DNA of 64,000 nucleotides, taken from NCBI GenBank assembly GCA_001771815.1, contig MEPU01000004.1, forward strand, positions 186,001 to 250,000, written 5' to 3'. Positions within the stretch are counted from its first letter, which is position 1. Each line of letters starts with the position of its first letter. The stretch comes from Bdellovibrionales bacterium RIFCSPHIGHO2_01_FULL_40_29. Its GTDB lineage: Bacteria > Bdellovibrionota > Bdellovibrionia > Bdellovibrionales > Bdellovibrionaceae. The position numbers were made by a program, and so were the translations under genes. Positions 1 through 64,000 of the stretch are shown here, in pieces. The notes under the pieces were generated by a model. That model was not told the DNA's origin. It saw only the letters and a program-made list of their open reading frames with translations, and searched no databases.

Positions 1-434
1 AGGCTGTTTTGACTGTTTCTGGCGCTGTGGGTTATATCTTCAAACCACAATATTTCACGTCACATGTTATGCTTATTACGGATCGCTACTCCGTTGTTGA
101 TGCTTTGATTCAAAAAACCAGATCCCACGGCATTGTCGAAGGTAAAAATAGTGAAACCTGCGTTCTTCAGTATGTTGAACGCACCGAAGATGTTAAAATT
201 GGAGATCTTATTGTTACAGGCGGACTTGATAATATTTTCCCCAAAGGTTTTCCACTTGGCGTCGTCACTAATATCGAAAGAAAAACAAAAAGCGCTTCTT
301 TAATTATCGATATCAAACCTGTTGTCGATTCTAATAAAGTCGAAGAAGTCTTTATCGTTAAACATGCGGCTCTCGAAAACTTTTTAGAAAAAACTGTTGA
401 CCCACAAACGACTTCGCAAACTGGACAGCAATGA
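1..434 (+). CDS. mreC: Rod shape-determining protein MreC, C-terminal part (5' end outside window)
   Basis: MreC is the periplasmic scaffold of the cell-elongation machinery; it is anchored by one N-terminal helix and contacts PBP2, MreD and MreB. The reading frame is open from the window edge, so only about the last 144 residues are seen. They form the beta-rich C-terminal half with the family pattern TGGLDNIFPKGFPLG, followed by a variable polar tail rich in Gln and Thr. The stop codon overlaps the mreD start by 4 nt (ATGA at 431-434). mreD, mrdA and rodA follow directly, the usual elongation cluster, so the identification is secure although the membrane anchor and coiled coil are not visible. 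Confidence 0.92.
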   Translation, partial: AVLTVSGAVGYIFKPQYFTSHVMLITDRYSVVDALIQKTRSHGIVEGKNSETCVLQYVERTEDVKIGDLIVTGGLDNIFPKGFPLGVVTNIERKTKSASLIIDIKPVVDSNKVEEVFIVKHAALENFLEKTVDPQTTSQTGQQ

Positions 435-979
435 GTTCTTTACGCGCTCGCTTTTACCTAAAAATCTTTTTTTTCACGGCGCTTTTTTTCGCGTTGTGTG
501 GATTTCAAACCAGTTTCTGGCCCAATTTAATTACTCTGCTCCCATCGCCTCAGTTTTGGTTGATGATGATTTTTTTTATTTCTTTACGCTGGACTCCTCT
601 CTTTTCCGTTTTTTATATTTATTTTTTGGGATTTTGTTTAACTCGATTCTCGCAGATTCCTCTAAAAATGGCGTGGACAACTTTGCTGACAACATTTTGT
701 CTTCTGTCATTATTTAAAGATCGAGTTCGCCTGAGCGGAGCCCTTTCTTTTTCTTTTTTTACTTTACTAGGCAGTATTATTTTTGAAGTGAGCTATGTCA
801 TCTTGTCTCATTCGATTGAAGTCAATCCAACATCATTTCAGTTTTTTGATCGTCTGATTCAAATCATTATGAATTTTATATTTAGCTATCCAGCCTATCG
901 TGTGTTTGAATGGCTCGACCACGTTTTTTACGATCGACAGATTTGGTCAGCAACACCAGAACAGAATGAAGACTTATGA
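431..979 (+). CDS. mreD: Rod shape-determining membrane protein MreD
   Basis: This 182-residue protein is very hydrophobic, with five to six predicted membrane segments and few charged loops, the size and character of MreD. MreD is an inner-membrane partner of MreC in the rod complex. Sequence conservation in this family is low, so the call rests mainly on length, hydrophobicity and position between mreC and mrdA. The gene overlaps mreC by 4 nt and mrdA by 4 nt (ATGA at 976-979), indicating translational coupling. The polar C-terminal end (SATPEQNEDL) is probably cytoplasmic. Confidence 0.85.
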   Translation: MSSLRARFYLKIFFFTALFFALCGFQTSFWPNLITLLPSPQFWLMMIFFISLRWTPLFSVFYIYFLGFCLTRFSQIPLKMAWTTLLTTFCLLSLFKDRVRLSGALSFSFFTLLGSIIFEVSYVILSHSIEVNPTSFQFFDRLIQIIMNFIFSYPAYRVFEWLDHVFYDRQIWSATPEQNEDL

Positions 980-2961
980 GCGAGTATATTAGTAATCCAG
1001 ATGAGGCACGCGAGTTTCAAGGGCGCTACCGTACGCTCTATATCTTTATCATTACAATCATCAGTATTTTTTTCATGCGCCTGATTTGGCTTCAAGTCAT
1101 TCAGGGAAATGAACTGCGCCACTATTCCGAAAAAAATAGAATCAAGCAAAATAAAATACTAGCACCTCGAGGTTTAATTTTAGATCGCGAAGGAAAAGCA
1201 CTGATCGAAAATCTTCCGGGATTTGAGGTGATTGTTTCGCCACAGTATCTTGAAAGTATTAAAGATCTAGCAAACACCGTTGGGCCTATTTTAGGAATGG
1301 AGCCTCCTAAAGTTATTGAAAAAATTCAACGCAGTAAAAGATTAAATGGCCCCTTTGCGACGGTTCGCCTTAAAGACAATCTTTCCCGAGAAGAAGTTTT
1401 TCGTTTAAAACGAATTCGACTTGATACTCCGGGGCTAGAGATCCGCGAATCTATTCTCAGACATTATCCATTGAAAGAAAATGGCTCTCAGTTGTTTGGC
1501 TATGTCGGCGAAATTTCAAAAACAGAAATTCCAAAGTTAAATGCTAAATATAAAAACGAACTGATCTTTGCTCAAAGCGATATCATTGGAAAAAGCGGAC
1601 TTGAAGAACACCTCGAAAGAGACATTCGCGGCACCGATGGTGTGAGCTTCATTCAAGTGGATGCCCATGGTCGCGAAACGATCACAGAAATACCCAATAT
1701 TTACGGCGAACAAATCAAAGACCAAGAACCGACACATGGAAATAGTGCCTACTTAACCCTGGATCGAGAAATTCAAGAAGCCGCCTATAAAGCCATGTCC
1801 AGTCGGGGGCGTATCGGTGGAGTTATTGCTATGAAAAGTAATGGCGAAGTTCTAGCTTGGCTGAATACTCCCGCTTTTAATCCCAACGATTTTGCTACAG
1901 AAACTCCAACTAAAGTTTGGAATAAACTGACCAGTGATCCTTTTAAGCCTTTTCGAAATAAGGTTATTCAGGATCATTTTTCGCCCGGATCCACATTTAA
2001 ACCCTTTGTTGCGTTAGCGGCTCTGCAAGACAATGTGATCACAGACAAGACAACTATGTTTGCACCGGGACGATTTTACTTTGGTGGCCGCTGGTACCAC
2101 AATCATAATAAAAATGGCGAGGGTTATGTCACTGTTTATGATGCCATTGAACGTAGTAGCAACGTCTTTTTTTACCACATGGGAATTAAGCTTGGCGTTG
2201 ATAAGATGTACAACTATATCAGTCTGCTGGGTATTGGCCAGCGGACAAAAATAGAGATGGCACGAGAAGCTGCTGGACGATTGCCAAATTCAGAGTGGAA
2301 AAAAGCCACTCGCGGTGAAGAGTGGCAACCTGGAGAAAACCTTAGCACCGCTATTGGACAAGGTTACGTGACAGTGACCCCACTTCAAATGGCTATCGCC
2401 TACAATACGATCGCGACTGAAGGCAAAGTTGTAAAACCTTTTATTGTTAAAAAAGTTGTCGATCACGAAGGAAAAGTTTTATTGGAGCGCTTCCCTGAGA
2501 TTGTTCGCGATATCACCCTACCACAGCCCAATGGCTACAAAATCGATCCTCAAAACTTTAAAATCGTAAAAGAAGCCATGCGCCGAGTGGCAAACGGTCC
2601 TGCGGGCACAGCCCGAGCCTTAAAAATTCCAGGAGTCCAGATCGCTGGAAAAACCGGAACGGCCCAGGTGATGAGCTTTTCGGCCGATCAAATTTATTCG
2701 CTCTGTGAAAATCGCCCTATTCAAAGCCGCCATCACGGCTGGTTTATTGGGTGGGCTCCGTGGGATAAACCCGAAATCACCGTTGCTGTCCTTGCACAGC
2801 ACAGTTGTCACGGAAGCTCCGGAGCAGGCGTTGTTGTTCGTGATATCATGGAAACCTATTTTAAGAAGTACCATCCTGAACTGATTGCTGAGGGATTGAA
2901 GAAAAAGGACCCACGCGCAAAAAAAGCAGCTGCCGCCGCGGCCCCTGCGGATGAGGAATAA
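976..2961 (+). CDS. mrdA: Penicillin-binding protein 2 (elongation transpeptidase)
   Basis: PBP2 is the class B DD-transpeptidase that cross-links side-wall peptidoglycan together with RodA. The 661-residue protein has one N-terminal membrane anchor (about residues 20-40), a PBP dimerisation domain, and a transpeptidase domain. All three catalytic motifs are visible: S339-T-F-K342, S394-S-N396 and K559-T-G561. The C-terminal tail beyond the enzyme domain is short and rich in Lys and Ala (KKKDPRAKKAAAAAAPADEE), which is unusual but could be a simple linker. It overlaps mreD by 4 nt and runs up to the rodA ribosome-binding site. Length is typical of the family. Confidence 0.95.
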   Translation: MSEYISNPDEAREFQGRYRTLYIFIITIISIFFMRLIWLQVIQGNELRHYSEKNRIKQNKILAPRGLILDREGKALIENLPGFEVIVSPQYLESIKDLANTVGPILGMEPPKVIEKIQRSKRLNGPFATVRLKDNLSREEVFRLKRIRLDTPGLEIRESILRHYPLKENGSQLFGYVGEISKTEIPKLNAKYKNELIFAQSDIIGKSGLEEHLERDIRGTDGVSFIQVDAHGRETITEIPNIYGEQIKDQEPTHGNSAYLTLDREIQEAAYKAMSSRGRIGGVIAMKSNGEVLAWLNTPAFNPNDFATETPTKVWNKLTSDPFKPFRNKVIQDHFSPGSTFKPFVALAALQDNVITDKTTMFAPGRFYFGGRWYHNHNKNGEGYVTVYDAIERSSNVFFYHMGIKLGVDKMYNYISLLGIGQRTKIEMAREAAGRLPNSEWKKATRGEEWQPGENLSTAIGQGYVTVTPLQMAIAYNTIATEGKVVKPFIVKKVVDHEGKVLLERFPEIVRDITLPQPNGYKIDPQNFKIVKEAMRRVANGPAGTARALKIPGVQIAGKTGTAQVMSFSADQIYSLCENRPIQSRHHGWFIGWAPWDKPEITVAVLAQHSCHGSSGAGVVVRDIMETYFKKYHPELIAEGLKKKDPRAKKAAAAAAPADEE

Positions 2962-2962
2962 A

Positions 2963-4090
2963 ATGGCTTTTAGATCCGTTAATATTTCTGAAAGAAATTT
3001 CTTAAACCGTCTGGATATCAGACTTATTTTGTTGATATTTTGTTTAAATGTAATTGGTCTTTTTAATCTTTACAGTGCGACCCATGGCCCTCACTCGAAT
3101 GATGTTGAACCTTTATTTGTTCAACAAATTGTGTGGCTCTTGGGAGGATGGACCATTTTTTTCATTCTCACTTTTTTGGATTACCTTTGGGTAAATAAAA
3201 TTGTTTGGTTGATTTATATTCTCAATGTAGGTGCGCTTATTTATACGGACTTGATGGGTAAGGTTGTCCTGGGCGGTCAACGCTGGATCGATCTGCATTT
3301 CTTTCGGTATCAACCTTCGGAAACCATGAAATTGTGTATTATCCTTTTACTGTCACGCATTCTTGTTAATCGTAATCCGATGGGTTACGGAATGGGTTTA
3401 CGAGAATTGCTTCTGCCTGCAGTCTTGATTTTTATTCCCTTTGCGCTCACAGTAAAACAACCCGATTTAGGAACTGCAATGATGCTGATGTTTATTGGCG
3501 GAACAATGTTGTTCTTTGTTAAAATTCGAAAGTCGATCATTATATTTATTGCGACACTGGCTTTAATTGCCATCCCCTTAGCTTGGAAGTATGGCCTCAA
3601 AGAGTATCAACGAAATCGTATCTTTACATTTCTATCACCTGACCAAGATCCCCACGGCACAGGATACAATTCAATCCAATCCAAAATAGCTGTAGGTTCT
3701 GGAAAATTTTTTGGTAAAGGTTTCCGAATGGGAACTCAATCCCAACTGGAGTTTCTACCTGAGCGCCATACCGATTTTATTTTTTCAGTCCTTTCCGAAG
3801 AATGGGGGTTTGTTGGAAGCATTATTGTCCTACTGACATTCGCCTTTCTTTTTAAGGTCTGCTTTGAAATTTCACTGCAGGCTCGTGATAAATATGGGGC
3901 CCTTATTGTTATAGGCGTCACAGCCTATATTTTTTGGCATATGTTTGTGAATATTGGCATGGTCATCGGTCTTTTACCTATTGTGGGTGTTCCATTACCA
4001 TTATTGAGTTATGGCGGATCCGGCATGTTAACGACCATGGTTGGATTGGGTTTAGTTTCTAGTATCGCTTATCGCAGATATTTGTTCTAA
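2963..4090 (+). CDS. rodA: Rod-shape SEDS glycosyltransferase RodA
   Basis: RodA is the SEDS-family peptidoglycan polymerase that works with PBP2 in cell elongation. The protein has about ten membrane segments and SEDS landmarks: the KQPDLGTAM segment, the FLPERHTDFIF loop, and a GVPLPLLSYGGSGM C-terminal motif. The start is placed at ATG 2963 because GAGGA lies five bases upstream; an in-frame ATG at 2951 inside mrdA would add four residues. Either way it is the distal gene of the mreC-mreD-mrdA-rodA operon. Length (375 residues) is normal. Confidence 0.93.
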   Translation: MAFRSVNISERNFLNRLDIRLILLIFCLNVIGLFNLYSATHGPHSNDVEPLFVQQIVWLLGGWTIFFILTFLDYLWVNKIVWLIYILNVGALIYTDLMGKVVLGGQRWIDLHFFRYQPSETMKLCIILLLSRILVNRNPMGYGMGLRELLLPAVLIFIPFALTVKQPDLGTAMMLMFIGGTMLFFVKIRKSIIIFIATLALIAIPLAWKYGLKEYQRNRIFTFLSPDQDPHGTGYNSIQSKIAVGSGKFFGKGFRMGTQSQLEFLPERHTDFIFSVLSEEWGFVGSIIVLLTFAFLFKVCFEISLQARDKYGALIVIGVTAYIFWHMFVNIGMVIGLLPIVGVPLPLLSYGGSGMLTTMVGLGLVSSIAYRRYLF

Positions 4091-4109
4091 TAGACCTATA
4101 GGAGTTTAT

Positions 4110-4508
4110 ATGTACCAATCTAAAATTCTTTTAATTTCACTCTTTGCAATTTTGTCTCTGGCATCAACGACTCAAGCTCAAGATGTGGGTGTCAAAGTAA
4201 ACGGTATTTCCACCGAAGAGGACACGACGATCTCTATTAAGAAAGGAGCAGGAACTGCCAATAAGAAGAAATACATTATTTCTGAAGGCGGCGAAGACGT
4301 TGTCGGCGACAAAGATGTTTTGAAAAAAAATGCTGAGAAAAATTGGAAACAGGCCTGTGATGACTGGAAAAAAGAAGTCAAAGAAATGAATAAAGATAAT
4401 AAAGTCATTGCTCTGAGCTGTGGGTCAATGTCCTGCAGCAAAGAAGGCGTTGAGTCGACATGCAAATCGAATGGAACTTATAAAATCCGCATCCTTGAAG
4501 AGGAGTAG
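4110..4508 (+). CDS. Small secreted protein with four cysteines, unknown function
   Basis: This 132-residue protein begins with a clear signal peptide (charged start, hydrophobic LLISLFAILSLA, cleavage near TQAQD). A good ribosome-binding site, AGGAG, precedes the ATG. The mature part is polar and Lys/Glu-rich, with four cysteines in the last 50 residues that could form two disulfides in the periplasm. I recognise no family. It lies 19 bp after rodA on the same strand, so it may be read through from the elongation operon, but nothing shows a role in cell shape. It ends at a hairpin convergent with trxA. Confidence 0.7.
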   Translation: MYQSKILLISLFAILSLASTTQAQDVGVKVNGISTEEDTTISIKKGAGTANKKKYIISEGGEDVVGDKDVLKKNAEKNWKQACDDWKKEVKEMNKDNKVIALSCGSMSCSKEGVESTCKSNGTYKIRILEEE

Positions 4509-4515
4509 CGCCATC

Positions 4516-4553
4516 TTTTTTTAACGGCGGCCTGCACGGCCGCACGAAAAAAA
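4516..4553. terminator. Hairpin between convergent genes
   Basis: A perfect 6-bp GC stem (4527-4532 with 4538-4543, loop TGCAC) is flanked by seven T on the left and seven A on the right. The two runs can pair with each other and lengthen the stem. The T-run precedes the hairpin on the plus strand, so it is not a standard U-tailed terminator in either direction, but its position between two converging genes suggests it marks both transcript ends. Confidence 0.45.
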
Positions 4554-4563
4554 TAATAATTAA

Positions 4564-4890
4564 CTAAATATGACTTTTTAAAAATTGAGTGATGCTTTCT
4601 TTGGGCTGATTCCCAACCAATTCACCGACTTGTTTGCCATTTTTAAATAACAACATCGCCGGAATTCCACGAATACCAAATTGCCCTGGAGTTTGCGGAT
4701 TCTCATCAACATTCATTTTCAAAACTTTAACCTGTGAACCCATCTCAGATGCAATCTCTTCTAACTTTGGAGCTAGAGCACGACAAGGACCACACCATTC
4801 AGCCCAAAAATCCACAAGAACTAAATCTGAAGATTTAACGACGTCTTGATCGAATGAAGTGTCGGTTACTGCTTTTGTAAATTGTCCCAT
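4564..4890 (-). CDS. trxA: Thioredoxin
   Basis: Thioredoxin is a cytoplasmic dithiol reductant for ribonucleotide reductase, peroxiredoxins and other targets. The 108-residue product has the usual length and fold order, with the active site WCGPC (Cys33, Cys36) and the cis-proline region GIPAMLLF. The start is set at 4890, where AAGGAG lies just upstream; an in-frame extension to 4947 would add 19 non-homologous residues and run into the upstream gene. It follows the degenerate receiver gene by 10 bp on the same strand, so the two are probably co-transcribed. Confidence 0.96.
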   Translation of the reverse strand: MGQFTKAVTDTSFDQDVVKSSDLVLVDFWAEWCGPCRALAPKLEEIASEMGSQVKVLKMNVDENPQTPGQFGIRGIPAMLLFKNGKQVGELVGNQPKESITQFLKSHI

Positions 4891-4900
4891 AATGATCTCC

Positions 4901-5782
4901 TTATTTCTTTTTCCAAAGAGCTGAAGCAAACTCTTGCCGCTCACCATCCCGAGATGCTTTTTCTTCGGGAGTCGTCACGTTATCGTTCTCTTTAGCCTTC
5001 AAACGAGTATACCGCTTTGTCAGACCTTTTTTCAAATCCTGATCGACGCTCTTTATTGCGTTATTATATGTAGCAATCCGTAGCGGCAATTCAGTATCTA
5101 TACTCTCGAGCTCAGCTTTTAAGCTGTCAGTATACTTTGGATCCACTTGATACTCAGATTCTTTTTCAGTGGGTGCATCCACTGAATGGGGTTCATTCTG
5201 AGCGATTTCAGGTTCTTTAAAATTAGGATCTACAAATGTCTTAATCAACTTTTCATCAAGCTCGATAGGCTTGTCTTTACCAGCCTTTAATGTTCCTGAA
5301 ATCATTTGAATTTCAGCATCTATTGAAGCTCCTGATGTTTTTAAGATTTGCTGTTCATATTGACGAAATTGAGAGTCTGTATGAGCAATTCGCAAAAGCT
5401 TATCCATAATGGCATCATGATCTACGGTTGTTAGCGTCAATAAGTGAGCAACCAACCGCAATGCACTGATGGGCTCAAACAACAGCAAATCCATACGAAG
5501 CTTGATAAGCTCTTCAGGTTTGGCTTTCAAATCCTGAGGAAAAATTAATATAACGCGTCCTTGATAACGCACAGTCTCTTTTAATTTTTTACCAATCTGC
5601 AGACAAGAGACCCTGGGGCTATTACCCTTGACGATGATATAGTCAGGATTAAACGTCAGCAGCTTCTCGCTGAGATTGTATTCATTTGTGATGGTTTCCG
5701 TGTCAAATCCAACTTTCCGCAAAGTCATCTCAAGATGCCCTGAATACTGAAGATCATCGAAAACCAATAAAACTCTATCCAT
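4901..5782 (-). CDS. Degenerate receiver-like (pseudo-receiver) protein, unknown function
   Basis: The first ~115 residues of this 293-residue protein resemble a CheY-like receiver: a hydrophobic strand followed by an acidic pair (VLLVFDD), then regularly spaced strands and helices. The strand that should end in the phospho-accepting Asp reads PDYIIVKGNS, with Lys near the position expected for Asp, so normal phosphorylation looks unlikely. The remaining ~175 residues are polar, predicted helical and partly disordered, with no DNA-binding or enzymatic domain I can recognise, and end in a charged KKK. It lies 10 bp upstream of trxA on the same strand and is divergent from lptF. Function is unknown; the receiver call is from pattern only. 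Confidence 0.6.
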   Translation of the reverse strand: MDRVLLVFDDLQYSGHLEMTLRKVGFDTETITNEYNLSEKLLTFNPDYIIVKGNSPRVSCLQIGKKLKETVRYQGRVILIFPQDLKAKPEELIKLRMDLLLFEPISALRLVAHLLTLTTVDHDAIMDKLLRIAHTDSQFRQYEQQILKTSGASIDAEIQMISGTLKAGKDKPIELDEKLIKTFVDPNFKEPEIAQNEPHSVDAPTEKESEYQVDPKYTDSLKAELESIDTELPLRIATYNNAIKSVDQDLKKGLTKRYTRLKAKENDNVTTPEEKASRDGERQEFASALWKKK

Positions 5783-5842
5783 TCGTCTATTCTAGATTCT
5801 GTGACATGACCTGGGCAAAGAAATTGTTTACTCTAAAGAAGA

Positions 5843-6940
5843 ATGCTGCGCCATAAACGTGTTTACAGTTATTTTATACTTGAGATTCTACCTACATTCA
5901 TGTTGGGACTGCTGGTATTTATATCAATTTTGTTGATGTTCCAAGCCCTTCGTCTGACTGAGTTTCTGCTTGTTCATGGGATTCGCTGGACGACCATGGC
6001 TACAATCATGGGATACATGAGCATTTCGTTCTTACCTATGCTTTTTCCTATGAGTTTGATTTTTGCCATTCTAATGACCTACAACAGACTGTCTCAAGAT
6101 TCTGAAATCATAGCCTTTAAATCCACAGGTGTAGACAACGTCACACTGCTGATGCCCGCATTTCTGTTTGCGATTGTTGTGACAATACTCTCGGCGCAAA
6201 CATCCTTTTACTTAGCTCCCTGGGGAAATCGCCAATTTGAAATCTTAATCACTCAGCTCGGAAACACCAAGGCCGCAGCATCTATCAAGGAAGGTACATT
6301 TTCAGAAAGCTTTTTTGATTTGGTCGTCTATGCCAACAAAGTGGATTCAAAAAGTGGCCTACTCAATGATCTTTTTATTTATGACGAAAAACAGATTGAT
6401 GCCCCATTAACAATTATCGCACCCGAGGGACAAATTATTCCTGACGAAACCAATCCAGGACACTCCGTCCTGTTAAGATTATTCAACGGTCAAATTCATC
6501 GTAAGTCAGACTCTCATACGATCATCAATTTTGACTCGTATGATATTTTATTAAATGATCCGATCAAACTAGAGGAACGCAAAAAATCAGCGTCTTCATT
6601 AAGTATTCAAGAACTCAAAGAGTCACAGATGAATCCTGAAATTGAGGCCGAGCTTAAAAAAGATTATCAAATCGAGTATCATAAACGCTCTGCTCTGGCT
6701 GCTGCTTGCTTAGTTTTTTCCATTGTGGGCGTCGCTTTTGGAATCGGAAATAATAAACGGAGCGGAAAATCCTCCGGGTTTATCTTGAGTGTTGGTTTTA
6801 TTATTTTGTACTGGATTGCATATTTAAGTTTTGAAGGATTGGTGCGCTCAAATAGCCTTAATACTGTGATGGGCATTTGGCTTTCAAATATTCTATTTCT
6901 CTGTTTTGGACTATTTTATCTTAAAAAATCTTGGGATTAA
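5843..6940 (+). CDS. lptF: LPS export ABC permease LptF/LptG family (LptF-like)
   Basis: LptF and LptG form the membrane part of the LptB2FG complex that extracts lipopolysaccharide from the inner membrane. The 365-residue protein has the family layout: three N-terminal membrane segments (within about residues 12-120), a periplasmic beta-jellyroll domain (about 130-270), and three C-terminal segments. The EILPTFMLG and FKSTGV patterns in the first half fit YjgP/YjgQ proteins. Only one paralogue is present here, so the partner gene must be elsewhere. LptF rather than LptG is a best guess. The start has only a weak AAAGAAG ribosome-binding site. Confidence 0.85.
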   Translation: MLRHKRVYSYFILEILPTFMLGLLVFISILLMFQALRLTEFLLVHGIRWTTMATIMGYMSISFLPMLFPMSLIFAILMTYNRLSQDSEIIAFKSTGVDNVTLLMPAFLFAIVVTILSAQTSFYLAPWGNRQFEILITQLGNTKAAASIKEGTFSESFFDLVVYANKVDSKSGLLNDLFIYDEKQIDAPLTIIAPEGQIIPDETNPGHSVLLRLFNGQIHRKSDSHTIINFDSYDILLNDPIKLEERKKSASSLSIQELKESQMNPEIEAELKKDYQIEYHKRSALAAACLVFSIVGVAFGIGNNKRSGKSSGFILSVGFIILYWIAYLSFEGLVRSNSLNTVMGIWLSNILFLCFGLFYLKKSWD

Positions 6941-6948
6941 GTTTGATC

Positions 6949-7027
6949 GGGAGTGGGGCAAAAAAACGAGACGATGCAGCAGCTTCCTTACCACAGCGGT
7001 CATCCTTGACCACATCGCCCCTCCCTT
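6949..7027 (-). ncRNA. Candidate structured small RNA
   Basis: Read on the minus strand, the segment begins with GGGAGGGGC and ends with GCCCCACTCCC, which pair over nine bases with one bulge. Inside are a perfect hairpin GGTCA-AGGA-TGACC (7011-6998) and a CGATG/CATCG pair, followed by seven U (6966-6960). A promoter-like pair of hexamers sits just upstream. If synthesis stopped at the U-run, the RNA would be about 65 nt; if it continued, the outer stem would form. No known family is recognised. The same stem could also form in the lptF 3' transcript, so strand and existence are inference. Confidence 0.35.
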
Positions 7028-7033
7028 AGATAC

Positions 7034-7063
7034 ATTCTAAAAGCCAAACCAAAAAATATTCAA
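7034..7063 (-). promoter_or_regulatory. Sigma70-like promoter before structured RNA candidate
   Basis: On the minus strand, TTGAAT (7063-7058) and TAGAAT (7039-7034) are separated by 18 bp. The expected start point is about seven bases further on, directly before the GGGAGGGGC stem of the RNA candidate. No coding sequence follows on this strand until after lptF, read antisense. Confidence 0.35.
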
Positions 7064-7128
7064 AGGCTTTTTTCATTATATTTCACTTTTTTTTATTTTT
7101 TTAAGGCGACAAACTTCACCCCTATATT

Positions 7129-7152
7129 TAGTGATAATCTACAAGATCACTA
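7129..7152. repeat. 7-bp inverted repeat downstream of dprA
   Basis: TAGTGAT (7129-7135) and ATCACTA (7146-7152) are perfectly complementary around a 10-nt loop. The hairpin would form 17 nt after the dprA stop. No U-run follows directly, so it may be an mRNA 3'-end stabiliser or a weak terminator. Confidence 0.35.
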
Positions 7153-7168
7153 CCCACCCCTACTAGCC

Positions 7169-7996
7169 CTAGATTAACGTCAACTGATTTGCCTGTTTTT
7201 CCGCTCTCCAAATTTCGCGCAGGTCCAGGGATGAGGTGACAAGAAAGGCCCCTTCCTGAAGAAGTCGGATATTTCCTGAAAATCCTAGCATACTTGGATG
7301 CGCCGGAAGAGTAACCACTGGGCGGCCATTTTCCAAAGCATGATGCACAGTTAAAAAACTTCCGCTCTTAACTTCAGCCTGTGCGACGAAGACTATTTCT
7401 CCAAATGCGGCAATCAAACGATTACGTGCAAAAAAATGATGTTTATTCAGTGGCTGATGAATCTCAAACTCTGACATATAACAAACCCACTCTGGCCCCA
7501 ACAAATCCAACTGATCTTTCATCGCTTTAGGATAGATCTTCACCAAACCTGAAGGCACCACAACAATTGTGGGAACACCCTGTTTCACGGAAATAAAATG
7601 AGCCGCCTGATCCACACCAAAGGCTCCGCCACTGACCACACACACGCGTTCCAAATTGAAATATGAAACCAGATGTTCATGCATCCAACTCTCGGTCAGA
7701 GGATGCATTTGACGGGTCCCCACAATCGAAAGACAGGGATAATCCAGCCAAAATGGTTTGCCTATAAATTCTAAAAAAAGTGGTGGCTCCTTCATCGTTC
7801 GAAATTGCTGGGGATACTTTTCATCACCAGGATAGGTAAACTGAATACCGTATTGATGAAGCCGGTCAAAATAATCCAGTGCAGCCTGATACTCCTTATA
7901 ACTGAATTGAAAATCATGTGGAATGGTTAACACGTCATTTGGATTTCGGAACTTCAATTGTCTTTGCAGAATTTTAAAACAGATAGCTTGATTCAT
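7169..7996 (-). CDS. dprA: DNA processing protein DprA (Smf family)
   Basis: DprA binds incoming single-stranded DNA and loads RecA during natural transformation. The Rossmann-like core is clear: SIVGTRQMHP, VVSGGAFGVDQAAH and the RNRLIAAF motif near residue 190. At 275 residues it is shorter than many DprA proteins: the N-terminal SAM-like region is reduced and the C-terminal winged-helix (DML1) domain is missing, a known natural variation. comEC lies about 2.2 kb away on the other strand, so two DNA-uptake genes are neighbours. The gene starts 28 bp after the LysM gene ends, on the same strand. Confidence 0.9.
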   Translation of the reverse strand: MNQAICFKILQRQLKFRNPNDVLTIPHDFQFSYKEYQAALDYFDRLHQYGIQFTYPGDEKYPQQFRTMKEPPLFLEFIGKPFWLDYPCLSIVGTRQMHPLTESWMHEHLVSYFNLERVCVVSGGAFGVDQAAHFISVKQGVPTIVVVPSGLVKIYPKAMKDQLDLLGPEWVCYMSEFEIHQPLNKHHFFARNRLIAAFGEIVFVAQAEVKSGSFLTVHHALENGRPVVTLPAHPSMLGFSGNIRLLQEGAFLVTSSLDLREIWRAEKQANQLTLI

Positions 7997-8024
7997 AAGG
8001 CTATTGTTTCAATAGCCTTGCCAA

Positions 8025-9437
8025 TTATTTTAAATAAAGTTCATCGCCTGTTTCAACGACATCTCTAATGTCGACAACCAGACCTATAGCAAAAGAGCCA
8101 AACTTCTCGAGAATTCGAATCTCGCCACTTGGAAGCTCAGTCATTTGAGATCGGATGGCCATTGACTGCCCGACATCAACTGACTGCAATCCCATATCAA
8201 TATAGGCCTTCTGCTGAAGACCAAATAATTTTTGTGTTCCAAGGCCCGGCCCCCCAATCAAGGTTGCTATTGAGCGCCTGGATGGCTTATTCGACCGCAA
8301 AAAATCAACATTTGATGGAGAAACAAAAACCATGTCCTTTGCAAGTACAGACTGACACGATGTGATTTGAATACGACTTCCATTAATGGCTTTAGCTTTT
8401 CCAACCTGACGGTAGGAATAAATGGGTCCAGATTCTGTCTTGATCGTCTCGAGTGGATCAAACAGCAAATACTCACCCTCAGAACTTTTTGATTCTGCAT
8501 GAAGCAAATGTTCGCCCCCACATCGACCTTTTCCAAGCTCAGCATTTGTGAGCATAATTTCTGAGACAATGAGCTTATCTGTTAACAAAATATCATTCGT
8601 TAAGTTTTCAGGTGTTTCTGGTGGACTTTTTAAATCTATCACAAGAGGTTTTTGATCTATAAAATATTGATTATTGCGCCAAAGCGGCAAACTGTCGGGA
8701 ATAACTCCTGGAGCTTTGTTAGCCGATAAGCGACGTAAAATCGAAGGCTCTTGGGAATCATCAAAGGTTCCACCCTCTTGAGAAGCTGCGGCGGCCCCTT
8801 TTTCAGTTACAGCCAAGGCTGGCGCCATAGCCCCGTCACCTGCATAAAATAGAACTTGTGCTCCAGGATAAATAAAATGGGGATTCTCGATTCTGTCACG
8901 ATTCAAAGACCAAATTTTGGGCCAAAACATGGGATCACCAAAAAAAGTTTCACTGATAGACCACAGTGTGTCACCCCGTTGAACGATATAAACATTAGCA
9001 CTTCGACCGGCAGCTTGACTCAACCAAACGGCTTCGGATGTGGGTTCAGAATTATACTGCTGAAATATTTTATGAAATTTTCGCTCGATGTTGACATCAG
9101 GTTCATCATCAACACGCCGTGCACTGGACACTTTTGATTTTCTTGATGACTCTGTTTGTTTTCTTTTTTTGGGTTTCACTGCGCGCTTTGGTTTTGATGG
9201 AGCCTCTAAAACCTGGCGAATGTCCTCGAGTACTGGTTCCTCTTCGTCCTCTTTCAAATTTTCGCGCTTAACGGGCAAAGGATCCAATGAATCTGGATCC
9301 CCAATAAAAGAACTGCTTTCTTTATTTAATTCATCGCTATTGCGCGGACGCGAAGGATCATCAGGCGGCAGTGCAGACTCTTGAGCCATTGCTGAGAACT
9401 GAAGACCAGCTATAAGAAACCACACAATCCATTTCAT
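8025..9437 (-). CDS. Secreted LysM-domain protein
   Basis: This 470-residue protein has a signal peptide (WIVWFLIAGLQFSAMAQ), a long acidic then Lys/Arg/Ser-rich low-complexity region (about 20-120), and one LysM domain around residues 150-200 (YIVQRGDTLWSISE through NPHFIYPGAQVLFY). LysM modules bind peptidoglycan glycan chains, so the protein is probably periplasmic and wall-associated. The ~270 residues after the LysM have no family I can name; the pattern of short beta-rich blocks resembles other Bdellovibrio LysM proteins only in outline. No enzyme motif is seen. Its start codon overlaps the stop of the upstream TPR-like gene (TAATG), so the two are translationally coupled. Confidence 0.8.
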   Translation of the reverse strand: MKWIVWFLIAGLQFSAMAQESALPPDDPSRPRNSDELNKESSSFIGDPDSLDPLPVKRENLKEDEEEPVLEDIRQVLEAPSKPKRAVKPKKRKQTESSRKSKVSSARRVDDEPDVNIERKFHKIFQQYNSEPTSEAVWLSQAAGRSANVYIVQRGDTLWSISETFFGDPMFWPKIWSLNRDRIENPHFIYPGAQVLFYAGDGAMAPALAVTEKGAAAASQEGGTFDDSQEPSILRRLSANKAPGVIPDSLPLWRNNQYFIDQKPLVIDLKSPPETPENLTNDILLTDKLIVSEIMLTNAELGKGRCGGEHLLHAESKSSEGEYLLFDPLETIKTESGPIYSYRQVGKAKAINGSRIQITSCQSVLAKDMVFVSPSNVDFLRSNKPSRRSIATLIGGPGLGTQKLFGLQQKAYIDMGLQSVDVGQSMAIRSQMTELPSGEIRILEKFGSFAIGLVVDIRDVVETGDELYLK

Positions 9438-9913
9438 TATTTAATAGCTTTAACTTTGCCCGAGTTTTTTAACGCTTGAGTCGTCGATTTCGAAGTTTGT
9501 TTTTTTACACCCCGAGCTTGGGCCATTTTCATATTATGTTGAGATTGGGATTGCAGACCCATCTCATTATAAATTTTAGCTTTAGCCAATAGAGCTGGGC
9601 GCACCTGACTTGATTGCGGATACTTTTTAAGAACTGTATTAAAATGTTTAATCGCTAGAATATAGTTTTTTTGTTCTGCGGCTTTTTGCCCAGCCATGAA
9701 ATGTTGCACCGGCAATGGCGCCTTCTTCATTTTCTTAGTAGCAAGAGTCTCATCTGTTGCTTTCACACCCGTGAGTTCCTCAAGCAATTTTTTTTCATTC
9801 AATGCTGAGGGTTTGGTTTCTGTTTGTTTTAATTGAGGGGGTGCTATTTTTCCAGCAGCCATAGATGTGGCTAATAAAATTAATCCTGAAATAATGACAG
9901 TAGATATTTTCAT
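9437..9913 (-). CDS. Small secreted TPR-like protein
   Basis: The 158-residue product has a signal peptide (STVIISGLILLATSMAAG) and a C-terminal helical pair similar to a tetratricopeptide repeat of the YbgF/CpoB type (YILAIKHFNTVLKKYPQSS). The start is placed at ATG 9913, giving an intact signal peptide with AGAGGTG upstream; extension to 9961 would put a charged stretch before the signal. The rest is Lys/Ala/Thr-rich and probably flexible. It is coupled by a one-base overlap to the LysM gene, which suggests that the two work together at the cell wall, perhaps as scaffold and binder. No enzymatic role is visible. Confidence 0.7.
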   Translation of the reverse strand: MKISTVIISGLILLATSMAAGKIAPPQLKQTETKPSALNEKKLLEELTGVKATDETLATKKMKKAPLPVQHFMAGQKAAEQKNYILAIKHFNTVLKKYPQSSQVRPALLAKAKIYNEMGLQSQSQHNMKMAQARGVKKQTSKSTTQALKNSGKVKAIK

Positions 9914-9976
9914 ATTCGCACCTCTACTCACTATTAAACTGGAATGTTTCATTCGAAGCAATATCGAGAGAGGGAG

Positions 9977-9985
9977 TTATCCACA
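9977..9985 (+). promoter_or_regulatory. Single perfect DnaA box
   Basis: TTATCCACA, the consensus DnaA-binding nonamer, lies in the divergent gap between the TPR-like gene and comEC. Only one copy was noticed, so it is not an origin; it may be a chance match or a DnaA-regulated promoter element. Confidence 0.3.
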
Positions 9986-10104
9986 TAGAATGTTTAAAAC
10001 GTTGATTTCTAGACTTTAGACCTATTGATTATCAAGGTTTTCAGCGCTTTGCTGACTAAGTCTGCAGTCTTAACTTATTGAAACTATTAATATTTAAATC
10101 AATG

Positions 10105-10141
10105 TTAAGAAAAATCTTAAATTAAATTTAAGATTTCTTAA
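10105..10141. repeat. Long AT-rich palindrome upstream of comEC
   Basis: A perfect 12-nt inverted repeat (10112-10123 with 10125-10136, one central base) is extended by five more pairs (10105-10109 with 10137-10141) after a 2-nt bulge on the left. It lies 31 nt before the comEC start, where an operator or a 5' leader hairpin would be expected. The arms are made almost entirely of A and T. Confidence 0.45.
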
Positions 10142-10172
10142 ATTTCAGCTCAAAGGCTTTGCATACAAGGGT

Positions 10173-11102
10173 ATGCTTCTTGTTGGTTTCTTGATTATAG
10201 CGCTTACTATAGTGGCGACGATTCGATTCTCGTTTTATGAAATTCTTTTTCCATGGGCTCACTTTTTCCACAAAATTTGCCTTGATCGACTCCCCGAAAA
10301 TGCCATTTCACTTTCTGAATTAAGCGCTCTGGTGTGTGGTGAAAATTTCACCAGCGCACAAGATTCGAGCTTGTACTTGTCGACAGGATTGATTCATTTA
10401 TTTGTTGTCTCAGGAGCTCATCTGATTTTTTTAGAACGCATCCTGTCTGCTTCTGTGCGAAGGATAGCTTCCGCACCCACCACATGGATGATCTGCTCTC
10501 TTCTTGGAATTTACTGTTTAGCTTGTGATTTGAATGCTCCGATTGTTCGCGCTTTTCTGTCATTAACGCTGGCGGCGATACTTCAGGCTTTGCATTTGAG
10601 ATGGCCCGAGAGCTTTAAGCTTTTTATTATTGGAATGATGACTCTGATCTTCAATCCGACATGGATTGATTCTATCAGTTTACAGCTCAGCTGGATTGCC
10701 GCTTTAGCAACGTCAATGCCTCTGACTTTTCAAAGTTCACGCACCAAATTTTCAATCCTGGCCATGCAATTCATTTTTTTTGTGGCACTTTTCCCAATGC
10801 TATTATTTTTTCAAATACCAAACCCCCTTACTATTCTAACAAATTTTGTTTTTGCACCAGTGCTGGAAGTGATCCTCTTTCCACTTGGTCTTGTGGTTTG
10901 GTTCTTTCCATCAACCTATCCAAGTTTTGATTTTTCAATGGAATTCTTAAGAGAAATTTTAGAACTCCTCGAGATGGATCTCATTCCTCAGAAGGCTTTG
11001 GATATTCGTTGGATGTCCTATGTGGGGTGGACTTGGATTTTGGCACTGCACTTCTATTTTCATTTCTCTGAAATACAATCCCGAAGGAGGCACTATGACT
11101 AA
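10173..11102 (+). CDS. comEC: ComEC-type DNA uptake channel, competence (membrane) domain only
   Basis: ComEC carries single-stranded DNA across the inner membrane during transformation. This 309-residue protein matches the ComEC 'competence' membrane domain: SGLIHLFVVSGAHLIFLE fits the conserved S-G-x-H-L segment, followed by about seven more membrane helices. The N-terminal OB-fold (DUF4131) found in long ComEC proteins is reduced to a short stretch, and the C-terminal metallo-beta-lactamase domain is encoded by the next gene, which overlaps this one by 8 nt. The natural stop codon follows RRRHYD; no simple frameshift is needed, because the second gene has its own ribosome-binding site. The split therefore looks real rather than an assembly error. 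Confidence 0.85.
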   Translation: MLLVGFLIIALTIVATIRFSFYEILFPWAHFFHKICLDRLPENAISLSELSALVCGENFTSAQDSSLYLSTGLIHLFVVSGAHLIFLERILSASVRRIASAPTTWMICSLLGIYCLACDLNAPIVRAFLSLTLAAILQALHLRWPESFKLFIIGMMTLIFNPTWIDSISLQLSWIAALATSMPLTFQSSRTKFSILAMQFIFFVALFPMLLFFQIPNPLTILTNFVFAPVLEVILFPLGLVVWFFPSTYPSFDFSMEFLREILELLEMDLIPQKALDIRWMSYVGWTWILALHFYFHFSEIQSRRRHYD

Positions 11103-11832
11103 CTTTTTAATCGGCATCCTCATTCTACTCAATACAAGTCAAATACGAAATCAAGAGTATCTGGATTTTTGGATTATTTGGAATGTTGGCCAGGGCCAAT
11201 GGATCAGTCATATCTTGTCGGATCGATGTCTGCACTATGACTCCGGTGGTGAATTTTTTTCTTTTCCACCACTCAAAAAAAGGGTTATCCCGCTTTGTCG
11301 CTCTCGACAGAATCAACTATTCTTGAGTCATTGGGACTTAGATCACATCAATTTTATTCCTTCATTGATCAAATTGCTGCCCCGCTTGTGTTGGCAAGCT
11401 CAACCACCACCTCTGAAAATGACTCAACTCATAACCCAAGTGAAGAATTTAAAAATTCCATTTTGTGTCGATTCCTACAAAACATTTCAGACCTGGAATT
11501 CGTCACTTGGGAAAACAGCAAATGACCGCAGTTGGGTTTATCAAGACCGCCAAGTCTTGATTCCCGGCGACTCCACAAGCCCTCAAGAAAAACTCTGGTC
11601 AAAACAAATGACAGGCTTAAATCAAATTCAAATTCTGATACTGGGTCATCATGGCAGTCAATCCAGCACCAATCAGGCTCTGTTGTCAGCCCTTCCTAAA
11701 TTGAAGTTGGCCATCGCCTCGGCACGCGAAGCCAGGTATAGGCACCCCCATGCTAAAGTCATGAAACGCCTTCAAAAAAACAAAACCCCAGTGCTCAAAA
11801 CAGAGGACTGGGGTTCGATTTGGATTTTTTAA
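11095..11832 (+). CDS. ComEC C-terminal metallo-beta-lactamase-fold protein (separate gene)
   Basis: This 245-residue protein corresponds to the C-terminal hydrolase domain of ComEC, thought to act on the non-transported DNA strand. Seen motifs are FWIIWNVGQGQW (the usual DVGQGD region), SHWDLDHINF (the H-x-D-x-D-H metal motif), a PGDST strand and LGHHGSQSS, which supplies a further metal His. An N-terminal hydrophobic stretch (FLIGILILLN) suggests a signal or membrane anchor placing it outside the cytoplasm. The start at ATG 11095 is set by GGAGG at 11086-11090 and overlaps the upstream gene by 8 nt. It ends 9 bp before ald, which is convergent. Confidence 0.85.
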   Translation: MTNFLIGILILLNTSQIRNQEYLDFWIIWNVGQGQWISHILSDRCLHYDSGGEFFSFPPLKKRVIPLCRSRQNQLFLSHWDLDHINFIPSLIKLLPRLCWQAQPPPLKMTQLITQVKNLKIPFCVDSYKTFQTWNSSLGKTANDRSWVYQDRQVLIPGDSTSPQEKLWSKQMTGLNQIQILILGHHGSQSSTNQALLSALPKLKLAIASAREARYRHPHAKVMKRLQKNKTPVLKTEDWGSIWIF

Positions 11833-11841
11833 TTTTTGAAA

Positions 11842-12948
11842 CTAAATCTTGTACGCTTTGAAAGGCATCCCAAGATCACGTGCAACCGGTTCGTAACAAA
11901 CAGCTCCCGCATAAACATTCAAACCTTTCATCAAAGCTTGATTCTTCGCAACAGCGTCTTCAACACCCATAGCCGCTAACATGGAAGCGTACTTCAATGT
12001 GACATTCGTCAATGCATAAGTGGATGTGCGAGGAACAACACCTGGCATATTGGGTACACAGTAATGAATCACGCCATCAATTTCATACGTGGGAGCTGTA
12101 TGTGACGTTGGACGACAGGTTTCAATACATCCCCCCTGATCCACAGCCACATCAACAACAACAGAACCTTTAGACATCTGAGATACAAGTTCTTTTGAAA
12201 CCAATGTCGGTGCTTTTTGTCCAGTAATAAGCACGCCGCCAATAAGAAGATCAGATTCACGAACTGAATCTTCGATATTTTTTGCATTTGAAAATAATGT
12301 CTGACATCGACCCTGAAAAATATCATCTAAATACTCAAGGCGTGCTGTGCTAACATCCAAGATAGTCACTTGCGCTCCTAAGCCGATCGCCATTTTTGCA
12401 GCGTTTGTACCCACAACACCACCACCAATAATAGTTACTTTGCCTGGCATAACCCCTGTCACGCCACCCATCAAAATACCTTTCCCGCCATGATTCTTTT
12501 GAAGATAGAAAGCTCCAACCTGGGTTGCCATACGACCTGCAACCTCAGACATTGGCGTCAAAAGCGGCAAGGACCCATTCTCCAATTGAATCGTTTCATA
12601 GGCGATAGATTTGACATTGCGTTCACATAAAACTTTCGTCAACTTTGGCTCGGCCGCCAAATGCAAATAGGTATAAAGAATTTGATTTTCTCTCAGCAAC
12701 TCATATTCATCTGGCAATGGTTCTTTAACTTTCATGATCATGTCGGCTTTTGCGTACACTTCTTTTTTGGTATCGATGATTCGTGCGCCCACTTTTTCGT
12801 ACTGTTCATTTGTGATGCCGCTACCAACACCCGCATCTTTTTCAACTATAATTGTGTGGCCTTCTTTGACAAGCTGGCGAGCGCCGGCTTCAGTCAAACC
12901 CACACGATTTTCACTGATTTTTATTTCTTTTGGGATACCTATGATCAT
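11842..12948 (-). CDS. ald: Alanine dehydrogenase
   Basis: Alanine dehydrogenase converts L-alanine to pyruvate and ammonia with NAD. The 368-residue length and sequence are typical: N-terminal MIIGIPKEIKISENRVGLT, the catalytic region YTYLHLAAEP with its His, and the NAD-binding glycine motif VTIIGGGVVGTNAA at about residue 173. The ribosome-binding site GAGGAG precedes the start. Two hairpins occupy the gap to lpxC upstream on the same strand, so its expression may be separated from lpxC. For an amino-acid-consuming predator this would fit use of alanine as carbon source, but that is inference. Confidence 0.95.
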   Translation of the reverse strand: MIIGIPKEIKISENRVGLTEAGARQLVKEGHTIIVEKDAGVGSGITNEQYEKVGARIIDTKKEVYAKADMIMKVKEPLPDEYELLRENQILYTYLHLAAEPKLTKVLCERNVKSIAYETIQLENGSLPLLTPMSEVAGRMATQVGAFYLQKNHGGKGILMGGVTGVMPGKVTIIGGGVVGTNAAKMAIGLGAQVTILDVSTARLEYLDDIFQGRCQTLFSNAKNIEDSVRESDLLIGGVLITGQKAPTLVSKELVSQMSKGSVVVDVAVDQGGCIETCRPTSHTAPTYEIDGVIHYCVPNMPGVVPRTSTYALTNVTLKYASMLAAMGVEDAVAKNQALMKGLNVYAGAVCYEPVARDLGMPFKAYKI

Positions 12949-12964
12949 AAATATTTCTCCTCGT

Positions 12965-12986
12965 CAGAGACCCGTCGGGGACTCTG
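12965..12986 (-). promoter_or_regulatory. Leader hairpin immediately upstream of ald
   Basis: CAGAG(A)CCC and GGG(A)CTCTG pair with one A-A mismatch around a four-base loop. On the minus strand it ends a few bases before the GAGGAG ribosome-binding site of ald. It could be an mRNA leader structure; no U-run follows, so simple termination is unlikely. Confidence 0.4.
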
Positions 12987-12993
12987 GTAAATG

Positions 12994-13019
12994 AATGGAC
13001 CGAACGTATCAGGTCCATT
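12994..13019. terminator. 8-bp hairpin in the lpxC-ald gap
   Basis: AATGGACC (12994-13001) pairs perfectly with GGTCCATT (13012-13019). A T-run (13018-13022) follows on the plus strand; on the minus strand, which carries the transcripts here, only a weak TTCATTT follows. It may attenuate lpxC readthrough into ald. Confidence 0.4.
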
Positions 13020-13073
13020 TTTGAAAAGCAAAATCTTATTCGAGGGGTTGCCTAAAGCAAAGGCTACGAACGG

Positions 13074-13982
13074 CTAAGTATTGAGGGTCCAGTTGGCAAA
13101 CTTCTTTGTTTCAGCAGAGATATCGGCACCCAGCTCAACAAAGCGATAAGACCCCGGCGAGGCCACTATTTTTTTAATCAGTTTGTTCATAATATCATGA
13201 CCCGCCTTATGCAAAACAACGTGACCCATAAGAGGCATCTCGAGGGTCACCAAGTCTCCTAAGGCATCTAATACTTTATGGCGGACGAACTCATCTGGAA
13301 AGCGAAGACCTTCCGGATTTACAATTCGGTTTTCATCTAAAACAATACAATTATCTAAACTTCCACCCAATGCCAATCCCGCCGCTTTCAAGGCTTCGAC
13401 ATCCTTCAGAAATCCAAATGTTCGAGCCCGCGCAATATCACGAGAAAAGGTTTGCTCGTTAATCTCCAAGTCTAATTTTTGCAATCCGATTTGGGGATGT
13501 GGAAAATCAATCGTCACCGTCAAATGCAGTCCATGATAAGGTAAAATATAAGCGGATTTTTCGCCTTCATTATATGAAATGGGTTCAGTGATATAGCAGT
13601 ATTTTCGAGGCTCATCCAATTCAATAATTTCCGCTAGAACAAGGGCCTCTAGAAATTGAAGCGCACTTCCATCACATATCGGAATTTCAGGCCCGTCCAA
13701 TTCAATATAAATATTATCCAATCGGAGCGCCGATAAAGCAGAGACACAGTGCTCAATGGTCGCCACTTGAAAAAAAGGACCGCCCAAGGTTGTTTGATAA
13801 CTCACCGCTTGAACATTCAGCGCCGAGACTTTTAAAAAGGGTCTATTGGGTAAATCAGCCCGAATAAAATAGACACCCGTATTGGCAGGAGCGGGCTTAA
13901 ATCGTAATGTAGTCAATTTTCCGGAATGAATGCCGACACCTTCGACTTGAATCGATTTCCGAATGGTTTTTTGAAAAAACAT
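13074..13982 (-). CDS. lpxC: UDP-3-O-acyl-N-acetylglucosamine deacetylase LpxC
   Basis: LpxC carries out the first committed step of lipid A synthesis, removing the N-acetyl group from UDP-3-O-acyl-GlcNAc. All key residues are visible: Glu77 and zinc ligand His78 (TIEHCVSAL), zinc ligands His235 and Asp239 (EFVRHKVLDALGD), and catalytic His262 (KAGHDIMN). The 302-residue length is normal. The start ATG has TTAGGGTGAG upstream. It is divergent from the aminotransferase gene across a 140-bp gap that must hold both promoters. With lptF in the same window, it shows an LPS-making organism. Confidence 0.96.
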   Translation of the reverse strand: MFFQKTIRKSIQVEGVGIHSGKLTTLRFKPAPANTGVYFIRADLPNRPFLKVSALNVQAVSYQTTLGGPFFQVATIEHCVSALSALRLDNIYIELDGPEIPICDGSALQFLEALVLAEIIELDEPRKYCYITEPISYNEGEKSAYILPYHGLHLTVTIDFPHPQIGLQKLDLEINEQTFSRDIARARTFGFLKDVEALKAAGLALGGSLDNCIVLDENRIVNPEGLRFPDEFVRHKVLDALGDLVTLEMPLMGHVVLHKAGHDIMNKLIKKIVASPGSYRFVELGADISAETKKFANWTLNT

Positions 13983-14122
13983 ACACTCACCCTAACAAAT
14001 GACAGCCGTATCTTCAATTCAAAACAAGTAACGACGTTAGTCCAACTGTCAGTGAGCAAGAAAAACAACAATGGATTTTTACTCTGAACATCATAAACTA
14101 ATCTAGAGGAGTCTGCACACTC

Positions 14123-15070
14123 ATGGCACAACCTATTTTGGATTCAGAAAGTATTCTGAAATCGTTACACTCTAAACAAAACCCCTTCTGGAGTCAGTAC
14201 TATGCTTTTTATTCGAGCTGGTATGGAGGCATTGTCAAAGATCCAGGCCCTTTTCTTTTACTTCCGGTAGATGATCACATTGTTCATCGTGGGGACGGTG
14301 TATTCGAGGCCTTAAAATCAGTGGACCGAAAAATCTACTTACTCGAGCCACACCTTCACCGCTTGCGAGATTCCGCTGAGCGCATTGGCTTATCTCTACC
14401 AATGACTCTTCAAGAAATCGAACAAACGATCATTCAAACTTTGAAAGTCGCTGATCGCACAGAAACTCTTGTTCGTATTTTTCTTTCGCGCGGACCAGGT
14501 GGTTTCACGACAAATCCCTATGATTCGGTGGCCAGTCAACTGTATGTGATCATCACTAAATTCAATCCCCTTTCGGTTGAAAAATACCGGGACGGCATCA
14601 AAATTGGAAAAAGCTTAATCCCTGTCAAAGAAGGCTGGTTCCCCCAGATCAAATCTTGCAATTATTTACCCAATGTCCTTATGAAAAAAGAAGCCGTCGA
14701 TCGCGGTCTTGATTTCACAATCAGTTTTGATGCTTCTGGATTTTTAGCCGAAAGCTCAACTGAAAATATTGTCATAGTTGATCAAAATGACATCCTCACT
14801 CACCCACCTTTAGATAAAATTTTAAAAGGCACCACCATGACCAGATGTTTTGAACTGGCAAAAAAAGCAGGAATAAAAACTGCTATTCGACCCATTTCAG
14901 AAAACGATTTACGGAATGCCAAAGAGGTGATGATGATGGGGACAACATTAAATGTTTTGCCGGTCACATCCTACGAGGCCCAGCCCATCGCCGATGGCCG
15001 AGTTGGAGATCAATCCAAAATTCTTTTGAAGCTCATTGAAGACGATACACAACGAGGAACAGCTTACTAA
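14123..15070 (+). CDS. Class IV PLP-dependent aminotransferase
   Basis: Class IV (fold type IV) aminotransferases include branched-chain and D-alanine aminotransferases and 4-amino-4-deoxychorismate lyase. The 315-residue protein has the core pattern: GDGVFEALK with HRLRDSAERI after it, the PLP lysine Lys177 in PQIKSCNYLPNVL, and the PLP-contacting Glu214 in ESSTENIVIV. A TNVLPV-like end (TTLNVLPVTSYE) also fits. The sequence does not let me choose among the three activities, so no gene symbol is given. GAGGAG lies 11 bp before the start, a slightly long spacing. A small secreted protein follows after 13 bp on the same strand. Confidence 0.85.
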   Translation: MAQPILDSESILKSLHSKQNPFWSQYYAFYSSWYGGIVKDPGPFLLLPVDDHIVHRGDGVFEALKSVDRKIYLLEPHLHRLRDSAERIGLSLPMTLQEIEQTIIQTLKVADRTETLVRIFLSRGPGGFTTNPYDSVASQLYVIITKFNPLSVEKYRDGIKIGKSLIPVKEGWFPQIKSCNYLPNVLMKKEAVDRGLDFTISFDASGFLAESSTENIVIVDQNDILTHPPLDKILKGTTMTRCFELAKKAGIKTAIRPISENDLRNAKEVMMMGTTLNVLPVTSYEAQPIADGRVGDQSKILLKLIEDDTQRGTAY

Positions 15071-15083
15071 CTAAGGAGTTTTT

Positions 15084-15398
15084 ATGAATTTTATAGTCGC
15101 CCTTTTTCTTTCACTCTCGGCCTTTGCTGATTCGTGTCCGGTCGGAAATCTAAAAGCCTGTCAAGATTATTTAAAACTGCAACAGAATGACCCGGAATCT
15201 TCATTTATCGAAAAGTACAATGAAGTCTGCAACGCAAACCCTACATTTTCGTGTATTAAAGTTATTGTTCGTGGAGACATGAATGAAGAAATGAAAGAAC
15301 AAACTAAAAAACGCGGCCCGAAGGCTGCTCTTTATTCGACAAAAGTTGAAGGCGAAACTTACGTTTTTGTTTTAACAGAAAAACCTGTCAAAAAATAA
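15084..15398 (+). CDS. Small secreted cysteine-containing protein, unknown function
   Basis: This 104-residue product has a short signal peptide (NFIVALFLSLSAFA, cleavage before DSCP) and a strong AAGGAG ribosome-binding site. The mature protein has four cysteines, two near the start (SCPVGNLKAC) and two in the middle (CNANPTFSC), suggesting two disulfides in the periplasm. The second half is Lys-rich with beta-like stretches. No family is recognised. It follows the aminotransferase gene by 13 bp and its stop codon directly abuts the stop codon of ruvB on the other strand, with no spacer. Confidence 0.65.
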   Translation: MNFIVALFLSLSAFADSCPVGNLKACQDYLKLQQNDPESSFIEKYNEVCNANPTFSCIKVIVRGDMNEEMKEQTKKRGPKAALYSTKVEGETYVFVLTEKPVKK

Positions 15399-16391
15399 TT
15401 AGGCTTTACCAAAAAGATCGAGTTGTTTGGCGTGTCCCGTAAGGATACGCCCGCGGGGAGTTTTTTGGATAAATCCTTCTTGAATTAAAAAAGGCTCGTA
15501 GACCTCTTCTAAAGTTTCGGCTTCTTCTCCCAGGGCTGCAGACAGTGTTTCTATCCCAACAGGTCCACCATCGTATTTTTCAAACATCAAACGTAAAATG
15601 CGGCGATCCATTTCATCCAAACCATTTTTATCGACACCCAGTTGATCCAAGGCATACATGGATATATCGTGTGTGATTGTGCCATCACCTTTGACCTCAG
15701 CATAGTCACGCACGCGCTTTAGCAACCGATTTGCCACACGTGGAGTCCCCCGTGCCCGTCTGGCAATTTCAGTGGCTCCATCAGGATGAAGAGTCAGATT
15801 TAATATCTTTGCAGAACGAATTAAAATTGTTTTTAACGATTCACGATCATAAAACTGAAGACGTTCTTGAATACCGAAACGATCTCGAAATGGATTATCT
15901 AAAAGTCCTGCACGTGTTGTTGCGCCAACCAGTGTAAAAGGCACCAGTTGAAATTTCATAGATTGTGCACCAAGCCCATCACCCGTCACAATATCGATGT
16001 AATAATCTTCCATCGCTGTATATAAGTACTCTTCAATGGCGCGAGGAAGTCGATGAATTTCATCAATAAATAAAATTGAAAATGGTTTCAAGCTCGTCAG
16101 CATCGCGGCCAAATCGCCCTTTTTATCAATGGCCGGCGCCGATGTGATTTTAATATCTACTTTTAACTCATGAGCCATTATCTGCGCAAGAGTGGTTTTT
16201 CCTAAACCCGGAGGCCCAAATAATAATGTGTGATCCAGGGGTTCGCCCCGCTGGCTTGTTGCTTGAACAAATACTTTTAATTTATCTTTGACTGAATCTT
16301 GCCCTGGGAATTCTTCAAATGATTGAGGGCGCAATTTGTTTTCCCATTTAATGTCAGCATCTTGCATTTGGCTTTCGATCATTCTGGTCAT
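15399..16391 (-). CDS. ruvB: Holliday junction branch migration helicase RuvB
   Basis: RuvB is the hexameric AAA+ motor that drives branch migration with RuvA. The 330-residue protein has Walker A GPPGLGKTTL, Walker B LFIDEIHRL, sensor GATTRAGLL and arginine finger region PFRDRFG, and a C-terminal winged-helix domain with the conserved end region TPRGRILT. The start overlaps the ruvA stop by 4 nt; an internal ATG three codons later is also possible. It is the last gene of ruvC-ruvA-ruvB, all overlapping by 4 nt. Confidence 0.97.
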   Translation of the reverse strand: MTRMIESQMQDADIKWENKLRPQSFEEFPGQDSVKDKLKVFVQATSQRGEPLDHTLLFGPPGLGKTTLAQIMAHELKVDIKITSAPAIDKKGDLAAMLTSLKPFSILFIDEIHRLPRAIEEYLYTAMEDYYIDIVTGDGLGAQSMKFQLVPFTLVGATTRAGLLDNPFRDRFGIQERLQFYDRESLKTILIRSAKILNLTLHPDGATEIARRARGTPRVANRLLKRVRDYAEVKGDGTITHDISMYALDQLGVDKNGLDEMDRRILRLMFEKYDGGPVGIETLSAALGEEAETLEEVYEPFLIQEGFIQKTPRGRILTGHAKQLDLFGKA

Positions 16392-16975
16392 AATTTTTGT
16401 CCCGTTAATTTTTGCAATCCCTGACGAACCCCATCTTCTAATGTGATGGCCGAATCCAGAGACAGAATATACTGATCAACATTTTGGTTTTTAAAACCCA
16501 AGTTAACCAGTGCCGATGAGATTTGCCTGTGGGTCTCGGTTAATTTAGGACCTTTTGACTTGGACTCGACTCGAACCAGCTTTCCTTGAAGTGATAAAAT
16601 AATTTGTTCAGCTGTTTTCTTTCCGACCTTAGGCAGTGACGATAACGCTTTTGCGTCACTGTTTTCAATCCAATCCTGAATCTGCGAAACACGCGCCCCT
16701 GACATAATCGACAATGCCATCTTGGGGCCGACTCCATTGACTTTCAGAAGCTGCAAGAAAAATTCTTTTTCAGGTTTTGTTAAAAAACCAAACAGCTGAA
16801 AAGCATCTTCGCGCACATGAGAATGAATCCAAACTTTCAAATTTTGCCCAATCATGACATGAACATCCGCCAATGTTTGCGCAGAAGCCAAAACGTCATA
16901 GCCCACACCATTTACATTCAAAATAAAATGATCCACCGAAACATCAAAAATAGTGCCCTCTAAAAATCCGATCAT
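16388..16975 (-). CDS. ruvA: Holliday junction DNA-binding protein RuvA
   Basis: RuvA tetramers hold the four-way junction open and recruit RuvB. The 195-residue product begins with MIGFLEGTIFD, as is typical, with an N-terminal OB fold, tandem helix-hairpin-helix motifs (LKVNGVGPKMALSIMSG and LPKVGKKTAEQIILSL), and a C-terminal RuvB-binding helical domain after a Lys-rich linker. Its start overlaps the ruvC stop by 4 nt and its stop overlaps ruvB by 4 nt. Confidence 0.95.
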   Translation of the reverse strand: MIGFLEGTIFDVSVDHFILNVNGVGYDVLASAQTLADVHVMIGQNLKVWIHSHVREDAFQLFGFLTKPEKEFFLQLLKVNGVGPKMALSIMSGARVSQIQDWIENSDAKALSSLPKVGKKTAEQIILSLQGKLVRVESKSKGPKLTETHRQISSALVNLGFKNQNVDQYILSLDSAITLEDGVRQGLQKLTGQKL

Positions 16976-17502
16976 CCAACACTCTTTTCTAATGGCCGCT
17001 TTTGTTGTTTCTTAAGTCTTGATTTGATTTCAAGAACTTTTAACTGAGAGGAGTGAAAACAGGCCATGGCCAAAGCATCAGAAGCATCCAATGATTTTAG
17101 CATTGGAATTTGCAACAAATTGCAAACCACGGTGCGAACATGTTCTTTTTCCGCACCGCCATTTCCTGTGATTCCTTTTTTAACCACGCGCGTGGCATAT
17201 TCATGAACTTCACATCCTGCAATCAAGGATTCATAGATAATCACACCCCGAGCATGACCCATTTTAAAAGCACTATCTGCATTTTTCCCAAGAAAAATTT
17301 TTTCTAATGACAGATGAGATGGTTTGAAAGTTTTAAATAACTGCTGCACACCCAACCCGATCTCGTGAAGGCGTTCTGACAGTGGCAATTCAGCATTAAA
17401 TTTCAAAACACCATAGTCGATTGGTTTCAAACGAGAGCTTTCGACTGAGATCACTCCGTAACCTAAAAACCGTGACCCTGGGTCAATTCCTAAAATTATC
17501 AT
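16972..17502 (-). CDS. ruvC: Holliday junction resolvase RuvC
   Basis: RuvC cuts Holliday junctions by paired nicks using two metal ions. With the start at ATG 17502 the protein is 176 residues and the four acidic catalytic residues fall at the expected places: Asp7 (ILGIDPGS), Glu67 (LSLEKIF), Asp139 and Asp142 (SLDASDALAMA). An in-frame ATG at 17559 would add 19 residues that do not fit the family. No strong ribosome-binding site is seen before the chosen start. First gene of the ruvCAB operon, divergent from a TPR gene. Confidence 0.94.
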   Translation of the reverse strand: MIILGIDPGSRFLGYGVISVESSRLKPIDYGVLKFNAELPLSERLHEIGLGVQQLFKTFKPSHLSLEKIFLGKNADSAFKMGHARGVIIYESLIAGCEVHEYATRVVKKGITGNGGAEKEHVRTVVCNLLQIPMLKSLDASDALAMACFHSSQLKVLEIKSRLKKQQKRPLEKSVG

Positions 17503-17560
17503 GGTTTTATTAAATAAGGAGCTTTTCTTTGGGTCAATATAATGCCAGAATTTATTCAAG

Positions 17561-18367
17561 ATGACACAAGTTGATGAAATCGAAAAACTGCAAGCCGAAC
17601 TCAGTGAGAATCCAAAATCAATGAACTTTGTTCGACTTGCTGAAATGTACGTCGAACGCGAAATGCTGACTGATGCTGAGAACTTGGTTCGCCAAAGCTT
17701 AAAATTTCATCCCAAAGCAGTGAGCGGGATCTTGCTTTTAGGTCGAATCCTGAAGCAAGAAAAACAACTTGAGCAAGCCATCCCCCATTTTGAACGCGCA
17801 ACGCAATTGGCGCCCGAAAATTGGAAAGCCTGGCTGGAGTTAGCGGAAACATTTGCCAGCCTTCAAAAAGGCAAAACCGCCTTGAAATGCTTTAAAAAAG
17901 TTCTCTTCTTAAATCCCAATCACCCGTTAGCTCGCCGGGCTGTTGCCAAATTAGAAGTTTTAACAGCCGATGAGTACGAAGATGATCTGTTTTCAATGGA
18001 ACCCTTGCACAAAGCCAGTAACCGAGAAGACAAAAACTCAACTCCTCCTGCTGGGTGGTCAAAAATTCCCGGAGCTCTTGAGCGCTCACTAGCTCTGGTG
18101 GATGCATTAACTGTGCGCTTAGACACCCAGAAAGCCCTTGATTTGCTCAATGACTGTACAAAAAAGTATGGATCCCATCCCGAAATAGAAAGCCGACGAT
18201 TACGACTTTCTACTTATGACAATCCTGATTTCATTGCTCCTAATCGGCAAAAAAAATCGTCGCTAGCCAAACAAGAGCTCATTCACCAACGTAAGGTCAG
18301 TGTACTCGAAGAATTGCTGCGTAGAATCGAACTTAAGCAGAGGGATCGCTTGTCGACTTTATCGTGA
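17561..18367 (+). CDS. TPR-repeat protein
   Basis: This 268-residue soluble protein has about three tetratricopeptide repeats in residues 10-135 (for example FVRLAEMYVEREMLTDAENL, then GKTALKCFKKVLFLNPNHPLA). The C-terminal half is less regular and ends in a basic helix region (ELIHQRKVSVLEELLRRIELKQRD). TPR arrays form protein-binding surfaces; the partner is unknown. There is no signal peptide, so it is probably cytoplasmic. It starts 58 bp from the divergent ruvC and is followed by efp after about 70 bp. The ribosome-binding site is weak. Confidence 0.75.
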   Translation: MTQVDEIEKLQAELSENPKSMNFVRLAEMYVEREMLTDAENLVRQSLKFHPKAVSGILLLGRILKQEKQLEQAIPHFERATQLAPENWKAWLELAETFASLQKGKTALKCFKKVLFLNPNHPLARRAVAKLEVLTADEYEDDLFSMEPLHKASNREDKNSTPPAGWSKIPGALERSLALVDALTVRLDTQKALDLLNDCTKKYGSHPEIESRRLRLSTYDNPDFIAPNRQKKSSLAKQELIHQRKVSVLEELLRRIELKQRDRLSTLS

Positions 18368-18436
18368 TGATTTACACTGATACTTCATTCTAAAAATAAA
18401 AACCAAGTGTGTTTGAAAGAACGTGAAGGGGTCAGT

Positions 18437-19003
18437 ATGTACGAAACGGCAGATTTTAAAAAAGGTTTGAAATTAATGGTTGATGGAGCACCTTATGTGA
18501 TTGTGGATTTCCAACACGTTAAGCCAGGCAAAGGCAATCAGTTTAGCCGAACAAAAATGCGCAACATGCTGACGGGTCAAAATTTAGAGCGCACTTTCAA
18601 ATCTGGTGAAAAATTCGAAGTTCCAAATGTTGAAAATATTGAGATGACTTTTTTATATAAAGACGACAACGGTTTTAATTTTATGAATCAAACAAATTAT
18701 GAACAGATCTGCATGATGGAACACGAAGTGGGTGATTCTAAAAATTATTTAATTGAAAACTTAGTCGTCAACATCACAATGTATAATGAAAAACCTGTTG
18801 TTGTTGAAGTTCCAAACGCCGTGAACATGAGAGTGGCTCAAACTGATCCTGGTGTTAAAGGCGATCGCGTTACGGGAGCCACTAAACCTGCAACAATGGA
18901 AACTGGTTTGGTCGTGAATGTTCCGCTTCACATCAGTGAGGGCGATCTTTTGCGTATCGACACCGAGGCTGGCGTGTATGTATCACGCGTTAATGATAAG
19001 TAG
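18437..19003 (+). CDS. efp: Translation elongation factor P
   Basis: EF-P binds stalled ribosomes and relieves arrest at polyproline stretches. With the start at ATG 18437 (GAAGGGG upstream) the product is 188 residues, the family length, with an N-terminal KOW-like domain and two OB domains. The tip loop HVKPGKGNQF carries Lys32, the residue lysylated in E. coli-type EF-P; the modification enzyme is not in this window. The C-terminal signature (EGDLLRIDTEAGVYVSRV) is intact. An in-frame start at 18407 is possible but adds a non-homologous stretch. Confidence 0.96.
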   Translation: MYETADFKKGLKLMVDGAPYVIVDFQHVKPGKGNQFSRTKMRNMLTGQNLERTFKSGEKFEVPNVENIEMTFLYKDDNGFNFMNQTNYEQICMMEHEVGDSKNYLIENLVVNITMYNEKPVVVEVPNAVNMRVAQTDPGVKGDRVTGATKPATMETGLVVNVPLHISEGDLLRIDTEAGVYVSRVNDK

Positions 19004-19030
19004 ACTGCACTCTTAGCATAAGGATGAGCT

Positions 19031-20101
19031 TTGGCGGGGAACAATAATCTAGAACTTGAAATCCATTCTTTGTTCATAGAAGGTTCAACGCCCGACCATA
19101 TCTGCAACGAAATTTTATCCAAATATGAAAAAAATGACATTCTCAGTCCGGCTGAAGTCGAAAGCATCAGCCACTTTCTCATCACACTAGGGCGCTTTGA
19201 TCTTCTATTTAAATTTTATTTGAGTGCCGTCCGTCGCAACGCCATTGGAATTTTTCCTTGGGGGTTTTTTGCGTGGGCCGCGAAAGAGATTTACGGAAAC
19301 ATCCCTGATGATGTTGTTGATCTGATCGATTTTGGGTTGCAGGAGCAATCTACTGATAAAACAGCTCATAAGGTTTCTGAATTACACGAGATCTTGCCCC
19401 AACTCGCTATTCGCGAAAAAAGCGTCCGACAGCAATTTGAAATTGATCAATTGCAAATTAAAACAAAACTAATTTCGCAGCTCAATCACAATCGCTTGTA
19501 TCAGCTGCATGAACAAGAAGAACAAACCTTGCTTCAACTGATCCGAAACTTTCCCAATGATATGGAAGTTCGACTGCTTCATCAGGCTCACTTAGAAAAA
19601 AAATCCGATGAGATCTTGTCACGCATTCGATCACAACGCCGCAGCTCTATTCCTCAATTCACACGTGATCCTCAAAATGCAGAGACCTCAGAGTTTATTG
19701 AAAAACTTCAGGTTCAAGTCAAAACCCTGGCTCAACACTACAAGACCACCGCACCAGAGCAGATTTATAATTTGGCCATTCTTTGCATGAGCTTTGAACT
19801 TTTTGATTTGAGTTTTGAACTGCTCGCTGAAGCTCCTGAAACTTTTGCCGGCGAATGGCTGAAGGCCGAGCTTTTGATGGAAAGCGGTCGTTATCTTGAC
19901 CTGCTCAAGCATGTTGAGACCATTGAAAATAAAATGACGACAACACCCGAATCAACCTATGGCGCCATTTATCTCAAAGCCCAAGCTTACTATGGACTTG
20001 GTCAGCGCGAGATTGCTATTCAAATGTTAGAATCGTTAGCTCATACACGTCCTTCTTATCGATCCACGGAAGCTCTTTTACATCAGTGGAGGAATTTCTG
20101 A
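19031..20101 (+). CDS. TPR-like helical repeat protein upstream of tamB
   Basis: This 356-residue protein starts with TTG, preceded by AAGGA. It has no signal peptide and is helical throughout. The last ~130 residues look like degenerate TPR repeats (QIYNLAILCMSFELFDLSFELL, TYGAIYLKAQAYYGLGQREIAIQML). The middle holds a charged helix pair, possibly coiled. No enzyme motif is seen. It overlaps tamB by 16 nt, so it is co-translated with the TamB-TamA outer-membrane module and may support it from the cytoplasmic side, although this is inference from position. Confidence 0.65.
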   Translation: MAGNNNLELEIHSLFIEGSTPDHICNEILSKYEKNDILSPAEVESISHFLITLGRFDLLFKFYLSAVRRNAIGIFPWGFFAWAAKEIYGNIPDDVVDLIDFGLQEQSTDKTAHKVSELHEILPQLAIREKSVRQQFEIDQLQIKTKLISQLNHNRLYQLHEQEEQTLLQLIRNFPNDMEVRLLHQAHLEKKSDEILSRIRSQRRSSIPQFTRDPQNAETSEFIEKLQVQVKTLAQHYKTTAPEQIYNLAILCMSFELFDLSFELLAEAPETFAGEWLKAELLMESGRYLDLLKHVETIENKMTTTPESTYGAIYLKAQAYYGLGQREIAIQMLESLAHTRPSYRSTEALLHQWRNF

Positions 20102-23100
20102 AACCCTCTCTGAAATACATTTATTTAACACCCATTATTTTATTCATGGCCTTCGCCTTTGCATGGAAGGTTATTGTTCACCCGCGAATTGTCACCTGGG
20201 CGCTTGAGCAAACTCCAAAAATAAATGCCTCACAAGATTTCGTCGACTTGCAAATCGGAAATTTAGATTTTTCACTCCTTAAACTGCAGGCAACGGTCGA
20301 CCATGTTCAAGTCCGTTTTAAAAACGAACTTAAAAATTATTCACCCCTATCTATCGAGCGAATCAAAATACAGGTCAATCCATTTGAACTGCTTGTTGGC
20401 CAGTTGAATATAACATCCGTTCAAATCGAAAATTTCAATTGGGATTTAGACGAATCTGTCTTTGCATCCAATAGCAAGCCCAAGGCGCTGCCTCTGGATA
20501 TGATCTTTCGTTATCTTCCTGAAGTTCCGGTCGAAAAAATTCGCTTCCTCAATCCACTGGTCAATTTCAAACTCAAACACAACCAACTGACATTAACCTC
20601 TCGAGCGCGCAGCCTCAGTCTTGAAAACTTAAAATCTCGCATCGTTTTAGAAATCACAGACTTAGCACAGAATATTCGTTTCGAAAATACTTCATCCTTT
20701 GAAATTCTCGGCCAACTCAACGCCTCTTTAAATTCAGACACTCTCCGTATCCAGCGACTGGCCTTAAAAGCCATCGACTCTGATTTGCTTTTAAGTGGCG
20801 ACATCACTGATTTTAAGAACGTGTTGATTCAACCCAGTGGTCAATTGACTTTGGAGTCCACTGTTTTTTGCGACAACCTGCGGACTTTTTATTTAACGCT
20901 CTTCCCGCAGAAAAGTAGATTTCCAACTCTTGCTGGAAAAATTCAATCAACGGGAAAGGTCATTTTTCGAGGACGGGATGACATCAATGGTCAGTTCGAA
21001 ATGAATACTTTGAACTTATCCATGAATCAATTCAAGTTCGGCAGCGCACGAATCAAGTCTCAGATAAAAAAGAATCAGCTTCTTATTGACCAAATATTTA
21101 TTGAACATCCATCTGGAACCGCTCAACTCAATGAAATCGAAATTGATCAAAAAAAACCATTTCTTTTTAAAACTAAACTGGATGTCAAAAGCTTTAACTT
21201 ACAAAAACTATTTGTTTCCCTAGGACTAAATAATATCCCAGCCAATTTGGATTTAACAGGTGCCGCCAACTGCGCAGGACAACTTCTTCCACCGTTTGAT
21301 ATTGAATGCCAAACGACTGCAGACATTTCAAATGTTGACATTAAGCCTTCTCTCAAAAAAAAGTTCTCGATTGTTAAGCTGAAAAAAAGTACTTTAACTG
21401 GAACCGTGTTTTTTAATAACGAAGATATCCAGTTTGACAGTCAGGTTCTGATTGGAAAATCCAGTGGGCTGGCAAAAGGTATCGTCGATTTTGAAAAAGG
21501 ATTTAAAATTGACTTTGAAACTGAACAACTTCACCTTCAGGATGTTGAGTCATTGGCGGGCCTTGACATCAACGGCGACCTCAAGCTCAAAGGCTCAACA
21601 GAGGGGACTTCTGATCATGGTCGTCTTGAAATAGAAGTTTCTGCTCAGAATGCCGTGATAGAAAAATTTTTACTCGGCAACTTCAGCACGGAATTGGTTT
21701 ATGAAAAATCACATCTTTATTTTAGAAAAGTTTCTGGCTTCCTGGGATCTTCAGATTTTAAGGGCCAACTCGAGTTTGATTTTAATAATTCTCTATTAGA
21801 AGGAAATTTTGCTTCGCAAAAACTTCATGGCGAAGACATTCACTCTTCTTTAACCAATAAATTCCAACTTCCTATCGAATGGAGCGGTCAAGGAGCTGCT
21901 GACGTTGAATTCTCGGGACCATTTGATTTTTGGAAATTAGCTTATTCAGTTCGTTCACATCTCCGTCAAGGACAAATTGCTGACGAAAGTTTTGACCGCT
22001 TAGATTTCAATTTATCGTCTGACGGCCAGCGCATTAAATTCAATGATGTCCAAATCAGAAAATTAAAAAGTTTAGTTTCTCTAGATGGTTCAATCGAAAC
22101 TCTGAAAAAAATTCCAGAATACAATTTGATTCTACGCACTCAGAATTCCTTTATCGAAGAGTTCGACAGCATCTTAAAATTTGTTCCCACACTAACTGGG
22201 CAATTTTCACTTAATGGAAAAATCACGGGGTCACTGCCTTCACCGGAAGTTTTGGTGGATTTTAATACTAAACAAGTGACTTTAGAGGGATTTAGCTATC
22301 CACCCTCACAAGGTCAAATTGGTATTAATCGTCGCTTTTTTATATTTGATGGACAACTTTTTGGACGTCAGATTCAATCTCATTTGCGATATCCTTGGAA
22401 TCCACAGAATGACTTTGAAATTAAAATGCAGATCCGTGATTTAAATCCGCTTCTTTTGCTTCCTCTGATGTCATTACCCCAACCCAGCAGTGAATTTCAC
22501 TCTCGCCTCAGTTTGGATATGGATTTGCGCGGACCACAGACAACACTCGCTCAAACCAATGGGACAATTCGTTTAAGTGATTTCCTGTTGCAACGAGGCA
22601 CACACACACTTAAATTGAAGTCACCCTCGACGCTGATTTTCGACAAAGGTCTTCGTCGCATGGATACCATTGATCTGATAGGCGCCGAGAATCAGCTCAG
22701 TTTTAAATTGGTGAGTACATCAAAGACTGAAACCAGAATTGATATTTCAACCATGCTCAAGCTGCGCGTGCTGCAGTTTCTTGTTCCCTTTGTGAATACG
22801 CTCAATGGTCAACTTGAAGCTCAGGCTCGCGTGCACTTGAATTCGGGTCCCATTCAAATTTTTGGCGATGGTCAGCTCACTGACGGAGTTTTGCAATTAA
22901 AAGGATTTCCAACAGCCATAGAAAATATCCGAAGTCCTATCGAATTCTCGCAGTCAAAAATATTTTTAAATGATATCCGGGCTAATCTTGGTCAAAGCGA
23001 AGTGCGCGGATCAGGGCATGTTGAAATCAAAGGACCTCGAAACATCCCCGTTCATCTGCAAGCTCAAGCGGATAATTTAGAATTAACTTTTCCAGATAAA

Positions 23101-24081
23101 GTCACGACGGCCGGCCGCGCCCAACTTGAATTTTTTGGATCCTGGCTGCCATACAATCTCAAAGTCAATTACAAGGTCAATCGAGGTTTAGTTGAAAAAG
23201 ATTTTGGTGAAGACAGTAGTGACGGCACCACAACGATCAAAGCCAGTCATTTTTTACCCCCTCAACAGCTTCAGGCCAAAACCCCCTCGCTGCTTCTTGA
23301 TATCTCTGTCGACGGAAGCTCAGGCGTTGTCGTCAAGAACAAATTGGTTGAGGGCACAGCCAATGGTGTTCTAAAAATAACCGGAAGTCCTGAAAATCCT
23401 ATTCTACTTGGAAAAATTGAAATCAGTCCCGGCAGTAAAATTATTTTCAAAGACAAGCCTTTTGAAATTCAAACCGCCAACCTGCAATTTGATGGAAGCA
23501 GCAATAATTTGCCTGACATTTATATTTCTGCCTTGGCTCGTATTGCTGAGTATGATGTCAATCTGTTGATTCAAGGAATTCCTAACAAAAATTTAGCTAT
23601 CAAACCATCAAGCCAACCTCCGCTCAGCGAATCTGATATTTTTTCATTATTAGCACTGGGAATGACATCGACAAAAATGGATCAAAACCTCAGCTCAGAG
23701 GCACAACAACAGCAAACCAGCATTGAACTCCTGGCTTCCATTACAAATCAATCAACGATTAATAAAAAAATTCAAGAAAAGTTAGGACTCACCGTTCAAC
23801 TGGCTCCATCCGTGGACAGCACTCGCAATATCGCTGTTCCCAAGGTGGTCGTGAGTAAAAAAATTCTTAAAAAATTAAATGCTTCCTATGCTCGACCACT
23901 GTCCGGTGAAAACCAAAATAATGAAGTGAAGTTGCATTATCTTTTTAATCCCAACTGGTCAGGAATTTTGAATTATCAAAATAAAGAATCTGACGAGAAA
24001 GATGGAACGATTCAAAATCAAAACCAGACAGAAGGTATTTTTGGTGGTGATTTCGAGTATAAAAAGGAATTTAAGTGGTAG
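20086..24081 (+). CDS. tamB: TamB-like intermembrane protein (DUF490 / AsmA-like family)
   Basis: TamB spans the periplasm as a long beta-taco, anchored in the inner membrane, and works with TamA in outer-membrane protein or lipid transport. The 1331-residue protein has one N-terminal membrane helix (about residues 12-30), a very long repetitive beta-rich middle, and the C-terminal TamB (DUF490) domain with LQFDGSSNNLPDIYISALA and SQPPLSESDIFSLLALGMT. The annotated start is GTG 20086 within the previous gene; GGAGGA at 20088-20093 suggests that initiation may be slightly downstream, so the first residues are uncertain. It overlaps the TamA gene by 7 nt. Confidence 0.9.
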   Translation: MEEFLKPSLKYIYLTPIILFMAFAFAWKVIVHPRIVTWALEQTPKINASQDFVDLQIGNLDFSLLKLQATVDHVQVRFKNELKNYSPLSIERIKIQVNPFELLVGQLNITSVQIENFNWDLDESVFASNSKPKALPLDMIFRYLPEVPVEKIRFLNPLVNFKLKHNQLTLTSRARSLSLENLKSRIVLEITDLAQNIRFENTSSFEILGQLNASLNSDTLRIQRLALKAIDSDLLLSGDITDFKNVLIQPSGQLTLESTVFCDNLRTFYLTLFPQKSRFPTLAGKIQSTGKVIFRGRDDINGQFEMNTLNLSMNQFKFGSARIKSQIKKNQLLIDQIFIEHPSGTAQLNEIEIDQKKPFLFKTKLDVKSFNLQKLFVSLGLNNIPANLDLTGAANCAGQLLPPFDIECQTTADISNVDIKPSLKKKFSIVKLKKSTLTGTVFFNNEDIQFDSQVLIGKSSGLAKGIVDFEKGFKIDFETEQLHLQDVESLAGLDINGDLKLKGSTEGTSDHGRLEIEVSAQNAVIEKFLLGNFSTELVYEKSHLYFRKVSGFLGSSDFKGQLEFDFNNSLLEGNFASQKLHGEDIHSSLTNKFQLPIEWSGQGAADVEFSGPFDFWKLAYSVRSHLRQGQIADESFDRLDFNLSSDGQRIKFNDVQIRKLKSLVSLDGSIETLKKIPEYNLILRTQNSFIEEFDSILKFVPTLTGQFSLNGKITGSLPSPEVLVDFNTKQVTLEGFSYPPSQGQIGINRRFFIFDGQLFGRQIQSHLRYPWNPQNDFEIKMQIRDLNPLLLLPLMSLPQPSSEFHSRLSLDMDLRGPQTTLAQTNGTIRLSDFLLQRGTHTLKLKSPSTLIFDKGLRRMDTIDLIGAENQLSFKLVSTSKTETRIDISTMLKLRVLQFLVPFVNTLNGQLEAQARVHLNSGPIQIFGDGQLTDGVLQLKGFPTAIENIRSPIEFSQSKIFLNDIRANLGQSEVRGSGHVEIKGPRNIPVHLQAQADNLELTFPDKVTTAGRAQLEFFGSWLPYNLKVNYKVNRGLVEKDFGEDSSDGTTTIKASHFLPPQQLQAKTPSLLLDISVDGSSGVVVKNKLVEGTANGVLKITGSPENPILLGKIEISPGSKIIFKDKPFEIQTANLQFDGSSNNLPDIYISALARIAEYDVNLLIQGIPNKNLAIKPSSQPPLSESDIFSLLALGMTSTKMDQNLSSEAQQQQTSIELLASITNQSTINKKIQEKLGLTVQLAPSVDSTRNIAVPKVVVSKKILKKLNASYARPLSGENQNNEVKLHYLFNPNWSGILNYQNKESDEKDGTIQNQNQTEGIFGGDFEYKKEFKW

Positions 24082-26834
24082 CATTTTTTACACGACTCGT
24101 TTTATTCATTTTGATAAGTGTGTCTGCTCGAGCAGTCACCACGGTCTATTCAGTTAATTTGAGCGATTGGCCTGCGGACATGGTCACGAGTATGAGGAAA
24201 TCTGTTCCAGCCTTGGCCTCTAATCAACTCACCAGCGAACAACTCAATGTGATTCTTAAGGAATTGGATTCCCAATTTCAATTCAATAGCCTGCGACTTA
24301 TCAAAGGATCAAGTCCTGGTGAGCTTCGCCTTGTTGGTGAAATTTCAGCGCAAATTGAAGCCATTGAATTCAAGGGTCTTGAAGAGCTTTCTGATGGTGA
24401 AGCCTTAGTGCTTATGAATCTGAATCTTAAATCAGCCATCGAAGAGGATTTTGTTAAATCAGCTCTTGATAAATTGCTCCAATTTTATCAAGAGCAAGGC
24501 TACCGTTTTGCAACAGTCAATTATAATTATCAAGTTATCTCGACATTTAAACGCAATCTCATTATTACTGTCGACACTAAAAAACAAACCCGCATCTCGG
24601 AAGTCACTATTGATAATATTGATCCCATCGCTCAAAGTTCAATTTACCACCGCATGAATGCTTTGTTTAAAAATGAATTTTTGAATCAAGAAACTCTGGC
24701 TAAAATGGCGACCAAACTGCGGCAACTTCTCAGTGAAGCTGGCTATTTTTTAACACCTGTCCCAGCGGCGCAACTGGTGTTTTCTGCAGATGAGTTAAAG
24801 GCTCGCGCTGTTTTTCGCTTGGAAAAAAAACAAAAATACGCCATTGAAATTATCGGAGCCAATGAGTTTTCAAGTTCCTATTTACATGATGATATCTTAA
24901 AGCTGAATACTTATTTTTCTAGCGATAGCAACTTTGGTGCTGAACTTTCTGAAAAATTGAAAACCTTTTATCGAACAGAAGGCTGGCCGCATATTAACGT
25001 GCCCTACTTCGAACGAAAGGACGGCAACAAGATCACCGTTGTCCTCAGCTTGGAAGAAGGAGGATTTACCAGACTTCGACAATTGCAATTCATTGGTCAG
25101 CTTTCCCGTCCAGGTCGATTTTATGAGAAAAAAATAAACGAACTCTCGGCTATCAAAGTGAATCGAAAGTTTGTTAAAGAAGAGATTGAAGCCGCCGCTA
25201 AAAATTTACTTACTTTTTTGCAAAATGAAGGCTTTGTTAATGCTCGCTTGGGCCTACTCCAGATCTATACCGATCGCGAAAACTCCACAGAAGGTATTGC
25301 TGTCATTCAAATTTATGAGGGCGAACAAGTTGACATTGGATCTTTGGAATATATTGGAAATTCGACATTTTCTTCTTCTGTATTAAGTCAAGAAATGGGC
25401 TTAGAAGTTGGACAAAAATTAAACTTGCGAGATCTGGAAGAGGCCGCTAACAAACTGAAAGCCTACTATGCCAATGCTGGTTATATTGAATTCAAACTCG
25501 TGAATGAGGCCACTGATCTCATTCAGTATGCCAATAAAAACACTGTTGCTCATTTAAAATTTTCCATCCAAGAAGGACCTCGAGTTGAAGTTCAATCCAT
25601 TTTAATTGAAGGCAATTCAACAACTCATGAAAAAGTCATTCTGACTGAAATTGATTTCAAACCAGGTGATATTCTGACTCCTGCAAAACTCGAAGAATCC
25701 ATAGCCCGATTGCAACGCACAGGTCATTTTAGCGATTCTCAAATTATAACTTTGGAGTCAGGCACCTCCATTGCTGCACGCACCGTTATTATTCGAGTGA
25801 TTGAACGTGATCCCGGAGTGTTCACCATCGGAGCAGGATTAACGAATGAAAATCAGGGTAACTTACATGGATACACTGGCCTTGCTTACCGCAATATTGG
25901 TGGCTGGGGGCGTGGTCTATCCGGTCGAGTCGAAGGAAATTATGCCTATGCTGATGTTAAATTTCTGGAATCCAAAATTACGTTTGGGTTTCTTGAACCT
26001 TATCTTTTTGAAACACGCACTCGCTTTCGCCTGAACCTCACTCGTTCCACAACGATTTCGAATTACACTCTTCGAAAAGTAACCGAACTCAATTCTACGA
26101 CATTTTCTTTGGAACAAGACTTCACCTCCCATATCACTGGAATTTTAACCCTTTTTAATGTCGCAACCTATGTCGATCGTATTATTGATAGCACTCAACG
26201 AGAAGATTTGGTGATTGTGTCTTCGGGACCAACTATCGATTTAGATTATCGCAATAATTTATTTAATCCCACCGATGGTAGTTTTTCTCGCCTTTCTTTT
26301 GAGTATGCCTTTGAGGGAGGAAGCTCCCACATAGATCAATTTATTCGTTTGACTGGTCAAACGACATTTTACATGCCCGTTAAAACAACTGATTTTGTTT
26401 TTGCACAGTCATTTCGCGGTGGCTACATTCAGGATATCAATCAGTTAGGGTTTGGAATTCCATTTGATAAAAAAGGCTTTTCCTTAGGGGGCCGCACGAC
26501 CATCCGAGGATTTGACTCGGATGAATTTTTTCCATCTGATAGCACCATTGGTTCCTCTTTTAAACTGACCAGTCATGCTTCTTATGAACTGATCAAATCA
26601 GAGTTGCGCTTTCCACTTGTTAAAAAATGGGACCTTATGGGGGCTTTATTCTATGATGGTGGCCAGGTTTTAATTGATGGGATTACTTTTGAAGATCGAT
26701 GGCGCGATGCTATAGGAATTGGATTACGATACAATACTCCTGTGGGTCCTTTAAATCTTGAGTATGCTAAAAAGCTGGACAAAAAGCCCACTGAAAATGC
26801 AGAAGCTTTTCATTTGTCCATAGGCGTTTTCTAG
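24075..26834 (+). CDS. tamA: TamA/BamA-like Omp85 outer-membrane protein with six POTRA repeats
   Basis: Omp85 proteins insert or export substrates at the outer membrane through a 16-strand barrel with periplasmic POTRA domains. This 919-residue protein has a signal peptide, about six POTRA units between residues 85 and 600 (openings IEAIEFKGLEEL, ISEVTIDNIDP, AIEIIGANEFS, LRQLQFIGQLS, IGSLEYIGNST, VQSILIEGNST), and a C-terminal barrel with the loop-6 motif GGRTTIRGF and a terminal Phe. Six POTRAs exceeds the three of E. coli TamA and the five of BamA. The neighbour tamB makes TamA the best role. Start is GTG 24075, with AAGGA six bases upstream. Confidence 0.88.
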   Translation: MVAFFTRLVLFILISVSARAVTTVYSVNLSDWPADMVTSMRKSVPALASNQLTSEQLNVILKELDSQFQFNSLRLIKGSSPGELRLVGEISAQIEAIEFKGLEELSDGEALVLMNLNLKSAIEEDFVKSALDKLLQFYQEQGYRFATVNYNYQVISTFKRNLIITVDTKKQTRISEVTIDNIDPIAQSSIYHRMNALFKNEFLNQETLAKMATKLRQLLSEAGYFLTPVPAAQLVFSADELKARAVFRLEKKQKYAIEIIGANEFSSSYLHDDILKLNTYFSSDSNFGAELSEKLKTFYRTEGWPHINVPYFERKDGNKITVVLSLEEGGFTRLRQLQFIGQLSRPGRFYEKKINELSAIKVNRKFVKEEIEAAAKNLLTFLQNEGFVNARLGLLQIYTDRENSTEGIAVIQIYEGEQVDIGSLEYIGNSTFSSSVLSQEMGLEVGQKLNLRDLEEAANKLKAYYANAGYIEFKLVNEATDLIQYANKNTVAHLKFSIQEGPRVEVQSILIEGNSTTHEKVILTEIDFKPGDILTPAKLEESIARLQRTGHFSDSQIITLESGTSIAARTVIIRVIERDPGVFTIGAGLTNENQGNLHGYTGLAYRNIGGWGRGLSGRVEGNYAYADVKFLESKITFGFLEPYLFETRTRFRLNLTRSTTISNYTLRKVTELNSTTFSLEQDFTSHITGILTLFNVATYVDRIIDSTQREDLVIVSSGPTIDLDYRNNLFNPTDGSFSRLSFEYAFEGGSSHIDQFIRLTGQTTFYMPVKTTDFVFAQSFRGGYIQDINQLGFGIPFDKKGFSLGGRTTIRGFDSDEFFPSDSTIGSSFKLTSHASYELIKSELRFPLVKKWDLMGALFYDGGQVLIDGITFEDRWRDAIGIGLRYNTPVGPLNLEYAKKLDKKPTENAEAFHLSIGVF

Positions 26835-26846
26835 GGTAATTTTTCA

Positions 26847-26866
26847 CAGTTATCTATCAGTTATCT
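26847..26866 (+). promoter_or_regulatory. Tandem 9-bp repeat upstream of prpD (candidate operator)
   Basis: CAGTTATCT occurs twice, at 26847-26855 and 26858-26866, with a start-to-start distance of 11 bp, one helical turn. A TTATC/GATAA inverted pair involving the second copy extends to 26877. The block is 36 bp before the prpD start, the position of a transcription-factor site for the propionate operon. Confidence 0.4.
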
Positions 26867-26902
26867 GGTCGTGATAATTGTATTTATTATCTAAGGAGCT
26901 AT

Positions 26903-28423
26903 ATGCGTCTACATCAAGTTCGGGTATTCCCCTCAAAAGAAAAAATTGAACGAAAAGATCAACTGGCTTGGAAGTTGGCCGAGCTTTGTACAGACACAGC
27001 TCCGATCAAAGAAGATGTTGTCGATATGATTATCAACCGCATCATAGATAACGCTTCTGTTGCCATTGCTGCAGCAAATCGTCACCCCGTGGCATCTGCT
27101 CGAGCCATGGCGCTGGCTCACCCCCGTGCCGGTGGTGCAACTGTTTTTGGCATGCCTAATGATCAAAAATTTTCATGTGAATGGACGGCCTGGGCCAATG
27201 GAACTGCTGTCCGAGAATTGGATTATCACGATACTTTTTTAGCAGCGGACTATTCACATCCTGGCGACAGTATTCCGCCACTCTTGGCCGTTGCTCAACA
27301 GTCCAATAAAACGGGTAAAGATTTGATTCGTGGTCTAGTTGCTGCCTACGAAATTCATGTGAATTTAGTAAAGGCCATTTGTCTTCACAAACATAAAAAA
27401 GATCATATTGCTCACTTGGCTCCTGCTCAGGCCGGTGGAATTGGTTCACTCCTTGGACTTTCAACAGAAATTATTTTTCAGGCTATTCAACAAGCGGTTC
27501 ATGTTTCTTTCACCACCCGTCAATCAAGAAAAGGTGAAATCTCTTCTTGGAAGGCTTACGCTCCAGCACATGCTGGTAAATTAGCGATTGAAGCTGTTGA
27601 CCGTTGTATGCGTGGAGAAGGCGCGCCTTCTCCAATTTATGAAGGTGAAGATTCAGTTATTGCCTACATGCTCGATGGTAAAGACGGAAAATACTCCGTC
27701 CCTTTACCAGAAGCTGGCGAAGAAAAACGAGCTATCCTGGAAACATACACCAAGGAACATTCTGCTGAATATCAATCCCAAGCTCTTATTGATTTAGCTG
27801 CACGTATGAAGTCAGCCGTCCTTGCAAAAACTCAAAATTGGGATGATATCAAAGAGATTGTTATTCACACATCTCATCACACTCATTACGTCATTGGTAC
27901 CGGCGCCAATGATCCTCAAAAAATGGATCCAAAGGCATCTCGGGAAACTTTAGATCATTCGATTATGTATATTTTTGCAGTCGCACTGCAGGATGGAAAA
28001 TGGCATCATATTGAGTCATATGCACCGGATCGTGCTCAACGGGCTGACACGGTTCGATTATGGCAAAAAATAACAACAATTGAAGATGCAAAATGGACTG
28101 AAAAATATCACGACCAAGATCCGAATAAAAAACAATTTGGTGGTCGCGTTGAAATCCTTTTAGCTAATGGTGATAAAATTGTTGATGAGTTGGGAGTGGC
28201 TAATGCTCACCCAGCTGGCGCTAAGCCTTTTAAACGCGCGGACTACATCCGAAAGTTCGATACACTGACTGCAGATATTATTTCTAAAGATGAACGCAAT
28301 CGCTTTATTTCACTTTGTGAACGCTTACCAGAGTTAACAGCTGCTGAGGTTCAACAGTTAAATGTACAGATTCCGATTGATAAGCTGACCAGCAACAAGC
28401 GTGACACAAAAGGAATTTTCTAA
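26903..28423 (+). CDS. prpD: 2-methylcitrate dehydratase (MmgE/PrpD family)
   Basis: PrpD dehydrates 2-methylcitrate in the methylcitrate cycle, which oxidises propionyl-CoA to pyruvate. The 506-residue protein has the typical length and landmarks: [40 protein letters not shown] with conserved Asp and His, and [19 protein letters not shown]. An AAGGAG ribosome-binding site precedes the ATG. It is the first gene of prpD-prpB-prpC, with a tandem repeat in front that may bind a regulator. Confidence 0.94.
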
Positions 28424-28424
28424 A

Positions 28425-29321
28425 ATGTTGTTTCCTGTTGAAACTCCTGCAGAGAAGCGCAAAATTTTTCGCGAACAACTCAAATCTGGAAAGCTTCTTC
28501 GCTTTCCGGGATCATTCTCACCTCTTGTGAGCATGATGATTGAAAAAAAAGGGTTTGAGGGAGTTTATATTTCAGGTTCTGTTTTATCCAATGACCTGGG
28601 ATATCCCGATATCGGATTAACAACGTTGACCGAAGTTGCTCAGCGGGGACGACAAATCTCTCGCACGACAAAATTGCCTTCGATCATTGACGCAGATACA
28701 GGCTGGGGCGAACCCATGAATGTGACTCGCACCATTCAAGAGTTTATTGAAATGGGTCTGGCGGGTTGTCACCTTGAAGATCAAATGAATCCAAAACGCT
28801 GCGGACATTTAGATAATAAATCTGTCGTTCCAACCGGAGATATGGTTAAAAAAATCAAAGCCGCTGTTACTGGAAAACGCTTGGATTCCAATTTTTTGAT
28901 TATTGCTCGCACAGATTCACGTGCATCCGAAGGCCTTGATGGCGCTATCGAACGGGCTAAAGCTTATGTCGATGCCGGTGCAGAAATGATTTTTCCTGAA
29001 GCTCTGCAATCTGAACATGAATTTGAAGCCATGAGAAAAGCGATCCACGTTCCACTACTGGCCAATATGACTGAATTTGGAAAAGGCAAACTCTATACGA
29101 CTACAGAGCTTGCGAATTTGGGATACAATATGGTGATTTACCCAGTCACAACATTTCGCTTAGCGATGGGTAATACTGAAAAAGGATTGGACATTATTTC
29201 CCGTGATGGAACTCAAGAAAAAGCACTTGAGTTGATGCAAACTCGTCAGGAACTTTACGATTTGACCAGATACCAAGAATACAATGAGTTTGATCAATCC
29301 CTTTATAATTTTAAATTATAA
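28425..29321 (+). CDS. prpB: 2-methylisocitrate lyase
   Basis: PrpB cleaves 2-methylisocitrate to pyruvate and succinate. Active-site motifs of the isocitrate-lyase superfamily are clear: DADTGWGEP (metal-binding Asp residues) and the catalytic-loop motif KRCGH. IIARTDSRASEG also matches the family. The start is placed at ATG 28425, one base after the prpD stop, giving 299 residues; a GTG at 28401 inside prpD would extend it by eight. AAGGAA lies before the ATG. Confidence 0.94.
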   Translation: MLFPVETPAEKRKIFREQLKSGKLLRFPGSFSPLVSMMIEKKGFEGVYISGSVLSNDLGYPDIGLTTLTEVAQRGRQISRTTKLPSIIDADTGWGEPMNVTRTIQEFIEMGLAGCHLEDQMNPKRCGHLDNKSVVPTGDMVKKIKAAVTGKRLDSNFLIIARTDSRASEGLDGAIERAKAYVDAGAEMIFPEALQSEHEFEAMRKAIHVPLLANMTEFGKGKLYTTTELANLGYNMVIYPVTTFRLAMGNTEKGLDIISRDGTQEKALELMQTRQELYDLTRYQEYNEFDQSLYNFKL

Positions 29322-29347
29322 TTTTTTATTTTAACTAAGGAGACAAA

Positions 29348-30514
29348 ATGGCTGAATATATCAACCCCGACTACGTTCCAGAACCAGAAAAAATGAATGT
29401 GAAAAAGGGCCTTGAGGGCGTTGTTATGGACACGTCGAGTGTTTCTAAAGTCAATGCGGAGACAAACTCATTGGTTTACCGTGGCTACCCTGTCCAGGAT
29501 CTTGCAGAAAATTGCAGTTTTGAAGAAGTAGCCTACCTGATGTACACCGGAGAACTTCCGAACAAATCTCAACTGGAAGATTTTTCTAAAAAAGAAAAAT
29601 CGCTTCGTGATATCACAAAAGACAATTTAAATGTGATCAAGTCTTTACCAAAAAAATGTCACCCCATGGATTCTGTCCGCACGGGTGTTAGCTTTTTAGG
29701 TTGTGAAGACGAGCGTATTTGGGATGCGACTCCTGCAACGAACTTAGATAAAGCCATTCGTTTGCTTGCTAAAATCCCCACGATGGTTGCCGCGGATTTC
29801 CGATTTAAAAAAGGTTTAGACTTTATTGCACCCAATCCCAATCTGAGCATTGCAGAAAATTTTTTCCACATGTGCTTTGGAAAAGTACCGGAAGCCCGTG
29901 TTGTAAAGGCTTTTGATGTGTCCTTAATCTTGTATGCCGAGCATAGCTTTAATGCGTCGACATTCACAGCTCGAGTTGTCTCTTCAACTCAATCAGATAT
30001 TTATTCAGCCACAGTTGCTGGCATTGGTGCCTTAAAAGGCCCCTTGCATGGTGGCGCAAACGAAATGGTCATGCATATGATGATTGAAATTGCTGATGCA
30101 ACAAAGGCCGAGCAATGGATGATCGATGCCCTGGCACAAAAAAAGAAAGTCATGGGCTTTGGACATCGTGTTTATAAATCGGGAGACTCTCGAGTTCCAA
30201 CAATGAAAAAATACGCCCAAGTTATGGCTGATGTTATTGGTGATCAAAAATGGATGCAGATGTATGCAAGCCTTGAAAAAGTCATGGTTGAAAAGAAGAA
30301 AATTTATCCAAACTTAGATTTCCCAGCAGGCCCTGCTTATTACATGATGGGGTTTGAAATTGACTTTTTTACACCTATTTTTGTGATGGCTCGCACGACA
30401 GGATGGTCGGCTCATATTATGGAGCAAACTGCAAATAATCGTATTATTCGCCCTTTGTCTGAGTACATTGGTGCTGCTCAACGCAAAGTTACCCCTATCT
30501 CTGAGCGCAGTTAA
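29348..30514 (+). CDS. prpC: 2-methylcitrate synthase / citrate synthase family
   Basis: This enzyme condenses propionyl-CoA (or acetyl-CoA) with oxaloacetate. The 388-residue protein is the short type II-like form, with catalytic His regions YAEHSFNASTFTARV, GPLHGGANE and GFGHRVYKSGDSR and a late catalytic Asp in NLDFPAGPAYYMMG. Position after prpD and prpB supports methylcitrate synthase, but many such enzymes also use acetyl-CoA, and it could be the cell's citrate synthase. It has a strong AAGGAG site 26 bp after prpB. Confidence 0.9.
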   Translation: MAEYINPDYVPEPEKMNVKKGLEGVVMDTSSVSKVNAETNSLVYRGYPVQDLAENCSFEEVAYLMYTGELPNKSQLEDFSKKEKSLRDITKDNLNVIKSLPKKCHPMDSVRTGVSFLGCEDERIWDATPATNLDKAIRLLAKIPTMVAADFRFKKGLDFIAPNPNLSIAENFFHMCFGKVPEARVVKAFDVSLILYAEHSFNASTFTARVVSSTQSDIYSATVAGIGALKGPLHGGANEMVMHMMIEIADATKAEQWMIDALAQKKKVMGFGHRVYKSGDSRVPTMKKYAQVMADVIGDQKWMQMYASLEKVMVEKKKIYPNLDFPAGPAYYMMGFEIDFFTPIFVMARTTGWSAHIMEQTANNRIIRPLSEYIGAAQRKVTPISERS

Positions 30515-31678
30515 ATGATGAAGTTAATTGTTGCACTTTTATTTTCAGTTGTGCTTGGCGCTTGTCAAAATGCTCCGGTATCTAACCCGATCCCAGCTAC
30601 CCCAACCGGAGCTGAAACAGGACCAGTGATTGATAAATATGAACATATCAAGTTGGCCAAAAAGCAGCAGTCACTTTTGGATTTGCCATTTCGCGGTTTT
30701 GATTCAGATAAAAAAATGACTCTGATTGCAACAGGGTCCTGTGCTGATCAAGATCAACCGCAACTCATTTGGAAATCGATTGAAAAAAATTCTCCAGATC
30801 TTTTTATTTTTTCCGGAGACACCATTTACTCTTCGACAGAAGACACGAAGCCACCCTCAGCTCAATTTAAAAAAATGAACTTCATTTATGAGTACCGAGA
30901 CGCGCGATTAAAAATTCCATTCATGGCTATTTGGGACGATCATGACTATGGTCAAAATGATGGCGGAGCAAATAATCCAGAGAAAGATTTTTATCGGGCT
31001 GAATTTGTAAAGTATTGGCGGTATTTGCGGTATGTTATTCCTGCTGATCAGAAAGCTCTTTACCATTCGAAAGTTTTTGGCCCCAAAAATCATAAAGTTC
31101 AGGTCATTATGTTGGATACACGGTGGGATCGCTCGGCTTTAAAAATAAATACAGATGACACTTATAATTATGAGAATCCTGAGCCTGGGACATGGCCACG
31201 CCCGTTTGCACCAACTCTGGACCCTGAAGCTCGCATTCTTTCGGAAGAACAATGGAAGTGGCTTGAAATGGAATTGCGAAAACCTGCAGAACTTCGCCTG
31301 TTGGTTAGTTCTATACAGGTTATTCCCAATGATCATAATTTTGAAAAATGGGGAAATTTTCCCAATGAGCGCCAACGACTTTTTCAACTTTTGAAAAAAA
31401 CCAAAGCTAAAAATACAGTTATTTTATCTGGTGATCGCCATATGGCTTCGATTGCAAAAAATGAAGATGCTGGTTACCCTATTTTTGAAATGACGTCCAG
31501 TGGCCTGAATCGACCCGCACGTCCTGGTGGTTTAATTGCAGACACCACCTATATCGGCGAGCCTTATGGTCCGGTGAACTTTGGTTTGATTCGAGTCAAT
31601 TGGGATTCAAAGACGGTAACTCTTGAAGTTCGCTCCCTTGAGGACGAAGTTAAAAATAGCGTTGAAGTAAAATTTTGA
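30515..31678 (+). CDS. PhoD-like phosphodiesterase/phosphatase lipoprotein
   Basis: The 387-residue protein has a lipoprotein signal (LLFSVVLGAC, lipid-carrying Cys17) and a PhoD-type metallophosphoesterase domain: GSCADQDQPQ, FSGDTIYSS, IWDDHDYGQND, LDTRWDRS and VILSGDRHMAS. PhoD-family enzymes hydrolyse phosphodiesters or phosphomonoesters outside the cytoplasm using iron and calcium. The start follows the prpC stop with no gap and no clear ribosome-binding site, so translation may depend on prpC; a second ATG is at 30518. There is no obvious link to propionate metabolism. Substrate is unknown. Confidence 0.85.
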   Translation: MMKLIVALLFSVVLGACQNAPVSNPIPATPTGAETGPVIDKYEHIKLAKKQQSLLDLPFRGFDSDKKMTLIATGSCADQDQPQLIWKSIEKNSPDLFIFSGDTIYSSTEDTKPPSAQFKKMNFIYEYRDARLKIPFMAIWDDHDYGQNDGGANNPEKDFYRAEFVKYWRYLRYVIPADQKALYHSKVFGPKNHKVQVIMLDTRWDRSALKINTDDTYNYENPEPGTWPRPFAPTLDPEARILSEEQWKWLEMELRKPAELRLLVSSIQVIPNDHNFEKWGNFPNERQRLFQLLKKTKAKNTVILSGDRHMASIAKNEDAGYPIFEMTSSGLNRPARPGGLIADTTYIGEPYGPVNFGLIRVNWDSKTVTLEVRSLEDEVKNSVEVKF

Positions 31679-31682
31679 AACT

Positions 31683-31699
31683 GCCCCACATGAGTGGGC
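31683..31699. terminator. Hairpin between convergent phoD-like gene and corA
   Basis: CCCAC (31685-31689), loop ATGA, GTGGG (31694-31698), with an outer G-C pair after a bulged C. It lies directly after the PhoD-like stop and just before the corA stop on the other strand. No strong U-run follows in either direction. A near-identical hairpin occurs at 57777-57792. Confidence 0.4.
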
Positions 31700-31703
31700 C
31701 AAA

Positions 31704-32648
31704 TTATTTTCCTGGGGGTGGTCTCAGCCACCCTTTGCGAAACACATAAATAAATAATCCCATCGACATAATCAGCATCATCCCCAGTGCGTACCAAAAT
31801 CCATGCTCATGCTGAAGTAGAGGAATTCGGTCAAAATTCATTCCGTAAACACCTGCCAAAAAGTTAAGTGGCAAAAAGAAAATGGTCAATACAGTCAAAA
31901 CACGTACAATTTCATTTGTTTTAAAAGAAGCTTCGTTAGTTTTTTGAGAAGCCAATGCCAAATGCATACTCAAAAGCGACTGTACATTTTCAAAAACATC
32001 ATCTGCATAAAAAAGATTTCTCTCGAACCGATCCTTGATCACCAGCATGTGTCCCGCAGTGGTTTCTAAACTCTGCATAACCTCTTCTTGAACTTCCAGA
32101 GTAAATCGCAAAACTTTTTTAAACGCAGAGGCCTGTCGTTTAATATAGTATCCTTCACGAAGGGCAGACTTGGTCCGTTCGCCTTTAAAGATATGCTCTT
32201 CAAAATGATCGACCTTTCGTTCGAGCTCGACCAGTGGAGCATCAAATCCTATTGATACGCGTTCAAAAAAATAGGCCACAACATGAGCCACTGTCCCCGC
32301 GTCATGTGAATGCTGTTTCATTTTTTGAAAAACAGCAGAGATATCTTCACTGAGTGGCAATCGATGAATCGAATAAACACTGTCTTCAGAGACAAACAAC
32401 ACGATCTTAGTCGTTAGTTCTTGAACTGTGTCAGCGGTACTCGGTGGATGAGGCTCCATTAAACGCAACACGACAAACTGCGTTCCGCCAAAATCCTCAA
32501 CATGCGGCAGATAGTCAGGGTTCAAGCAATTGATCAGTACCTTCTGAGGAAGCTTTAATAGAGTTGCCAAATGTTCAAGCACTGCTGGAGATGGATCAAC
32601 CACATCAACCCACTTAAAAGCTTTAAAATGCATCTCATTTTGGCTCAT
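31704..32648 (-). CDS. corA: CorA-family magnesium/divalent cation transporter
   Basis: CorA is a pentameric Mg2+ channel of the inner membrane. The 314-residue protein has a large N-terminal cytoplasmic domain and two C-terminal membrane segments, with the selectivity motif YGMNF between them and a basic C-terminal end (FRKGWLRPP). A second magnesium transporter type, mgtE, lies 10 kb away. It is divergent from ahpC across a 171-bp gap and convergent with the PhoD-like gene. Confidence 0.93.
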   Translation of the reverse strand: MSQNEMHFKAFKWVDVVDPSPAVLEHLATLLKLPQKVLINCLNPDYLPHVEDFGGTQFVVLRLMEPHPPSTADTVQELTTKIVLFVSEDSVYSIHRLPLSEDISAVFQKMKQHSHDAGTVAHVVAYFFERVSIGFDAPLVELERKVDHFEEHIFKGERTKSALREGYYIKRQASAFKKVLRFTLEVQEEVMQSLETTAGHMLVIKDRFERNLFYADDVFENVQSLLSMHLALASQKTNEASFKTNEIVRVLTVLTIFFLPLNFLAGVYGMNFDRIPLLQHEHGFWYALGMMLIMSMGLFIYVFRKGWLRPPPGK

Positions 32649-32726
32649 ATCCCTATGAGACCTCAGCCCTTGATAATAATCAAGACCCTAGACCCGATAA
32701 ATTCTGACAAATCATGCCATAGAGGT

Positions 32727-32754
32727 TTGCTATCAAAATTTGCCTTTTTATAGA
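32727..32754 (+). promoter_or_regulatory. Sigma70-like promoter for ahpC
   Basis: TTGCTA (32727-32732) and TATAGA (32749-32754) are 16 bp apart, about 65 bp before the ahpC start and oriented toward it. I see no convincing OxyR site (four ATAG/CTAT elements at 7-bp spacing). Confidence 0.45.
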
Positions 32755-32819
32755 CGATAGGGAACACTAGATTCTGTAATTTAAGCACTAACGAATGACC
32801 ATTTAACAAGGAGAAAACA

Positions 32820-33356
32820 ATGTTAGGTATTGGACAAAAATTTCCAACATTTTCGATGCAAGCTTGCGTCGGAATGGAAAAAGGCAAAGAATTTAAAGCC
32901 ATTTCAAATGCAGACATGAAAGGATCTTGGGCCGTTGTATTTTTCTGGCCTTTAGATTTCACGTTTGTTTGCCCAACGGAATTGGCTGAATTCAATAAAG
33001 AAATGAAAAATTTTAAAGCCCGTGACACAAAAGTGTTTGGTGTTTCTTGTGATTCTCACTTTGTTCATCACGCGTGGAGAACTCATCATGCTGATTTAAA
33101 AAATTTAGAGTATCCGATGCTGGCTGATGTTAAAAAAGAATTAACAGGCGCTTTGGGCGTTTTACACCCGACTGAACAAATCCCACTCCGTGCGACTTAT
33201 ATTGTTGATCCAGATGGAATCGTACAATGGGTTTCTGTAAATGGCTTAAATGTTGGCCGTAATGTAAAAGAAATTTTACGCACGATTGATGCTTTGCAAA
33301 CAGATGAACTTTGCCCATGTAATTGGGAAAAAGGTCAGCAAACTTTAAACGGATAA
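32820..33356 (+). CDS. ahpC: Alkyl hydroperoxide reductase C (2-Cys peroxiredoxin)
   Basis: AhpC reduces hydrogen peroxide and organic peroxides. The 178-residue protein has the peroxidatic Cys51 in DFTFVCPTEL and two C-terminal cysteines, Cys165 and Cys167 (ELCPCNWEKG). That three-cysteine layout matches the mycobacterial-type AhpC that is reduced by AhpD rather than by AhpF, and an AhpD-like gene follows. An additional Cys16 and Cys56-region differences are not explained. Strong AAGGAG ribosome-binding site. Confidence 0.92.
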   Translation: MLGIGQKFPTFSMQACVGMEKGKEFKAISNADMKGSWAVVFFWPLDFTFVCPTELAEFNKEMKNFKARDTKVFGVSCDSHFVHHAWRTHHADLKNLEYPMLADVKKELTGALGVLHPTEQIPLRATYIVDPDGIVQWVSVNGLNVGRNVKEILRTIDALQTDELCPCNWEKGQQTLNG

Positions 33357-33382
33357 TTTTTTATATCTGATTTTACAAATTG

Positions 33383-33426
33383 AAAAAAGCTTCCCCCCAT
33401 AAATAAATGGAGGAAGCTTTTTTTTT
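33383..33426 (+). terminator. Rho-independent terminator between ahpC and ahpD
   Basis: A 12-bp stem (33383-33394 with 33412-33423), with an inner CCAT/ATGG pair, is followed by a run of nine T that begins inside the stem and ends at 33426. It lies 27 bp after ahpC and 19 bp before ahpD, so it probably lowers readthrough into ahpD rather than stopping it fully. Confidence 0.85.
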
Positions 33427-33444
33427 ACAAAAAGAGGAGAAATT

Positions 33445-33987
33445 ATGTCACTAGGTCCAAAAATTGATGCCTTCTTAGAAATCACTTTTCCAAATCATGA
33501 TACCGCTGTCTACCGAGATCTTTCCCTTAATTTCAAAAAGGTTATGGAAGATTCACCTCTTGAGCCAATCGAACGCCTTATGAATATGGCAGCAATTGCC
33601 CGCTCACTGCACTGGAAAGAGTTAGAAAATATGGCTGCCAGCGAACTGCGCGAATTGGGCGTTGGAGATCTTGAAATTCAGGAGTGCTTCGAAGCTGCGG
33701 CCATCATGGGAATGCTCAACACATATTATAAGTTCAAAGGGTTCTTGGCCGCTGATGTTTTGCCAGATTATGCCCGCGCAGGACTTCGTATGAATTCGCT
33801 CACAAAACCATTGAATGGCAAAGCCAATTTCGAAATGATGGCCATGGCTGTGTCTGTCGTTAATGGCTGCCCGACATGTGTTTCCTCACACGAAAAAGCC
33901 CTGACTGAAATTGGCGTCACGCGTGATAAAATCCATGACCTAGCCCGGTTAGCTGCGGTATTAAAGGGGTTGAGCAGTCTTCACTAG
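33445..33987 (+). CDS. ahpD: AhpD-like alkylhydroperoxidase (carboxymuconolactone decarboxylase fold)
   Basis: AhpD-like proteins carry a CxxC redox centre and pass electrons to AhpC. The 180-residue all-helical protein has NGCPTCVSSHEKAL, with Cys142, Cys145 and His149 of the proton-relay motif. Two AhpD-fold halves fit the length. It follows ahpC on the same strand, separated by a terminator, and has its own AGAGGAG site, so the pair is likely one peroxide-detoxifying system with AhpD made in smaller amounts. Confidence 0.88.
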   Translation: MSLGPKIDAFLEITFPNHDTAVYRDLSLNFKKVMEDSPLEPIERLMNMAAIARSLHWKELENMAASELRELGVGDLEIQECFEAAAIMGMLNTYYKFKGFLAADVLPDYARAGLRMNSLTKPLNGKANFEMMAMAVSVVNGCPTCVSSHEKALTEIGVTRDKIHDLARLAAVLKGLSSLH

Positions 33988-34000
33988 AAATGAGAAAACG

Positions 34001-36604
34001 ATGACGAAAGTATTTTTAAAGGATTACACGGCTCCTGATTACACCATCGAAAGTTTGAATTTACACTTCAACTTGCACGAAACAAAAACAGTGGTCACAT
34101 CGGTCTTAGCAATTAAAAAACTCAATGCAGCACCTCTTGTATTCAATGGTGAGCATTTGAAATTACTTTCAGTCCGTCTTGATGGTCAGGATTTCACGGC
34201 ATTTACTGCAACTGAAGAAACCTTAACCATTTCTGATAAAAATCTACCTGAAACTTTTGAATTGAAAATTCAAGTTGAAATCAACCCCGAACAAAATAAG
34301 GCCTGCGAGGGTTTGTATCTGTCCAATGGTATCTTCTGCACGCAATGCGAAGCCGAGAGCTTTCGTAAAATTACCTATATGATGGATCGTCCCGATGTGA
34401 TGACCACTTATACCGTTCAGATTGAAGCCGATAAAAAGAAGTATCCGCTTTTACTTTCCAATGGAGATTGTGTGGCGACAGCAGATCTTACTGATGGCCG
34501 CCATACAGCAACTTGGAAAGATCCTTTTAAAAAACCAAGCTATCTTTTTGCTTTGGTTGCTGGCGATATGGGAGTCATCGAAGATCACTTCATCACGGCT
34601 TCTGGTAAAAAAGTAAAATTAGAAGTTTTTGCAGCCCACGGAAAAGAAAATCGCTGTCTTCATGCCATGGCGTCACTTAAAAAAGCCATGAAATGGGACG
34701 AAGACCGTTTTGGCCTTGAGTACGATTTGAATCAATACATGATAGTTGCTATTGATGATTTCAATATGGGAGCTATGGAAAACAAAGGGCTCAATGTTTT
34801 TAATTCCAAACTTGTACTTGCTGATACAGAATCTGCCACAGATGATGATTTTGATGCTATCGAATCTGTTGTAGGTCACGAATACTTTCACAACTGGACA
34901 GGAAACCGAGTAACTTGTCGAAATTGGTTTGAACTTTCGCTCAAAGAAGGTTTAACAGTTTTTCGTGATCAAGAGTTTTCAGCTGATATGAATTCACGCC
35001 CTGTTCAGCGCATTAAAGATGTCAGCTCTTTACGAGCACGCCAATTTCCAGAAGACGCTGGCCCTAATGCCCACCCTGTCCGACCAAGCTCCTGCATGGC
35101 TGTTGACAATTTTTATACAGCAACGATTTATGAAAAAGGCTCTGAAGTGATTCGCATGATGCAAACCATTGTTGGAAAAAAAGGGTTTCGCAGTGGCATG
35201 AATGAGTATTTTAAACGTCATGATGGCCAAGCTGTCACAATCGACCAGTTCGCGGCTGCAATCAGTGAAGCGAATGGCATGGATTTTTCTCAATTCAAGT
35301 TATGGTATTCTCAAGCAGGAACTCCCGAAGTCAGTGTCACTGAAAAATATGACAACACCACTCAGAAATACACTTTAACACTGCAGCAAAATTGTCCGCT
35401 GACATGGACGGAACAAAAAGAAAATTTTGATAAAAAGCCATTTCATATTCCGCTGCTTGTTGGCTTAATTGATTCAAACGGAGCCGAGTTATCCTTGAAC
35501 TCCAAAGACATCATTTGGAACTCTGATAAACAACCCGTACTTCACTTAAAAGAATCTCAACAAACTTTTACCTTTGAAGGTTTAGCCTCAAAGCCCACTT
35601 TGTCGCTGAATCGTCAATTCTCAGCGCCCATTCGCTTAAAATGGGAAGCCTCCATTAAAGAGCTTACCCATCTGATTAAATTTGATTCTGATGCTTTTAA
35701 TAAATTTGAGTTCAGCCAAAAAATTGTTTTATTGGAACTTAAGAATCTGATTAAAAAATTAAATTCAGGGATTACAGATCCCGAAGTGAATTTGGATATT
35801 ATTCATTCCATTGGTTCCGTATTACAAGATCCTAAATTAGATTCGGCATTTAAATCACTGATGCTCAGTCTTCCATCTGACTCGACGCTAGTGATGGAAG
35901 AACCAATCTTGGATGCCAAGATTTTTGAAGCTGCACGAAATCTGATTCGCCAGACCTTTGTGAAACACTATGGCGTTGTCATCCAAGAACTCTATAAAAA
36001 ATTACAAACTTCAACAATCGCTGCAGATCGCAGTTTAAAAAATCGATTGTTGGCTTATTTATTCCGAACACAATTTAATGAAGCGGCTCAATTAACGGCA
36101 GTACAGTACGAAAAGGCAACCTCGATGACAGACCGTATTGCTGCCCTTTCACTTTTGAGCGAAACAGTAACCGCTGATCGTGATAAGTATCTAAAGCATT
36201 TTTTCGATCTCTGGTCGAAAGATTTAGTTGTCTTTAGCAAATGGTTGGGAGTTCAGGCCAGCAGTCCAGCTCAGGATACATTTCAAAAAATGAAAGAAAT
36301 CTCAAATAGCGATTACTTTAATTCTCAAAATCCAAATAGTATTTATGCATTCCACTCCCTATTCGGAAAAAATTATTTAGCATTCAATACCGATGATGGT
36401 GAAACCTACAATTGGTTCTGCGATGAGATCCTTAAAATCGATTCGTGGAATCCTCAGGTCGCTGCCAGACTTTGCACAAGCTTTAATTTTGTAAAAAAAC
36501 TACCGCCACTTCAACAAGAAAAGGCCATCTTGCAAATCAAAAGAATTCTAGCGAATACAAAACTCTCTAAAAACTCACGCGAGCTTTTAGAGAAATGCAT
36601 TTAA
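34001..36604 (+). CDS. pepN: Aminopeptidase N
   Basis: PepN is a broad M1 zinc aminopeptidase that trims N-terminal residues from peptides. The 867-residue length is standard. The exopeptidase motif GAMENKG and the zinc site HEYFH (His293, Glu294, His297) with distal Glu316 (SLKEGLTVF) are intact, followed by the family's DUF3458 domains and a C-terminal helical arch. It starts 13 bp after ahpD. For a predatory bacterium a strong peptide-degrading enzyme would be expected, but the gene is common in other Gram-negatives. Confidence 0.96.
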   Translation: MTKVFLKDYTAPDYTIESLNLHFNLHETKTVVTSVLAIKKLNAAPLVFNGEHLKLLSVRLDGQDFTAFTATEETLTISDKNLPETFELKIQVEINPEQNKACEGLYLSNGIFCTQCEAESFRKITYMMDRPDVMTTYTVQIEADKKKYPLLLSNGDCVATADLTDGRHTATWKDPFKKPSYLFALVAGDMGVIEDHFITASGKKVKLEVFAAHGKENRCLHAMASLKKAMKWDEDRFGLEYDLNQYMIVAIDDFNMGAMENKGLNVFNSKLVLADTESATDDDFDAIESVVGHEYFHNWTGNRVTCRNWFELSLKEGLTVFRDQEFSADMNSRPVQRIKDVSSLRARQFPEDAGPNAHPVRPSSCMAVDNFYTATIYEKGSEVIRMMQTIVGKKGFRSGMNEYFKRHDGQAVTIDQFAAAISEANGMDFSQFKLWYSQAGTPEVSVTEKYDNTTQKYTLTLQQNCPLTWTEQKENFDKKPFHIPLLVGLIDSNGAELSLNSKDIIWNSDKQPVLHLKESQQTFTFEGLASKPTLSLNRQFSAPIRLKWEASIKELTHLIKFDSDAFNKFEFSQKIVLLELKNLIKKLNSGITDPEVNLDIIHSIGSVLQDPKLDSAFKSLMLSLPSDSTLVMEEPILDAKIFEAARNLIRQTFVKHYGVVIQELYKKLQTSTIAADRSLKNRLLAYLFRTQFNEAAQLTAVQYEKATSMTDRIAALSLLSETVTADRDKYLKHFFDLWSKDLVVFSKWLGVQASSPAQDTFQKMKEISNSDYFNSQNPNSIYAFHSLFGKNYLAFNTDDGETYNWFCDEILKIDSWNPQVAARLCTSFNFVKKLPPLQQEKAILQIKRILANTKLSKNSRELLEKCI

Positions 36605-36628
36605 AGAATTGAGATGTTCCTGCGAGTT

Positions 36629-37291
36629 TTAGTCTCGCTGGCACTGAGTTAAAAATTCGGTCCGTGTGATGTCTTGTTTTTTAAAGGCACCACGCAGATC
36701 TGAAGTTGATGTTGTGCTGTGAGTGTCCTGAACACCACGCGAGATCACACAGTAGTGTTTAGCATTAATATGGACTGCAACATCATCCGTATTTAAAAGA
36801 TATTGCAAACAGTCCGCAATTTGCTTTGTCAATCGCTCTTGAACTTGAGGGCGACGAGCAAAATATTCGACAATTCGGTTCATTTTTGAAAGTCCAATAA
36901 CTTTTGTATTGGGAATATAAGCGACCGTTGCAAAACCATGAATAGGTTGAAAATGGTGTTCACATGTTGACATGACTTCGATGTGTTTCACACACACCAT
37001 TTGATCATATTGCATCTTATTTTCAATTGTTGTGATCTTTGGAAAATTCTTAGTCTCGAGTCCTTCAAAAATTTCATTCACATACATTTTTGCTAGGCGC
37101 TTGGGGGTTTCCTTAAGACTATCATCATTTAAATCCAAACCCAGAATTGTCATGATCTCTGCGAAATGATGCTTCACTTTTTGGATTTTTTCTTCTGCCG
37201 TCAGAGTAGACTCGATCATCGGAGATGGGCGCACATGGGAAAGGATTTCTACGGCACGGGTATCGACCGATTTAAGTTTTTGATTAGCCAT
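36629..37291 (-). CDS. folE: GTP cyclohydrolase I (FolE type)
   Basis: FolE makes dihydroneopterin triphosphate from GTP, the first step of folate synthesis. The 220-residue product has the expected zinc-binding and active-site segment [20 protein letters not shown] and later RPQVQERLT. The start is put at ATG 37291 because AGGGG lies five bases upstream; a GTG at 37297 would overlap that site. Stop codon sits in a small hairpin convergent with pepN. Confidence 0.95.
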
Positions 37292-37401
37292 TTTCACCCC
37301 TAGTTGGAACTGCTTTTTGCGTCCATAAACTAATGGAAATTAACTTATTTTACCAATGGAATCTAGGACACAGCTACCATTTGGCAATTTTTGACACTTT
37401 T

Positions 37402-38529
37402 TTACACAAAAAGAGATGCCACTCGACTGGCTTCACGAAGAGCCCCTTCGACCGTATGAGGCCTCAGCTTATCCGAATAGTCTCCAAAAATTTGAAAATC
37501 CGACACGCCACTGTTTGTTATTTCGGGAAGTGAAACCTCATTTTTAAAATAAGCGGACTGAATCAGATCAACATCCGTCCAATTGAAAAAAGAGTCTGCC
37601 GCCATTTTTTTGATATTCAGCCCTAATTTAGTTCTTAAATTTATTTGTGAAACAATCTTTTCGATATCACTGGGAACTTCATTTTGAATAATCCACGAAT
37701 CTTTATCAATCCCTTGCTGATTAAAGACTTCAAACTCAAGTCCTGCCAAGTTGCCCTTCAAATTCTTTACCACTAAATTCATTTTTTCTTTTTCAGTTCC
37801 AATCATTACCTTACCCTTGCGATAAGAGTTTCCAAGAACTCCAGCCGGCACTGTATAATGAACCTTGAGAATAGACTCTGGAGACAATGTGCTCAGCCAT
37901 GATTTAGCCCAGGCCATTTCAGGTAAATCCAACAAACCAATCACTCGCCCCCACTGGCTTGGTGGCAAAGTTAAAGCAATTTTTTGAGCTCGTAAAACGC
38001 GCCGTCCAGCAGGAGATTCAAAATGCAAGTCATAACCCTTGCTTATTTTGCGAATTTCGCGAAGTTTCCATTTGAGACGAACACTTCGGTAGGGCATTAA
38101 ACCTGAAACACGTTCTTTGATGGCATGAATAAGAGATTCTGCACCACCAGCCAAATAAAAACTTTGATTGGTCAGTGGAACTTCAGACAGATTAAATTCT
38201 TTGATCATTTTTTTGAGTTCGACATCGGATTGCTCAAAAACGGAAGCCCCGTAATCAAATCCATCCTGGGAACGCACACGTCCACCCAATACTGCAGAAC
38301 CTTCGAACAAACGATACTGAGTTTTCGAACGTCTCAAATTATAAGCTAAACTCAACCCACTTATTCCGCCACCGATAATCAATACATGATCATCTCCAAA
38401 AGCATGATCTTCGAAAATAAAATCATCAAAAGTTGAACATCCTGCCATGGATGAAAGCAATCCTGCGCTACTCAATCCGAGTAGTCCACTGTGCAACGCT
38501 GATTTTAAAAAATTTCGCCGAGAAGACAT
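37402..38529 (-). CDS. Tat-exported FAD-dependent amine-oxidase-like lipoprotein
   Basis: The 375-residue protein begins with a twin-arginine motif (SSRRNFLKSA) and a lipobox (SSMAGC), so it is probably exported folded by Tat and lipid-anchored. The FAD-binding Rossmann motif IIGGGISGLSLAYNLR follows, then GGRVRSQDGFDYGASVFEQ, as in flavin amine oxidases and protoporphyrinogen oxidase-like proteins. The C-terminal FAD segment (FQIFGDYSDKLRPHTVEGALREA) is present. Substrate is not predictable. The start at ATG 38529 has AAGGTTGGAA upstream. It is divergent from the ABC exporter genes with only about 35 bp between. Confidence 0.85.
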   Translation of the reverse strand: MSSRRNFLKSALHSGLLGLSSAGLLSSMAGCSTFDDFIFEDHAFGDDHVLIIGGGISGLSLAYNLRRSKTQYRLFEGSAVLGGRVRSQDGFDYGASVFEQSDVELKKMIKEFNLSEVPLTNQSFYLAGGAESLIHAIKERVSGLMPYRSVRLKWKLREIRKISKGYDLHFESPAGRRVLRAQKIALTLPPSQWGRVIGLLDLPEMAWAKSWLSTLSPESILKVHYTVPAGVLGNSYRKGKVMIGTEKEKMNLVVKNLKGNLAGLEFEVFNQQGIDKDSWIIQNEVPSDIEKIVSQINLRTKLGLNIKKMAADSFFNWTDVDLIQSAYFKNEVSLPEITNSGVSDFQIFGDYSDKLRPHTVEGALREASRVASLFV

Positions 38530-38564
38530 TTCCAACCTTTAAAAGGCCATGCTACACTAATCCC

Positions 38565-40232
38565 GTGCTACAAACAATAACACGCGGCCAAAAAGAGCTT
38601 ATTAAAATTATTTTCTGGGATCGCTTTAGCTTTCGCATTGCCATCGTTGTATTGGCCTTATTTTCATCGATCAGCGGTCTGCTTCTTCCCTATTTTCAAA
38701 AAGAATTCTCGACTCATTTGGACTTTTTAACACTGACCTACTGTGTGGTGCTTTCGCTGGTGTATTTTGGATTCAATCAATGGGCGGCTTATATCGGGCA
38801 AATCGAATCCATTCATGCTCAGAGGAAATTGGCTCGGACTATTTATCATCATAATTTAGAACTCAAACCTTTAGTTCTACAAAATAAAAGCGTTGGGGAA
38901 ATTGTTTCGCTTTATACCACGGACGTTCCATCGTTAACCGTCTGGCTTGAACAATCGCTTCCCTATGGTTTTACCACACTGTTTCCATTAATTTTGACAC
39001 CTTGGTTTCTTTTTTCGTTCTATGATCTCCCCTTAAAACTCAGTTTTTCATTGATTTTTTTATTGGTTTTTATCAACGGTGCGATGGCCTATCGCCAGTC
39101 TTTATTTTTTTATAAATTCAAACAGCTCGCCGCCAATCGCATGGGACTTGTAAATGAATGGATTCAAAATATTCGAGGTCTTAAAATTTTAGGTTGGCTA
39201 GAGGGCTTCGAAAATCAAATCATTAAAAAGCGACGCGAAGAGACTCTAAACCGCTTGGCCATGGTCACCAATGGTCAAGTCATGAATTCTATTTCTTCCA
39301 GCGTTACTTTTTGGCTTAATTTGAGCGTTTTGATGTTTTTTATATGGATTGAACCCAAACCATTATCTAAGGTCGAATTGATTGCGCTGCTTTGGGTGAC
39401 CACGGTGTTTCTTTCAAGACCCCTGCGACAACTTCCCTGGTTTTTTACATTTATTTTTGATGCCTGGACCTCATACAAGAGAATCAGAGATTTTCTTGAT
39501 TTAAAAAATCAAAATGAAATTATTCTTGATCAAATTTGTGAACAACCAGGATGCAAAACTTCTATTCGTAACTTAGAACTCAGCTTGGCCGGAGAAATTG
39601 TACTTCAAATCAAAGAGTTTAAAATACTCAAACCTGAGATTATTGCCCTTGTTGGACCCGTAGCCTCTGGTAAAAGTTTATTTCTCAAATCATTGATTCG
39701 TGAGACCTCATTTACAGCTTCACATTTTTATACAGCATCGATCACCTACGTCCCCCAAGAACACTTTGTCATGAGCGCCACTTTACGTGACAATGTCAGC
39801 TTTGAATATGGAACCAGTCCTAAGTTTGATTCTTCCATAATGAACTCGCTGAAAAAAGCGCAGTTCGATTTTCAGTTGGACCGTGTTGAAAATGGATTAG
39901 AAACCATCATCGGTGAACGTGGTCTTAATTTATCAGGTGGACAAAAACAAAGGGTCAGCATCGCACGTCAATTTGAAAATTTAAAAGAATTAGTATTATT
40001 AGACGATCCCTTAAGTGCTGTTGATATTTCCACCGAAGCGGAACTGATTCATGAGTTTATAAATCTTAAAAACCAGGGACATTCTGTAATGCTCACAACC
40101 CAGCGTTTTTCAGCGCTGAGATTTTGTGATCGTGTTGTTTACCTGGAAAAGGGGCAAATTCATTTTGATGGTACAGCTGAAGCTTTCTTGTCGCATCCCA
40201 ATTTTCAAACATTTTTGAAGGGGGCTGAGTGA
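38565..40232 (+). CDS. ABC exporter half-transporter, NBD with degenerate catalytic residue
   Basis: This 555-residue protein has an N-terminal exporter membrane domain (about five to six helices, residues 15-300) and a C-terminal nucleotide-binding domain. Walker A is GPVASGKSL, the signature is LSGGQKQRVSIARQ, and Walker B is LVLLDDPLSAVD, where the catalytic Glu is replaced by Asp. This ABCC-like (MRP-like) pattern is typical of the degenerate half of a heterodimer. The start is taken as GTG 38565; a longer frame extends to 38433 over the divergent gene but is not convincing. It overlaps the next gene by 4 nt (GTGA). Confidence 0.88.
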   Translation: MLQTITRGQKELIKIIFWDRFSFRIAIVVLALFSSISGLLLPYFQKEFSTHLDFLTLTYCVVLSLVYFGFNQWAAYIGQIESIHAQRKLARTIYHHNLELKPLVLQNKSVGEIVSLYTTDVPSLTVWLEQSLPYGFTTLFPLILTPWFLFSFYDLPLKLSFSLIFLLVFINGAMAYRQSLFFYKFKQLAANRMGLVNEWIQNIRGLKILGWLEGFENQIIKKRREETLNRLAMVTNGQVMNSISSSVTFWLNLSVLMFFIWIEPKPLSKVELIALLWVTTVFLSRPLRQLPWFFTFIFDAWTSYKRIRDFLDLKNQNEIILDQICEQPGCKTSIRNLELSLAGEIVLQIKEFKILKPEIIALVGPVASGKSLFLKSLIRETSFTASHFYTASITYVPQEHFVMSATLRDNVSFEYGTSPKFDSSIMNSLKKAQFDFQLDRVENGLETIIGERGLNLSGGQKQRVSIARQFENLKELVLLDDPLSAVDISTEAELIHEFINLKNQGHSVMLTTQRFSALRFCDRVVYLEKGQIHFDGTAEAFLSHPNFQTFLKGAE

Positions 40233-41977
40233 AAAAAACAGCCTTTTCCAAGACTATCTACGATACACTTTTGCAAGCCTATCGACCCTTTATCGTAAAA
40301 CTGACTGTTTCCATTATTTTAGGATTCTTGGGACGTTTTTTAATTTTATCCAATGCGCAAATCTTGGGCCAATTTATTGATCAAACGGCAACTCTCAGTA
40401 CTGACAATTTGAAACCCCTCGTTTTAAAATTATTTTTCATTCTTATTTTTGCATTTATTTTAACTCTCATTTTTCGAACGTGGTTTTCTCGACTATCAGC
40501 TCTTGCCGTTTCTCGAATCTATGATGAAACAACCTACCGCGTTTCTCGATTTCCGATATCATTTTTTGATCAACAACCTGTTGGAAAAATCACCACTCGC
40601 TTTTCAAGTGACTATGGTAATATTTTCCGACTTTTTGGTGGACCTCTGGCCGAATTCTTGTCCATCCTTTTTGATCTGATTTCAATCGTTGTCCTGATGG
40701 TCTTTGTCCATCCCTATTTTTTAATAACTCTGTTATTTTCCTCTTGGATCTATCTGAGTATTTTAAAGCGAAATCAGTTTCGTTTACGCTCATCTCGTCG
40801 AGAACTTTCAAATAATCGGGCCCCGTCCATTGCTCATTTTTCAGAAACAGTTCAGGGTTCAACGACAATCCGATTGAATCAAAAACAAAAAATGTTTACA
40901 GATAAATTCTTACAGTATGACGACACATACCTCCTGGCAAAACGAACGGTTTTCTGGAATGTCACACGATTTTCAATCGAATTAAATATTTTAAGTGCAT
41001 TATTTTTTGGTCTTAATGGAATTGTTTGTCTTTTTCTGATTCATCGGGGAATTATCGGAATTGGTCTAGCCAGTGTTGTTTTAACATTCACGCTTTTGGC
41101 AACCAATACACTACAGATGTTTTTTGAGTGGTTCTCACAGTTTGAAGAAGCCCTTGTCGGTGTTGAGAAATTAGACGATTATCTCCGCAGCGAGATCGAG
41201 CCCGGCGCCATGTTACCAAGCTATTCTGATTTCAATACCAATCATCCCAAACGACATCACGATGAACACCCGCTGCCTCCTGATAGTGAAGATAAAAGCC
41301 CCTATCACTTGCAAGCTGAAGGATTAAATTTTAAATATCCAACCAGTAAAAACATGATCCTTCATTCGATTTCATTTAAGATCAAACCTGGCGAAAAACT
41401 GGGAATTATTGGCCGCACAGGTTCTGGCAAATCCACTCTTATTTCAGCCCTTCTTCACCTTTATCCTATTCAATCCGGAGCTCTCTTGATCAATGGGAAA
41501 AACGAGAATGATGTCGAACGCCATCGCTCCCTATTCTCGGTTATTTCTCAAGACCAACTCTTTCTCACGGGTACAATACGCACCAATTTGGATTTATTTC
41601 GCCAACACTCAAACCATGAGATTGAAAAAATTCTTCAACAAGTTGGTCTTGATTTCTCGTTGCACGATGATGTTTTCGAGAAGGGGCAAAATCTTTCACA
41701 GGGAGAAAAGCAACTTTTAAGTCTGGCTCGAGGGCTTCTACAGAAGGCAGAAATATTTATATTTGATGAAGCCACTTCAAACGTGGACCCTCATTCAGAA
41801 TCATTGATGAATCGGGCCTTAACTGACATTTTAAGTGATAAAACACAGATACGAATTGCTCATCGATTACAAACTGTCGAGGATTGCAACGAGATCCTTT
41901 GGCTTGATGAGGGACGAGTGAAAAAGATTGGTCCAGCAAAAGAAGTCCTTGTCGCCTTTCAAAAAGCCAGGTTATAA
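40229..41977 (+). CDS. ABC exporter half-transporter, partner subunit
   Basis: The 582-residue protein is the partner of the preceding half-transporter. It has six membrane helices, a His/Pro-rich linker (residues about 336-356, HPKRHHDEHPLPPDS), and a nucleotide-binding domain with Walker A GRTGSGKSTL, a non-canonical signature LSQGEKQLLSLARG, and a canonical Walker B IFIFDEATSNVD. Together the two genes make one consensus ATP site (this Walker B with the partner's LSGGQ) and one degenerate site. Start GTG overlaps the upstream stop. Substrate is unknown; drugs, lipids or peptides are possible. Confidence 0.88.
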   Translation: MKKTAFSKTIYDTLLQAYRPFIVKLTVSIILGFLGRFLILSNAQILGQFIDQTATLSTDNLKPLVLKLFFILIFAFILTLIFRTWFSRLSALAVSRIYDETTYRVSRFPISFFDQQPVGKITTRFSSDYGNIFRLFGGPLAEFLSILFDLISIVVLMVFVHPYFLITLLFSSWIYLSILKRNQFRLRSSRRELSNNRAPSIAHFSETVQGSTTIRLNQKQKMFTDKFLQYDDTYLLAKRTVFWNVTRFSIELNILSALFFGLNGIVCLFLIHRGIIGIGLASVVLTFTLLATNTLQMFFEWFSQFEEALVGVEKLDDYLRSEIEPGAMLPSYSDFNTNHPKRHHDEHPLPPDSEDKSPYHLQAEGLNFKYPTSKNMILHSISFKIKPGEKLGIIGRTGSGKSTLISALLHLYPIQSGALLINGKNENDVERHRSLFSVISQDQLFLTGTIRTNLDLFRQHSNHEIEKILQQVGLDFSLHDDVFEKGQNLSQGEKQLLSLARGLLQKAEIFIFDEATSNVDPHSESLMNRALTDILSDKTQIRIAHRLQTVEDCNEILWLDEGRVKKIGPAKEVLVAFQKARL

Positions 41978-42022
41978 AGGAATGATTAAAATTTAAATCT
42001 CAGACAGCACGAGGAGGACACT

Positions 42023-43405
42023 GTGAGCGAGACCGACGAGCAAAACAAAAAATCCGCTGAAAACCCCTCTGAAGCACCGACTGTAACTGAACAAGAACAA
42101 GATTTTCTGAATTTATTAAATCTTCAAGATCATTGGTCACAAATGACCAAAGAAAACCGCAAAGAAAAATTCTTCTTATTGCCGCGGACTGATGCTGAAG
42201 AGCTTTTTTTGAATTTAACAGCTTCGGATCAGTTTGAACTGATTGAAGAACTGACTTTATTGGAAAAACGCTCGTGGATTCGATTATTGGCTCCAGATGA
42301 TGCTGCCGATTTAGTGCAGGAAGTTGAAGGCGATCATAAAGAAGAACTCCTCTCTCTGCTTGATCCACAGACAAAACGCGAGGTTTCAGCGCTTTTAGCT
42401 TACGCCGAAGACAAAGCTGGGGGATTGATGAGCTCCCGCTTTATTCGCTTGCGACCAACAATGAATGTGGATGAAGCCATTAGCTACATCCGTATCCAGG
42501 CAAAAACGCAAGTTGAAACCATGTACTACTCTTACGTTTTAGATCCTGAACAAAAACTTGTCGGTGTTGTTTCATTTCGCGAACTCTTTGCCTCGACACC
42601 AAATAAAAAAGTTTCTGAAATCATGCATACCGATGTTTTTAAAATTTCTGTCGATTTGGATCAAGAGAACATCGCTCAGGTTTTTAAAAAACAAGATCTT
42701 ATGGCTCTCCCAGTTATCGATGCCGACAACAAGATGGTGGGTATTGTCACCTTTGATGATATTGCCGAAGTTGCAGAAGAAGAAGCCACCGAAGATATTC
42801 ATAAAATAGGTGGTGTCGAGTCTTTGGATGCGCCTTATTTACAGATTTCAATGCTGGAAATGTTTCGAAAGCGAGGGGTCTGGCTGTTGATTCTTTTTAT
42901 AGGTGAAATGTTTACAGCAAGCGCTCTTGGCTACTTTGAAGATGAATTGCAAAAAGCCGTTGTTCTGGCGATGTTTTTACCTTTGATTATCAGTTCGGGT
43001 GGAAATTCTGGATCTCAGGCCTCAACATTGATAATTCGAGCAATGGCCCTTGGGGAAGTAAAGCTTAAAGATTGGTTGCGGGTCCTTTACCGAGAAATTG
43101 CCACCGGAGCTGTCTTGGGTGCTGCCCTTGGAGTCATCGGTATGTTGCGAATTTATTTTTGGCCTTGGCGGGAACAAATGTACGGTGCCGAATATGCTCG
43201 GATCGGCGCCACTGTTGCTGTTTCTGTTGTTGGCGTTGTTATGTGGGGAACCATCACTGGCTCGATGCTTCCATTTATTTTACGACGTTTTAAGTTTGAC
43301 CCGGCTTCAGCGTCAGCCCCAGCTGTTGCAACAATTGTAGATGTGACTGGATTAATTATATACTTCACAGCGGCCAGTCTTATTTTAAAAGGCGTGCTCT
43401 TATAA
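42023..43405 (+). CDS. mgtE: Magnesium transporter MgtE
   Basis: MgtE is a Mg2+-gated Mg2+ channel. The 460-residue protein has the N-terminal MgtE domain (helical, residues ~20-130), paired CBS domains (~135-260), a connecting helix, and five C-terminal membrane segments with the conserved IISSGGNSGSQASTLIIRA. The start is GTG 42023, preceded by GAGGAGG. The C-terminal Asp of the pore region is in the VDVTGLIIYF segment. It is 16 bp from the convergent protease gene, with a shared hairpin. Confidence 0.95.
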   Translation: MSETDEQNKKSAENPSEAPTVTEQEQDFLNLLNLQDHWSQMTKENRKEKFFLLPRTDAEELFLNLTASDQFELIEELTLLEKRSWIRLLAPDDAADLVQEVEGDHKEELLSLLDPQTKREVSALLAYAEDKAGGLMSSRFIRLRPTMNVDEAISYIRIQAKTQVETMYYSYVLDPEQKLVGVVSFRELFASTPNKKVSEIMHTDVFKISVDLDQENIAQVFKKQDLMALPVIDADNKMVGIVTFDDIAEVAEEEATEDIHKIGGVESLDAPYLQISMLEMFRKRGVWLLILFIGEMFTASALGYFEDELQKAVVLAMFLPLIISSGGNSGSQASTLIIRAMALGEVKLKDWLRVLYREIATGAVLGAALGVIGMLRIYFWPWREQMYGAEYARIGATVAVSVVGVVMWGTITGSMLPFILRRFKFDPASASAPAVATIVDVTGLIIYFTAASLILKGVLL

Positions 43406-43442
43406 AAAGAAAATCTTGGGATTAAGTTGGACTTAATCCCAA
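43404..43442 (-). terminator. Terminator of the subtilase-PilZ gene
   Basis: A perfect 12-bp stem (43416-43427 with 43431-43442, loop TGG) is followed on the minus strand by GATTTTCTTTTT. The last codons and stop of the protease gene are part of the stem. It could also slow mgtE transcription from the other side. Confidence 0.7.
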
Positions 43443-45290
43443 AGTCCATGTGGAAAATTGTGCCCGTAATTGATCTGTGATATTTAAAAATTTAACGCCA
43501 TAAGATTGTTTTTGTGAACACCAAACAACTTCGCCGTCCATTTCCTGATCCAAGCCTTCAATTTTTACTTTGATCTTCTCGCCTTTATTCATTTGAAGCG
43601 TTCCACTAAATGAAACTCCACCCAGTGATAGTGTATCTGAAGCTGTTGTGATCACTTGGTCTCCAATTTTCAAGACTAAATCTTTTGCTAATGTGTAGCG
43701 AGCATACTGACGACGCTGAATTTGTTGCACCTCTAAAGGAGTTTTGCGACGCAGACCCACCGCCAATAACACGGGCAAAAGAATCATTGCCAGTATGGCC
43801 CCTGATGTTCCCATACCGCCACTGGAATCACTGCCTGAACCATCTAGAAAACTAGAAGCCCCTGCTCCCAAAGCTTTTACCAAACCACAGCCACCACCAC
43901 CAGAATCTGTTGGTGCCGAATCCGATGCAACACTTCGCTCGGTCTTATAAACGGGAGTGTAACTTGGATTGTAAGCCGCAGTTCCGGCTTGTGCTATTGC
44001 CGCCTGCGTGGCCAAAAGTGCATTCACGCGGCCACTTGTTGAAACTTTATTAATCAATGACGAAAATGTATTGGTTGAGCTCAGAATAATAGATCGCACC
44101 TGATAACCGGAAAGTTGTGGAGCTTCACGAATCAATAGTGCCGCAAGACCCGCAACAAATGGCGATGCCATTGATGTTCCGGACATCATCTGAAAACACC
44201 CTGGCGATGGACAACCATTTCCAGGAACTGAACTGACGATAGCCACTCCCGGAGCGGCCACATGAACTGTTAAACCATAATTTGAAAAGGACGCTTTATT
44301 GTCAGAATCTGTTGATGCGGCAACAGCAATATTATTGGGAGTATCAAGAGCTGCCGGATACATGGGGGTCGTATCATTATCTGACCCTGAGTTTCCAGCC
44401 GCTGAAGCAATCACCACACCATTGGTATGTGCGTAAGTGTAAGCATCATGCAACGAGCGCGAGTAGGATGAACCTCCCCACGAATTATTGATAACTTTGG
44501 CTCCCATATTCACCGCATAGTATATAGCACTCACAGCGTTGGCTGTTGTTCCAGAACCATTGGCATCTAAAAACTTTAACGGCATAATTTTTATTTTTGA
44601 TTCACGCACGGATGATTGCAAAATATCTTGTCCGACACCCAAAACAATTCCCGCGACATGAGTCCCGTGATCATCATCATCATAAATAGAGCCACTGTTT
44701 GAAACATAATTCCAACCATTAATGTCATCTATATAACCATTTGAATCATCATCCACGCCGGGGGTGCCATTCAACTCGGCCGTGTTTTGCCAAATGGCAC
44801 CTGAATCGGCAAACAGCGCATGAGTCATATCCAAGCCTGTATCGATGACCGCAACAACTGTTTTTGTGCCCTGATTGTAAGGCATTGCAACCGCCCAGGA
44901 ATCAGTCACTTGAACATCTGCATAAGATTGATCGTAGGAATCAAATGCTCCCGGAGCAGTCCCAAAAGGTTGAACCTCAACCGGGTCAATAGTTAACTTA
45001 TAATTGGGCTCTATAAACTCAACCTCAGGATCAGCCCGAAGTTGATCTAAACTTGCCTGAGAGTTGGTTTTGATATGCATCATTGTTGAGCCCCAAAACG
45101 CCTGTTTCACATGAACAGCAGAACCCATTTTTTTGATCAGACTGACGCCCTTACTTAAGCGTGAGTTCGAAGTCGCACCCTTTTGACTTTTAATTTTAAT
45201 AATATATTCACCTTGAACGACTTGGCTCTGAGCATAACCGCTGACTGCTGCAAATATAATTGTCGTCGTAAATAACGCTGCTAAACGCAC
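43422..45290 (-). CDS. Secreted subtilisin-like serine protease with membrane anchor and PilZ-like tail
   Basis: From GTG 45290 the protein has a signal peptide (VRLAALFTTTIIFAAVSGYA), an I9-type propeptide, and an S8 subtilase domain with Asp150 (VAVIDTGLD), His208 (DDHGTHVAG), Asn300 (SAAGN) and Ser373 (SGTSMASP). A Ser/Gly-rich linker leads to a membrane helix (about 496-513) ending in RRK, then a ~100-residue PilZ-like domain with RRQYAR and SLGGVSF; the usual Asp/Asn before the Ser is Thr. Topology would put the protease outside and PilZ inside. PilZ domains bind cyclic di-GMP. A start as early as 45398 is possible but leaves a non-signal stretch. Confidence 0.85.
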   Translation of the reverse strand: MRLAALFTTTIIFAAVSGYAQSQVVQGEYIIKIKSQKGATSNSRLSKGVSLIKKMGSAVHVKQAFWGSTMMHIKTNSQASLDQLRADPEVEFIEPNYKLTIDPVEVQPFGTAPGAFDSYDQSYADVQVTDSWAVAMPYNQGTKTVVAVIDTGLDMTHALFADSGAIWQNTAELNGTPGVDDDSNGYIDDINGWNYVSNSGSIYDDDDHGTHVAGIVLGVGQDILQSSVRESKIKIMPLKFLDANGSGTTANAVSAIYYAVNMGAKVINNSWGGSSYSRSLHDAYTYAHTNGVVIASAAGNSGSDNDTTPMYPAALDTPNNIAVAASTDSDNKASFSNYGLTVHVAAPGVAIVSSVPGNGCPSPGCFQMMSGTSMASPFVAGLAALLIREAPQLSGYQVRSIILSSTNTFSSLINKVSTSGRVNALLATQAAIAQAGTAAYNPSYTPVYKTERSVASDSAPTDSGGGGCGLVKALGAGASSFLDGSGSDSSGGMGTSGAILAMILLPVLLAVGLRRKTPLEVQQIQRRQYARYTLAKDLVLKIGDQVITTASDTLSLGGVSFSGTLQMNKGEKIKVKIEGLDQEMDGEVVWCSQKQSYGVKFLNITDQLRAQFSTWTLGLSPT

Positions 45291-45463
45291 CAACGTACAC
45301 CCCGTAGATTTATCGTGAATCGTATACTTTAAGTATCGGGGCAATAGTCTTTGGACTAAAGAATGATGGTTTATTCTCTCAAAATAATTCACTGGCACTG
45401 TCTCAACCCGAGACTTCTTGTTCAGTTTTAGACGAACCCTTCCTTGACTCGGATTTTGACCTC

Positions 45464-46090
45464 GTGAATCATGCTATTAAGATGAATAAAATCCAAAAAA
45501 TCTTTGTCAGTGGACTTGTCGCCTTTTTACCAATGGCCGTAACGATCTATATCGTTTTTGCAGGCATCAGCATTGTTGAAAATCTCTTAGGGACTTTTCT
45601 TCAACGCATTTTACCGCCGGAGGCTTACTATCCGGGTTTTGGATTTCTCACGACGGTTATTCTGATTTTTTTATTAGGTTTGATGCTTAATAATTTTATC
45701 ACAGCGGGACTTTTTAAAAAAATTCAAGAAAAACTGACAGAAATTCCGCTCATCAAAGTGGTCTATTCTCCTCTTCGTGATCTCATGAATTTATTTTCCA
45801 AAGGACATGGGCAAAGTAATTTAAAAAAAGTCGTTTTGGTACATTTTAGCGAGGGCAAAAAAGCCCTTGGATTGGTGACTCGCGAACATTTTGAAGATAT
45901 TGGAATTCCGAGCCTTGCCTCGAATGATCGTGTCGCTGTTTTTTTTCCGATGAGCTATGGCTTGGGTGGTTACACTTTATTAATTAATAAAACAGATATT
46001 GAATCTGTTGATTTGCCTGCAGAAAAAGCCATGAGCTTGGCCTTAACGGCGTGGATAAAAACGGGCACGAAAGGCTCCAATGCGCTCTAA
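45464..46090 (+). CDS. DUF502 family membrane protein
   Basis: The 208-residue protein has two N-terminal membrane segments (VSGLVAFLPMAVTIYIVFAGI and FLTTVILIFLLGLMLNNFI) followed by a soluble beta-rich domain with DUF502 landmarks (IPLIKVVYSPLRDL, FPMSYGLGGYTLLI). The family is widespread in Gram-negatives and plant membranes; its molecular role is unclear. The start may be GTG 45464 or ATG 45482; neither has a good ribosome-binding site. It overlaps the next gene by 11 nt. Confidence 0.8.
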   Translation: MNHAIKMNKIQKIFVSGLVAFLPMAVTIYIVFAGISIVENLLGTFLQRILPPEAYYPGFGFLTTVILIFLLGLMLNNFITAGLFKKIQEKLTEIPLIKVVYSPLRDLMNLFSKGHGQSNLKKVVLVHFSEGKKALGLVTREHFEDIGIPSLASNDRVAVFFPMSYGLGGYTLLINKTDIESVDLPAEKAMSLALTAWIKTGTKGSNAL

Positions 46091-47429
46091 AACAACACAA
46101 GAGAAAGCCCTGGATATTAATTTAGACGTTCAATACTATGGGTCCTTTGCTGAGATTGGTGCTGGTCAAGAAGTGGCTCGACAATTTTTTCAAGCGGGAA
46201 AGGCTTCTCAAACAGTGGCTCTTTCTATCTCAGCTTATGACATGACATTTAGTGATATCATCTACGGCAAAGAAAAATCAGGACGCTATGTCTGCAAGAC
46301 ACGTTTAGAAAAAATGCTGGACAAAGAATACTCGAAGATGGTCACTCGATTGGTTGCCGAACGTGGTGATAAAACATGTTTTTTTAGTTTTGCGGACACG
46401 GTTTCAACAGGCACCAAAAATCATGGCTGGCTAGGAGTGCGTTTTCAAGCCAAACCAAATGCCGAAGCCCAAACCGTGATGTTTCATGTTCGACTTCTTG
46501 ATAAGCATCGATTACAACAACAAGAAACATTAGGGCGACTTGGGGTTAACTTGCTGCACTCCTGCTTTTATGAACGCAAAAACCCAGATGACTTTTTAGC
46601 CGGGCTTTTTGATCAGATCAAAGAAGGATCTATTGCTGTTGATATCATTGAATTTTTTGGTGCTGAATTTAAAAAATTTGATCCTATATTATTTAATTTG
46701 AAATTAGTTCATTTGGGATGGGCTGATGCTATTCTGGTGGATTCATCCGGCCAATTACAAAACTCTGGTGACTATTTATTTGGAAAATCAATCCTTGTTC
46801 AACGTGGTTCCTACAATCCCGTCACCAATACTCATTTAGATATTTTTAAACGTGGAGTTGTGCATTTTAAAAAAGAGTTTAATCTCAAAGAGCAAGAAAT
46901 TCTAGGAATGCTTGAGTTTCATTTGGATATTCGACAACAGAACAACAAACTCTCACCAGAAGAAGCCTTACGTCGCGTAAAAATGATCACAGCATTGGGT
47001 TTACCGGCACTGATTACTCGTTTTACATTATTTTACCAGTTGAAAGAATTCATCCGTCTGTCGACACCAAAACCGCTAGCTATTGTGGTCGGAGCGGCTT
47101 ACCTTGAAAAATTATTTGATGTGAATTTTTATTTGAATCTGAGTGGCGGCCTACTCGAGGGTTTGGGTAAATTATTGGGGCGGTATTCGCGCTTGTACGT
47201 CTACCCTCATAAAACCAAAGAAATTTGCCTTTTGACAAAAAGCTTCTTTCCAAATCCAGAAGTTAAAAATATCTATGCTCATTTTATCGAAAGCCAGAAT
47301 ATTCAAGATATCGCTGGCTGTGATGAGATCGATCAATTTATTCATTCAGAAGATGTGAATAAATTGATCAAGAAAAAAGATATAGCTTGGAAAAAACTTG
47401 TCCCTGAAAAAATTCACTCACTGGTTTAG
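46080..47429 (+). CDS. Uncharacterised protein with CoaD-like nucleotidyltransferase motif
   Basis: The 449-residue protein has no signal peptide or membrane helix. Its N-terminal region (VQYYGSFAEIGAGQEVARQFFQAGKASQTVA is too conserved-looking to be random) is found in large proteins from Bacteroidota that, as I recall, carry conflicting automatic labels. In the middle, residues 242-255 read RGSYNPVTNTHLDI, very close to the CoaD signature GSFDPxTNGHLDI, with Gly replaced by Thr before the key His252. Other adenylyltransferase motifs (for example ISSTxVR) were not found. Overlap of 11 nt with the DUF502 gene suggests coupling. Function is not assigned; nucleotide binding is only a hint. Confidence 0.6.
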   Translation: MRSKTTQEKALDINLDVQYYGSFAEIGAGQEVARQFFQAGKASQTVALSISAYDMTFSDIIYGKEKSGRYVCKTRLEKMLDKEYSKMVTRLVAERGDKTCFFSFADTVSTGTKNHGWLGVRFQAKPNAEAQTVMFHVRLLDKHRLQQQETLGRLGVNLLHSCFYERKNPDDFLAGLFDQIKEGSIAVDIIEFFGAEFKKFDPILFNLKLVHLGWADAILVDSSGQLQNSGDYLFGKSILVQRGSYNPVTNTHLDIFKRGVVHFKKEFNLKEQEILGMLEFHLDIRQQNNKLSPEEALRRVKMITALGLPALITRFTLFYQLKEFIRLSTPKPLAIVVGAAYLEKLFDVNFYLNLSGGLLEGLGKLLGRYSRLYVYPHKTKEICLLTKSFFPNPEVKNIYAHFIESQNIQDIAGCDEIDQFIHSEDVNKLIKKKDIAWKKLVPEKIHSLV

Positions 47430-48928
47430 ACGCTGACTCGTTTAAGCCATTCTATCATCATTTGAACCGGTTGTCCGTTGGCCCCGGTTTGAGCCAAGGC
47501 TCCAGTTGGCTTATCATTCCAGCAATAAACATCTAAGTGAGCCCATTTTTTACCACCTGCAAACTTTTCTAAAAATAATGCTGCTGTGACAGCACCACCA
47601 AAACCATCTGCTGAATTTCGAAAATCGGCAAAATTAGAATTTAATCCTGAAAACATTTTTGAAATCAGTGGCATGCGCCAAGCTGGTTCTCCGGCAACTT
47701 GACCCGCATTGCAAATCTGCTCAGACAACACATCATTGTTGCAAAACAAACCTGCAACATCAGCACCCAAAGCCACTTTGATGGCTCCGGTCAGAGTTGC
47801 AATATCGACTAAAATTTCAGGCTCATCTTTTAGTTTTTGAGTGACCGCAACATCCATCACATCTGCTAAAACCAAACGCCCCTCTGCATCTGTATTATCT
47901 ATCTCCACAACAAAACCTGCGCGCGATTTATACAAATCACTGGGCCGCATCGACTTTGAATCTACAGAGTTTTCAGCAAGTGCTAAATAGAAATCACACG
48001 GTCTTGAATAATTTGAATGGGCAACCCAATAAGCCAACGCTAAAACCGCTGCGCTTCCGCCCATATCTTTTTTCATCATTCGCATACCTGATGAAGGCTT
48101 AATATCCAAACCACCCGTGTCAAAAGTAATCCCCTTACCCACAAACGCAATAGGCTTTTTACGAGATGCTTTTTTGGGCCGATAGCGAAGATGAATCATC
48201 TTTGGTGGAGTTTTTGATCCAGCCCCCACAGCCAATAACAAATTCATTCTTTCTGTTGCCAATTTTTTCTCGTCCCAAACTGTCACTTTTGTATTGGGAA
48301 ACTGAATGTCTTGAGAAGCTATCCGAGACAGCGTTGTGGGATTGATTTCATTGGGTGGCAAATTTACTAAATGTCGCGCCAATTGAATGGCAACAGCTTC
48401 TTGCTGAGCCGCTGTCACCATGGATTTTGTGATTTTGCTGCCATCAGATTCAATAAAAACCTTGGGATAATTTACTTTTTTATCCGCATAGACATTAAAA
48501 AATTGATATGTTGCAAGCTCGCTTCCAATCAAAACCGCTCGCGTGATTTCAGCACTGCATTGACTTAAATAAATCTGTAAATTTTCAATATGCAGATTTT
48601 TTGTCATACCTATAACTGAACCGGCCTGATCTCGGAACCATCCGTAGACGGACTCATCCATCAAACCATAATGTTGCCCACGCTTTGACTCTGTATTTTT
48701 TAAAATCCAAACCGGACCACTTTTTCCGACGAAATGAAGTGATCGCTTATCCGTCGCTAGTAATTTTTTAGCTTGAAAGTCATGAGCGTGAGTCTCGATG
48801 ATCTCTTTAGTTTCCTTAAGCAACTTGGATTTTGAGGTAGATCCCAAAACATAGACAATTCCTTCCGGAGAAGAAGACAGTTTTAACTCAAATTGAATCA
48901 AAGGTTGGGTCATTACTCGAATACTCAT
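47426..48928 (-). CDS. pepA: Leucyl aminopeptidase (M17 family)
   Basis: M17 aminopeptidases are hexameric di-metal enzymes. The 500-residue protein has the metal and catalytic segments GKGITFDTGGLDIKPSSGM, DMGGSAAVLA and the signature NTDAEGRLVLADVMD. The N-terminal regulatory domain is present. Start ATG with GAGGTG upstream. Its stop codon shares bases with the stop of the uncharacterised gene on the opposite strand (47426-47429). With pepN in the same window the organism is well supplied with peptide-degrading enzymes. Confidence 0.92.
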   Translation of the reverse strand: MSIRVMTQPLIQFELKLSSSPEGIVYVLGSTSKSKLLKETKEIIETHAHDFQAKKLLATDKRSLHFVGKSGPVWILKNTESKRGQHYGLMDESVYGWFRDQAGSVIGMTKNLHIENLQIYLSQCSAEITRAVLIGSELATYQFFNVYADKKVNYPKVFIESDGSKITKSMVTAAQQEAVAIQLARHLVNLPPNEINPTTLSRIASQDIQFPNTKVTVWDEKKLATERMNLLLAVGAGSKTPPKMIHLRYRPKKASRKKPIAFVGKGITFDTGGLDIKPSSGMRMMKKDMGGSAAVLALAYWVAHSNYSRPCDFYLALAENSVDSKSMRPSDLYKSRAGFVVEIDNTDAEGRLVLADVMDVAVTQKLKDEPEILVDIATLTGAIKVALGADVAGLFCNNDVLSEQICNAGQVAGEPAWRMPLISKMFSGLNSNFADFRNSADGFGGAVTAALFLEKFAGGKKWAHLDVYCWNDKPTGALAQTGANGQPVQMMIEWLKRVSV

Positions 48929-48968
48929 TTATTCACCTCAGGATGTTTGCTATCATGGTGCCTTAGAC

Positions 48969-49982
48969 ATGATGAATAATGCAACTGTGAATATAAAACT
49001 GGGTTTGTTTAATGTGGAAAATTTATTTCTGCTTTTTGACCGTCCCATACCACCGAATTATCAAAATCTTACAGAAGATGAATGGCAGAAATTGTCTACC
49101 TCGATTTACGACAACAAGCCTTTGAAAAAGTGTCTCTCCATAGCCTCTATCATTCTTAAAAATGAACCCGATATTATGATGGTCTGTGAAGTGGGAGGCC
49201 TTGAGTCTCTGAAAAATTTCAATTCATTATTTCTGGACTCAAAGTATTCGTGTGTGCTTTTAGAGGGCAACTCCAATCGCAATATTGATGTGGGATTTTT
49301 GATTAAAAAAGATCTTCCCTATTTCTTCGATGTCATCAGTAACAAAAACCGCCCCCTTCATTTTCTGTACCCTCATGAAATCCTATCTCAGCAGCATGGA
49401 TTTAAAATCAAAGCTCCTTCTCAGCTCTTTTCACGAGATTGCCTGGAACTTCGACTTTTTCTGAATAACCGAGAAAAACCATTTATGATTTTACTTCTGA
49501 CACACTTAAAATCTCGATTGGATCCAGAGCGGATCGATCCCGGAGGCGTCGAACGGCGCTCTGCCGAATTAAGAACAGTTGTTTCAATCTACAAAGAACT
49601 GGAATACCAATACCCAGAAATCCCCGTTTTAGTCTGTGGTGACTTGAATGGGTACGCTGGAAAACAGAATCCTGATCTTGAATTTTTACCGATCTATCAA
49701 CAGACAGATCTTCAAGATATTTTTGAAGTGGCTGGTGTAAGTACAGATAAACGCTCTACATTTTATCAAATTAAAAACGGAAACAAGGCCGAAGGTAAGC
49801 AAATAGATTACTGCTTTATCCCAAAGAAAATTTGGCCTCATTTAGCTAGTGATTGCTCTGTGTATTTGTACACGGATCACCTGGGGCTCCCCCTCAACCC
49901 ACCAACAACGATGGATTTAAAAAGCCAACTTCCGTCAGATCACTACCCCCTCTTTTTTACTCTTGAAAACCTGCCCGTTTGA
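48969..49982 (+). CDS. Endonuclease/exonuclease/phosphatase family protein
   Basis: The 337-residue protein follows the EEP fold order: LGLFNVENLF at the start, MMVCEVGGLESL (metal-binding Glu), LLLTHLKSR, VLVCGDLNGY and PSDHYPLFFTL with the catalytic His near the end. Members act on DNA, RNA, phosphoinositides or other phosphodiesters; the substrate is not clear from sequence. No signal peptide is seen, so it is probably cytoplasmic. The gene is divergent from leucyl aminopeptidase with about 40 bp between starts. Confidence 0.85.
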   Translation: MMNNATVNIKLGLFNVENLFLLFDRPIPPNYQNLTEDEWQKLSTSIYDNKPLKKCLSIASIILKNEPDIMMVCEVGGLESLKNFNSLFLDSKYSCVLLEGNSNRNIDVGFLIKKDLPYFFDVISNKNRPLHFLYPHEILSQQHGFKIKAPSQLFSRDCLELRLFLNNREKPFMILLLTHLKSRLDPERIDPGGVERRSAELRTVVSIYKELEYQYPEIPVLVCGDLNGYAGKQNPDLEFLPIYQQTDLQDIFEVAGVSTDKRSTFYQIKNGNKAEGKQIDYCFIPKKIWPHLASDCSVYLYTDHLGLPLNPPTTMDLKSQLPSDHYPLFFTLENLPV

Positions 49983-49997
49983 TGCGATTTTTAAACT

Positions 49998-50387
49998 ATG
50001 AGTTTAAAAAAAATACAGACTCCTCAGTTTGAAATCACCGCAACCTCAGTTTATGTCCCTAGCGAATCAGCACCCGACCAGAACCGATATTTCTTTGCTT
50101 ATAAAATCTCTGTGAAAAATAAAGGAAATCAGGATGCTCAACTCATGAGTCGCCACTGGATTATCACAGATGCGTTAGGCCATATCGAAGAAGTTCGCGG
50201 CCCTGGCATCGTTGGTTTGCAACCTCGCATTACTGCCGGACAGGCCTTTGAGTATGATAGTGCCTGTCCGTTACGAACACCCTCAGGCAGCATGAGGGGA
50301 TACTATCATTTTGTTGGTGATGATGGAGAACCTTTTGAAGTTGAAATTCCTGAATTTTATTTAATCAGTCCGCACGCGATGCACTAG
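49998..50387 (+). CDS. apaG: ApaG/CorD protein
   Basis: ApaG is a small fibronectin-like beta-sandwich protein of unclear role, linked in enterobacteria to magnesium and cobalt resistance and Ap4A metabolism. The 129-residue product shows the family pattern: YFFAYKISVKNKGNQDAQLMSRHWIITDA, GVVGLQP-like GIVGLQPRITAGQAFEY and GSMRGYYHF. It follows the EEP gene by 15 bp and overlaps the convergent pcp gene by 27 nt at the 3' end. Confidence 0.9.
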   Translation: MSLKKIQTPQFEITATSVYVPSESAPDQNRYFFAYKISVKNKGNQDAQLMSRHWIITDALGHIEEVRGPGIVGLQPRITAGQAFEYDSACPLRTPSGSMRGYYHFVGDDGEPFEVEIPEFYLISPHAMH

Positions 50388-50933
50388 TTCACACAAAATT
50401 TGCAACTGCTTTTCATACTCTAGGCTATAAACATCGTCTTCCATCATTTGCTCTGGCAGCAATGGCACATGAATAAAAATAGATTTTATACTCTTGAACT
50501 CGTGCAACACCCGAAAGTACAAGTCATTGCAAACATAAGTCCCCGCCGAAAAGGAAATATCCACTGCATCCATTTTTTCTGTTAATTTTTCCAATGGATA
50601 CTGAGACATCAATGCCAGTGGCGCATCGGACACGATGGATCCCGTTAGCGGTCGAATACCTTTTTCATCCTGATGCCCGGACTGAATCCAATTCAGACCA
50701 ATCTTTTCAAGACACACTTTTTTGCGGCCACGTGCTTGCCCCAGCATCAAAATTAAATCGGGATTGATCTGAATAATTCGTTCTTTAAAAATTTGAAATG
50801 AATTTTCAAACTCAACAGGCAACACAATGGAATCGACTTCTGAAAATCGATTTCCCAGCTCAATCGCCAGCAACTGACTTGGATTAATCTTTTGATTTAG
50901 AAATGGCTTAAACCCAGAAACAAGAATTTTCAT
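50361..50933 (-). CDS. pcp: Pyrrolidone-carboxylate peptidase
   Basis: Pcp (peptidase family C15) removes pyroglutamate from peptide N-termini. From ATG 50933 the protein is 190 residues, with catalytic Glu76 (CLEKIGLNW), Cys135 (SAGTYVCNDLYF) and His155 (FIHVPLLPEQ). The chosen start overlaps the pdxH stop by 4 nt (ATGA); a longer frame to 51017 lies within pdxH. Slightly shorter than many family members. Confidence 0.9.
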   Translation of the reverse strand: MKILVSGFKPFLNQKINPSQLLAIELGNRFSEVDSIVLPVEFENSFQIFKERIIQINPDLILMLGQARGRKKVCLEKIGLNWIQSGHQDEKGIRPLTGSIVSDAPLALMSQYPLEKLTEKMDAVDISFSAGTYVCNDLYFRVLHEFKSIKSIFIHVPLLPEQMMEDDVYSLEYEKQLQILCELVHRVRTD

Positions 50934-51520
50934 GGTGATCGTAAAAAACGATTCCAATTTAAATCTGAACCTTGAAAGACATAGCGCTCGTGCATTCGAC
51001 CAGATCGCGCAAACCAAAACTCAAATTCAGTCGGAATAATTCGATATCCACCCCAATGTGGTGGCCTTGGAACAACCTGCCCCTGAAATTTGGCTTCCAC
51101 TTGCTGTGCTTTTTTTTGAAAAAATTCAAACGACTCAATTTTATCAGATTGTTCAGAAGTCCATGCACCAATCTGACTCAGCCGAGGTCGACTAGCAAAA
51201 TACTTTTCAGACTCTTCATCTGTTAATTTTTCAGCAATCCCCTCAATGCGGATTTGCTGGTCAAGGTGGGGCCAATAAAAAGTAGCCGCCACAGCGTTAT
51301 TAACCTCTATATCACGGCCTTTACGACCATTGTAATTGGTATAAAAAGAAAACCCTCTGCGAACTAATCCTTTAAATAGGACGATCCGTACAGAGGGTTG
51401 ATGTCTTTCATTCACTGTTGCGAGCGCCATCGCATTATGCTCTGGCACTCCCTTAATTTGAGCCTCTTTAAATAATTCTAAGAAATTTTCAAATGGGTCA
51501 TTCTTAAAATCAAAGCTCAT
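50930..51520 (-). CDS. pdxH: Pyridoxamine 5'-phosphate oxidase
   Basis: PdxH makes pyridoxal phosphate from pyridoxine or pyridoxamine phosphate using FMN. The 196-residue protein matches closely: PSVRIVLFKGLVRRGFSFYT, NYNGRKGRDIEVN, ATFYWPHLDQQIRIEG and the C-terminal FQGSDLNWNRFLRSP. Start ATG is 28 bp after the FKBP gene. It overlaps pcp by 4 nt. Confidence 0.95.
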   Translation of the reverse strand: MSFDFKNDPFENFLELFKEAQIKGVPEHNAMALATVNERHQPSVRIVLFKGLVRRGFSFYTNYNGRKGRDIEVNNAVAATFYWPHLDQQIRIEGIAEKLTDEESEKYFASRPRLSQIGAWTSEQSDKIESFEFFQKKAQQVEAKFQGQVVPRPPHWGGYRIIPTEFEFWFARSGRMHERYVFQGSDLNWNRFLRSP

Positions 51521-51548
51521 AGAGATATCTCGCTTTCAGGTGACGAAA

Positions 51549-52241
51549 CTACTTCTTTGGTTTAGCTGGCGCTGCCGCTGGTTTAACAATTTCAAGCAAT
51601 TCAACTTCAAAAATCAAAGCTGAATTTGCTGGAATACCTGGTCGGCCAGATGGTCCGTAAGCCAATTCAGGTGGAATGAATAATTTGTACTTTGATCCCA
51701 CTTTCATCATTTGCAAAGCTTCTGTCCAGCCTGCGATCACGCCACCAACTGGAAACTCAGCAGGTTGACCACGATCAACAGATGAATCGAATTTTTCACC
51801 AGTGATCAATGTTCCCGTGTAGTGACACTTCACATTGTCTTCTTTTTTTGGCATTGGGCCAGTGCCCTCTTTGATAACCATGTATTGCAAACCAGAAGCT
51901 GTCGTTTTTACACCCTCAGCTGTTTTATTTTTTTCTAAGAACTCTGCTGATTTTTTTTTGTTGTTCTCGCCCTCTTCTTGTTGCTTTTTCATTGCTGATT
52001 CTTGCAACTTCATCATTGCTTTTTGAATCTCTTCTTTTGTCATTTCTGACTTACCTTGACCGGCATCTTTCATTGAAGCCACCAAAGTTGTTGCATCAAA
52101 ATCAATATTTTGTGCTTTAAGGTTTTGGCCAATCTGTTGGCCGATAGCATACGATGCTTGGCCCTTATCAGATTTTAAATCCGGCTTGTTACATGCCGTA
52201 AGTGCAAGAGCGGCTACTGCGACTACTAAAACTTTTGTCAT
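51549..52241 (-). CDS. FKBP-type peptidyl-prolyl isomerase lipoprotein (Mip/FkpA-like)
   Basis: The 230-residue protein has a lipoprotein signal (VVAVAALALTAC, Cys17), an N-terminal helical dimerisation region (residues ~25-115) and a C-terminal FKBP domain (VKCHYTGTLITGEKFDSSVD, GVIAGWTEALQMM, LFIPPELAYGPSG). Such Mip/FkpA proteins help fold proteins in the periplasm or outer membrane. The C-terminal tail is Ala/Lys/Pro-rich. First gene of fkp-pdxH-pcp on the minus strand, divergent from the EamA gene. Confidence 0.93.
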   Translation of the reverse strand: MTKVLVVAVAALALTACNKPDLKSDKGQASYAIGQQIGQNLKAQNIDFDATTLVASMKDAGQGKSEMTKEEIQKAMMKLQESAMKKQQEEGENNKKKSAEFLEKNKTAEGVKTTASGLQYMVIKEGTGPMPKKEDNVKCHYTGTLITGEKFDSSVDRGQPAEFPVGGVIAGWTEALQMMKVGSKYKLFIPPELAYGPSGRPGIPANSALIFEVELLEIVKPAAAPAKPKK

Positions 52242-52350
52242 ACGAATCCTTTCAATAATGATTTCGTTTTTATATTAAGCTTTAAAACTTTTAAATCTTG
52301 TTTTCAGTCTTAAATCATGCTCGAATTCATAGGGATTTCAAACACATAAC

Positions 52351-53217
52351 ATGCTGCACACATTGCTATATTTTTTAGCCCTCTTTAGCCTTTCAACCTC
52401 ACCAAACTGGGCTCGCCTCAGTCAAATGCCCGTCGACGTCCTGGGTTTTTGGCGTTTACTGATCGCTTCCGTTCTGATTTTTGTCTGGGTTTTCTTTTAT
52501 AGACGCCAGCCTTTTCCTCGCATTGAGAAAAAGTTCTTCTGGGTTATAGCCTCGGGAATTTTCTTTTTTGGTCACCTTTGGACCTACAAGTATGCCTCCA
52601 AGACCACGTCGGTCGCCAATACCATGATCTTTTTTGCAACGAATCCTATCTGGTCCACACTTGGATCAATTTTCTTTTTTAATGAGCGCTTCACGCGACG
52701 TCTCGGTTTGGCTTACTTGTTGGCTCTTTCTGGGATTACCCTTTTGGTGTCACATCAATTTGATCTCAACAGCACTGGATTTCTGGGCGATATTTCAGCG
52801 ATTGCGTCAGCCTTATTGTTTTCCGCCTATATTCTGACTGGAAAACGAGCTCGGATCTACTATTCCAATTCAGTCTATGCCAGTTTTCAATATCTGATTG
52901 GAGCAATCTGTTTTTTCCTAGCCGTTCTTATTTCGGGCCATGATTTTACCAATCATTCGACTATTTCCTGGACGGCTGTTGCTGGATTAGTGATCTTTCC
53001 AACTCTATTAGGCCATCTCAGCTTTTCCTACCTCATGAGCACCATGAACCTCAGCCTGATGTCTTGCGGAAAACTCATTGAACCTGTTCTTGCTTCGATC
53101 ATTGCCTACTTTGTTTTTGGTGAATTGCTCACCCCACATGCGATCATGGCTTTTATCCTGACAGCTTCAGCACTTTTCGTTCTATTTATGCCTTCGTTAC
53201 GATTTTCAAAGACTTGA
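52351..53217 (+). CDS. EamA/DMT-family transporter
   Basis: This 288-residue protein has about ten membrane segments arranged as two EamA repeats, typical of drug/metabolite exporters. Motifs such as YASKTTSVANTMIFFATNPIW and TLLGHLSFSYLMSTMNLSLMS fit the family. Substrate cannot be read from the sequence. It overlaps the convergent mnmH gene by 32 nt at the 3' end. The ribosome-binding site is weak. Confidence 0.85.
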   Translation: MLHTLLYFLALFSLSTSPNWARLSQMPVDVLGFWRLLIASVLIFVWVFFYRRQPFPRIEKKFFWVIASGIFFFGHLWTYKYASKTTSVANTMIFFATNPIWSTLGSIFFFNERFTRRLGLAYLLALSGITLLVSHQFDLNSTGFLGDISAIASALLFSAYILTGKRARIYYSNSVYASFQYLIGAICFFLAVLISGHDFTNHSTISWTAVAGLVIFPTLLGHLSFSYLMSTMNLSLMSCGKLIEPVLASIIAYFVFGELLTPHAIMAFILTASALFVLFMPSLRFSKT

Positions 53218-54286
53218 TATAATCCATGACCTCAAGGCGAGATCCTTTAAATTGAATCTTCGGTTCCCGTTTTTCAAGAGATCCCACATACATAGGATCA
53301 TAGTACCAGACCAATAATTTTTCGATCCAAATCTTATTCTTTTCTAAACCACCGCTCGTAAAAAATTGCTGCTCACACAAATCCATATCGGACAATAGCT
53401 CTTGCGCACGCAGCCCACCCAATTTATTTTTAATTTTTCGAATAGATTCTCGATAGGATTCCAAAACTCGAGATACCGCAGTAGGTTCCGAGCTCTGATT
53501 GAGTTTCGAAGAAATGTAATCGATATATATATTATCAATCCGCTGCTCTAAGCTTTCGTTCATCAAAATCACAGGAGACGCTCGCATTTTAGTGAAAAAA
53601 ACTTCCGGAATATGCCGATGACCAATCATTCGACTTTCATCTTCAAGCATAATCAGGGATGGTTGCTGTAGACTCAGAAGCTTCACAGCCAATCGATTTT
53701 CAAAATCAGCCTGAACTGGCTGTGGAATATCCCACGCCCCAAAGGCTGATCCCCGATGATGAGCCAACCCTTCCAGATCCACAACTGGAACATCTTCTGC
53801 TAATGCATTTAAAACATGAGTCTTCGCGCTACCCGTGTTTCCCGTTAAAATCACCAGAGACGCTTGTTCTGCATAATTTGCAATAGTTTCCAAAAAAAAT
53901 GCACGCGCTTGCTTGTAGCCTTTTTCTAAACGAGGAACATCAACCCCATGACTTGCAATAAACTTCTGCGATGTTTGGCTACGCAGACCACCTCGAAAAC
54001 AAGTGATCAAAGCCTCCGGGTGAGACTGAATATACGACAACCAATTTTGAGTTTTTATTTCTAAATTTTTGCCTGAGACAATTCGATATCCCAAGGCTAT
54101 AGCGGCCTCTTGTCCTTGAGTTTTATAACAAAGACCGACTTCATGCCGTTCTTGATCAGACAGCACTGGCAAATTGACTGAACCTGGAATCGAGCCTTGC
54201 TCAAATTCAACCGGAGCACGCACATCAATAACGGGAAGACCCTGGATAAGATGAGTTTTAAATTCTGAAAGAGTCACTGTTTTCAT
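53186..54286 (-). CDS. mnmH: tRNA 2-selenouridine synthase (SelU/MnmH)
   Basis: MnmH replaces sulfur by selenium at the wobble 2-thiouridine of tRNAs for Lys, Glu and Gln, through a geranylated intermediate. The 366-residue protein has an N-terminal rhodanese domain with Cys96 (LITCFRGGLRSQ) and a C-terminal P-loop domain with Walker A GNTGSAKT (about residues 149-156). It overlaps selD by 4 nt. The pair makes a complete selenium-to-tRNA module. Confidence 0.93.
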   Translation of the reverse strand: MKTVTLSEFKTHLIQGLPVIDVRAPVEFEQGSIPGSVNLPVLSDQERHEVGLCYKTQGQEAAIALGYRIVSGKNLEIKTQNWLSYIQSHPEALITCFRGGLRSQTSQKFIASHGVDVPRLEKGYKQARAFFLETIANYAEQASLVILTGNTGSAKTHVLNALAEDVPVVDLEGLAHHRGSAFGAWDIPQPVQADFENRLAVKLLSLQQPSLIMLEDESRMIGHRHIPEVFFTKMRASPVILMNESLEQRIDNIYIDYISSKLNQSSEPTAVSRVLESYRESIRKIKNKLGGLRAQELLSDMDLCEQQFFTSGGLEKNKIWIEKLLVWYYDPMYVGSLEKREPKIQFKGSRLEVMDYIKSLKIVTKA

Positions 54287-55323
54287 CGAATAACGAGAGC
54301 ACTTTCATTTTGGCTTTGAACTGAACCGATAATGGCTGCATGAGAAAACTGACCTCTCAACACTTCCACGATGATTTCTGCTCGCTCTGCACTGACCGAC
54401 AAAAGCAGGCCACCGCTGGTTTGCGGATCACACAACAAATTCTGCTGAATACTATTTAAATCCATCGTCACCTTGTCTTTCACGTACTCACTATTTGATC
54501 GATGAGCTTTGGTCAAAAACCCAGCTTCTAAAAGTTGAAATGTTTTTGAAAAGTGGGGGATTTTTGAAAAGTTAAACTCAAATGTTTTCTCGCTGGCTTT
54601 CGCCATTTGAAGACTGTGACCTAATAGACCAAAACCTGTAATATCCGTTGCCGCATGAATATATTTTTGATCATCACCTAGAATATTTAATATGGAATTC
54701 AGTTGCGACATGGAATTTAGTTCTGTAGCGATGTCCTTCTCGGTAACTTCGCCTCGCTTTAACGCGGCAGTAGCTGTCCCTGTCCCCAAAGGCTTTGTCA
54801 GAATCAACCTATCACCGGCAATTGCTGTGGCGTTAGACCAAATTTTTTGGGGATGAACATAGCCCGTGACGGAAAGCCCAAATTTAAGTGTGTCATCATC
54901 TATAGAATGTCCACCAATAAATGAAGCTCCGGCTTCGCCAATTTTATCACTCGCCCCCTGCAAGACCTCAGCAATAATATTTTGTGAGAACTGGGCCAAT
55001 GGAAATGCCAAAACAGCCATGGCCGTTTTTGGAACACCACCCATCGCATAAACATCACTCAATGCATTTGCAGCGGCAATTTGCCCAAAGACATACGGAG
55101 AATCAACGATGGGAGTAAAAAAATCCAAAGTTTGCACCAAGGCTAAATCTTCTGATACTTTAATGACAGCGGCATCATCCATCAGTGATCCATCCACCAG
55201 AATGTCACTTGAGTTTTTAGGAAAGCGAACTCGAGCCAATATTTGACGAAGTTCTACGGCCGGTACTTTGGCGGCACAGCCACCCTTTTGCACAGTTTGC
55301 GTCAATCGAACAATTTCATTCAT
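54283..55323 (-). CDS. selD: Selenophosphate synthase (Cys form)
   Basis: SelD makes selenophosphate from selenide and ATP. From ATG 55323 the product is 347 residues, with Cys16 (QKGGCAAK) at the position of the catalytic Cys17 of E. coli SelD and the conserved Lys19, so it is not a selenoprotein. The ATP-binding Asp-rich segment SLMDDAAVIK, DVYAMGGVPKTAMAVLA and DPQTSGGLLLSV follow. A longer frame to 55377 would add 18 Cys-rich residues (see rejected items). Co-transcribed with mnmH; no selA or selB is in this window. Confidence 0.93.
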   Translation of the reverse strand: MNEIVRLTQTVQKGGCAAKVPAVELRQILARVRFPKNSSDILVDGSLMDDAAVIKVSEDLALVQTLDFFTPIVDSPYVFGQIAAANALSDVYAMGGVPKTAMAVLAFPLAQFSQNIIAEVLQGASDKIGEAGASFIGGHSIDDDTLKFGLSVTGYVHPQKIWSNATAIAGDRLILTKPLGTGTATAALKRGEVTEKDIATELNSMSQLNSILNILGDDQKYIHAATDITGFGLLGHSLQMAKASEKTFEFNFSKIPHFSKTFQLLEAGFLTKAHRSNSEYVKDKVTMDLNSIQQNLLCDPQTSGGLLLSVSAERAEIIVEVLRGQFSHAAIIGSVQSQNESALVIR

Positions 55324-55371
55324 AAGCCTTTTTATTGCACACTTCTCGTTCTTGAGGCAACCTTTACAACA

Positions 55372-57387
55372 ATGCACTCACTGAAATCTTGGATAAAAGT
55401 TCTCTTGTTGGCTGCGCTGGTGGGAACGGGCGTTCGCCTTGTATTTTTTATTCTTTTAGCTCCCCCTGAACTGACTTCTATGGGCCATAAAATACCCTAT
55501 GCTGAAATTTTTCATGCCTTTCTTTTAGGTTTTCGCTTTGATTTAAGTGCCACTTGTTACTTAACGTTGATCTTTTGGATGATCAGTTTTTTTCTTCCAA
55601 AAATATGGTCGCTCTTTATATGGAAATGCCTTTTGTCGTTCTGGGGATTCTTGCTCCTTGTTGATATTGGTTATTTTTCTTTTTACAATGATCGCCTCAA
55701 CGTATTGATGTTTGGTCTTTTTGAAGATGATACATGGGCATTGATTAAAACATTTTGGAAAAATTATCCTGTGATTCCCATTTTGCTTTGCGCCGGAGCC
55801 TTAAGTTATTTTTTTCATAGGCTGATTAAAAATGAGTTTAAAATAGATCGCAACTTTCGGAACCATATTTCAACTCCCCTGACTCGCGCTCTTATTTTAG
55901 TTCTTTTAGTTATTGGCGCTCGAGGCACCTTTGCTCTGTTCCCATTGGGCGATCATGATACGGTAGTCTCCAGCGTTCCCTTTCTGAATACACTGAGCTT
56001 TGGCACGGCTCACGCATTCTCGCGAGCTATTAAATTAAAACGAGAACAAATTAAAATGGGATCCTCCGAGTGGTTTGCAAACCTTAAAGAATTTGGTTAC
56101 CTCAACAAGGAAGATCAAGCTTTTATCGATTATTTTGATTCCAAAATTCCTCCAGGAGGCAATCGCTTCCAACTGATGAATTTTAAAACACAGTTGAATT
56201 TCAAACGCCCCTCGCCACCCCATGTGGTTCTGATTGTCATGGAAAGCTGGGGCACCTACGGCCTGCAATTTCAGAATGACAATTTCAATCTTGTCGGTGG
56301 AATGAAAAATCATTTTACCCGAGGGCTTCTCAATACCCAATTTCTCTCGACAACTCCGGCAACAACAGGCTCGCTGAGCTGTCTATTAGCTGGCGTTCCC
56401 CAACGCGCGATCAGTCCTTTTTTGACTGAAAGTGATTATCTGCATACACAACTGACGACATCTCCGGCAGTGACATTTAAAAAAGCTGGGTACCAGACCC
56501 GCTTTGTCTATGGTGGAAATCCGGGTTGGCGAGACATGAATAAATTCGCCTTAGCCCAAGGCTTCGACGACGTTTTAGGTGAAGTTGATATTCAGAAAAA
56601 GTTTTCACCCCAACAATTGGAAAAGCACGATTGGGGAATTTACGATCATGATTTATTCAACTATGTAGAATCCCTCTTGCGCGAGGCTGAAAAACCACAA
56701 CTTATTGTGGTGATGACGACCTCGAATCATCCACCGTATGAACTGCCGACCACGGCTCAAAAGCACACTATTTCACTAGACCAGTTTCCTGAACGTGCAA
56801 AGCTCATCGATCAAAATCTGGCGCTCAAACGGTTTCTGGCTTTTCGCTACTCATCGGACTCACTCAGCGAGTTCCTAGACCAAATTCAACGGAATGAAAA
56901 GCTCCATTCAAGCACGATAACAGCGGTGACTGCTGATCATACGTTTTGGATTAAAAATTTCTCTCATTCAGAAATTTTTATGAAATCAGCCGTTCCATTT
57001 TTTCTGACGCTACCACCAAACTTAAGCTCTCAATTGTCCCTGAAACAATCGACTCATTTTCGCACTAGCTTCGCCAGTCACCATGATATTTGGCCAACAC
57101 TCTATGACGTAGCTCTGAAAGATTCCATGTACCAGACGTTTGGCCGATCACTCTTTCAGAACTCAACAAACTCGTTTGCTCTTAGTTTTGAGCGGGCTAT
57201 CTTTTCAAAAGATCGAGCCGTCTATGTTCAGTCTGCCAATCAGTTTTCAAGCATGAAAGCGGTTGGACCTTTGACTTACGAAACCACACCCGAGGTTTTG
57301 GATGCGGATCATCAAATGTCGCAAAAATACCGCTCCCTAATGGGAGCTCTTGACTCGTTTTTATATCACTCTAAGATAAAACAGTAA
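55372..57387 (+). CDS. LTA synthase-family membrane sulfatase (phosphoglycerol/phosphoethanolamine transferase-like)
   Basis: The 672-residue protein has five N-terminal membrane helices (within about residues 5-200) and a C-terminal alkaline-phosphatase-fold domain. Key segments are HVVLIVMESWG (metal-binding Glu), ATTGSLSCLLAG (nucleophile Thr), NHPPYELP and TADHTFWI. In Gram-negatives such enzymes add phosphoglycerol or phosphoethanolamine to glucans, lipid A or other envelope glycans. The acceptor cannot be named. Start at ATG 55372; a longer frame to 55243 runs antisense to selD and lacks support. Divergent from selD. Confidence 0.85.
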   Translation: MHSLKSWIKVLLLAALVGTGVRLVFFILLAPPELTSMGHKIPYAEIFHAFLLGFRFDLSATCYLTLIFWMISFFLPKIWSLFIWKCLLSFWGFLLLVDIGYFSFYNDRLNVLMFGLFEDDTWALIKTFWKNYPVIPILLCAGALSYFFHRLIKNEFKIDRNFRNHISTPLTRALILVLLVIGARGTFALFPLGDHDTVVSSVPFLNTLSFGTAHAFSRAIKLKREQIKMGSSEWFANLKEFGYLNKEDQAFIDYFDSKIPPGGNRFQLMNFKTQLNFKRPSPPHVVLIVMESWGTYGLQFQNDNFNLVGGMKNHFTRGLLNTQFLSTTPATTGSLSCLLAGVPQRAISPFLTESDYLHTQLTTSPAVTFKKAGYQTRFVYGGNPGWRDMNKFALAQGFDDVLGEVDIQKKFSPQQLEKHDWGIYDHDLFNYVESLLREAEKPQLIVVMTTSNHPPYELPTTAQKHTISLDQFPERAKLIDQNLALKRFLAFRYSSDSLSEFLDQIQRNEKLHSSTITAVTADHTFWIKNFSHSEIFMKSAVPFFLTLPPNLSSQLSLKQSTHFRTSFASHHDIWPTLYDVALKDSMYQTFGRSLFQNSTNSFALSFERAIFSKDRAVYVQSANQFSSMKAVGPLTYETTPEVLDADHQMSQKYRSLMGALDSFLYHSKIKQ

Positions 57388-57420
57388 TCGGCAATCACGC
57401 CGAATGAATCAGGAGATTCC

Positions 57421-57702
57421 ATGAAATTATTTATCGCTACTTTAGCATTAGCCATTGCTGCAAATGCTGCTGAGCCAACAACAACTACGACAACAACTGA
57501 AACGACAACTCCAGCTGTTACAACAACTGCAACAACGACTACTGAAACAACTGACGAAACTAAAAAAGTTACTAAGAAAGTTGCTAAAAAAGTTAAAGGC
57601 ATGAAAAAAGGACAAAAAGCTGCTGCTCCTACAACTCCAGCAACTGTTCCTGCGACTACAGCTCCTGCAGCTCCTACAGCTCCAGCTACTGAGACTAAGT
57701 AA
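57421..57702 (+). CDS. Small secreted Thr/Ala/Pro-rich low-complexity protein
   Basis: The 93-residue protein has a signal peptide (FIATLALAIAANAA) and a strong AGGAG site. The mature part is nearly all Thr, Ala, Pro and Glu, with a central Lys-rich block (KKVTKKVAKKVKGMKKGQK). The nucleotide sequence is made of ACA/ACT/GCT repeats, so replication slippage probably shapes it. The Lys block could bind anionic polymer such as LPS, DNA or teichoic-type phosphates; function is unknown. It follows the LTA-synthase-like gene by 33 bp and ends at a strong terminator. Confidence 0.7.
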   Translation: MKLFIATLALAIAANAAEPTTTTTTTETTTPAVTTTATTTTETTDETKKVTKKVAKKVKGMKKGQKAAAPTTPATVPATTAPAAPTAPATETK

Positions 57703-57725
57703 TCCTTATTTTTTAAAAAAAAGTG

Positions 57726-57758
57726 AAAAAGGAACAATGAAAATTTGTTCCTTTTTTT
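57726..57758 (+). terminator. Rho-independent terminator
   Basis: A perfect 12-bp stem (AAAAAGGAACAA at 57726-57737 with its complement at 57745-57756, loop of seven bases) is followed by a T-run to 57758. It ends the transcript of the small Thr-rich gene and probably that of the upstream LTA-synthase-like gene. Confidence 0.9.
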
Positions 57759-57776
57759 TATCTAAAAATTAGGGAC

Positions 57777-57792
57777 TGCCCACAGGAGTGGG
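57777..57792. terminator. Hairpin at the end of the antiporter gene
   Basis: GCCCAC (57777-57782), loop AGGA, GTGGGC (57787-57792): a perfect 6-bp stem seven bases after the antiporter stop on the minus strand. Flanking sequence resembles the hairpin at 31683-31699. Confidence 0.45.
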
Positions 57793-57798
57793 CCTGTT

Positions 57799-59079
57799 TC
57801 AAAAATTACCCAATAAATAAAAACTCAAAATTGCAATGCAAGTCGGAAGAAATGCCGCCATTAAAAGTTTCAAAGCATTTAAAGAGCTATCCGGAAACTT
57901 AGAGCTTAAAATCGAAAACCCAGCTGGGTTGGGTGCATTCGCAAGAATTGTTAAACCACCACCGGCCAATGCTCCAGAAACTAAAGCCCATTTTGAAGAA
58001 TCGGTAATCGAGGCCACTTGCGACCCCAAATAAGTCAATGCCGCATTGTCCGTGATTGCTGTTAATCCCGTGGCACTCAGAAATAGAGTTGTCTCATTCA
58101 AACTGGAAATAATAGGCTCCAACCACCAGCGCTGAAATGATCCAAACACGACCAATCCTCCCAGGAAGAAGGCAACCAAAAAGCCTTCTTTAAATTTAAG
58201 GCCATCTTGATACACTTTTGTGACTGTTGTAAATCCAATGAAAATTAAAAATATTCCGAAAAACACATTCACGTAATGAGATGTCGCCACAATGGCTATT
58301 AAAAATAAAATATGATTCATCGTAATCCACAGAGGAATATGCTGTTTCTCCAATGTCATTGGCGTTAACGTCTTTGCAATTTCTTTTCGAAAGTACAAAG
58401 TGAATAAACCAGAATTAAGAACGACAGCCACGATGGCCGCCACGCCCAAATTAGAAAACACATCTCCTAATGACCAGTCCCATGCTCGGGCGATAATCAT
58501 AATGGGTGGAGCCGCAAAATGCGTTAATGATCCACCTACCGAAATATTCACAAACAATAATCCAATAATTCCATACAGCAAATGCGATTGAATTTTGTCT
58601 CCATCGATCATGCGATACAACAGTAAAGCTAAAATTGTAATAGCTGCAGGTTCAGTTATGACTGATCCTAACAATGGTCCTAGGGTCATCAGGATTAAAA
58701 ATTGCACAACAACTGTCGGGAAAGGCAACACCTTTTCTGCGAATCGACTCAAAGAATAAATCAGCAACCGGGACAAACTAATAAGTGGTCGAGTTGACGC
58801 GACAATAAGAATACAAAAAATAAAAAGTGGTTCTGTCATATTCAAGGATTGCTGATAGGTAATGGCGTCCTTTGGCCCTTCAAAAATAGACCACATCACT
58901 AAAAATACAAAGGCCCACAATCCAAAAACAACTTCGACTTCAGACAGTAAATGTAAAAATGATTCCATCGGAGAACCTTTTTCAAACTTTCGAGATAGCT
59001 TTGCAAAAAAAGATACTAAAAAAGTATGAGCCAAAGCCACGGCAAACAAACCAGTTCCCAAATAACTGACATCAACCAC
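57799..59079 (-). CDS. Putative Na+/H+ antiporter
   Basis: The 426-residue protein has about eleven membrane segments and resembles the 'putative Na+/H+ antiporter' family within the IT superfamily. Likely functional loops are VITEPAAITI, SVGGSLTHFAAPPIM, LTAITDNAALTYLGS and LTILANAPNPAGFS, repeated in the two inverted halves. No experimental role is known to me. The start directly follows the stop of the small gene upstream (59080), so the two form one unit. Confidence 0.8.
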   Translation of the reverse strand: MVDVSYLGTGLFAVALAHTFLVSFFAKLSRKFEKGSPMESFLHLLSEVEVVFGLWAFVFLVMWSIFEGPKDAITYQQSLNMTEPLFIFCILIVASTRPLISLSRLLIYSLSRFAEKVLPFPTVVVQFLILMTLGPLLGSVITEPAAITILALLLYRMIDGDKIQSHLLYGIIGLLFVNISVGGSLTHFAAPPIMIIARAWDWSLGDVFSNLGVAAIVAVVLNSGLFTLYFRKEIAKTLTPMTLEKQHIPLWITMNHILFLIAIVATSHYVNVFFGIFLIFIGFTTVTKVYQDGLKFKEGFLVAFFLGGLVVFGSFQRWWLEPIISSLNETTLFLSATGLTAITDNAALTYLGSQVASITDSSKWALVSGALAGGGLTILANAPNPAGFSILSSKFPDSSLNALKLLMAAFLPTCIAILSFYLLGNF

Positions 59080-59301
59080 TTAAAACTCCTCTTGATTTCG
59101 ATATTTCCAGGCAAATCTCACCAAACTTATCAAGGTAAACGCCAATGAACCCACTAACCCATAACCGTAACCTTCTCCGGGATACATTGAATAATGTAAA
59201 CCAAAATAAATAACGAAGGCTTTTCCAACAAATGTAGGCATTAAAAATGTTCGAATCAAAGTCTTCAACTTTGATTTTACGTGCGGCTCAACAGAGGACA
59301 T
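59080..59301 (-). CDS. Small two-helix membrane protein
   Basis: The 73-residue protein has two predicted membrane segments (about residues 22-40 and 47-63) and polar, basic ends. Start ATG is preceded by AAAGGTATTT. It lies only 20 nt after the 3' end of tRNA-Arg and its stop directly abuts the antiporter start. Likely a small accessory subunit of the antiporter, by position only. No family recognised. Confidence 0.65.
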   Translation of the reverse strand: MSSVEPHVKSKLKTLIRTFLMPTFVGKAFVIYFGLHYSMYPGEGYGYGLVGSLAFTLISLVRFAWKYRNQEEF

Positions 59302-59321
59302 AAATACCTTTAATTAAAAAA

Positions 59322-59397
59322 TGGTGACCCCACCAGGACTTGAACCTGGATCGACCGTTTAGGAAACGATTGCTCTATCCAGTTGAGCTATAGGGTC
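59322..59397 (-). tRNA. tRNA-Arg (anticodon CCU)
   Basis: A full cloverleaf can be drawn on the minus strand: acceptor GACCCTA/TGGGGTC (one G-U pair), D-stem GCTC/GAGC, anticodon stem ATCGT/ACGGT with loop TTCCTAA giving anticodon CCU (AGG codon, Arg), short variable loop, and T-stem CCAGG/CCTGG with TTCAAGT. The 3' CCA is encoded. The RAYT unit begins 11 bp beyond the tRNA 5' end. A U-rich stretch follows the CCA, then the small membrane gene. Confidence 0.97.
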
Positions 59398-59407
59398 CCT
59401 CCCAAAA

Positions 59408-59423
59408 GGTACCAGCTCACTTT
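59408..59423 (+). repeat. Left inverted end of the RAYT unit
   Basis: GGTACCAGCTCACTTT, perfectly complementary to 60134-60149. The next bases (TAATAGGCAATGC) partly match the inner flank of the right end, with a 5-base difference in spacing. Confidence 0.8.
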
Positions 59424-59443
59424 CTAATAGGCAATGCGTTAGC

Positions 59444-60115
59444 ATGTTCTTTGCTCTGAATAACAAAATGGCAAGATTTAATACTCCACAAACTTCTGAG
59501 TTCCCTTTTCATATTACAGGTCGTCGTCATAATAAGACCGCATTTGATCTCGATTTAGATACCGTTTGGAAAATAATGAGTGATCACCTTTATCTCACCC
59601 ATCATTTATTTGGACTTAAAATCTATTCATTTGTATTAATGCCAAACCATTTCCACCTGATCTGCGGAACGAATTCCGAACCATTAGGTACAGCGCTTGG
59701 ATACTTTATGCGTGAAACAAGCAAATCGATGAACTTGTTATCGGGCAATATCAATCAAAATTGGGGCTCAAGGTACTTCAGATGCGAAATACCAACGTCA
59801 AACTATTATATAAATTGCTATAAGTATGCTTATCAAAACCCCATGCGAGCAAACTTGGTATCAAAATGTGAAAACTGGAAATACTCAACACTCAACGGTT
59901 TACTTGGACGAACACATCTCTTCATTCCCACAGTTGAGGATACTCTTTTATTTACGGATACCGGATCACTCATCGAAGAGAACTTAGTTTGGTTGAATCA
60001 AAAAATTACTGACGAAAACATACTGGCTATGCGAAAGGCTTTAAAAAAAACAAAATACAAACTCCCTAGAAATGGAGGGAAAAAAAACCACCCATTAGAG
60101 GGTGGGCTTATTTAA
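59444..60115 (+). CDS. REP-associated tyrosine transposase (Y1/IS200-like HUH fold)
   Basis: RAYTs are single-strand DNA transposases related to IS200/IS605 that mobilise REP sequences. The 223-residue protein has the HUH-type motif LMPNHFHLI (His69, His71) and a Tyr-rich catalytic helix region (YYINCYKYAYQNPMRANLV), the usual Y1 RAYT pattern. The last codons form a hairpin with a poly-A tract that serves pilR as terminator. The start may be ATG 59444 or 59468; no ribosome-binding site is clear. The gene is intact. The protein ends in a basic KKTKYKLPRNGGKK stretch. Confidence 0.85.
   Translation: MFFALNNKMARFNTPQTSEFPFHITGRRHNKTAFDLDLDTVWKIMSDHLYLTHHLFGLKIYSFVLMPNHFHLICGTNSEPLGTALGYFMRETSKSMNLLSGNINQNWGSRYFRCEIPTSNYYINCYKYAYQNPMRANLVSKCENWKYSTLNGLLGRTHLFIPTVEDTLLFTDTGSLIEENLVWLNQKITDENILAMRKALKKTKYKLPRNGGKKNHPLEGGLI
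60080..60105 (-). terminator. Terminator of pilR, inside the RAYT gene
   Basis: On the minus strand CCACCC-TCTAAT-GGGTGG (60105-60088) is followed by eight T (60087-60080), a textbook terminator about 45 bp after the pilR stop. It overlaps the last codons of the transposase gene. Confidence 0.85.
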
Positions 60116-60133
60116 TAACTCACTGCATTCCAA

Positions 60134-60149
60134 AAAGTGAGCTGGTACC
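60134..60149 (-). repeat. Right inverted end of the RAYT unit
   Basis: AAAGTGAGCTGGTACC on the plus strand, complementary to 59408-59423. Its outermost base is the last base of the pilR stop codon (TAG on the minus strand). A further CTCACT/AGTGAG pair (60119-60124 with 60136-60141) gives a local hairpin here that the left end lacks. Confidence 0.8.
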
Positions 60150-61555
60150 TATTCGTCGTCGAGTTCGTCGTCACCGACAATGCCCAGGTTATACTTTTCG
60201 ATGCGATAGCGCATGGAACGGAAGCTGATTTTGAGAAGCTTCGCAGCTTTTTTCTTCACACCACCGGCAGCGTGAATGGCTTTGACCAAAAGTTCTTTTT
60301 CGATTTGACCAACAACCTTATCTAGATCCAAACCGTCCTCACCAACGTCAATTTCATTACTAGACGCCATCTTCCTTCCGGATGGCGTATTCACCATTGG
60401 TGGAAGTGACTCTGGCAGGACAGTTGCTCCAGCCTCAAGAGCAACCGTACGTTCAATCATATTTTCAAGCTCTCGCACATTACCCGGATAGTTGTATTTC
60501 TTAAGTATATCCATGGCCTCATTTGAGATTGTTGCAATCGATTTATTGAGTTTTTCATTATATTTTTTCAAAAAGTGAGCTGCTAACAATGGGATATCTT
60601 CGGGGCGTTCACGCAATGAAGGAGTGCGAATATTGATGACGTTTAAACGGTAGTACAAATCTTGACGAAAAGTTCCTTTGGCAACCATGTCTTCGAGGTT
60701 GCGATTTGTTGCTGCGATGATTCGCACGTCAACTTTCATATCTTCGGTAGCACCAACTCGGCGGATAATTCGTTCTTGAATGGCACGCAAAAGTTTAACC
60801 TGAATAGACAGCGGCAGCTCACCGACCTCATCCAAAAATAAAGTTCCACTGTCGGCGACTTCAAAAAGACCAACCTTATCCGAGATCGCTCCGGTAAAAG
60901 ATCCCTTCTTATGACCGAACATTTCTGATTCCATTAAATTTTCAGGAATCGCTCCACAGTTGATAGTAACAAAAGGTTTATCTTTCAAAGGACCATTATA
61001 ATGAATCGCCTTGGCGACGACTTCTTTTCCCGTTCCTGATTCGCCAGTAATCATGACATTTGTGGGAGATTGAGAAACTCGCTTGATCAAGTCAAAAATG
61101 GCATGCATAGGAGGAGAATTTCCAACCATATTCTGAAATGAATACTCTTTAACTAATTCTTTCTTTAAAACCCGCACTTCTGTTTCTAAATTTTTAGAGC
61201 GTAGTGCATTTTGAATGTTCATTCGAACTTCATCAATTTTAAATGGCTTTGTGACATAGTCGTAAGCACCCATTTTCATGGCTTCAACAGCTGTTTCAGT
61301 CGTGCCAAATGCAGTGATCATCATAAACACGATATCAGGATAGTTGTCCTTTACATATTTCAAAAGCTCAATACCCGTGACATGTGGCATTTGCATATCT
61401 GAAATAACCATATCAAAAGATTTTTTAGTCAGAACCTCTTGCGCCTTCTGTCCGTCTTCAGCCGTGGTGACTTCATAGCCTTCTTTCTTAAGCATAATCT
61501 CTAAAAATTCGCGGATTGACTCTTCGTCATCGACCACTAAAATGCGCGATTTCAT
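60149..61555 (-). CDS. pilR: NtrC-family sigma54-dependent response regulator, PilR-like
   Basis: PilR activates pilin transcription with sigma54. The 468-residue protein has a receiver (Asp10, phospho-acceptor Asp53 in VISDMQMP), an AAA+ domain with Walker A GESGTGKE and the sigma54-contacting loop GSFTGA, and a C-terminal Fis-type helix-turn-helix (KKAAKLLKISFRSMRYRIEKY). It lies 15 bp after the pilS gene; GAGGA precedes the start. Because the sensor and pilC are adjacent, PilR is the best name, but other NtrC-type roles are possible. Confidence 0.88.
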   Translation of the reverse strand: MKSRILVVDDEESIREFLEIMLKKEGYEVTTAEDGQKAQEVLTKKSFDMVISDMQMPHVTGIELLKYVKDNYPDIVFMMITAFGTTETAVEAMKMGAYDYVTKPFKIDEVRMNIQNALRSKNLETEVRVLKKELVKEYSFQNMVGNSPPMHAIFDLIKRVSQSPTNVMITGESGTGKEVVAKAIHYNGPLKDKPFVTINCGAIPENLMESEMFGHKKGSFTGAISDKVGLFEVADSGTLFLDEVGELPLSIQVKLLRAIQERIIRRVGATEDMKVDVRIIAATNRNLEDMVAKGTFRQDLYYRLNVINIRTPSLRERPEDIPLLAAHFLKKYNEKLNKSIATISNEAMDILKKYNYPGNVRELENMIERTVALEAGATVLPESLPPMVNTPSGRKMASSNEIDVGEDGLDLDKVVGQIEKELLVKAIHAAGGVKKKAAKLLKISFRSMRYRIEKYNLGIVGDDELDDE

Positions 61556-61570
61556 AACTGTCCTCTTTCT

Positions 61571-63127
61571 TTAATGACCCAATTCTGGGAATTTTAATAT
61601 AAATTCAGATCCAACATTCACCTCACTGAGAACCTCAACAAGCGCATCGTGAGCGTCTAAAATTTTATGTGTAACAGCTAAACCTAATCCAGTCCCTTTG
61701 ATCTTTGTTGTATGAAATGGTTCGAACAAACGCTTCAAAGTTTCGGGTTTCATTCCTGCACCGTTATCCTTAATTTTGACGACAACATAGTTATCCTCTC
61801 GCCCAATCGAAATTCGAATGATTGGTTGCGGTCGATTTTCAAGTGCTTGAACAGCATTGATCACAATATTTAAAAAAGATTGTTTTAATTTTTCTGAAAA
61901 GCCCCTGATTTTATGAGGAGTCAATTGAAGTTCCCAATGAATATCTTTTGAAAGCACTGAATGAAATTTTACGTTCTGCACCACTTCATCCAACACCAAA
62001 GACAGTTCAACCACTTGATCAGGTTTTTTTTCAGGTTTAGTGTAATCCAAAAATTCAGTGATTAAATTATTAAGACGATCAATTTCTTTAATGATAATCT
62101 TCATCAGCTTTGTTTGATCAGGATCTGTTGTTTCACTTGAAAGCAATTGCACACTACCACTGATTCCCGCCAATGGATTTCGGATTTCATGCGCAATTCC
62201 AGCTGCCAATTGACCAATTGCCGCCAATTTGTCTTTCTGTTTCACTTGTTCTTCTAGCTTTCGCAACTCTGTCACATCTTTCACTAACGAAATCATGAGA
62301 TTCTCATTAAGCTCTTCATCAAAATAGCTTGTTCGATCAAATTGAAAAAGTCGCCTTTCAGATTGGCCACTCGAAACATATGCCACATCCCCGGCACCTT
62401 GAGTTTTGAATTGATGAATTAAGTTTTGAATATCATCAGTCGCAAGTTTCAAGCCATCATTCAAAAAATTATTCTGAAGTATAATTTTTTGATTGTCCTG
62501 ACTGACAATCAATCCTAGTGGAATTTTTTCCAGTAAAACTTTTGAAAATTCCGCTTGTGATTTATATTTTTTCTGAACCTTACTGAGATCACTTTGGATC
62601 CCATAGATTTCTTCTTTTAACTGCCCAGATACAATAATAACAGCAATATAGGAAAGATTAAACAATGCCAATGATAGAATATTTTGCATAGATCCCGTTT
62701 GAAAAACAGTCAGATTCATTACAGAAATTCCAAATGAAGCCACCATCCCCAACGCGCACAACTGGATAAACTTAAGGTCAAAACTGGCTAAGAAAAGTAA
62801 AAACAACTGGATCACTAAAAGAAAACTGGATAATTGAGGAAATGATTTCATAAACAGAACTATAATAAAAAAATCAGTCGCATAAGAAATCAAAGCCCTA
62901 CTGCTCGATACTGAAGTATCAATAAAGTAGTGAATAACAAGATGATGTAAAAAAATTGCAGCAAATGAAAAATAGAACGAAAAAACAAAATCCACTTGCA
63001 AAAATGGTTTCTGCAAAAGAATCAGAGTCTGAAATAGGATAAAATAAATAACTAATGCGATTGTGCGCATATTTTGGCGCGCACCTGCTTCAAACAGTAA
63101 CCGAAGGTTTGAGCTTTCAACATTCAC
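61571..63127 (-). CDS. pilS: Sensor histidine kinase, PilS-like
   Basis: The 518-residue protein has an N-terminal membrane region of about six helices (residues ~18-185), a PAS-like domain (~200-290), a phospho-acceptor His in AAGIAHEIRNPLAGISG, and an ATPase domain with the N-box IVINAVQAL and G-boxes DNGAGM and GTGLGLAV. The six-helix sensor fits PilS. Start is GTG 63127, overlapping the pilC stop by one base (TAGTG). The signal sensed is unknown; in Pseudomonas it is pilin itself. Confidence 0.88.
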   Translation of the reverse strand: MNVESSNLRLLFEAGARQNMRTIALVIYFILFQTLILLQKPFLQVDFVFSFYFSFAAIFLHHLVIHYFIDTSVSSSRALISYATDFFIIVLFMKSFPQLSSFLLVIQLFLLFLASFDLKFIQLCALGMVASFGISVMNLTVFQTGSMQNILSLALFNLSYIAVIIVSGQLKEEIYGIQSDLSKVQKKYKSQAEFSKVLLEKIPLGLIVSQDNQKIILQNNFLNDGLKLATDDIQNLIHQFKTQGAGDVAYVSSGQSERRLFQFDRTSYFDEELNENLMISLVKDVTELRKLEEQVKQKDKLAAIGQLAAGIAHEIRNPLAGISGSVQLLSSETTDPDQTKLMKIIIKEIDRLNNLITEFLDYTKPEKKPDQVVELSLVLDEVVQNVKFHSVLSKDIHWELQLTPHKIRGFSEKLKQSFLNIVINAVQALENRPQPIIRISIGREDNYVVVKIKDNGAGMKPETLKRLFEPFHTTKIKGTGLGLAVTHKILDAHDALVEVLSEVNVGSEFILKFPELGH

Positions 63128-64000
63128 TACTGTCCACCCATCGTATCTGCCAGACCAAATATAGGTAAATACATAGCCACCATAATAACAGCGATAATCC
63201 CACCCAAAACGACCATCAAAAGTGGTTCAACCAATGCTGTTATTGTTTTAACGGCATTTTCAACTTCATCTTCATAAAAATCTGCGATTTTTGCCAACAT
63301 CACATCTGTCGTTCCCGATTGTTCTCCGATAGCGACCATCTGCGAAACCATTATTGGAATTTCTTTTTGCTTTGCCAGTGGTTGGTGAAATGGTCGTCCA
63401 ATAGTGACTGATTCCCTGCAGGCAATAAGGGCTTTCTCGATAACATAATTTCCAGATGTGCGAGCGGCAATTTCAATAGCCTCGATCAGTCCGATTCCAG
63501 ACGACAGCAGAGTTGAAAGCGTTCGACTCATGCGTGCAACACTGGATTTTTGTATAAGATCGCCAAATAAGGGAGCATTGATCATGACTTCATCAAATTT
63601 ACGTTGTCCCTCCAGAGTATTCATATAATAAGTAAAGCCTGCAACAACTCCAACAATTGAGAGAATAATCACATGCCACTGTTGGCGCAAAAACATCGAT
63701 AGATTCACGATGGCCATTGTCAATGCCGGAAGCGCTTTTCCTGATCCCGCATAGAACTCTTGAAACTTTGGAATAATAAAAAAGATAATACCACCAATAA
63801 CTAGAAATGCGACAAATGTGATGACTATTGGCATCACCAAGGCACTCTTAACTTGGCGTTTTATTTTCTCATTCTTTTCAATGTACATTGAAAGTCGAGA
63901 TAAAATGGTATCTAAAATTCCGGCCTCTTCACCAGCTTGAATCAAATTACAATACAGACGATCAAACACACGGGGATGCTGAATCATCGATTCCGAAAGC
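63127..64000 (-). CDS. pilC: Type IV pilus inner-membrane platform protein PilC (partial)
   Basis: PilC is the inner-membrane platform of the type IV pilus machine. The reading frame continues beyond the window edge, so only the C-terminal part (about 291 residues) is seen. It has the second T2SSF domain (RMSRTLSTLLSSGIGLIEAIEIAART, IGEQSGTTDVMLAKIADFYEDEV) and membrane segments in VMPIVITFVAFLVIGGIIFFI and the C-terminal ALVEPLLMVVLGGIIAVIMVAMYLPIF. Its stop overlaps the pilS start. Confidence 0.94.
   Translation of the reverse strand, partial: LSESMIQHPRVFDRLYCNLIQAGEEAGILDTILSRLSMYIEKNEKIKRQVKSALVMPIVITFVAFLVIGGIIFFIIPKFQEFYAGSGKALPALTMAIVNLSMFLRQQWHVIILSIVGVVAGFTYYMNTLEGQRKFDEVMINAPLFGDLIQKSSVARMSRTLSTLLSSGIGLIEAIEIAARTSGNYVIEKALIACRESVTIGRPFHQPLAKQKEIPIMVSQMVAIGEQSGTTDVMLAKIADFYEDEVENAVKTITALVEPLLMVVLGGIIAVIMVAMYLPIFGLADTMGGQ

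Follow-up and report, generated by a model that had tools for sequence, protein, structure and literature searches.

A subtilase of the Bdellovibrionia whose sorting-tag-like tail continues into a PilZ domain

C-terminal sorting tags have, to our knowledge, so far been treated as constitutive zip codes, and we know of no GlyGly-CTERM protein with a cytoplasmic domain. In M. xanthus, the MYXO-CTERM tag is cut in a Cys-dependent manner by a CPBP intramembrane protease, and lipidation and type II export have been proposed (PMC11980579). The GlyGly-CTERM tag, a C-terminal helix with Arg as found on the serine protease VesB of V. cholerae, is handled by a rhomboid, rhombosortase (PMC13393428, PMC11389362). 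For control from the cytoplasm, LapD/LapG provides a precedent, in which cyclic di-GMP governs periplasmic proteolysis from the inside out (PMC3032553, PMC3032545), while Alg44 and BcsA carry a PilZ domain on a membrane protein and direct polysaccharide synthesis or export.

The protein described here is encoded in the window, the whole 64,000-nucleotide stretch of Bdellovibrionales DNA that was analysed, and resembles each of these systems in part. Like the MYXO-CTERM substrates of myxosortase MrtX, it combines a signal peptide, an exported domain, a Cys motif, a helix and an Arg cluster; unlike them, it has GC[GA]-[LMTS]-[VI] instead of the generic GCGC and a folded, predicted cytoplasmic PilZ domain after the Arg cluster, and many of its carriers lack a CPBP protease. 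With VesB it shares the serine protease and the helix-Arg tag, and its genome encodes two rhomboids, of which one scores weakly as a rhombosortase; it differs in its invariant Cys, and the rhomboids lie below the rhombosortase cut-off. As in LapD/LapG, cytoplasmic cyclic di-GMP would control proteolysis beyond the inner membrane, whereas receptor and protease are separate proteins there and PilZ and protease form one chain here, and the protease families are unrelated. Alg44 (4rt0) and BcsA are among the nearest folds found and likewise link PilZ to an extracytoplasmic output, which here is a protease.

A chain with both subtilisin and PilZ has been recorded before: Tripathi and Sowdhamini (2008) give Subt-PilZ NP_969350.1 of B. 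bacteriovorus HD100 as one table entry, under 'Signalling' (PMC2605481). This protein is very probably the orthologue of ours, and the portion of that paper dealing with Subt-PilZ describes no tag, topology, conservation or distribution. Hobley et al. (2012) counted 15 PilZ proteins in HD100 and urged their study (PMC3271064), and Lambert et al. (2010) found three pilZ genes, including Bd2524 and Bd2545, to be down on leaving the attack phase (PMC2797640); either of these two could be the subtilase-PilZ gene. The open-licence literature on Bdellovibrio and MYXO-CTERM yielded a single review, on myxobacteria, and no paper on tags of Bdellovibrio. Both the connection to a tag and the class-wide fixation of Subt-PilZ appear to be new.

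Domains and topology of the subtilase-PilZ protein

The gene runs on the minus strand from a GTG start at 45290 to a stop codon at 43422, the limits that a sequence-only reading had correctly given (Table 1). Its start codon is uncertain, and the reading frame stays open upstream to about 45473; the signal peptide is assigned from the sequence and the modelled N-terminal helix, not by a predictor. We aligned 56 full-length orthologues, 36-67% identical to the window protein, and used them to build an AlphaFold model, in which the propeptide, S8 and PilZ parts are confident and the connecting linkers are of low confidence. Pfam, model and alignment all agree with the order read beforehand: signal peptide, propeptide, S8 domain, Gly/Ser linker, helix, RRK, PilZ.

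Table 1. Parts of the subtilase-PilZ gene (positions in the window; residues of the predicted protein)
Feature	Position	Strand	Basis or remark
Whole gene: exported subtilase, sorting-tag-like tail and PilZ domain	43422..45290	-	622 aa, GTG start
Signal peptide MRLAALFTTTIIFAAVSGYA	45231..45290	-	sequence reading; N-terminal helix 2-16 in AlphaFold model
Subtilisin-type propeptide, about residues 24-102	44985..45221	-	model aligns with pro-subtilisins 3whi and 2z2z from residue 25
Peptidase S8 catalytic domain, residues 141-406; D150, H208, N300, S373	44073..44870	-	Pfam, model, orthologue alignment
Tag motif G-C-G-[LMTS]-[VI], residues 467-471	43878..43892	-	GC in 56/56, next Gly in 55/56 orthologues; also in unrelated exported proteins
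Membrane helix, about residues 496-513, invariant Pro506, then RRK	43752..43805	-	sequence, orthologue alignment, charge
PilZ domain, residues 525-615; R527/R531 = RxxxR; TLSLGG 553-558; Thr553 at Asp/Asn position	43446..43718	-	Pfam, fold, alignment

The protease part matches Peptidase S8 (PF00082, residues 141-406) with 3.8e-51 and 174.5 bits against a cut-off of 21.8, and the modelled propeptide and S8 domain superimpose on prosubtilisin E (3whi) with a Z of 43.1 and an rmsd of 2.3 over 342 residues. The catalytic residues D150, H208 and S373, already read as intact, and the oxyanion residue N300 are invariant in all 56 orthologues, and on these residues an inactive protease is rejected. 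To judge from these residues and the N terminus, the protein is an exported subtilase of the active type.

Between the S8 domain and the membrane helix lies a Ser/Gly-rich stretch with GGGGCG. G467, C468 and P506 are invariant (56/56), and G469 is kept in 55/56. The chain has a single strongly hydrophobic segment, just ahead of RRK. Averaged over the 56 orthologues, the net charge is +0.3 in the 15 residues before this helix and +4.2 after it, and the shift has the same sign in 54 of them. Because the charge is more positive after the helix, the PilZ tail should be cytoplasmic by the positive-inside rule.

What had been read as a PilZ-like tail is a genuine PilZ domain. Pfam matches PF07238 at residues 525-615 with 1.1e-12 and 48.6-53.9 bits (cut-off 22.5), the isolated tail scoring 53.9. 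Structure prediction, proposed beforehand as a check, returned a PilZ fold (AlphaFold pLDDT about 93), and the tail folded alone found 4xrn (E 5e-6) and 5vx6 (MotI/DgrA; 7e-6) in Foldseek with a probability of 1.00. PilZ domains head its matches in the PDB, the majority from structures determined with cyclic di-GMP (4xrn, 4rt0), and a profile built from the tails picks up MotI/YpfA from sequence alone (1e-4). Pfam match, predicted fold and Foldseek together rule out a chance PilZ-like motif.

The ligand signature is kept in all but one position. R527 and R531 (the RxxxR before the barrel) and G557 and G558 (of SxGG) are invariant in the 56 orthologues, and S555 is kept in 53. Position 553 is Thr in 30, Ser in 21, Asp in 3, Asn in 1 and Cys in 1, so that [D/N]xSxxG has its D/N in only 4/56, with Ser in 53/56 and Gly in 56/56. 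The Thr at the usual Asp/Asn position had been correctly noted; the suggestion attached to it, that binding may be lost, is weakened by the prevalence of Thr or Ser (51/56) and by the conservation of RxxxR, GG and the motif Ser. Since Thr or Ser occupies position 553 in 51/56 orthologues, the alignment indicates that it is under constraint, a hydroxyl residue replacing the usual acid or amide: conserved, not decayed. Other PilZ proteins of the source genome vary here too (Thr, Ser, Glu), and the most diverged tails still retain RxxxR and SxGG. Among the genome's other PilZ proteins that were scored, none has a helix directly preceding PilZ with an exported part ahead.

Distribution and history across the class

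All 60 nearest genomes contain a subtilase match, nearly all of them in the full-length form and normally as one copy. Across the class Bdellovibrionia, a strong match was found in 128/144 genomes and runs through PilZ to the end in about 115; the further strong matches are paralogue-only, cut by a contig end, or PilZ-less. Genomes without the subtilase-PilZ protein are mostly 1.2-2.0 Mb in size, or incomplete. Among 369 genomes from elsewhere in the phylum, none of the best ~150 matches listed extends through PilZ, and the closest homologues outside the class, among the matches listed, belong to family f15 and end after the helix. The search for the same domain order in other Bdellovibrionota that the sequence-only reading had suggested thus found it conserved across the class. 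The neighbours mgtE, a DUF502-like gene and a phosphoribosyltransferase-like gene are kept in its genus and in several Bdellovibrio genomes. Class-wide order and conserved synteny rule out a stop-loss fusion in a single genome or an assembly error.

The tree of the S8 part makes the history of the PilZ domain accessible. The PilZ-less f15 homologues fall outside the class, and in-class PilZ-less copies (G012, G039, G069, G124, G125) are scattered among the full-length ones; those of G039 and G125 are the only copy detected in these small genomes. This combination of a PilZ-less outgroup and scattered in-class copies suggests that PilZ was added to a tag able to function in its absence. Most simply, PilZ would have been gained once, at the base of the class, on a pre-existing tag and then lost several times, and these repeated losses imply that the protease can dispense with it. 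A second copy from a family-f1 genome that lacks PilZ (L122, G069:C9:51842-53278) groups with a family-f10 sequence in the tree, which may reflect horizontal transfer.

A tag shared with other exported proteins

The helix is part of a tripartite tail, GC[GA]-helix-Arg, and the subtilase-PilZ protein has all three elements, the invariant Cys motif, the helix and the Arg cluster. We searched for further carriers first with a DNA pattern built on the GCG motif, then with a profile made from 30 tails. Enrichment of the pattern by itself is slight (25 vs 15 for the reversed pattern), and the evidence for a shared tag rests on the profile matches instead. In the source genome, a matrixin (Pfam M10 3.5e-13) ends in GGCGLIK-helix-RHRNFKF (tag profile E 4e-9), and a Gly-rich exported protein of 532 residues ends in GCGTVK-helix-KKLKMIKSQ (E 2.5e-4). 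The 60 genomes of the order add tagged matrixins, Gly-rich relatives, a 2551-residue C25 peptidase protein and LPMO-like proteins, the last by resemblance only (PF03067 18.3 bits, under the 23-bit cut-off). All these other tagged proteins end shortly after their Arg cluster; in the subtilase-PilZ protein the tag is not at the extreme C terminus, and about 100 PilZ residues follow.

The sequence-only reading had feared either a tail without a PilZ fold or a hydrophobic segment cleaved as a sorting signal. The former did not materialise; the latter is now a serious possibility, because GC[GA]-helix-Arg tails end unrelated exported proteins as well as the PilZ-less relatives. Cleavage of this segment would limit PilZ to acting on the precursor or, afterwards, by itself.

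Several carriers deserve mention in their own right. L135:853-1620:+ (G000:C4, about 16.0-16.8 kb) is a secreted matrixin-type metalloprotease with a GGCG-helix-Arg tail and a weak match to the NCBIfam family 'myxosortase-dependent metalloprotease'. L166:28-1623:+ (G000:C9), L185:182-1888:- and L189:310-2115:+ are exported, Gly-rich and about 530-600 residues long, with a GC[GA]-helix-basic tail; a Pfam scan of two of them gave no match. The LPMO-like exported proteins L177, L178, L180 and L181, from family f10 genomes, have the GC[GA]-helix-Arg tail and a His near the likely end of the signal peptide (HIR or HVR). L184:369-8021:+ has 2551 residues, a C25 (gingipain-type) peptidase domain (1.3e-67) and a tag that passes MYXO-CTERM, outside the Myxococcota.

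But which enzyme would process such a tag? Neither the subtilase-PilZ protein nor its isolated tag matched the MYXO-CTERM model TIGR03901 up to E 10, and no NCBIfam CTERM model, GlyGly-CTERM included, matched the tag. The tag of the C25 protein scores 20.5 against the TIGR03901 cut-off of 20, and another tag scores 18.4. No CPBP protease (PF02517) was found in the source genome, which is 99.99% complete, or in 8 of 15 genomes tested. A standard MYXO-CTERM tag with myxosortase is therefore rejected: the model fails on this tag, and CPBP is absent from the source genome and many carriers. Where CPBP is absent, a processing enzyme would differ from myxosortase or be a non-CPBP protein. An adjacent sortase gene was also discarded, the neighbours of the subtilase-PilZ gene being housekeeping-like. 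The two rhomboids of the source genome have rhombosortase scores of 34.8 and 23.2, far below the cut-off of 84. One rhomboid with a subthreshold rhombosortase score (L191, G000:C7:195381-196313:+) has a long N-terminal extension; it is single-copy in most genomes of the class and missing from those reduced genomes in which the tagged subtilase is likewise lacking. It occurs in 107/122 class genomes with the tagged subtilase vs 2/12 without it (at least 85% complete; Fisher p 5e-7), an association confounded by the genomes without it, which are mostly reduced and of one family. Owing to this confounding, a rhomboid as sorting enzyme is only a lead.

What cyclic di-GMP may control

We tentatively favour, as the leading possibility and not yet a probable one, a protease precursor in the inner membrane, with PilZ and cyclic di-GMP acting from the cytoplasm to control its processing or release at the Cys motif. 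The subtilase precursor would cross the inner membrane via Sec, and the MYXO-CTERM-like tail (Cys motif, helix, Arg) would anchor it there with the protease outside. The Cys motif would be the site of modification, of a cut or of both, freeing the protease toward the outer surface, and the PilZ extension at the cytoplasmic end of the tail would read cyclic di-GMP and control the timing or the site of precursor processing and release. Counting against this gated precursor are the replaced Asp/Asn of PilZ, the repeated loss of PilZ, the failure of its own tag against TIGR03901 and the lack of a CPBP match in the source genome and others.

Alternatively, the protein may never be cut and act as a single-pass inside-out receptor, in which cyclic di-GMP on PilZ alters how active or clustered the periplasmic protease is, or how well it reaches its substrates, and the Cys forms a disulfide or carries a lipid. 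Tail and protease stay in one chain across the class, and LapD/LapG sets the precedent for such control. However, in unrelated exported proteins the same helix and Cys motif close the chain, as is typical of processed sorting tags, and the long low-confidence linker would pass on shape changes poorly; we regard this reading as unlikely. PilZ domains can also serve as docking parts, and PilZ might direct the precursor to a site such as the invasive pole or the secretion machinery, or persist after the cut as a membrane PilZ receptor, with no control of the cut itself. In HD100 another cyclic di-GMP receptor, CdgA, occupies the pole that contacts prey (PMC3271064), yet the conserved neighbours are only housekeeping-like, with no partner gene, and we hold placement to be rather more doubtful than an uncut receptor. 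Least probable of all, and in our view improbable, is a PilZ domain that survives as a structural remnant without ligand binding and only stabilises the cytoplasmic end. Its Thr or Ser in place of Asp/Asn and its several losses would suit a remnant, whereas the invariant RxxxR and GG and the nearly invariant Ser, the variation of the genome's other PilZ proteins at the same position and the retention of RxxxR and SxGG in diverged tails speak against one.

Extending the gated precursor to the tag as a whole, a cyclic di-GMP sensor built on a C-terminal sorting tag would gate both the cut and the release of a protease to the surface, the substrate regulating its sorting through its tail, with a tag of the Bdellovibrionota and, in many species, an enzyme that is not a CPBP-type myxosortase. 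We put this forward as possible, with more reserve than the gated precursor itself. The class Bdellovibrionia includes predators that live inside their prey and have many proteases and about 15 PilZ proteins, and cyclic di-GMP controls predatory invasion and exit in Bdellovibrio. Here, a sorting-like tag bears a conserved second-messenger domain at its predicted cytoplasmic end. If the gating holds true, one protein would tie cyclic di-GMP to the timing of a surface protease and offer an entry point to an undescribed sorting system.
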